Position numbers and translations under genes: made by a program. Shown piece by piece: positions 1 to 36,068 of a stretch of DNA of 36,068 bases. The DNA comes from Helicobacteraceae bacterium (GTDB taxonomy: Bacteria; Campylobacterota; Campylobacteria; Campylobacterales; Sulfurimonadaceae): the NCBI GenBank assembly GCA_021163845.1, contig JAGGTH010000090.1:1-36068 (forward strand). Direction: 5' to 3'. The notes below the pieces were generated by a model. It searched no databases. It saw only the letters and a program-made list of their open reading frames with translations, and was not told where the DNA came from. The stretch's first letter is position 1, and each line of letters starts with the position of its first letter.

Positions 1-96
1 ATGGTCAAAGGTGAGGTGGTCGCAAATCTCAATGAAGATGAACTCGTGGATCGCTTTGTAAGCGAAGTTGAAACCATGGCAAACAAAGGTGAATAA
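1..96 (+). CDS. C-terminal fragment of an unidentified protein upstream of dnaB
   Basis: Reading frame 1 is open from the window edge to a TAA at 94-96, giving 31 residues ending VETMANKGE. The TAA shares its last A with the dnaB ATG (TAATG), so the gene is translationally linked to dnaB. The sequence AAAGGTGA inside its last codons is a plausible ribosome binding site for dnaB. The Met at position 1 is probably internal. The fragment is acidic and helical-looking, and too short for me to assign to a family. Confidence 0.6.
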   Translation: MVKGEVVANLNEDELVDRFVSEVETMANKGE

Positions 97-2480
97 TGCA
101 AGATAATCTCTACAACCTAGCGTTTGAGCGCTCGATCCTCAGCTCTATCGTCTTTGAGCCAAGCCAGTTTGATGATCTGAGCACGCAACTCAAAAAAGAT
201 GATTTTTATCTCCCTGCACACCAAGATATTTTTGCCGCAATGACGCGACTCTTTCAAAAAGATGAGCCGATCGATGAGGAGTTTATCAAAAAAGAGCTCA
301 GCAAAGCCAAAAAATTTGATGAACAAGTGCTCTTAGAGATCTTATCAGCCAACCCGATCTCCAACACTAGAGCCTATATCAACGAGATCAGAGACAAGTC
401 ACTCAAGCGCCATCTCCTCACGCTCACCACAGAGATCAAGCGTGTCACAGTCGAAGAGGAGCTTCCAAGTGCAGAGGTGATCGATATTGTAGAGAAAAAG
501 CTCTACGAGATCACCCAAGACAACCAAACAAGCGACTTCAAAGACTCCCCGACGATGACCTACGACACAATGGAGTACATCAAAGAGATGAAAGCGCGTG
601 GAAACAGCGTACTCGTAGGTGTTGACACAGGTTTTCATGAGCTCAATAAAATGACCACAGGTTTTGGAAAAGGGGATCTTGTCATTATCGCAGCTCGCCC
701 TGCGATGGGGAAATGTCTCGGTCTTGGCACCAAGGTAGTGATGTATGATGGCACACTCAAAAATGTCGAAGATGTACAAGTGGGCGATCAGCTCATGGGT
801 GATGATTCTACCCCGCGTAATGTACTCTCACTCGCTCGTGGACGTGAAAAAATGTACTGGGTGCGCCAAAATAAGGGAATAGACTACCGTGTAAACGAGA
901 GCCATATCCTCTCACTCAAACGCAGTCGTAACGAAGGCAAACACAAACACGGAGATGTGTTAAATATCAATGTCAAAGAGTATCTCGAAACGTCAAATAA
1001 GTTTAAAACGAACTACAAAGGCTACAAAGTAGCTATTGATTTTGCACCTCATCCACTCGAAATAGAGCCCTACTTTTTAGGTCTTTGGCTCGGTGATGGG
1101 CATAGCTCAAGTGTCAATATCACCACGCAAGACAAAGAGATCATCGAGTACCTTAAAGAATATGCCGACACTTCCCTGCAAACAACATTACGCAAACTCG
1201 GAGTTTTAAACAACAAACATATTCCGCACCATTTTTTACAAAACTCCAAAGAGCATAGACTCGCTCTATTGGCAGGGCTTATTGACAGCGATGGCTACTA
1301 TGACAAAAAGTTTAACGTCTTTGAGATCGTACAAAAAGAGGAGCGCTTAACGCGTCAAATCAAGCTTCTTGCAGATTCTCTTGGCTTTCGTGTCTCACTT
1401 AAAACAAAAAAAGCGCGTATTAAAAAGATTGGCTACGAATGTGATGTCTATCGCCTTAGAATTGTAGGAGATCTCGACGCTATCCCCACAAAAATAAAGC
1501 GCAAAAAAGCTCGCGCCCTCAAAGCAGTGCGAGATGTGAAACATACGGGGATTCAAGTGGAGTATGACAAAGTGGATGATTATTACGGTTTTACCATCGA
1601 TGGAAATCACCTCTTTTTACTCGAAGATATGACAGTTACACACAATACATCTTTCATTTTAAACACCGTCAATAGCCTTATTACAAGCGGTAAAGGGGTG
1701 GCGTTTTTCTCGCTTGAGATGCCTGCGGAGCAGTTGATGTTGCGTTTGCTCTCTATTCAGACCTCTATCCCTTTGCAAAAGCTTCGTGTGGGGGATATGA
1801 ACGATGACCAATGGACGAACCTCAACAACGCAATTGACAAGATGAACACAGCAAAACTCTTTGTCGATGACCAAGGGAGTGTCAATATTAACCAACTGCG
1901 CTCCAAACTGCGTAAGCTCAAAAACCAACATCCAGAGATTGAGATCGCGGTGATCGATTATCTCCAGATCATGCAGGGAATCGGGAATCAAGACAGACAC
2001 TTGCAAGTCTCTGAGATCTCACGGGGTCTTAAGATGCTCGCACGTGAGCTCAACATCCCAATTGTCGCACTCTCTCAGCTCAACCGTGGACTAGAGAGCC
2101 GTAATGATAAACGCCCGATGCTCAGCGATATTCGTGAGTCGGGTTCAATCGAGCAAGATGCCGATATCATCCTCTTTGTCTACCGCGATGATGTCTACCT
2201 CTACAAAGAGGAAAAAGAGCGTGAAAAAGCTGCTAAGGCTGAGGGCAAAGAGTTTACCTCTACCTACATAGAAAAAGAGGAGGAGGACGCTGAGATCATT
2301 ATCGGAAAACAGCGGAATGGTCCTACAGGACACGTCAAGCTCGTGTTCCAGAAAAAACTCACCCGCTTTGTGGATGCGCCTAGTTTTGCTAAGGGGGTAG
2401 AGACAGTCTATGAAAATGTCGACACACGCTCTGCAAACGTAGATGTGGGCGAATCATCGGTCTCGATGCCGACACTCTAG
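96..2480 (+). CDS. dnaB: Replicative DNA helicase DnaB precursor, intein-containing
   Basis: DnaB is the hexameric ATP-driven helicase that unwinds DNA at the replication fork. The 794-residue product has an N-terminal DnaB domain (about 1-110) and a RecA-like ATPase domain. The P-loop is interrupted: the first part, ARPAMGK, ends at Lys206, and the extein resumes at Thr518 with TSFILN. A 311-residue intein (207-517) lies between. Removing it leaves 483 residues, the usual DnaB length. Walker B is IDYLQ with Asp621, and the conserved SQLNRGLE and SGSIEQDADIILF motifs follow at about 660-695. The C-terminal tail beyond about 760 looks disordered. It is followed with no gap by comEC; a dnaB-comEC pair is, from memory, also found in Helicobacter. 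The helicase cannot hydrolyse ATP until the intein is spliced out. The identity is certain. Confidence 0.98.
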   Translation: MQDNLYNLAFERSILSSIVFEPSQFDDLSTQLKKDDFYLPAHQDIFAAMTRLFQKDEPIDEEFIKKELSKAKKFDEQVLLEILSANPISNTRAYINEIRDKSLKRHLLTLTTEIKRVTVEEELPSAEVIDIVEKKLYEITQDNQTSDFKDSPTMTYDTMEYIKEMKARGNSVLVGVDTGFHELNKMTTGFGKGDLVIIAARPAMGKCLGLGTKVVMYDGTLKNVEDVQVGDQLMGDDSTPRNVLSLARGREKMYWVRQNKGIDYRVNESHILSLKRSRNEGKHKHGDVLNINVKEYLETSNKFKTNYKGYKVAIDFAPHPLEIEPYFLGLWLGDGHSSSVNITTQDKEIIEYLKEYADTSLQTTLRKLGVLNNKHIPHHFLQNSKEHRLALLAGLIDSDGYYDKKFNVFEIVQKEERLTRQIKLLADSLGFRVSLKTKKARIKKIGYECDVYRLRIVGDLDAIPTKIKRKKARALKAVRDVKHTGIQVEYDKVDDYYGFTIDGNHLFLLEDMTVTHNTSFILNTVNSLITSGKGVAFFSLEMPAEQLMLRLLSIQTSIPLQKLRVGDMNDDQWTNLNNAIDKMNTAKLFVDDQGSVNINQLRSKLRKLKNQHPEIEIAVIDYLQIMQGIGNQDRHLQVSEISRGLKMLARELNIPIVALSQLNRGLESRNDKRPMLSDIRESGSIEQDADIILFVYRDDVYLYKEEKEREKAAKAEGKEFTSTYIEKEEEDAEIIIGKQRNGPTGHVKLVFQKKLTRFVDAPSFAKGVETVYENVDTRSANVDVGESSVSMPTL
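714..1646 (+). mobile_element. DnaB P-loop intein with LAGLIDADG homing endonuclease
   Basis: This is an in-frame protein intron of 311 residues. The splicing blocks are visible: block A begins at the nucleophile Cys207 (CLGLGTKVVMYDGT), block B is VNESHILSL (266-274, His270), and blocks F/G run from YYGFTIDGNH to VTHN, with penultimate His516, terminal Asn517 and Thr518 as the +1 extein residue. Endonuclease block C is FLGLWLGDG (327-335, Asp334) and block E is LLAGLIDSDG (391-400, Asp399), with KHIPHHFL between them and a block H-like RQIKLLADSLGF (420-431) after. Both catalytic aspartates are present, so neither splicing nor homing looks degenerate. The insertion point lies between Lys and Thr of Walker A, a class of site used by many inteins. 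Its codon use looks similar to that of the flanking dnaB. Confidence 0.96.
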
Positions 2481-3764
2481 ATGGCTCTGGAAAAACTCTC
2501 GCTTTTTACAAGCAAAAAAGAGTTTTTCACCCTTCTTGCCCTTTTGGCAACGATTCTTTTTTATTCCCTTCTTATCGAATACCACACCTATAAAGATCTC
2601 AAATATTTTGACTACACCATTGTCGATGCGACCGTTTTAAGCCAGTACAAAAAAACAAAAACATCCGAGAGTGGCATCACAAGGCGCTATCATATTCTCA
2701 AACTCAAAGCAGATGCTGGCTATATTTTTTATACCAACCGTGCTCTTGATTTTGAAGATGTCAAAGGGAAAAAACTTCAACTCATGCTATGGCCACAAGA
2801 TCTTGATTTTAAAAGCTACATGCGAAGTTTTTATGGCTATAGCAGAGTACTGAGCATTGAGCACAACCTCAGCCTCAAAGAGCGGCTTGAGCACTCTATA
2901 GAGGAGCTTCACCCAAACGAGGATATCGCCACTATCTACAAAGCACTCTACCTCGCCACACCTATGAGCTACAAACTCTATTCTGTGGCTTCAAATCTTG
3001 GGATCTCCCATCTTTTTGCCCTGAGTGGATTCCACTTAGGAGTTCTTGGTTTCGTCCTCTTTTTTCTTTTTAAATACCCTTACAAATTTTTACAAAACAG
3101 ATATTTTCCCCACCGAAGCTACAAGCTTGATTCTTTTGTTTTTGTAAGTGTCACCCTTTTGTGTTATCTTCTTTTTTTGGAAGCTCCTGCTTCGCTTTTA
3201 CGTGCTTTTGTGATGCTTGTGCTTGGATTTTTTCTTTATGATAGAGGCTATAAGATCATCTCAATGCAAACGCTTTTGCTCACAGTGCTTTTGATCCTCA
3301 GCTTTTTTCCACGCCTCTTTTTTGCTCTTGGATTTTGGCTGAGTGTAGCGGGGGTATTTTACATTTTCTTATTTTTACTTTACTTCAAGCATCTCTCTAC
3401 TTTGAAGCAATTTTTACTCATTCCATTTTGGGTCTATCTAATGATGCTCCCCTACTCGTTATATATCTTTGAGAACTTTAGCTTCTATCATCCCCTCTCG
3501 ATACTTTGGACAACTCTTTTTACCCTCTTTTATCCGCTGAGTATTTTCTTGCATCTTTTTGGTTTTGCAGATGGGCTTGATTTTGCTTTAGAGCGTTTGC
3601 TAGAACTTGGAGAAGAGTCTTGGGATGTAAGGATCTCAGCCTATCTTTTTTACATCTACATCCTAAGCTCTCTTTTGAGTATTCGTATGAAGCTTTGGAT
3701 GTGGGTGAGTCTTGCTATGGCAAGTGGTGTTTTTCTTTACACTTTTTTTGGAGTCTCTTTTTGA
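2481..3764 (+). CDS. comEC: ComEC/Rec2-family competence membrane protein (short form)
   Basis: ComEC forms the inner-membrane channel that imports single-stranded DNA during natural transformation. The 427-residue protein has an N-terminal membrane segment (about 14-31), a soluble stretch, then many hydrophobic helices from about 165 onward. The competence-domain signature ISHLFALSGFHLG lies near 175-187, and EAPASLLRAFVMLVLGFF follows near 235-252. It lacks the C-terminal metallo-beta-lactamase domain of long ComEC proteins, like the roughly 430-residue epsilonproteobacterial forms. The ATG directly follows the dnaB TAG with no gap, so it depends on the dnaB transcript. Its last 28 nt overlap the 3' end of the convergent yihY-like gene. 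Confidence 0.9.
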   Translation: MALEKLSLFTSKKEFFTLLALLATILFYSLLIEYHTYKDLKYFDYTIVDATVLSQYKKTKTSESGITRRYHILKLKADAGYIFYTNRALDFEDVKGKKLQLMLWPQDLDFKSYMRSFYGYSRVLSIEHNLSLKERLEHSIEELHPNEDIATIYKALYLATPMSYKLYSVASNLGISHLFALSGFHLGVLGFVLFFLFKYPYKFLQNRYFPHRSYKLDSFVFVSVTLLCYLLFLEAPASLLRAFVMLVLGFFLYDRGYKIISMQTLLLTVLLILSFFPRLFFALGFWLSVAGVFYIFLFLLYFKHLSTLKQFLLIPFWVYLMMLPYSLYIFENFSFYHPLSILWTTLFTLFYPLSIFLHLFGFADGLDFALERLLELGEESWDVRISAYLFYIYILSSLLSIRMKLWMWVSLAMASGVFLYTFFGVSF

Positions 3765-4579
3765 TTTTCTTTGAAATAACTATCGAGCATTGAGCAGAGT
3801 TTGAGCCCATAGATAAAGATGATCCACGAAACATAGATCCATAAAAACAAAAAGATCAAAATAGAAAAAGAACCATAAATCGTCGCGTATGCTTTGTTAT
3901 AAAACACATAATAGACAAAGCCGCTTTTAGAGAGCGAAAAGATGATAGCCACCACAAAAGAGGCAAGTGCTGTTGCTTTTTTAGCGATCTTGGTGTTGGC
4001 ACTGATCTGATAGATCAAAAAGAAAAGCCCCCAAGTGATGATATACGGGATAAGTTCTGCGACTGAATAACCAAAAGTATAGACATTTGACTCCACCACA
4101 CTCGCCAAGCGCGCACTCATATAAAACGAGACTCCAAGTGCGATGGGGGTGAGTGTGAGCATCGTCCAGTAGGTAGTGATCGACTCCCACAAACTTCTTG
4201 GTTTTGCATCAAAGATCTTGTTAGCGATATATTCAAAGTTTTTGAAAAACAAAAGGGATGCAACAAGTACCATCACCAAGCTCATTACCCCCATTTTTGC
4301 AGAGTTTTCTAAAAATCCATCAATATATTTTATCATCGACTCAGAATTGACCGGCATAAGGTTAGAGAAGATAAACTCTTTGATATGGACATAATACTCT
4401 TCAAAACTAGGAAGGGATGTAAGGAGTGTCATCATGATAAGCAGAAGTGGGATGATACTAAAGATGGTGTAAAAGCTCAGACTCGCGGCAAAAAGGGTAA
4501 GTTCCTTATCGACAAAGGCACTGATAAACTCTTTAATATATCTAAAAATCTTTTTGAGTTTTGCTTTGTCGAGTTGCAT
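3737..4579 (-). CDS. YihY/BrkB-family inner membrane protein (formerly 'ribonuclease BN')
   Basis: This 280-residue polytopic protein has six hydrophobic segments. It carries family-typical features such as LTLFAASLSFYTIFSIIPLLLI near the N terminus and FLFLWIYVSWIIFIYGLKLCSMLD near the C terminus. YihY/BrkB proteins have been annotated as tRNA-processing RNase BN, but that activity belongs to another enzyme (Rbn/ElaC) and the molecular role of YihY remains unclear; transport or envelope functions are proposed. It is the last gene of a minus-strand set pgbA-like, glcD, yihY. A 76-nt gap to glcD is largely filled by a palindromic repeat at 4602-4652. The gene order resembles Cj1211-Cj1214 of C. 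jejuni as I recall it. The family call is firm; the function is not. Confidence 0.88.
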   Translation of the reverse strand: MQLDKAKLKKIFRYIKEFISAFVDKELTLFAASLSFYTIFSIIPLLLIMMTLLTSLPSFEEYYVHIKEFIFSNLMPVNSESMIKYIDGFLENSAKMGVMSLVMVLVASLLFFKNFEYIANKIFDAKPRSLWESITTYWTMLTLTPIALGVSFYMSARLASVVESNVYTFGYSVAELIPYIITWGLFFLIYQISANTKIAKKATALASFVVAIIFSLSKSGFVYYVFYNKAYATIYGSFSILIFLFLWIYVSWIIFIYGLKLCSMLDSYFKENQKETPKKV

Positions 4580-4601
4580 CTTTTTACCCCTTGTCCTTTG
4601 T

Positions 4602-4652
4602 ACGGACTGAAGTCCGTGTTACAAACCTCGTAACACAGGCTTTAGCCTGTAA
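4602..4652. repeat. Bipartite palindromic repeat, copy 1 (glcD-yihY gap)
   Basis: The 51-nt element has three inverted repeats in series: ACGGACT-GA-AGTCCGT, then GTTAC/GTAAC around a 7-nt spacer, then ACAGGCT-TT-AGCCTGT. A second copy in the same orientation lies at 10240-10297 inside priA. The two copies differ only in the dinucleotide loops of the hairpins and in the central spacer (7 versus 14 nt). It fills most of the 76-nt space between the glcD stop and the yihY start. The form, short hairpins with 7-bp stems and 2-nt loops, resembles REP/BIME elements mobilised by RAYT transposases; no such transposase is in the window. Confidence 0.88.
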
Positions 4653-4655
4653 GTT

Positions 4656-6041
4656 TTACTCCAAGCCCATCTTTGCAGGATTTAAAATATTATTTGGATC
4701 AAAAGCTTTTTTGATCGATTTGAAAAGCGCCATCTCCTCAGGGGTAAATGCCATCGACATATATGGCGCTTTTGCAAGCCCAATACCGTGTTCGCCACTG
4801 AGTGTTCCACCCAGATCAATTGTCGCTTGAAACACCTCTTCGATCGCTTGGTAGGCAATTTTTACTTGCTCAGGATCAGATCCATCTACCATTACATTTG
4901 TGTGAACATTTCCATCACCCGTATGCCCAAAGCATGGGATCTTCACATTATATTTATCCGCGATCGCATAAAATTTTTCGAGTAGTTCAGGGAGTACTGC
5001 ACGCGGTACTGTGACATCTTCATTGAGCTTTTTACTTCCATAGACACTCAGCGCAGGGGATGCGTTACGACGTGCAAACCAGATATCTTTTGCCTCTTGG
5101 TCATCTTTTGCAATTTTGAACTCGCTACATCCGTTCTCACGAAACACTTTTTCTATTTGTGCGAGCTGGAAGTCAAGATCTTGCTCGAGATTCCCATCTA
5201 CATCCGTAACAAGCAGCGCACCAGCATCTACAGGCAAGCCTTTGTGAAAGGTCTCTTCCACTGCACGTATCGTAAGATTGTCCAAAAACTCCATCGCAAC
5301 GGGAGTGATCCCGCTTGCCATCGTTTTATAAACTGCTTCCATCGCATCGTGTACAGTTGGGAAGATCCCCATCGCTGTTTTTGTCATCTTTGGTTTTGGG
5401 ATCAGCTTGAGGGTGATTTCAGAGAGCACTGCTAAGGTTCCTTCACTCGCGATCAAAATACCACTGATATTATAGCCCGCAACATCCTTGATAGTACGTT
5501 TTCCAGCCTTGATAATATCACCGTTTGGCAACACCGCTCGCGTTGCCATGACGTAATCTTTAGTGATCCCGTATTTTGCGGCGCGCATTCCACCTGCGTT
5601 TTCACTTACATTCCCACCGATCGTAGAGTACTCTTGACTCGCAGGGTCTGGCGGATAGAAAAGTCCCACCTCTTCGACCGCACGTTGCAAGTCCATATTG
5701 ATAAGACCAGGTTGCACTACTGCGACCATATTTTTCATATCGATCTCTAAGATCTTGTTCATATGCTTTTCAAATGCCAAAACGATCCCACCACTACTAG
5801 GGAGGGCTCCACCTGTAAAACCACTTCCAGCCCCACGAGGCACGATCACAATGCGATGTTCGTTACAGTATTTGAGTATCGCTGAGATATCCTCTTCATT
5901 TCTTGGAAAAACCACCGCATCAGGCTCAAAACGCTCACGCGTTGCGTCGTAAGAATACGCAATAAGGTGTGCTTTATCACTATAGATATTTTCATCACCC
6001 ACTATGCTTGCAAAATGTTTTAAATGTTTTTGATCTATCAT
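4656..6041 (-). CDS. glcD: FAD-linked oxidase, GlcD / D-lactate dehydrogenase type
   Basis: A 461-residue flavoprotein that oxidises a 2-hydroxy acid (glycolate or D-lactate; the substrate cannot be told from sequence). The PCMH-type FAD-binding domain occupies about 1-220, with VPRGAGSGFTGGAL (67-80), PPDPASQ (130-136) and IGGNVSENAGGMRAAKYG (141-158). The C-terminal FAD-oxidase domain carries the metal-binding HTGDGNVH (His373 and His380) and GEHGIG (Glu417, His418). The length fits the GlcD family. Only 3 nt separate its ATG from the stop codon of the upstream pgbA-like gene, so the two are cotranscribed. Neighbouring iron-sulfur (GlcF-like) or GlcE genes are absent, so it may act alone or with a partner encoded elsewhere. 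Confidence 0.92.
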   Translation of the reverse strand: MIDQKHLKHFASIVGDENIYSDKAHLIAYSYDATRERFEPDAVVFPRNEEDISAILKYCNEHRIVIVPRGAGSGFTGGALPSSGGIVLAFEKHMNKILEIDMKNMVAVVQPGLINMDLQRAVEEVGLFYPPDPASQEYSTIGGNVSENAGGMRAAKYGITKDYVMATRAVLPNGDIIKAGKRTIKDVAGYNISGILIASEGTLAVLSEITLKLIPKPKMTKTAMGIFPTVHDAMEAVYKTMASGITPVAMEFLDNLTIRAVEETFHKGLPVDAGALLVTDVDGNLEQDLDFQLAQIEKVFRENGCSEFKIAKDDQEAKDIWFARRNASPALSVYGSKKLNEDVTVPRAVLPELLEKFYAIADKYNVKIPCFGHTGDGNVHTNVMVDGSDPEQVKIAYQAIEEVFQATIDLGGTLSGEHGIGLAKAPYMSMAFTPEEMALFKSIKKAFDPNNILNPAKMGLE

Positions 6042-6044
6042 TTT

Positions 6045-6845
6045 CTATCCCTTTATCTCAAACTTTTCTAGTAAAAAATGGAGTTTCTCATCAGAGTTTT
6101 TTATCTTCTCATAGAGTATTTTATTCTCTTTATTATACTTGACTAAAAGCTCATAATAGTGAGGTGCATACTCCTCAAGTCTATCGCTTCCCTCACCCCA
6201 CCAAGCTGCGTCAATATTTTCAACGCGTGTATAAAATGGTAGCACTACATCCGAGGCTACTTGTTCGAGTGGTGCATCGGAGATATTGAGAATCTTTAAA
6301 CTTTTGATATCTACCGTGTATAAAAGCTTATCAAGATAAAGGAACACAAGTCCGATAGAGAGTGTTTTGCTGAGATCTTCGAAATCACTTTTGATAGGTG
6401 TCGGGTGTCCATTAAAAGATAAGATCGTCGCAAAGATGTCTGGATGTACCCACTCAAGCGTCTCTACACTACGTGTAACTCTGTAGTAGATCTCTTCTGT
6501 AGGAGCGACCAAAAAGCCTCTGTTGTAAGCATACGGTAAAACTGCTGTATCACCCACTTGTACTTTCCATTTCCCTTTTGGAAGGGCATTGTTTGTCAGA
6601 GAATCAAAATCACTCACTTTCAAAACAGCACGTTTCGTCTCTGGATCAAAACTCTCAACCACTGCGTTTTTTAAGATACTATGACGCTCTGATGCTAGCT
6701 CATGGATGATAAAACCACTCACGCCAACGTCGATCTTATCGATCTCTACAGTTACTCTCTCATCCTCTACACTCACGATGGGTGCTTTGATGCCTGCCCC
6801 AAAAAGTTCTAGGAGCAAAAAGAGCCAAATTACTATATATTTCAT
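6045..6845 (-). CDS. Exported protein with a PgbA N-terminal-like domain
   Basis: The 266-residue product has a short N-terminal hydrophobic segment (about 3-15) consistent with a signal peptide, then a beta-rich region (about 20-130) and a more helical, charged C-terminal part. I match it to the plasminogen-binding protein PgbA N-terminal family from overall sequence and from its place directly upstream of glcD, as with H. pylori HP0508/HP0509 and C. jejuni Cj1214c/Cj1213c. H. pylori PgbA binds host plasminogen through C-terminal lysines on a longer, lysine-rich tail. This protein is shorter and ends EIKG, so host plasminogen binding is unlikely. The likely location is periplasm or cell surface, and the function is unknown. 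Confidence 0.72.
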   Translation of the reverse strand: MKYIVIWLFLLLELFGAGIKAPIVSVEDERVTVEIDKIDVGVSGFIIHELASERHSILKNAVVESFDPETKRAVLKVSDFDSLTNNALPKGKWKVQVGDTAVLPYAYNRGFLVAPTEEIYYRVTRSVETLEWVHPDIFATILSFNGHPTPIKSDFEDLSKTLSIGLVFLYLDKLLYTVDIKSLKILNISDAPLEQVASDVVLPFYTRVENIDAAWWGEGSDRLEEYAPHYYELLVKYNKENKILYEKIKNSDEKLHFLLEKFEIKG

Positions 6846-6873
6846 CTCTACTTCTTTCTTATTGTTTAGTGCG

Positions 6874-6879
6874 ATTATA
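6874..6879 (-). promoter_or_regulatory. Candidate -10 box for the pgbA-like/glcD operon
   Basis: TATAAT on the minus strand, about 28 nt upstream of the ATG at 6845, in the 105-nt divergent gap before the M23 peptidase gene. Epsilonproteobacterial sigma-70 promoters usually have a clear -10 and a poor -35, and no -35 is obvious here. Confidence 0.45.
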
Positions 6880-6921
6880 TCAAACTAAGCCAAATTTTGA
6901 TAATGTTTCAAATCAATTTTT

Positions 6922-6927
6922 TATAAT
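6922..6927 (+). promoter_or_regulatory. Candidate -10 box for the M23 peptidase/Nudix pair
   Basis: TATAAT preceded by a T-rich run (CAATTTTT), 23 nt before the ATG at 6951. Transcription would start near 6934. A short Shine-Dalgarno-like AGG at 6940-6942 fits the start choice. Confidence 0.45.
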
Positions 6928-6950
6928 TTTTATTTGAATAGGTTTTTTTA

Positions 6951-8147
6951 ATGATACGATTTTTTTTCCTTTTATTCTTCTCTACACTCCTTTACTCCTC
7001 CCAAGTGGAACATTTTAGGTGGCTGAGCGGTGAGACCTACTTAGAATTTTTAGAAAAACATTCTCTTCCGCTCAAAACGCTCTACTATAACCTTGATGAT
7101 GACGATCAGATCCTTACAGCTGAGATGCGCTCAGGCGTAAATTGCCAAATACTTCGAGACAAAAAAAACACTATTTTACAAGTTCTTTTACCACTCAATG
7201 ACGAACTCCAAATCCATATCTATAAACAAAATGGCGACTACGCTTTTGAGGCGATCCCCATTATCAGTGAAACGCGCACCGAAGCATTTACACTGCAGAT
7301 CCAAAACTCCCCACACTACGACATCGTTCAAGCAACAGGTTCTATCAAACTCGCACAAATATTTGTCTCAAGCTTCAAAAATTCTCTTAACTTCAAAAAC
7401 GATATCCGCAAAGGGGATACCCTGGTAATGATCTATGAGCAAAAATACCGTTTGGGCAAGCCTTTTTCTATGCCCGAACTCAAAACTGCCATGATAGAGA
7501 TGAACAAAAAAACGCACTTTATCTACCTCAATGATGATGGGCGTTATTATGATGCAAAAGGGCATGAAGTTGAAGGATTTTTACTTGCAAATCCTGTCAG
7601 AGGTGCGCGCATCTCCTCTTATTTTACCAACAGACGCTTTCACCCCGTACTCAAAAAATGGAAAGCACACCTTGGAGTAGATTATGCAGCACGAAGCGGC
7701 ACCCCGATCGTAGCGGCAGGAAGTGGGCGTGTGATCTATTCATCACGAATGGGGAGCTATGGAAACCTTATCAAGATCCGTCACGATGATGGCTATGAGA
7801 CACGCTATGCACATCTTCGCTCTTTTCGCAAAGGGATCTACCGTGGCAAATATGTCAAAAAAGGGCAAACTATCGGCTATGTAGGGACAACTGGGCGCTC
7901 AACTGGACCACACCTACATTTTGAACTTCGCAAACATGGTCGTGCGATCAATCCTCTACGCGTCGTGCAAGTGACTACGAAAAAACTCACAGGAAATGAA
8001 CGCAAAGCATTTCTCACACTCAAAGAAAACTACGATCAAAGTCTTGCACTGCACTTAGAGAACAAAACACAATGTGTCAAACATCTCGACGCAAGTAATG
8101 TATGCTATTTCAACTACACCCGTGGGGTCGCTCAAAACAATGGCTAA
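6951..8147 (+). CDS. M23 metallopeptidase, Csd3/Pgp3/HdpA-type peptidoglycan hydrolase
   Basis: A 398-residue periplasmic zinc peptidase that trims peptidoglycan peptides (DD-carboxypeptidase/endopeptidase in the characterised homologues) and so influences cell shape. Residues 1-17 form a signal peptide. The LytM domain carries all zinc ligands and the general base: His240xxxAsp244 (HLGVD), His288 in TRYAHL, and His321-Leu-His323 in GPHLHFEL. The roughly 200 N-terminal residues match the inhibitory/domain-1 region of Csd3-like proteins in position. It lies divergent to the pgbA-like gene, as with HP0506 and Cj1215. Its stop overlaps the Nudix ATG by 8 nt (ATGGCTAA), so the two are translationally coupled. 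The assignment within M23 rests on gene order as well as sequence. Confidence 0.92.
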   Translation: MIRFFFLLFFSTLLYSSQVEHFRWLSGETYLEFLEKHSLPLKTLYYNLDDDDQILTAEMRSGVNCQILRDKKNTILQVLLPLNDELQIHIYKQNGDYAFEAIPIISETRTEAFTLQIQNSPHYDIVQATGSIKLAQIFVSSFKNSLNFKNDIRKGDTLVMIYEQKYRLGKPFSMPELKTAMIEMNKKTHFIYLNDDGRYYDAKGHEVEGFLLANPVRGARISSYFTNRRFHPVLKKWKAHLGVDYAARSGTPIVAAGSGRVIYSSRMGSYGNLIKIRHDDGYETRYAHLRSFRKGIYRGKYVKKGQTIGYVGTTGRSTGPHLHFELRKHGRAINPLRVVQVTTKKLTGNERKAFLTLKENYDQSLALHLENKTQCVKHLDASNVCYFNYTRGVAQNNG

Positions 8148-8712
8148 GATAGATTCCATCACAGAGCTAAAAAAGCCACAATTTGTACAGCCTATCAAAA
8201 TCAACTACACCCTCAAAGGGCAACAAAAAGTGTGGGAAGCGATCATTAGCCACGATAGTGTGTCAATTTTGCTCTGGCACACCCAAAAGTGCTCTTTTGT
8301 CGTAGTCAAACAACTTCGCGCAACAGTTTTACATAGCCATAAAAAAAATGGCTACACCTACGAGCTATGTGCTGGGATCATTGACAAAGAGATCAGTGAT
8401 ATAGAGATCGCAAAAGAGGAAGTTTTAGAGGAGTGTGGCTACGATATCCCTCTCGAATCTTTTTCGAAGATCACCTCTTTTTATCCAAATGTGGGTGTCA
8501 CAGGAGCCAAACAAACTCTCTACTATGCCGAGTGTGATGAGAGTATGCATGTAAATGAGGGTGGAGGTACACACGAAGAGGATATCGAAGTGATCTACAT
8601 CCCAATCGAGGAGATCAAAACGTTTATGTTTGATGAGAGTTATCACAAGACCCCTGGGATGCTTATGGCGTTTTATTGGTTTTTGGAGAATAAATCTACC
8701 CAAACTCTATAG
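8140..8712 (+). CDS. Nudix hydrolase, ADP-ribose/UDP-sugar pyrophosphatase-like
   Basis: A Nudix protein of 190 residues when started at the ATG at 8140; the open frame extends further upstream, but only inside the M23 gene. The Nudix helix region reads AGIIDKEISDIEIAKEEVLEECGY. The essential EExGU part is intact, while the first Glu of GX5E is Ile and the usual Arg before EU is Glu. Such deviations occur in nucleoside-diphosphate-sugar hydrolases of the NUDT14/TrgB kind, which also fit the preceding AG and the C-terminal acidic region. The probable reaction is cleavage of an NDP-sugar or ADP-ribose to NMP plus sugar phosphate. It is translationally coupled to the M23 peptidase and overlaps the priA 3' end by 17 nt. 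Confidence 0.88.
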   Translation: MAKIDSITELKKPQFVQPIKINYTLKGQQKVWEAIISHDSVSILLWHTQKCSFVVVKQLRATVLHSHKKNGYTYELCAGIIDKEISDIEIAKEEVLEECGYDIPLESFSKITSFYPNVGVTGAKQTLYYAECDESMHVNEGGGTHEEDIEVIYIPIEEIKTFMFDESYHKTPGMLMAFYWFLENKSTQTL

Positions 8713-10591
8713 GATCCATATCTATCTCAGCGAGTGGTTCCCGACACGAATTCACCGCAGCGATAAGACTTGTACTTTTGTCTGAACGCAAAAGTATCTC
8801 AAAGCGGTATTTATTTGCCACTCTCTCCACACTACATTTCCCAAAACCAACCACTTCTACATCCGAAGATGCTTGAAGTCTCTCTTGCATCCTATGCATC
8901 TGCTCTTGCACTTTTGCTCCATTTTTGTGAGAAAAAAGGATACGACAAAGTCTTTTATACGGAGGATACAGCCCCTCTCGATAAAGTTTTTCATCCTCTA
9001 AAAAAAGCTCATAATTATCTTTGTACGCATCAAAAAACTCTTTATTAAATGTTTGCACTAACACCTTGGCGTCTTTGGCACGCCCACTTCTTCCTGCGAC
9101 TTGTATCAACGAAGAGAGCGCTTTTTCTCGCGCTCTATAATCACTCATATTGAGCATATTATCCATCCCAAGCACCACTGCCAAAGTCACCCCATGATAA
9201 TCGTGCCCCTTAGAGAGCATCTGTGTACCCACAAGAAGATCGATCTCTGCTTTATTAAAACGCTCTAACGCTTTTTTGAGCTTGGATTGTGTGGTGATGA
9301 CATCCCTATCAAACTGCTCGATCCTTGCATCAGGAAAAATCTCTTTGAGATTTTCTACAGCTTCTGCAGTTCCTAGACGTGCGCTTGTAAGGTTTTTGCT
9401 ATGACACTCTGGGCAAACTTGTGGAATCGCTTGTGTGTAGTTACAGTAGTGACATTTGAGTGCGTGGGCTCTTTGATGTACACTCATCCCCACGCTACAA
9501 AAGGCACACTCAAAAGTGTATCCACAATCTCCACATATAAGGTATTTGAAGTTTGCTCGTGTTGGGATAAAGAGGATCGATTGTTCTTTAGATGTAAGTG
9601 TTTGACCCAGATGATTTAAGATCAAAGGGGAAAGTGACTCCACAGAGGGCTCATAGATAAACTGCTTCTTACTTACAAAGTGCCCTCCTTTGAGTCTTGT
9701 GTGGGGAAATTTTGTATAGCTTCCCAAAGAGGGTGTTGCACTTCCAAGTACTACATTTACCCCATAGAGCTTGCCCATATAGATAGCGAGATCTCTTGCA
9801 TTATAGCGGGGGCGCGAAGAGGATTTGTAACTATCATCGTGTTCCTCATCAACGACGATAAGCCCAAGATCTTTGAGTGGCAAAAAGAGTGCACTTCGTG
9901 GACCTGCAACGATATAGGCACTTCCATCATGGATACTTTTGAGCGCTTTTTTCTTTTGAAGAGGGGTGAGTTTAGAGTGCCACATCACCACTTTATCGCC
10001 AAAATGTTCTTGAAGTCTATGTGACATCTGTGGTGTAAGTGATATTTCTGGCATCAAAAAAATACTACGCTTCCCCTCACGAATCATCTCTTCAAAATAA
10101 CTCATATATATCTCGGTTTTACCGCTTCCTGTATCCCCAAAGAGGAGTGAGACTTTATGGGTTTTTAGAAATTCAAAAGCGTGATTTTGTTTTTGTGAGA
10201 GAATGATTTTGCTTGCTTGGGATGTTTGGTTTTCATGAGACGGACTAAAGTCCGTGTTACAAGAAAGCCTATCTGTAACACAGGCTTCAGCCTGTAAAGA
10301 GTCTACCAAAAAAGGCACCATCAGCCCAAGTGCCTCTCCAAGCGAACAAAAATAATAGCGCGAGATAAAAGAAGCAAGCTCCCTTTGTTTCTCTGAGTAA
10401 GAAAACTCACTCACACCTACAATCTCACTTGTCTGAAAATCAGGTTCTTGGGATGTGGAGAGTACCACAGCTCGCATCGTTCTTTTTTGCAACTCTACAT
10501 CCACAACACTTCCCTCTTTTAAAAGAGATTTGAAATGATATGTGAGAGGGGAAAGTGGTGAAGTAAGAAGTGCGAGTTGGTAAAAATACAA
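8696..10591 (-). CDS. priA: Primosomal protein N' (replication restart helicase PriA)
   Basis: PriA recognises stalled forks and D-loops and reloads DnaB. The 631-residue product has an N-terminal DNA-binding domain (1 to about 95), Walker A GDTGSGKT (152-159), Walker B DEEH (248-251) and SATPS (284-288). Eight zinc-ligand cysteines follow: 353, 356, 362, 365, 380, 383, 393 and 396. The helicase C-terminal region contains GTQMLSKGHDYHGV. The start is a TTG at 10591: it gives the expected MYFYQLALL N terminus, AAGAGG lies about 7 nt upstream, and a stop codon directly precedes it in frame. Residues 99-118 are encoded by a palindromic repeat and sit in the linker before the helicase core, where length variation should be tolerated. 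Confidence 0.97.
   Translation of the reverse strand: MYFYQLALLTSPLSPLTYHFKSLLKEGSVVDVELQKRTMRAVVLSTSQEPDFQTSEIVGVSEFSYSEKQRELASFISRYYFCSLGEALGLMVPFLVDSLQAEACVTDRLSCNTDFSPSHENQTSQASKIILSQKQNHAFEFLKTHKVSLLFGDTGSGKTEIYMSYFEEMIREGKRSIFLMPEISLTPQMSHRLQEHFGDKVVMWHSKLTPLQKKKALKSIHDGSAYIVAGPRSALFLPLKDLGLIVVDEEHDDSYKSSSRPRYNARDLAIYMGKLYGVNVVLGSATPSLGSYTKFPHTRLKGGHFVSKKQFIYEPSVESLSPLILNHLGQTLTSKEQSILFIPTRANFKYLICGDCGYTFECAFCSVGMSVHQRAHALKCHYCNYTQAIPQVCPECHSKNLTSARLGTAEAVENLKEIFPDARIEQFDRDVITTQSKLKKALERFNKAEIDLLVGTQMLSKGHDYHGVTLAVVLGMDNMLNMSDYRAREKALSSLIQVAGRSGRAKDAKVLVQTFNKEFFDAYKDNYELFLEDEKLYREGLYPPYKRLCRILFSHKNGAKVQEQMHRMQERLQASSDVEVVGFGKCSVERVANKYRFEILLRSDKSTSLIAAVNSCREPLAEIDMDPIEFG
10240..10297. 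repeat. Bipartite palindromic repeat, copy 2 (inside priA)
   Basis: A 58-nt copy of the element at 4602-4652, in the same orientation. The left half (21 nt) and right half (23 nt) match copy 1 except in the hairpin loop dinucleotides, and the central spacer is 14 nt. All three stem pairings are kept. It lies wholly within priA and is read in frame as residues 99-118, from LQAEACVT to DFSPS. Confidence 0.88.
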
Positions 10592-10622
10592 TCAAAACCT
10601 CTTGGATATTTTTGATTGTATT
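10585..10622. promoter_or_regulatory. 13-bp inverted repeat spanning the priA start and -10 box
   Basis: Arms at 10585-10597 (AATACAATCAAAA) and 10610-10622 (its exact reverse complement) flank a 12-nt loop. On the priA strand the loop contains the Shine-Dalgarno AAGAGG, and the downstream arm contains the TTG start codon (10589-10591). A TATAAT at 10620-10625 on the minus strand overlaps the outer arm. It may be a DNA operator, or an mRNA hairpin if transcription starts further upstream. Confidence 0.6.
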
Positions 10623-10644
10623 ATAGCGAAGTTAGTGAAGTGTT

Positions 10645-11079
10645 CTATTGAAGTTGGTCACAATACCCGGTACCAGCTGTACATGTGAATGTGCCATCAT
10701 TGTCATCGTAGGTAAATATAGTAGGGACTCCACCAGCTCTATAAACATAAGTGCCACTCCCCTCCGCGTCTGTTCTACTCCAAGCACCATCTTTATTAGC
10801 AACATTTGCTTGTGGATACATCAGCACTCCCTCAAAAAGTTCATCCCCATCATCAAGATCCGCCTTTGTGATCCAAGCAGTATCACCAGCGATTAGACGA
10901 CTTTGTCTTTCACTTACAATCGCCGAGCGGATCGAAGCTACATCGGCAGCTCCCTTAGAGATTTGTGCATCCACACGAGTCGCTGCAAACCTTGGAATCG
11001 CTACAGCTGCTAAAATTCCTAAAACAACAATCACAAAAACGAGCTCGATCATAGTAAAACCAGATTTAAAATTTTTCAT
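10645..11079 (-). CDS. Type IV pilin-like / pseudopilin protein
   Basis: A 144-residue protein with a class III signal: a basic leader, then the cleavage site G/FTMIE and a hydrophobic N-helix continuing VFVIVVLGILAAVAIP. After prepilin-peptidase cleavage and N-methylation it would join a type IV pilus or type II secretion pseudopilus. Two cysteines close to the C terminus (CTAGTGYC) could form a small disulfide loop. AAGGA lies about 8 nt before the ATG. It is the most downstream, and most different, of three tandem pilin-like genes. No assembly ATPase or secretin genes are nearby, so the machine must be encoded elsewhere. Confidence 0.88.
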   Translation of the reverse strand: MKNFKSGFTMIELVFVIVVLGILAAVAIPRFAATRVDAQISKGAADVASIRSAIVSERQSRLIAGDTAWITKADLDDGDELFEGVLMYPQANVANKDGAWSRTDAEGSGTYVYRAGGVPTIFTYDDNDGTFTCTAGTGYCDQLQ

Positions 11080-11146
11080 CTACAGTTCCTTCTTTTTTGT
11101 AATATAATATCATTATTTATATTAAAACTAATGTAAAAAAGTTTGC

Positions 11147-11557
11147 TTATTGCTTTACACTTATTCCACTAAACTGATAGGTTCGTGCATCTCCGTTACT
11201 TTTTAAAATACCATTTTTTGATGCCAAAGAGATCACCTCTGCTAAAATTCCACTTGAACACTTCTGAGATGGGGCTGCTAAAGGTGTGATGGTTACATTG
11301 CCATCATTTGTAGCACTAAATGTAAAGCATACTGAAGAGGCATTTGCATTTGTAACACTATAATTGTTCCAATTTTCTTGTGCTGCCCATTGTGTTCCTA
11401 AGTTTTTAAGTATCTGCGACGCCCCTATCACCTCAGCCGATACAATCGCGTCATTCCGTGTCGCGCTAAGCTTTGGTACCGCTACAGCAGCCAAAACACC
11501 TAAAATGACAATAACAAAGATAAGTTCTATCATTGTAAAGGCTTTTTTTTGTTGCAT
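11147..11557 (-). CDS. Type IV pilin-like / pseudopilin protein (paralogue of the next gene)
   Basis: A 136-residue pilin-like protein starting MQQKKA/FTMIELIF with a canonical hydrophobic N-helix and Glu5. The residue before the cleavage site is Ala, not the near-universal Gly. The C-terminal domain has two cysteines about 25 residues apart around DGNVTI and ends with a FSGISV motif. The same cysteine spacing and motifs occur in the adjacent 139-residue protein, so the two look like tandem duplicates. The Shine-Dalgarno is weak (AAGGG). A TATACT at 11588-11593 on the minus strand suggests its own promoter. It is probably a minor pseudopilin, partner unknown. Confidence 0.87.
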   Translation of the reverse strand: MQQKKAFTMIELIFVIVILGVLAAVAVPKLSATRNDAIVSAEVIGASQILKNLGTQWAAQENWNNYSVTNANASSVCFTFSATNDGNVTITPLAAPSQKCSSGILAEVISLASKNGILKSNGDARTYQFSGISVKQ

Positions 11558-11587
11558 ATCTTTTCCCTTTTTTTGAAACTAAGGAAC

Positions 11588-11593
11588 AGTATA
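11588..11593 (-). promoter_or_regulatory. Candidate -10 box for the middle pilin gene
   Basis: TATACT preceded by a T-rich stretch (TTTTTTGTTT), about 31 nt upstream of the start at 11557. The T-rich lead-in matches the style of epsilonproteobacterial sigma-70 promoters. Confidence 0.4.
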
Positions 11594-11658
11594 AAACAAA
11601 AAAGCTTAAAAATTTTTGTGCAGAAAGAGAGAATTGAGATGTTTCGTTTGAGGTGTGT

Positions 11659-11682
11659 GTTCCACCTCGGCAGAGGTGGAAC
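11659..11682. repeat. Perfect 10-bp hairpin between two pilin genes
   Basis: GTTCCACCTC and its exact reverse complement flank a 4-nt loop. It lies 12 nt beyond the stop of the 139-residue pilin gene on the minus strand. No T-run follows on either strand, so it is not a classical intrinsic terminator. It could protect the 3' end of the mRNA or be a single REP-like unit. Confidence 0.7.
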
Positions 11683-11693
11683 GAGAGAGAAAA

Positions 11694-12113
11694 TTAGCGA
11701 ACTACGCTTGTTCCACCAAATTCGTGAGTTGTTTTAGCTCCACCAGTCTGAAGCATACCATTTTCAATAGCCAAATCTTTTGTCTGAGTCAATACAACAG
11801 TTGGACATGCATCAGCACTATCTGCTTTAGACTCTATAGTAACATTTCCATCTGTAATTGCAGCACCACTCGGCCCAAATTCAAAACATTTAACTGCAGC
11901 GTTCGCCTCAGTAATTGAATCAGCCGCAATCTCACCTTGTGATGTGAATTCTGCAGCAAGATTATTCAACGTTTGCTTCGCACTTGCAACTTCAGCAGAA
12001 ACTTTCGCATCATTTCTTGTTGCAGCCAATTTTGGAACCGCAACCGCAGCCAAAATACCTAAAATAACGATAACAAAGATCAATTCGATCATAGTAAAAC
12101 CAGCTCTTTTCAT
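11694..12113 (-). CDS. Type IV pilin-like / pseudopilin protein
   Basis: A 139-residue protein with a class III leader MKRAG/FTMIELIF, Glu5 and a long hydrophobic N-helix (to about residue 28). The C-terminal domain contains two cysteines flanking TDGNVTIES and ends in EFGGTSVVR. It is clearly related to the neighbouring 136-residue protein. A strong Shine-Dalgarno (AAAGGAG, 5 nt spacing) precedes the ATG. It is the first and best-translated gene of the pilin-like set. Because it carries the canonical Gly at -1 and the best ribosome site, it could be the major subunit, but that is inference. Confidence 0.89.
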   Translation of the reverse strand: MKRAGFTMIELIFVIVILGILAAVAVPKLAATRNDAKVSAEVASAKQTLNNLAAEFTSQGEIAADSITEANAAVKCFEFGPSGAAITDGNVTIESKADSADACPTVVLTQTKDLAIENGMLQTGGAKTTHEFGGTSVVR

Positions 12114-12301
12114 AAGAACTCCTTTTGTAGATAAAAAATTCGGGTTACTCTTGCAACCTTAAAGACCATTATGAATGATTAATGATAATAAGTTCCTTAA
12201 AGAAAACTACTAACAATGTCAAATCACAAAAGTTAGCGAAATTGTAACACATAATTTTTAATATTTATGAACTACTGAATAAAAACTTTTTTTTCTATTT
12301 A

Positions 12302-12317
12302 TGGAACTAAAGTTGCT
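12302..12317 (+). promoter_or_regulatory. Sigma-54 (RpoN) promoter for flgB-flgC-fliE-ftsI
   Basis: TGGAAC-N5-TTGCT matches the sigma-54 consensus TGGCAC-N5-TTGCW, with the invariant GG and GC at the exact required spacing. Transcription would start near 12328, leaving a leader of about 20 nt that carries the AAAAGGAG ribosome site at 12335-12342. In Campylobacter and Helicobacter, rod genes are class II genes under RpoN and FlgR, so the position fits. Confidence 0.87.
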
Positions 12318-12347
12318 TATAAAATTTCAACATTAAAAGGAGTTCAG

Positions 12348-12782
12348 ATGAGCATTGAAATATCTCGTACGCATGGTTTGCTAAAAGAAGCACTTGATTA
12401 TAGAGCAATGCGCCAAGATATGATCGCTTCAAATATTGCTAATGCTGATACTCCTTTTTATAAGCCTCGTGATGTACGTTTTGAAGAGATGCTTGCACAA
12501 AAGGCAGATCAACTCCTCTCACGTGGGGAAAAAAAGCTCCAAATGGCACAAACACATGGCGCTCACATCCCACCTAAAGAGGAGAGTAGCTCACTTAAAG
12601 CGAGCACTTTTTATCGCGATGGGCATATGGCACGTAACGATGGAAATAGTGTCGATATCGATGTAGAAACAACAGAGATGAGCAAAAATGCCGTAATGTT
12701 TGATGCTCTTATCAACACCAATAAAAAAAGTGCTCGAATTTTCAAAAGTGTTATCGAAGCTTCTGGGAAAGTAAGTAGTTAA
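12348..12782 (+). CDS. flgB: Flagellar basal-body rod protein FlgB
   Basis: FlgB forms the most proximal part of the flagellar rod in the periplasm and is exported by the flagellar type III apparatus. The 144-residue product has the family N-terminal signature MIASNIANADTPFYKPRDVRFEEML (about 25-49) and the C-terminal helix MSKNAVMFDALINTNKKSARIFKSVIEA. It has no signal peptide, as expected. It is the first gene of a rod operon with flgC 12 nt downstream, driven by the sigma-54 promoter at 12302-12317. AAAAGGAG at 12335-12342 supports the ATG. Confidence 0.96.
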   Translation: MSIEISRTHGLLKEALDYRAMRQDMIASNIANADTPFYKPRDVRFEEMLAQKADQLLSRGEKKLQMAQTHGAHIPPKEESSSLKASTFYRDGHMARNDGNSVDIDVETTEMSKNAVMFDALINTNKKSARIFKSVIEASGKVSS

Positions 12783-12794
12783 TAAGGATAGAAG

Positions 12795-13289
12795 ATGTCA
12801 AATTTTTTAAGTAGCTTTGATATTAGCGGGTATGGTCTCTCAGCCCAGCGTGTGCGTGTCAATACTATCTCAAGCAATATAGCAAATGCACAAACAACAC
12901 GAACCGATGAGGGTGGACCTTACCGCCGAAAAGAGGTTGTTTTTAAAGCGATAGACTTTAATGAACAGTTCAATAAAGCGATCGGTGCGATGACACAAAG
13001 TGCTTCATATGAAGATCCTTTAAATGAGGGACAATTTGGCAAAAAGGTAAATCCTGCTATAATGAGTGTAGTAATTGATAAGATCTCACGTGATGATTCT
13101 GAGCCAAAACTCAAGTTTGAGCCAAATCATCCCGATGCAGATGTGAATGGATATGTTGCATATCCAAATATTAATCCTGTGATCGAAATGGCCGATCTAG
13201 TAGAAGCGACACGCTCTTATCAAGCCAATGTTGCTGCGTTTGAGAGCTCAAAGAGTATGGCAAATAGTGCTATCTCTTTGTTACAGTAA
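12795..13289 (+). CDS. flgC: Flagellar basal-body rod protein FlgC
   Basis: A 164-residue proximal rod subunit. The N-terminal helix FDISGYGLSAQRVRVNTISSNIANAQTT (about 8-35) and the C-terminal MADLVEATRSYQANVAAFESSKSMANSAISLL are diagnostic of FlgC. It follows flgB with a 12-nt gap that carries an AAGGATAG ribosome site. It polymerises with FlgB, FlgF, FlgG and FliE to join the MS ring to the hook. Confidence 0.96.
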   Translation: MSNFLSSFDISGYGLSAQRVRVNTISSNIANAQTTRTDEGGPYRRKEVVFKAIDFNEQFNKAIGAMTQSASYEDPLNEGQFGKKVNPAIMSVVIDKISRDDSEPKLKFEPNHPDADVNGYVAYPNINPVIEMADLVEATRSYQANVAAFESSKSMANSAISLLQ

Positions 13290-13316
13290 AACAAATAAAA
13301 TTAAAGGAGTGAGGTT

Positions 13317-13625
13317 ATGAGTAGTATTGACAATATTTCCGGATTATCTACCGCCGAGCTTTTAGGACAAAAAGATAAATTAGAACAAGGAAGCACTCCT
13401 GGTGGAGAGGCTTTTGCAAAACAACTCAAATCAGCTTTAAATGAAGTCAATGAGATTCAAGAGACAAGTGAAAAAGCTGTAGCAGATATGGCTACAGGGC
13501 AAGTAAAAGACTTACATCAAGCAGCTCTTGCTATCGGCAAAGCTGAGACAAGTATGCAGCTAATGCTAGAGATACGAAACAAAGCTTTGAGTGCATACAA
13601 AGAGCTAGGTAGAACACAGTTATAA
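13317..13625 (+). CDS. fliE: Flagellar hook-basal body complex protein FliE
   Basis: A 102-residue adaptor between the MS ring and the rod. The family features are the FAKQLKSALNEVNEIQETSEKAVADMATG stretch (about 40-68) and the C-terminal helix ETSMQLMLEIRNKALSAYKELGRTQL. AAAGGAGTGAGG lies just before the ATG. It is third in the flgB-flgC-fliE order, and ftsI follows after only 13 nt. Confidence 0.95.
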   Translation: MSSIDNISGLSTAELLGQKDKLEQGSTPGGEAFAKQLKSALNEVNEIQETSEKAVADMATGQVKDLHQAALAIGKAETSMQLMLEIRNKALSAYKELGRTQL

Positions 13626-13638
13626 TAATTTTACACGA

Positions 13639-15399
13639 ATGATAAATCGAAATAAAAGCAAAAAGATACTCCTGCTGTATGTTTTAATTGCTGTGGGATT
13701 TATCATTTTTCTAAGCGTGATGCTTCTTACCGTTTTAAAATCACGCGATCTTCCTTCACTCTATACTTATGAAAACTCCAAAGCCCAACGCGGTACCATT
13801 ATCAGTGCAGATGGCTTTCATGTCGCTACGACAAAAAAACTCTACAAAGCGGTGGTCAACACCCTTTATATTGATCCCCTCAAAAAAGATCTTTTTATCG
13901 AACTGTTTTCCATCTACTCAGGGATCGATCAAAAAGAGATCGTTAAGAAGATAGGGAACCGCAAAGGTGTGGTAGTTCTCAGCTATGATATCGAAGAAAA
14001 ACGCGCTCAGTATCTCAAACAACTCTCTTATGAACTACGGCGTTATGATGTTTTTAAAGAACGTATCAGCCCTACAACTGGAAAAAGAACACTTCATGGC
14101 CTGAGCATCATAGAAAGTGGTGAGAGTCGAGAGTATCCTTATGGAAAACTTCTCACACCTATCATAGGGTACACACACAAAGCAGAAGAGGATGGGTATA
14201 CACTCATAAAAGGGGTCAAAGGTCTAGAGAAAAAATTTGAAGCAGAGCTTGAAGCGCGCCAAGATGCGTCAAGTAAAGGACCTCGAGATGTAAATGGTTA
14301 TATTATCCTCAATAAAAAGAGTCTGACAAAACAAGCTATCAATGGTCTTGACATCAAGCTTAATATCCCGATCTCTTTACAGATTAAGATCGAAAAGATG
14401 CTTGATACTATGCGAGAGGAGATTCGTGCAAAAGAGGTAATGATAGCCATTACAGATGCCACAGATGGTAAGGTTCTCACTCTTGCTAGTTCTAATCGTT
14501 TCTATCCAAAAAGTATCAAGCGAAGCGACTATCCCTCACTCAACAGCTCCATGATAGAGTACAGTTTTGAGCCAGGTAGTGTTCTCAAGACCATCACTTT
14601 TGCCTTACTTCTAGATAAGGCTCTTATTAACCCCTATGACCTAGTCAATGGGCACAATGGCCGTTATAGAATTCAGCGAAAGGTGATCACAGATGAACAT
14701 AAGTTTGACTGGCTCAGTGCTGAAAATGTGATCGTACACTCTTCGAATATTGGTATAGCACAACTTGCACAAAAACTTTCAGGGGCTGAGTTTCATGAGG
14801 GGCTTAAAAAATTTGGATTTACAAAAAACTCTACGCGTGATCTTATCTATGAGAGACGAGGTTCTATCCCACATGCAACACAACTCAATAATGAGATTTA
14901 CAAAGCAACTGCATCCTATGGCTATGGGATCCATGCTAATTTGATGCAGATTATGAAAGCCTACAGTGTTTTTAATAACCATGGAAAAATGCTCTCACCT
15001 AGAATTGTCGATAGTTTTATCGATGAATACCATCGAGAGATCAAGATCCCTGCCCAAGAAGCACCCCAAGTGATCCAAGCAAAAACTGCGGAGCGTGTCA
15101 AAAAAATTCTCATCAAAACAGTCAATGAAGGAACAGGGGTCAAGGCGCAATCTGAGGGCTTAGAGGTGGGTGGGAAAACAGGTACAGCTCACATCGTTGA
15201 AAAAGGGCGCTATGTCAATAGATACAACACCGTCTTTGTGGGCTTTGCCAATGACAAGAAACAAAAATACAATATCGGGGTTGTGGTCGTAGAGCCTAAA
15301 AAGAGTCAGTTTGCCGCGCAGACGGCTGTGCCTGTATTTAAACAGGCTGTAGATATTATGGTCGAAGAGGGATATTTAAAGCCAAATATTATCCAGTAA
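13639..15399 (+). CDS. ftsI: Septal peptidoglycan transpeptidase FtsI (PBP2/PBP3 class B)
   Basis: A 586-residue class B penicillin-binding protein that cross-links peptidoglycan at the division septum. A short cytoplasmic tail and one membrane anchor (about 9-33) are followed by the dimerisation domain, starting RGTIISADG. The transpeptidase motifs are all present: SVLK (Ser314-Lys317), SSN (368-370) and KTG (513-515). It sits 13 nt after fliE with no clear Shine-Dalgarno or promoter of its own, so it should be at least partly cotranscribed with the flagellar rod genes. The same order (flgB-flgC-fliE-pbp) is known in Campylobacter. The last 24 nt overlap panC antisense. Confidence 0.94.
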
Positions 15400-16197
15400 A
15401 CGTGTTTCGCCAACTTTTGCCTCAACAAGGATAACGGTATGTCCTAAAATTACCTCTTTTATATTGTCAAAATCTCGACTCAAAATCTCCACATACTCTA
15501 CATCCAAAGGCTTCAAAAGCTCACGCATCTGTGTCTTGATCTCTTGTACATCCCATACTTTCTTACTTACAAGTTTACTTGCAAGATAAAGAGATTCAGA
15601 GATTTTAAGTGCGTCTTGTCTTTGCTGTGGGCTCAAATAGATATTGCGACTGCTCAGGGCAAGTCCATCTTTTTCCCGCACCGTATCTACTGCAACGATC
15701 TCTACATCCATAAACATTTGCTCCACCATTAGCTTAATAAGATTGAGCTGCTGCGCATCCTTTTTCCCAAAATATGCCCTGCTAGGATTTACGATATTTA
15801 AAAGCTTCATCACTACTGTGAGCACACCGCTAAAGTGTCCTGGGCGTGAATGCCCTTCAAGAACGTAACCACGTACTTTTGGTGCTAAGATACTCACTTC
15901 ATCTTTCTGGTACATATCCTCAGCTTGAGGTAAAAAGACTACATCCACACCACTGAGCTCACATATTTTTTTATCTGCTTCATCGCGACGTGGATATTTA
16001 TCAAGATCTTCCCCTTGCAAAAACTGAGTTGGGTTGACAAATATGGAGACAACGACAAGCTCATTTTCAGCACGTGCTTTTTTTATCAAGGTGATATGTC
16101 CCTCATGTAAAGCACCCATGGTAGGGACAAAACCTATTGATTGTTTATGCTCTTTGAGATAGTTTTTAAGCTCACTAGGAGTAGAAATAATCTTCAT
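15376..16197 (-). CDS. panC: Pantothenate synthetase
   Basis: PanC condenses pantoate with beta-alanine using ATP in coenzyme A biosynthesis. The 273-residue product shows the nucleotidyl-transferase HxGH motif (His31-Glu-Gly-His34 in GALHEGH), SIFVNPTQF (51-59), [12 protein letters not shown] and [11 protein letters not shown] in the middle, and the KMSKS-equivalent LSSRN. AGAGG precedes the ATG by about 6 nt. It is a single-gene minus-strand unit that converges with ftsI (24-nt overlap) and diverges from prfB (51-nt gap). No panB or panD is in view. Confidence 0.96.
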
Positions 16198-16214
16198 TTT
16201 AAGCCTCTATTTAA

Positions 16215-16220
16215 TATAAT
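16215..16220 (+). promoter_or_regulatory. Candidate -10 box for prfB
   Basis: TATAAT about 29 nt before the preferred prfB ATG (16249), in the divergent panC-prfB gap. No good -35 is visible, which is usual for this phylum. Confidence 0.45.
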
Positions 16221-16248
16221 CGGAATTATACACTATTGGATGGATTTT

Positions 16249-17346
16249 ATGGATAATTACGAATATACAGAACTTTTAAAAAATCTCTCGACTAAAATGA
16301 ATAATATTACGGGGGTTGTTGAACCCAAAAAGATTCAAACAAGACTTGATGAGATCGCTGAACTTGAAAATGATTCAGAGTTTTGGAATGATGCAGAAAA
16401 TGCCGCCAAGATTCAAAAAGAAAAAACACAGCTAGAAAGAAAACTAAACAAATATTCTATCGCTAAAAGCGCAATCGATGATGCAAAAGAGCTTTATGAG
16501 ATGGCAAAAGAAGAGGGTGATGAAGAGAGTATCTCCACTCTTTATGAGGAGGCACCAGCCCTCGAAAATCAGATCCGATCGATGGAGATTGAAGTGCTAT
16601 TAAGTGGTGAAAGTGATGGAAGCAATGCAATCCTCTCTATCCATCCAGGTGCTGGTGGAACTGAAAGTCAAGACTGGGCATCGATGCTCCTTCGGATGTA
16701 CAAACGCTTTGCAGAGAGACGTGGGTTTAGCGTTGAAGTGCTTGATTATCAAAATGGGGATGAAGCGGGGATCAAAGATGCTTCTATCCTCATCAAAGGG
16801 GAAAATGCCTATGGATACCTCAAAGTAGAAAATGGGATCCATCGTCTTGTGCGTATCTCTCCGTTTGATTCCAATGCAAAGCGTCACACCTCTTTTAGTT
16901 CTGTGATGGTCTCTCCTGAGGTGGATGATGATATCAATATCGTTGTAGAGGACAAAGATATCCGTGTAGATACCTATCGTGCAAGTGGTGCAGGTGGGCA
17001 ACACGTCAATAAAACAGAATCAGCGATCCGAATCACCCACATCCAAACAGGTGTAGTCGTACAATGTCAAAACGACAGAAGCCAACACAAGAATAGAGCC
17101 ACTGCGATGAAAATGCTTAAATCACGCCTCTATGAGTTAGAGCTCGAAGAGCAAAAAGCAAAAGAGGATGGGATCTCTAAAAGTGAGATAGGTTGGGGAC
17201 ATCAGATCCGCTCTTATGTGATGCAACCTTACCAACAGGTAAAAGATACACGTAGCAATGAAGCGTATTCTAATGTTTCTGCTATCCTTGATGGGGATAT
17301 CGATAAGATGATCGAAGATGTTCTTATCGCAAATAATAGATCTTAA
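16249..17346 (+). CDS. prfB: Peptide chain release factor 2
   Basis: RF2 terminates translation at UAA and UGA. Started at 16249 the product has 365 residues, the standard RF2 length; an in-frame ATG at 16240 would add three residues (MDF) and cannot be excluded. The frame stays open further upstream only across the panC start region, so those starts are rejected. The stop-recognition tripeptide SPF (204-206) and the peptidyl-tRNA hydrolysis motif GGQ (249-251, in [16 protein letters not shown]) are both intact. The reading frame is continuous, so the programmed +1 frameshift used to autoregulate RF2 in many bacteria is absent. Confidence 0.95.
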
Positions 17347-17669
17347 TCTTTCTCTTTTTGTATAAAACTGTAAAGCAAAAAGCCTCCACCTAGCACCATC
17401 GCAATGATGGTGAGGTATTGCATCTGCTTCTCTCTTGCGCTTTTGAACTCTTCAAAAAGCGGTGCAGTGTTTGAGCTCTGGGCCTTTGAGCCTGTCGCGT
17501 CACCCCGAACACTCGCCTCCATCCGAGCCACATTGGCAGCTGCAATCTCGATCTCACTTAAACCCTCTTTTGGTGTCACCCAAAAATGGATCACAAAGCC
17601 AATAAGCAAAAGTAAAGCACCTACAGTGCGTATAAGAGCCTTCTTATGTTTGTGTAAAACTTCTAACAT
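17343..17669 (-). CDS. Small two-helix membrane protein of unknown function
   Basis: A 108-residue protein with a basic N terminus, a membrane helix at about 14-30 ([17 protein letters not shown]), a polar loop of about 50 residues rich in Ala, Ser and Glu, and a second helix at about 85-102 ([19 protein letters not shown]) ending in a charged tail. I do not recognise the family. It converges with prfB, and the two stop codons interlock within four bases (TTAA). The upstream gap of 50 nt is shared with the divergent bpt gene. Confidence 0.7.
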
Positions 17670-17719
17670 CTTTTCTCTTTTATATGAAATTCTAATATGA
17701 ATTATGTCAGACTTCGCGT

Positions 17720-18433
17720 ATGAATCTACTTAAAGAATTTTACCTCAATGACTCTTGTTCCTATCTACAAAACAAAGAGCAAACGATGCACTATAAAATC
17801 ATTCACGATTGTAGTGCACGTTATTGTCAAGAGCTTATAGAGAGAGGTTATAGAAGATTTGGTAAAATGTATTTTCGCCCTATTTGTGAGGGTTGTACAG
17901 AGTGTCAAAGTATCAAAATTGATGTTGCGAATTTTTCTTTTTCTAAATCCAAACGACGTATCATCAACAAAGCCAAAGATCTGCGTGTCTACATCCAAGC
18001 CCCTTCTATAACAAAAGAGCATATTGCACTCTTTGAAAAATATCATCTTGTTATGAAAGAGAAAAAAGGGTGGGAGTATCAGCCAACATCCCTACAGCAC
18101 TACTACAACTCATTTGTAGATGGAGATAATGGTTTTGGTTATGAGGTGCTTTATTTTGACGATGAGAAGCTTATAGGAGTTGATCTTATAGATGTATTAG
18201 CAGATGGTATCTCCTCGATCTATTTTTATTATGACCCAGACTATTCCCATCTCTCTTTGGGAAAACTTTCATTATATAATCAAATACGCTACGCACGCAA
18301 ATATAATAAAAAATGGATCTATCTCGGATATTATGTAACAGAATGTCCGAGTCTTGCTTATAAAGCAGAATACAAACCTTATCTCACCTTGCAAGGCCGC
18401 CCTGATCTAGAAAAAGAGTATACGTGGTTTTAG
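17720..18433 (+). CDS. bpt: Aspartate/glutamate leucyltransferase (Bpt, ATE-like)
   Basis: Bpt transfers leucine from Leu-tRNA to N-terminal Asp or Glu of proteins, marking them for ClpS/ClpAP degradation (bacterial N-end rule). The 237-residue product has the N-terminal CxYLxxxxQ-like segment (CSYLQNKEQ) and the region YRRFGKMYFRPICEGCTECQSIKI with its cysteine cluster (about 41-64). The C-terminal GNAT-like part contains LSLGKLSLYNQIRYARKYNKKWIYLGYYV, family-typical LGYYI-like. It has no clear Shine-Dalgarno. It converges with the next gene with interlocked stop codons (TTAG). Confidence 0.9.
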   Translation: MNLLKEFYLNDSCSYLQNKEQTMHYKIIHDCSARYCQELIERGYRRFGKMYFRPICEGCTECQSIKIDVANFSFSKSKRRIINKAKDLRVYIQAPSITKEHIALFEKYHLVMKEKKGWEYQPTSLQHYYNSFVDGDNGFGYEVLYFDDEKLIGVDLIDVLADGISSIYFYYDPDYSHLSLGKLSLYNQIRYARKYNKKWIYLGYYVTECPSLAYKAEYKPYLTLQGRPDLEKEYTWF

Positions 18434-19095
18434 CGTGAGAGCTCTTGAACCTGCTCTTTGAGAATCTTTTTCTTTTTCTCTTGAAGCTCTTTTTCCAAAG
18501 ATTTTTGCAGAGTTTCCGCTTGTTCTTTATCTTTTTTACGCAATCGCTCTATTTTTTCACGCTCTATCTCTTCTTTGCTTTTATATTTTTTCTTCGTAAG
18601 CTCTCTTTGCTTGGCTAAACGAGCATCCTCATCTAATAATTTCTGTATCACGCCCTCTTGAGTAATTCCTTCACTATTTTGAATGTAATACTCTTTGATC
18701 TCTGATTTATATTTATTCACGTCAAGAAGTTTCGAGTTAATCATTTTAGAAAAAAGCTCATTATCCTTATCACGCATAGAAGCTTTATAATTAGCGTGCA
18801 CATCTTTGACAAAAAAGTCATTTGTGTTTGAGAGTTCACGAAGTTTTTGCAAGTAAGCTTTTTTGTCTACAGAAGTATCTCCTCGTTCAAGTCGAAATCC
18901 CTCCTCTTTTACTTGTGCAACTTTGGCAACATATTCTTCAATACGCATTTTGTAGCGCTCATACTCTTTAATATTTTTAAGGTTATCAATATGTGGTGCA
19001 TTATTAAAGATCACGTCTCCAAGAGCCGAATACACGGCAGGATTCGTTGCATATACTAGAGTAGTAAGAAGAGTAAAAAATAGTGTTTTTATCAT
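18430..19095 (-). CDS. Exported, highly charged coiled-coil protein of unknown function
   Basis: A 221-residue protein. Residues 1-16 (MIKTLFFTLLTTLVYA) look like a Sec signal peptide cleaved after ALA-like VYA. The remainder is almost entirely helical and charged; about 160-221 is a Lys/Glu-rich probable coiled coil with strings such as KEEIEREKIERL and KELQEKKKK. AGGA precedes the ATG, and a TATAAT lies in the divergent gap. There is no enzymatic motif. It could be a periplasmic structural or scaffold protein. I do not recognise the family. Confidence 0.75.
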   Translation of the reverse strand: MIKTLFFTLLTTLVYATNPAVYSALGDVIFNNAPHIDNLKNIKEYERYKMRIEEYVAKVAQVKEEGFRLERGDTSVDKKAYLQKLRELSNTNDFFVKDVHANYKASMRDKDNELFSKMINSKLLDVNKYKSEIKEYYIQNSEGITQEGVIQKLLDEDARLAKQRELTKKKYKSKEEIEREKIERLRKKDKEQAETLQKSLEKELQEKKKKILKEQVQELSR

Positions 19096-19146
19096 TTTTC
19101 ATCCTAAAATATGAATTATTTTATAATTATATCGGATTATAGTTGA

Positions 19147-19152
19147 TATAAT
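19147..19152 (+). promoter_or_regulatory. Candidate -10 box very close to a start codon
   Basis: TATAAT ends only 5 nt before the ATG at 19158, so transcription from it would begin at or within the start codon and give a leaderless mRNA. A second TATAAT at 19122-19127 would leave a normal leader. No Shine-Dalgarno is visible. Confidence 0.35.
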
Positions 19153-19157
19153 AAAGT

Positions 19158-19391
19158 ATGATGAAAAAATTAAGAAATGAACTACTGTATTACGTCGCTA
19201 TTTTAGTTGTGCTAGCTTTTATTTGGCATCCAGACCTCTTTACATCCCCACTGACAAGAGTTGATAAGATGTTATCTTATGGAAACTTTTTACATCCATT
19301 TATATGGGCTTTTGGAGTTTATTTATGTATAGGATTTTTCAGAGGTATTTATAGTTTGATAAATTATTTAAAAAAAAGAGGGAGTAAGTAA
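19158..19391 (+). CDS. Small two-helix inner membrane protein of unknown function
   Basis: A 77-residue protein with hydrophobic helices at about 8-25 (LLYYVAILVVLAFIWHP) and 45-65 (LHPFIWAFGVYLCIGFFRGIYSL), followed by a basic tail ending KKRGSK. The basic tail suggests that the C terminus is cytoplasmic. The start is ATGATG; either Met could be used. The last codons and the stop lie in an AGTA tetranucleotide repeat. I do not recognise the family, and the gene is short, but its composition is that of a real membrane protein and it has its own -10 candidates. Confidence 0.65.
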   Translation: MMKKLRNELLYYVAILVVLAFIWHPDLFTSPLTRVDKMLSYGNFLHPFIWAFGVYLCIGFFRGIYSLINYLKKRGSK

Positions 19392-19402
19392 GTAAGTAAG
19401 TA
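19383..19402. repeat. AGTA tetranucleotide microsatellite, five copies
   Basis: Five perfect AGTA units followed by G. The stop codon (19389-19391) of the preceding small membrane protein lies inside it. Because TAA recurs every 12 nt in this repeat in all three frames, it acts as an all-frame stop, so unit changes would alter the C terminus by only a few residues. Confidence 0.85.
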
Positions 19403-19406
19403 GAAA

Positions 19407-19432
19407 CAAACACTTCCAAAAGGAAGTGTTTG
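19407..19432 (-). terminator. Intrinsic terminator after fusA
   Basis: A perfect 11-bp stem (CAAACACTTCC / GGAAGTGTTTG) with a 4-nt loop. On the minus strand the loop is TTTT and the stem runs into TTTCTACTT. It lies 14 nt past the fusA stop and ends the ribosomal/transcription supercluster. It may also serve the convergent small membrane gene. Confidence 0.85.
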
Positions 19433-19445
19433 TAAGGCTGAGGAA

Positions 19446-21536
19446 TTAGCCGTTACGTTTTTTGATGATCTCTTCAGCAACGTTCTTAGGAACTTCTTCG
19501 TAATGATCGAATTCCATAGAGTAAGTCGCACGACCTTGTGTAGCAGAACGAAGGTCAGTTGAATAACCAAACATTTCTGAAAGTGGGACGAATGCATCAA
19601 CGATCTTGTTACCAGCACGGTCACCCATGTTGTTTACTTGACCACGACGACGATTTAAGTCACCGATAACATCCCCCATAAAGTCTTCAGGAACTTCAAC
19701 TTCAACTTTCATCAACGGCTCAAGGATAGCTGGATCAGCTTTTCTTGCACCCTCTTTGAATCCCATAGAAGCAGCAAGTTTAAACGCCATCTCATTCGAG
19801 TCAACGTCATGGTAAGAACCATCATAAAGTGTTACATCGATATCTTCGATCGGATATCCTGCAAGTACACCATTTTTCATAGCTTCCTCACACCCTTTTT
19901 CAACAGCAGGGATGTACTCACGTGGAACCGTACCACCTTTGATCTCATTATGGAATACATAACCAGTACCAGCTTCACCCGGCTTGATTTTGAGATATAC
20001 GTGTCCAAATTGACCACGTCCACCTGATTGTTTTGCGTATTTGTACTCTTGATCTACTTCTTTTCTAATTGTCTCACGGTAAGAAACTTGTGGAGCACCA
20101 ACTTCAGCTTCCACTTTAAACTCACGTTTCATACGATCAACAAGGATCTCAAGGTGAAGCTCACCCATTCCAGAGATAATCGTTTGACCAGATTCTTCAT
20201 CAGTATGTACTCTAAAAGATGGATCTTCAGCAGCTAGTTTTCCTAATGCGATACCCATTTTCTCTTGGTCAGCTTTTGTTTTTGGCTCAACTGCAACAGA
20301 GATAACTGGCTCAGGGAAGTCCATTCTTTCAAGAACAACTTTGTCTTGGTCAGAACATAAAGTATCCCCAGTCGTAGTGTCTTTAAGACCAACAACCGCA
20401 CCGATCTCACCTGCGTAGATCTCTTTTACTTCTTCACGCTTGATAGCATGCATTTTCATGATACGACCAATACGCTCTTTTTTGTTTTTTGTAGAGTTGA
20501 TCGCATAAGAACCAGACTCTAAAGAACCACGGTATACACGGATAAAAGTAAGTTGTCCCACGAATGGATCTGTCATAATTTTAAACGCAAGTGCCGCAAA
20601 AGGACCTTTATCTGATGATTCAACGATAACTTCTTTTTCCTCATCATCCATCATAGTACCTTTGATCGCAGCAACTTCTGTAGGAGCTGGAAGGTATGCT
20701 ACAACAGCATCAAGAAGAGTTTGAACACCTTTGTTCTTAAATGCAGTACCTGCAGTCATAGGAACAATGTGCATTGCGATTGTTGCTGCTTTAATACCAG
20801 CAATAATCTCTTCATTTGTAAGTTCTTCACCCTCAAGATATTTTTCAGCAAGTTCTTCGTTACCATCTACTTCGGAGATAGACTCGATAAGTTTCTCACG
20901 GTATTCATTTGCTTTATCTTGAAGTTCAGGACGGATATCAGCTTCAGCATATGCAGAACCCATTGCAGCATCTGCATCCCAAACGATCTCTTTCATTTTT
21001 ACAAGGTCAACAACACCTTCAAATCCATCTTCCGCACCAATTGGAAGTTGAATAGGCACTGGATTTCCTTTAAGACGATCACGAATTTGCGCTTCAACTT
21101 GGTAAAAATCAGCACCCGTTCTATCCATTTTGTTTACAAATACGATCGATGGTACACCATAACGATTTCTTTGTCTCCACACAGTTTCTGATTGTGGTTG
21201 AACCCCACCAACTGCACAAAATACTGAAACAGCACCATCAAGTACACGCATAGAACGCTCAACTTCAATAGTAAAGTCAACGTGGCCCGGAGTATCGATA
21301 ATATTGATCTGTTTTCCGTCCCACTCACATGTTGTTGCAGCAGAAGTAATTGTAATACCACGCTCTTGCTCTTGCTCCATCCAGTCCATAGTAGCAGCAC
21401 CATCATGAACCTCACCGATCTTATGCTCAACACCAGTGTAGAAAAGGATTCTCTCTGTTGTTGTTGTTTTACCAGCATCGATGTGTGCAGCAATACCTAT
21501 GTTTCTTACATCTTCTAGTTTATGAGATCTTGCCAT
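19446..21536 (-). CDS. fusA: Elongation factor G
   Basis: EF-G is the GTPase that moves tRNA and mRNA through the ribosome. The 696-residue product has the P-loop AHIDAGKT (17-24), the RGITITSAA effector region, DTPGH and NKMD, followed by domains II-V (for example [14 protein letters not shown]). The length is standard. It is the last gene of the str-type operon, 11 nt after rpsG. Unlike in E. coli, tuf does not follow; it lies at the far upstream end of the cluster. Confidence 0.98.
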
Positions 21537-21547
21537 AATTTATCCTA

Positions 21548-22265
<718 letters not shown>

Positions 22266-22640
22266 CTATTTTTTAGGACGTTTTGTTCCGTATTTTGATC
22301 TTGCAACAGTACGGTTAGCAACACCTGCTGTATCGAGTGCACCACGAACGATATGATACTTAACACCCGGTAAATCTTTAATACGACCACCACGTACAAG
22401 TACGATTGAGTGTTCTTGAAGGTTGTGACCCTCTCCACCGATATATGAAATAACTTCAAAACCTGAAGTTAAACGAACTTTAGCAACTTTTCTTAAAGCC
22501 GAGTTAGGCTTTTTTGGAGTTGTTGTATATACACGAGTACAAACGCCACGGCGTTGTGGACATGACACTAGAGCTGGTGATTTAGATTTTTTAATCACTT
22601 TTTTACGCTCTTTACGAATCAATTGATTAATTGTTGGCAT
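22266..22640 (-). CDS. rpsL: 30S ribosomal protein S12
   Basis: S12 helps decoding at the A site. The 124-residue product starts [13 protein letters not shown] and carries [14 protein letters not shown] and [14 protein letters not shown]. The lysines whose substitution gives streptomycin resistance (Lys43 and Lys88 in E. coli numbering) are both present, so the sequence is wild type. GAAAGGAAT precedes the ATG. It is separated from rpoC by 213 nt containing a hairpin and a promoter candidate. Confidence 0.98.
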
Positions 22641-22694
22641 ACAATTCCTTTCTTAATATGTTCCAGTAGAATTTAATCCCCTAAAATTTAGAGA

Positions 22695-22700
22695 ATTATA
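22695..22700 (-). promoter_or_regulatory. Candidate -10 box for rpsL-rpsG-fusA
   Basis: TATAAT on the minus strand, about 54 nt upstream of the rpsL ATG, in an AT-rich gap. It would allow the str genes to be transcribed separately from rpoBC. Confidence 0.45.
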
Positions 22701-22804
22701 AACGCGTAATAATACAGAAATAGGAATTAAAGTTAGCTTATTTTAAGAAATTATTAATATGAAGATTTTAATTTGGGAAGAATTTAATATCTTTTGTGAT
22801 TTTA

Positions 22805-22831
22805 AGCTCTCTGGGCAATGCCCGAAGAGCT
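22805..22831. other. Hairpin downstream of rpoC
   Basis: AGCTCT and GGGC arms pair with GCCC and AGAGCT around an AAT loop, with a 2-nt internal mismatch. It lies about 23 nt beyond the rpoC stop. On the minus strand TAAAATC follows, not a T-run, so any termination would be weak. It may stabilise the rpoBC mRNA end or mark a processing site. Confidence 0.5.
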
Positions 22832-22853
22832 CGTTGAGAAGAGTTGAATAAAA

Positions 22854-31512
<8,659 letters not shown>

Positions 31513-31615
31513 CTACCTCGATGAGTTGTTAATTAGGACTTAATCTAAAGAGATTAAGTGTATCGTATCTAGGCGTCCCTAGATAGATTTGAATAAGTGC
31601 TTATAAACGACATAA

Positions 31616-31659
31616 GGGCACTTTTACAAGAGGATAAATATCCTATCGTAAAAGCACCC
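31616..31659 (-). other. Long hairpin, possible RNase III site, before rpoB
   Basis: On the transcribed strand, GGGUGCUUUUAC pairs with GUAAAAGUGCCC over 12 positions (two G-U pairs), and after a small internal loop AGGAU pairs with AUCCU around a short loop. A double-stranded stem this long downstream of an attenuator matches the layout of the E. coli RNase III processing site. Confidence 0.6.
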
Positions 31660-31681
31660 AAAAACGAGAGCCGAAGCTCTC
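31660..31681 (-). terminator. UUCG-loop intrinsic terminator/attenuator between rplL and rpoB
   Basis: On the minus strand GAGAGC-TTCG-GCTCTC is followed by GTTTTTG. A 6-bp GC-rich stem with a stable UUCG tetraloop and a U5 tract is a classical intrinsic terminator, but a short one. Since rpoB must still be expressed, it is best read as a partial terminator that lowers rpoBC relative to the ribosomal proteins. Confidence 0.72.
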
Positions 31682-31728
31682 AAGTAGAGAACACAGGAAT
31701 AAATTCCTATGCAACCCCTCAAGGGGAA

Positions 31729-32100
31729 TTATTTTACTTCTACTACTGCACCAGCTTCTTCAAGCTGTTTTTTTGCATCTTCTGCAGTTTCTTTATCTAC
31801 ACCCTCTTTGATTGTAGATGGAAGGTTTTCACATGCATCTTTTGCTTCTTTTAGTCCAAGACCAGTTAATGCACGAACTACTTTAATAACACCGATTTTC
31901 TTCGCACCAGCATCTGTGATAGTTACGTTGAATTCAGTTTGTTCTTCAGCAGCAGCTCCACCAGCTACAGCACCACCAGCAACTGCTACAGGTTGAGCAG
32001 ATACACCAAATTTTTCTTCAAATTCTTTTACAAGTTCAGCTAATTCTAGAACAGAAAGTCCTGAAATAAACTCTAATACATCTTCTTTAGTTACAGCCAT
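31729..32100 (-). CDS. rplL: 50S ribosomal protein L7/L12
   Basis: A 123-residue stalk protein that recruits translation GTPases. The N-terminal dimerisation domain is followed by an Ala/Gly/Val-rich hinge (about 38-55, [15 protein letters not shown]) and the C-terminal domain with [33 protein letters not shown] lies 6 nt before the ATG. It is 63 nt downstream of rplJ, with which it forms the L10(L12)n complex. Confidence 0.98.
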
Positions 32101-32163
32101 GTTAAGCTCCTATTTTAATTATTTTAAGATGATCTCTCATCATTGTTAGCTTTAAGTTTAGAC

Positions 32164-32646
32164 TTAAGCTTCTTCTTCACGCTTTTGTCTTAAAGCGTCA
32201 AGTCCAATTGTAAAGTTTGCAATCGGTGCCATCCAAGTAGCAGCAAGCATTGCAAGCAACTCTTCACGACCTGGAAGTTTAGCGAATGCTTCAACTTTAG
32301 CAGCATCAGCAACTTCACGATCCACGTAAGCAGATTTAATTACAAATTTATCATTATCTTTAGCGAAATCAGATACTACTTTAGATGTAGCAACAGAATC
32401 ACTACCCCATACTAAAATATTAGTATCTTTAATCTCTACACCAGTGAGCTCAGCATTAGAAAGTGCTATTGTTGCTAAAGTATTTTTAACAACTTGAACT
32501 TTTGCTTCTTTTGCACGAGCAGCTTTTCTTAAACCCTCTAGCTCAGAAACTGTTAATCCTTTATAATCACAAAAGATTACACTCTGCGCTTCTTTGAATT
32601 CACTAGAAAGTACTTCAATAATTTCAGCTTTTTGTGTTTTTGTCAT
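32164..32646 (-). CDS. rplJ: 50S ribosomal protein L10
   Basis: L10 anchors L7/L12 dimers to the ribosome. I place the start at the ATG at 32646, giving 160 residues beginning MTKTQKAEIIEVL, because GAAAGGAGA lies directly upstream; the longer open frame (from 32676) would put that ribosome site inside the gene. Conserved features include VIFCDYKGLTVSELEGLRKAAR and LAKLPGREELLAMLAATWMAP-like sequence. A 169-nt structured leader separates it from rplA and probably carries the L10-L12 autoregulatory site. Confidence 0.97.
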   Translation of the reverse strand: MTKTQKAEIIEVLSSEFKEAQSVIFCDYKGLTVSELEGLRKAARAKEAKVQVVKNTLATIALSNAELTGVEIKDTNILVWGSDSVATSKVVSDFAKDNDKFVIKSAYVDREVADAAKVEAFAKLPGREELLAMLAATWMAPIANFTIGLDALRQKREEEA

Positions 32647-32815
32647 AGAATATCTCCTTTCCAGACAACACTTCAAATAGGGAAATTAAGCTTTCGCCCC
32701 TATTATCTTCAGTCCATAAAATGCAGTTACCAAAGTTATTACCAGTAACTTAGAAGTGCTTTAGATCTAAAGCACGACTAAACCACTAACATCTCGCACA
32801 AAGGCGAGATATTAA
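32647..32815 (-). promoter_or_regulatory. Probable L10 leader (autoregulatory) region before rplJ
   Basis: A 169-nt gap between rplA and rplJ. On the minus strand it holds: a 7-bp stem ATCTCGC/GCGAGAT (32791-32810), a perfect 20-nt palindrome centred on AGATCT (32756-32775), an AGTTAC/GTAACT stem, and then a purine-rich bulged segment (GACTGAAGATAATAGGGGC) close to the Shine-Dalgarno. Position and size agree with the known L10(L12) leader RNA. I cannot confirm a covariance-model match by eye. Confidence 0.55.
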
Positions 32816-33508
32816 TTATTTAAGATCAGCTAGCTCTGTAATATCAAGTTTAAGAGCAGGACTCATAGTGAGTGAAAGAGCTCCATTCTTGATATAACGA
32901 CCTTTAGCAGACGCAGGTTTTTGTTTATTAATAGCTTTTACGAAAGAGTGAAGATTTTCAGCGATTTTTTGCGCATCAAAACTTACCTTACCGATTCCAG
33001 CATGGATGTTCCCTTTTTTATCAACACGGAATGCTACTTGACCACCTTTTACGTTTTTAACAGCAGTTGCAACGTCTGGTGTAACAGTTCCAGTTTTAGG
33101 GTTAGGCATAAGACCTTTTGGCCCTAAAATACGACCAATTTGACCAACAAGTCCCATACAATCAGGTGCAGCTACAACCACATCAAAGTTGAATACACCC
33201 TCTTTGATTTGTGCTACTAAATCATCAGTACCAACGATATCAGCTCCAGCAGCTTTTGCTTCATCTGCTTTTGCACCTTTTGCAAATACTGCAACACGTA
33301 CAGTTTTTCCAGTACCGTGTGGCAATACGATAGCACCACGAACCATTTGATCCGCATGTCTTGGATCAACATTTAAGTTTAATGCAACTTCAACAGTCTC
33401 ATCAAACTTTGCACTTTTTAAATCTTTAATAGTTTCAGAAGCCTCTGCTACTGTGTACGATTTCGTAGTATCGATTTTTTCAATTAGTTGTTTATATCTT
33501 TTGCTCAT
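32816..33508 (-). CDS. rplA: 50S ribosomal protein L1
   Basis: L1 forms the mobile stalk near the E site and represses its own operon. The start at 33508 ([14 protein letters not shown], 230 residues) is preferred: AGGAG lies 9 nt upstream, whereas the TTG two codons earlier would be only 3 nt from it. Conserved stretches include [22 protein letters not shown] and the [18 protein letters not shown] signature. It follows rplK by 69 nt. Confidence 0.98.
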
Positions 33509-33577
33509 TCTCAAATTCTCCTATAAATTCTTCCACACTTCTTTTGTATCACTGTGGTTCGTGATTGGGTTTATTGA

Positions 33578-34003
33578 TTAATCTACGATCTCTACACCGA
33601 TTGAACGAGCAGAACCAGCGATAGTTTTCGTAGCTACTTCTTTGTCATCAGTATTTAAATCTTGAATTTTCTGCTCAACAATTTCCATGAGTTGTGCACG
33701 CGTTATCTTACCAACTTTATTTTTCAAAGGATTATCCGTCCCTTTTTTAAGTCCTGCTGCCTTCATGATAAGTGCAGATGCAGGTGGTTGTTTTGTAATA
33801 AAAGAAAAACTTTTATCAGAGTATACAGTAATAATTACTGGTACTTTGAATCCCATTTTATCTTTTGTTTTTTCATTGAAAGCTTTACAGAATTCCATGA
33901 TGTTAACACCACGTTGTCCTAAAGCAGGTCCTACTGGTGGAGCTGGGTTAGCTGCGCCGGCTTGAATTTGTAGTTTGATGTAACCAGAAACTTTTTTTGC
34001 CAT
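33578..34003 (-). CDS. rplK: 50S ribosomal protein L11
   Basis: A 141-residue protein of the GTPase-associated centre. It has the N-terminal [40 protein letters not shown] region with the prolines contacted by thiostrepton, and the C-terminal rRNA-binding domain ending [21 protein letters not shown] precedes the ATG. It lies 18 nt after nusG. Confidence 0.98.
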
Positions 34004-34021
34004 TTTTTTTCCTTTTTAGAT

Positions 34022-34549
34022 TTAAATTATTTTTTCAACTTGCGTGTATGAAATATCCACTGGAGTTGCTCTACCAAATATTGATACATTTAGTTTGAGT
34101 GTCCCATGTTCTAAGTCATACTCATCCACAGTTGCAGTAAAGTTAGCAAATGGTCCATCTATAATACGAACCATCTCACCATTATCAAAAAATACTTTTG
34201 GTTTTGGTGCTGCACGATTGTTAACACGGTCTAAGATTACACTAATATCATGGTCACTTAATGGTGTAGGAGTATTCCCCTCACCAATAAACCCAGATAC
34301 CTTTGGAAGGGACTGGATAAGGTGCTGAATCTCAGTGTTTAAATCAATCTTAGCAAAAACATATCCAGAGTAAAGTGATCTCTCAGATACCTTCTTTTTT
34401 CCCTCTTTTACTTCAATTACATCTTCAGTAGGAACGATAACTTCTGTAATTGCTTCTTGAAGACCCATCTCTTCAATCATATTAAGTATCGCTAAGCGAA
34501 CTGTTCTTTCGTTTCCATAGGTCTGAATAGAGTACCATTTGTGTGCCAT
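34022..34549 (-). CDS. nusG: Transcription termination/antitermination factor NusG
   Basis: A 175-residue factor that binds RNA polymerase and couples it to Rho or the ribosome. The NGN domain starts AHKWYSIQTYGNERTVRLAI and includes GYVFAKIDL; the KOW domain is FDNGEMVRIIDGPFANFTATVDEYD. The Shine-Dalgarno TAAGGAG overlaps the secE stop codon, so secE and nusG are coupled, as in most bacteria. Confidence 0.97.
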   Translation of the reverse strand: MAHKWYSIQTYGNERTVRLAILNMIEEMGLQEAITEVIVPTEDVIEVKEGKKKVSERSLYSGYVFAKIDLNTEIQHLIQSLPKVSGFIGEGNTPTPLSDHDISVILDRVNNRAAPKPKVFFDNGEMVRIIDGPFANFTATVDEYDLEHGTLKLNVSIFGRATPVDISYTQVEKII

Positions 34550-34558
34550 TTTTACTCC

Positions 34559-34738
34559 TTAACCTAAGATTGCTGACATAATAGAAGACATCATCAAGTC
34601 AACTAAAGCTAAAAAAGCAGCTATAACAGCTACAACTATAACTACAGCGATATAAGCTTGTTTTACTTGTCCCTTAGTAGGAAAGATTACTTTGCTTAAC
34701 TCTGCTTTTGCATTTCTTATATGTGAACTTAATTTCAT
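34559..34738 (-). CDS. secE: Preprotein translocase subunit SecE
   Basis: This is a short gene that I translated directly: 59 residues, starting MKLSSHIRNAKAELSKVIFP and ending SAILG. It has the SecE layout of an amphipathic N-terminal helix, the conserved KxELxKVxFPT hinge motif, and one C-terminal membrane helix (AYIAVVIVVAVIAAFLALVDL). SecE clamps SecY in the protein-export channel. It lies between tRNA-Trp and nusG, the standard position. Confidence 0.94.
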   Translation of the reverse strand: MKLSSHIRNAKAELSKVIFPTKGQVKQAYIAVVIVVAVIAAFLALVDLMMSSIMSAILG

Positions 34739-34762
34739 TATCTCTTTTCCTACACTACATTA

Positions 34763-34796
34763 ATTATTAATAATACTCTGAAGTAGTATTAATAAT
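34763..34796. other. 15-bp AT-rich hairpin between tRNA-Trp and secE
   Basis: Arms 34763-34777 and 34782-34796 pair at 14 of 15 positions around a CTGA loop. No T-run follows on the transcribed strand, so it does not look like an intrinsic terminator. It may direct 3' processing of the tRNA from the secE-nusG mRNA. Confidence 0.65.
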
Positions 34797-34801
34797 TGAT
34801 G

Positions 34802-34877
34802 TGGCAGGCGAAGAGGGACTCGAACCCCCAGCCATCGGATTTGGAATCCGGCGCTCTACCATTGGAGCTATTCGCCT
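34802..34877 (-). tRNA. trnW: tRNA-Trp (anticodon CCA)
   Basis: A 76-nt cloverleaf on the minus strand. The acceptor AGGCGAA pairs with TTCGCCT, followed by discriminator G and an encoded CCA. The D arm is GCTC...GAGC, the anticodon stem CCGGA/TCCGG encloses TTCCAAA with anticodon CCA, and the T arm contains TTCGAGT. It lies between rpmG and secE, as in other Campylobacterota. Confidence 0.97.
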
Positions 34878-34905
34878 AAAAAAAACTAAGTCAAAGACTT
34901 AGTTT
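34878..34905 (-). terminator. Intrinsic terminator-like hairpin abutting the tRNA-Trp 5' end
   Basis: On the minus strand AAACTAAGTC and GACTTAGTTT form a perfect 10-bp stem with a TTT loop, followed by five more Ts that end exactly where the tRNA begins (34877). A TATAAT at 34916-34921 overlaps the rpmG stop just upstream. The hairpin could end tuf-rpmG transcripts or attenuate tRNA-Trp-secE-nusG. Confidence 0.75.
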
Positions 34906-34915
34906 AAACTAAAAT

Positions 34916-34921
34916 ATTATA
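34916..34921 (-). promoter_or_regulatory. Candidate -10 box at the rpmG stop codon
   Basis: TATAAT on the minus strand overlapping the rpmG TAA. Transcription would start near 34909, so the first transcribed element would be the terminator-like hairpin in front of tRNA-Trp. Confidence 0.35.
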
Positions 34922-35069
34922 ATTTCATCTCTTTGTGAACAGTATGCTCACGACAAAATTTACAATATTTTTTTACTGAAAATTTTTCAGTATGAGTTTT
35001 TTTATTTTTACTAGTGTGATAGTTACGACGAGTACACTTCTCACATCCTAGGTGTATAGTTTCACGCAT
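34917..35069 (-). CDS. rpmG: 50S ribosomal protein L33 (zinc-ribbon type)
   Basis: A short gene translated directly: 50 residues, from MRETIHLGCEKC to HKEMKL. It has the two CxxC pairs (CEKC and CKFC) of the zinc-binding form of L33, and the conserved RRNYHTSKNKK and KYCKFCREHTVHKE stretches. It lies 36 nt after tuf and upstream of tRNA-Trp, the usual place in this phylum. Confidence 0.95.
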   Translation of the reverse strand: MRETIHLGCEKCTRRNYHTSKNKKTHTEKFSVKKYCKFCREHTVHKEMKL

Positions 35070-35087
35070 TATTAAACCTTATTTGGT

Positions 35088-35107
35088 AATTTGGGAAAAC
35101 CCAAATT
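35088..35107. other. Perfect 8-bp hairpin at the tuf stop codon
   Basis: AATTTGGG-AAAA-CCCAAATT overlaps the tuf TAA. On the transcribed strand the loop is TTTT but no T-tract follows the stem, so it is more likely a stabilising or processing hairpin than a terminator. Confidence 0.55.
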
Positions 35108-36068
35108 ACGCAAGAATCTCAGCTACAACACCAGCACCAACAGTTCTTCCACCCTCACGGATTGCGAACTTAGTACCTTTTTCCATAGCAATTGGGTGAA
35201 TTAATTCAACCGTAATACTTACATTGTCACCTGGCATAACCATCTCAGTACCTTCTGGTAAAGTAATTGCACCTGTAACGTCTGTAGTACGAACATAGAA
35301 CTGTGGTCTATAGTTAGTGAAGAATGGTGTATGACGACCACCCTCATCTTTACTTAATACATAGATCTCTGCAGCGAATTTTGTATGAGGAGTAATTGTA
35401 CCTGGCTTACAAAGTACTTGACCACGCTCAACATCATCTTTAGCGATACCACGTAAAAGAATACCACAGTTATCTCCAGCAACACCTTGCTCCATCTCTT
35501 TACGGAACATCTCAACACCTGTAACAGTTGTTGTCTGAGTATCACGGATCCCTACGATTTCGATATTCTCACCAACTTTAACAGTACCACGCTCAATACG
35601 ACCTGTTACAACAGTACCACGTCCAGAGATTGAGAATACATCCTCAACTGGCATTAAGAAATCTTTATCAGTTTGACGCTCTGGCTCTGGGATGTATGCA
35701 TCTACTTCAGCCATAAGTTTAACGATCTTTTCTGACCACTCACCAAGAGTACCAGTTTTTGCCTCTTCAAGTGCTTTAAGCGCAGAACCTGCAACGATTG
35801 GAGTATCATCACCTGGGAAATCATAAGTATCTAAAAGCTCACGAATCTCCATCTCAACTAACTCTAAAAGCTCTTCATCATCAACCATATCTTCTTTGTT
35901 CATGAAAACAACGATGTATGGTACACCAACTTGTTTTGAAAGAAGGATATGCTCACGAGTTTGTGGCATTGGGCCATCCGCTGCTGATACAACTAGAATA
36001 GCACCGTCCATTTGAGCAGCACCTGTAATCATGTTCTTAACATAATCCGCGTGACCTGGACAGTCAAC
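35106..36068 (-). CDS. tuf: Elongation factor Tu, N-terminus off the window
   Basis: EF-Tu delivers aminoacyl-tRNA to the ribosome. The frame is open to the window edge; the visible part starts [13 protein letters not shown] (the G3 DxxG motif) and continues with NKED (G4), GSALKAL (G5) and the beta-barrel domains 2 and 3, ending [10 protein letters not shown]. The P-loop and about 80 N-terminal residues lie outside. An internal Met at 36032 is not the start. It is the first gene of the visible minus-strand cluster. Confidence 0.98.

Follow-up and report, generated by a model that had tools for sequence, protein, structure and literature searches.

Rickettsia palindromic elements (RPEs) are palindromic DNA repeats that are translated in frame within functional proteins. 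They had been named as the precedent in a preliminary description of the locus studied here, where a short palindromic repeat lies within the reading frame of priA. The phenomenon is indeed of a known kind, and to RPEs must be added the in-frame palindromes of other bacteria. These intragenic REPs, which are GTAG- or CGTC-tagged palindromes, occur as in-frame dimers of 20-30 codons, often in replication or repair genes, and in recB of two Xanthomonas species different REPs occupy about the same site (Di Nocera et al. 2013; PMC3733652). Also close are the REP/BIME elements associated with RAYT transposases, in which the classical head is GT(A/G)G (PMC2817692).

The priA insert resembles RPEs in that a palindromic repeat is translated in frame in a conserved gene, expression being predicted here. 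It differs in the phylum, the free-living hosts, the unrelated short sequences and the use of a few hot loops instead of many genes. Like intragenic REPs (PMC3733652), it is a small palindromic dimer placed in frame inside a gene; unlike them, about ten unrelated families fill one orthologous linker in dozens of species, and the head in the present case is GTAAC. Neither priA nor rmlB, the second gene discussed below, is named for intragenic REPs in the main text of that report. With RAYT-associated REP/BIME elements (PMC2817692) it shares a short head followed by a hairpin, units of 20-40 nt, inverted pairs and dispersed intergenic copies, but the head is GTAAC, no cognate RAYT was found and the copies are fewer. 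As in RAYT systems, the genome that carries the insert also contains a RAYT-like gene bordered by palindromes, but these belong to another family. We regard the single priA insert as a further case of a known kind; the new part, which appears unreported, is the orthologous hot spot common to many families. No orthologous hot spot filled by many unrelated palindromic families was found in the open-access literature searched, which is not proof of novelty.

An in-frame palindromic element in the PriA linker

The window, that is, the whole stretch of DNA analysed (36,068 nucleotides), corresponds to contig C15 of genome G000, which amounts to 2.24 Mb in 113 contigs and whose nearest named relatives are Sulfurimonas. 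Its relevant features are the following.

8696..10591, minus strand: priA, replication-restart helicase of 631 aa, TTG start, frame intact
PriA residues 15-93, 134-288 and 544-620: Pfam domains 3'BD, DEAD and PriA_C, respectively
10208..10312, minus strand: interdomain linker, codons 94-128, of variable length in relatives; pLDDT below 50 at 102-124
10238..10297, minus strand: codons 99-118, the insert as translated, LQAEACVTDRLSCNTDFSPS
10240..10295, no strand: REP/BIME-like palindromic element within priA, made of two hairpin units in inverted orientation, 14 nt apart
10240..10260, minus strand: unit 1, GTAAC + ACGGACTTTAGTCCGT
10275..10295, plus strand: unit 2, GTAAC + ACAGGCTTCAGCCTGT
4602..4650: second copy from the GTAAC family, in intergenic DNA immediately past the stop of the gene at 4656-6041 (minus strand)

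The hairpins are 16 nt each, and their GTAAC heads face one another across the spacer (10261-10274); read on the plus strand, the left hairpin is ACGGACTAAAGTCCGT with its GTTAC (10240-10260). Each hairpin pattern gave 4 matches in the window, the palindromes of two sites each being counted on both strands, compared with 0.07-0.18 expected from shuffles; none of 100 shuffles reached 4. The 71-nt element segment folds with z = -3.5, a value equalled or bettered by one of 200 shuffles. The 56-nt copy in the window has 4 of its 6 frames open, while most other inverted pairs have only 2. In priA it is read through without a stop or loss of frame, and its earlier assignment to residues 99-118, with two cysteines (Cys104 and Cys111), proved accurate to the residue.

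The Pfam boundaries agree with the proposal that the insert lies between the DNA-binding domain and the helicase core. Taking out residues 99-118 leaves a linker of 16 aa, the length found in outgroups, so that the insert is exactly the 20-aa excess over the baseline linker and relatives show the gap that had been anticipated. Conservation of the segment at the amino-acid level in PriA proteins lacking the DNA repeat, which had been named as contrary evidence, was not seen; the segment is missing from relatives.

An AlphaFold model of PriA, built on 37 relatives, has a mean pLDDT of 87.5, with values below 50 at the C-terminal tip and at residues 102-124. The latter is the sole internal segment of such low confidence and separates the 3'-DNA-binding domain from helicase lobe 1. 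Among the best structure matches the highest TM-score (0.83) belongs to 6dcr, a winged-helix-deletion mutant of E. coli PriA, and alignment to full-length PriA structures shows a jump of ~68 residues just ahead of helicase lobe 1. Taken together, the match and the jump suggest that the winged helix is missing from these PriA proteins, with a bare linker in its place and the insert within that linker. The overall fold and domain order are those of E. coli PriA (6dcr, 8fak, 4nl4), but where that enzyme has a winged-helix domain, Sulfurimonas PriA apparently has a short, predicted disordered linker.

Several other identities of the element were considered. An intein is rejected, as the insert has 20 aa compared with well over 100 aa for inteins, and the Pfam matches include no intein domain. 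A phage origin was rejected, with no match to the element among 50,697 phage records, and an Rfam search of the window for a known RNA family returned a tRNA only. As regards the criteria for a MITE, inverted hairpins are present, while the ends show no clear target-site duplication in a comparison limited by the nearest PriA being ~76% identical and by the lack of a close empty-site relative. Elsewhere in the window, a 21-bp A+T-rich inverted repeat at 34757-34802 adjoins a tRNA gene (34805-34877, minus strand) and is possibly a terminator.

The GTAAC family and its possible transposase

A relaxed GTAAC pattern gave 37 matches at ~20 sites in the whole genome; when the pattern was reversed as a control, it gave 4. 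The units are of 21 nt and form BIME-like inverted pairs with spacers of ~7-32 nt. Within the genus the family is well populated in 2 of 135 genomes, that of the window and G035; G123 has one near-match. The G035 assembly, which is 68% complete, has 34 hairpins of the family, and priA was not found in it. With only one other Sulfurimonas genome out of 135 populated, the element looks recent in the lineage of the window.

No cognate transposase or RAYT was found for the GTAAC family: both Y1_Tnp loci of G000 are flanked by other palindromes, and no Y1_Tnp locus was found in the incomplete assembly of G035. One of the two loci, on contig C10 (L014:1444-1965, minus strand), is an intact RAYT-like Y1 transposase gene (Pfam Y1_Tnp, 1.4e-11) surrounded by numerous copies of another palindrome, GCAAGCCATYGSYTYC, which has 58 matches genome-wide. 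The other, on contig C1 (L015:1296-1827), is a broken Y1 transposase between inverted TTCCACCTC..GAGGTGGAA palindromes of a third family, which has one copy in the window (11660-11681, between pilin-like genes) and also occurs in PriA linkers of relatives. With GTAAC in place of GT(A/G)G as the head and no cognate transposase found, the label REP/BIME-like is safe for the GTAAC family and RAYT-REP is not established.

The PriA linker across relatives

PriA sequences of relatives were drawn from 60 genomes, 80 named contigs and 80 further regions of the genus, many of them metagenome assemblies. Outgroup linkers are an unremarkable 16-21 aa, and an order-wide sample gave PriA of ordinary size outside the genus. 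In Sulfurimonas and Sulfuricurvum the linker ranges from ~16 to more than 100 aa, the long ones being mostly translated palindromes, and in most relatives it stays at 16-24 aa. Among 147 distinct linker DNAs, 52 encode at least 25 aa; 37 of these 52 match a listed palindromic family, 35 have a hairpin with z < -2.5 and 43 have either. Linkers shorter than 20 aa gave no family match in 53 and such hairpins in 4 of 53 (Fisher p = 8e-11 for hairpins, long versus short). About ten families, unrelated to one another, fill the linker:

GTAAC: the family of the window
CTGAACTTGATTCAG: peptides HSELDSES / EILNQVQDD
GTCATTGCGAGCGAAG: peptides VIASEA, HCEERSNL and CRVTSFLAVT
CAGGTTTCAACCTGG: peptide TQVSTWA
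GGTGAGGCTAAAGCCACACATCC: peptide GEAKATHP
CCCAAG...GGGAACGAG: peptide HSQAEHGNE
TTCCACCTC..GAGGTGGAA: peptide STSPEVE
GSDALSSP..SEAKAS: family known by its peptide
VRPEPVEG and RVGGNP/GLDPGI: families in Sulfuricurvum

In some species two families stand side by side in one linker (L089, L266, L302). On a PriA tree (FastTree, linker removed), the family labels require at least 36 changes and presence or absence of an insert at least 24; these figures are approximate, as labels came from regular expressions and peptide reading and gain is not separable from loss in the counts. Long or split linkers are also carried by single-contig genomes (G157, G062, G011, G073). Palindromes have thus landed in this linker repeatedly, and in dozens of related species it has been filled independently by unrelated families. 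The earlier suggestion that new linker sequence arises in this way is strongly supported by the many independent insertions of unrelated palindromes into this linker in sister species.

Some inserts are tandemly amplified, with DDGRVVL four times, three AGTKVPVP..TSVWA units and RHSEQL four times (L063 of G016, L086, L105), so repeat expansion also lengthens linkers. Five genomes with a frame-broken PriA yielded no convincing natural frame-breaking insertion: G078 has an assembly gap of Ns within an insert (L298), G021 (L065) is frameshifted at a run of Ts immediately beyond the linker, G127 (L309), a fragmentary genome, has its frameshift close to the linker, and in G077 and G101 the contig end cuts the gene. 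Assemblies break at or near the linker at the end of G077:C1 (L308) and the start of G101:C232 (L291), as expected where dispersed repeats lie. A candidate pair of filled and empty sites, L252 and L263, was set aside; the left arm is partly retained in L263, which may reflect a deletion and not the state before insertion.

Palindromic inserts in other genes

In 1.15 Mb around priA (80 loci), the linker families occur at 41 places, all of them intergenic or in ORFs of fewer than 120 codons, and none in the long conserved genes of these flanks. Three short ORFs overlapping intergenic repeats had no Pfam match, and the remaining ones were treated as spurious. A peptidase M1 ORF (L177) was rejected as a genic copy of CTGAACTTGATTCAG, the match having two mismatches and being probably due to chance. 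We also scanned 1,759 neighbouring ORFs, each with at least 3 homologues, for palindrome-type inserts of at least 12 aa regardless of family; there were none, and the same rule returned 13 of ~60 in PriA. Its other returns were a single gene with inteins, one masked stretch and an indel of 20 aa. The intein-like inserts, of ~340 aa, occupy one conserved site of a gene near priA (L079, L081, L088, L101, L104, L113, L115, L147) and other species are without them.

In the genome of the window, pattern search located 60 sites belonging to three families, with 0.4 Mb of that genome retrieved. Three of the 60 are in conserved genes, although ~92% of the window is coding; genic copies are therefore depleted. 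The three are the priA copy and two inserts in rmlB (dTDP-glucose 4,6-dehydratase; L172:1329-2483, minus strand; C39:15788-16912), which are in-frame palindromes of different families. A check for the same element in other coding genes had been proposed. The element was not found in other conserved genes of its own genome, whereas other families were, in rmlB. One family's loop precedes HHISTDEVYG and another's precedes SYKDLITFV, and in rmlB of relatives (L340-L359) many Sulfurimonas species have a variety of palindromes in both loops. Hot genes other than priA therefore exist. Across the material compared, which comprises the priA flanks and three families of this genome, the phenomenon so far looks like one of a few tolerant loops, of which priA is the clearest, and not like a general invasion of genes.

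Origin and fate of the inserts

We consider it probable, at roughly 0.85, that a dispersed REP/BIME-like copy inserted in frame in priA and now forms a peptide of the disordered linker, selection sparing only in-frame, stop-free copies in loops. Palindromic elements, whose dispersal is observed, would insert throughout the genome, with the copies delivered by transposition, perhaps through RAYT-type Y1 transposases. Selection would then purge nearly all copies within genes, which is seen as their depletion, and the survivors would be those that keep the frame, bring no stop and fall in a structurally unimportant disordered loop, as in PriA, where the disorder is predicted. The PriA linker of Sulfurimonas and Sulfuricurvum would be one of very few such places, refilled by any palindromic family active in the lineage, so that over lineages it may become a patchwork of formerly mobile DNA. 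That the in-frame element is tolerated as a linker peptide, as first proposed, is the best reading and is supported by relatives without the segment and by a DNA family populated in 2 of 135 genomes. On this account priA would be expressed with its insert and the protein would be active. The insert itself is probably tolerated and near-neutral.

The marked concentration on one linker of a single replication gene could instead mean positive selection for the inserts, if PriA acts differently (in the reach of its 3'-binding domain, or in its fork contacts) when the linker is lengthened or changed and the missing winged helix is thereby offset. Lengthening does recur, to ~100 aa, and the winged helix is apparently absent at the very place of the insert. 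Yet the linker is 16-24 aa in most relatives, the inserts have no peptide feature in common, and the pattern recurs at two loops of rmlB, which encodes a sugar enzyme unconnected with replication. We therefore think it unlikely that selection drove the lengthening, and similarly doubtful that the peptides are favoured, for example as a winged-helix substitute or a tuner of replication restart; if they were, favoured insertion would be an engine making interdomain linkers from selfish DNA. A hot spot might also reflect insertion preference and not survival, with priA targeted at the DNA level, for instance by single-stranded DNA or a sequence that draws a transposase. One site is indeed used by many unrelated families, and palindromes of older inserts can serve as targets for new ones (compare the adjacent families of L089, L266 and L302). 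But these families have different heads, the linker DNA of empty relatives has no conserved sequence, and the rmlB loops are similarly struck, which together with the short linker of most species makes such targeting very unlikely.

An assembly artefact, in which a copy of the repeat would have been joined to priA by error in a metagenome-type assembly, is hardly credible, even though 113 contigs make up the genome and, among relatives, contigs of G077 and G101 break at or near the linker. The frame runs cleanly through the element, the residual linker is exactly the baseline, and single-contig genomes carry comparable inserts. Insertion followed by selective survival in tolerant loops thus stays our preferred account of the priA element.

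In-frame palindromic elements have so far been described as isolated oddities, in Rickettsia and in a small number of REP-rich bacteria. The PriA linker and the rmlB loops would offer a natural, replicated experiment on how mobile DNA turns into protein sequence, with sister species that have or lack an insert, background genes in which no hit was seen, and a clear structural predictor in the disordered interdomain loop.
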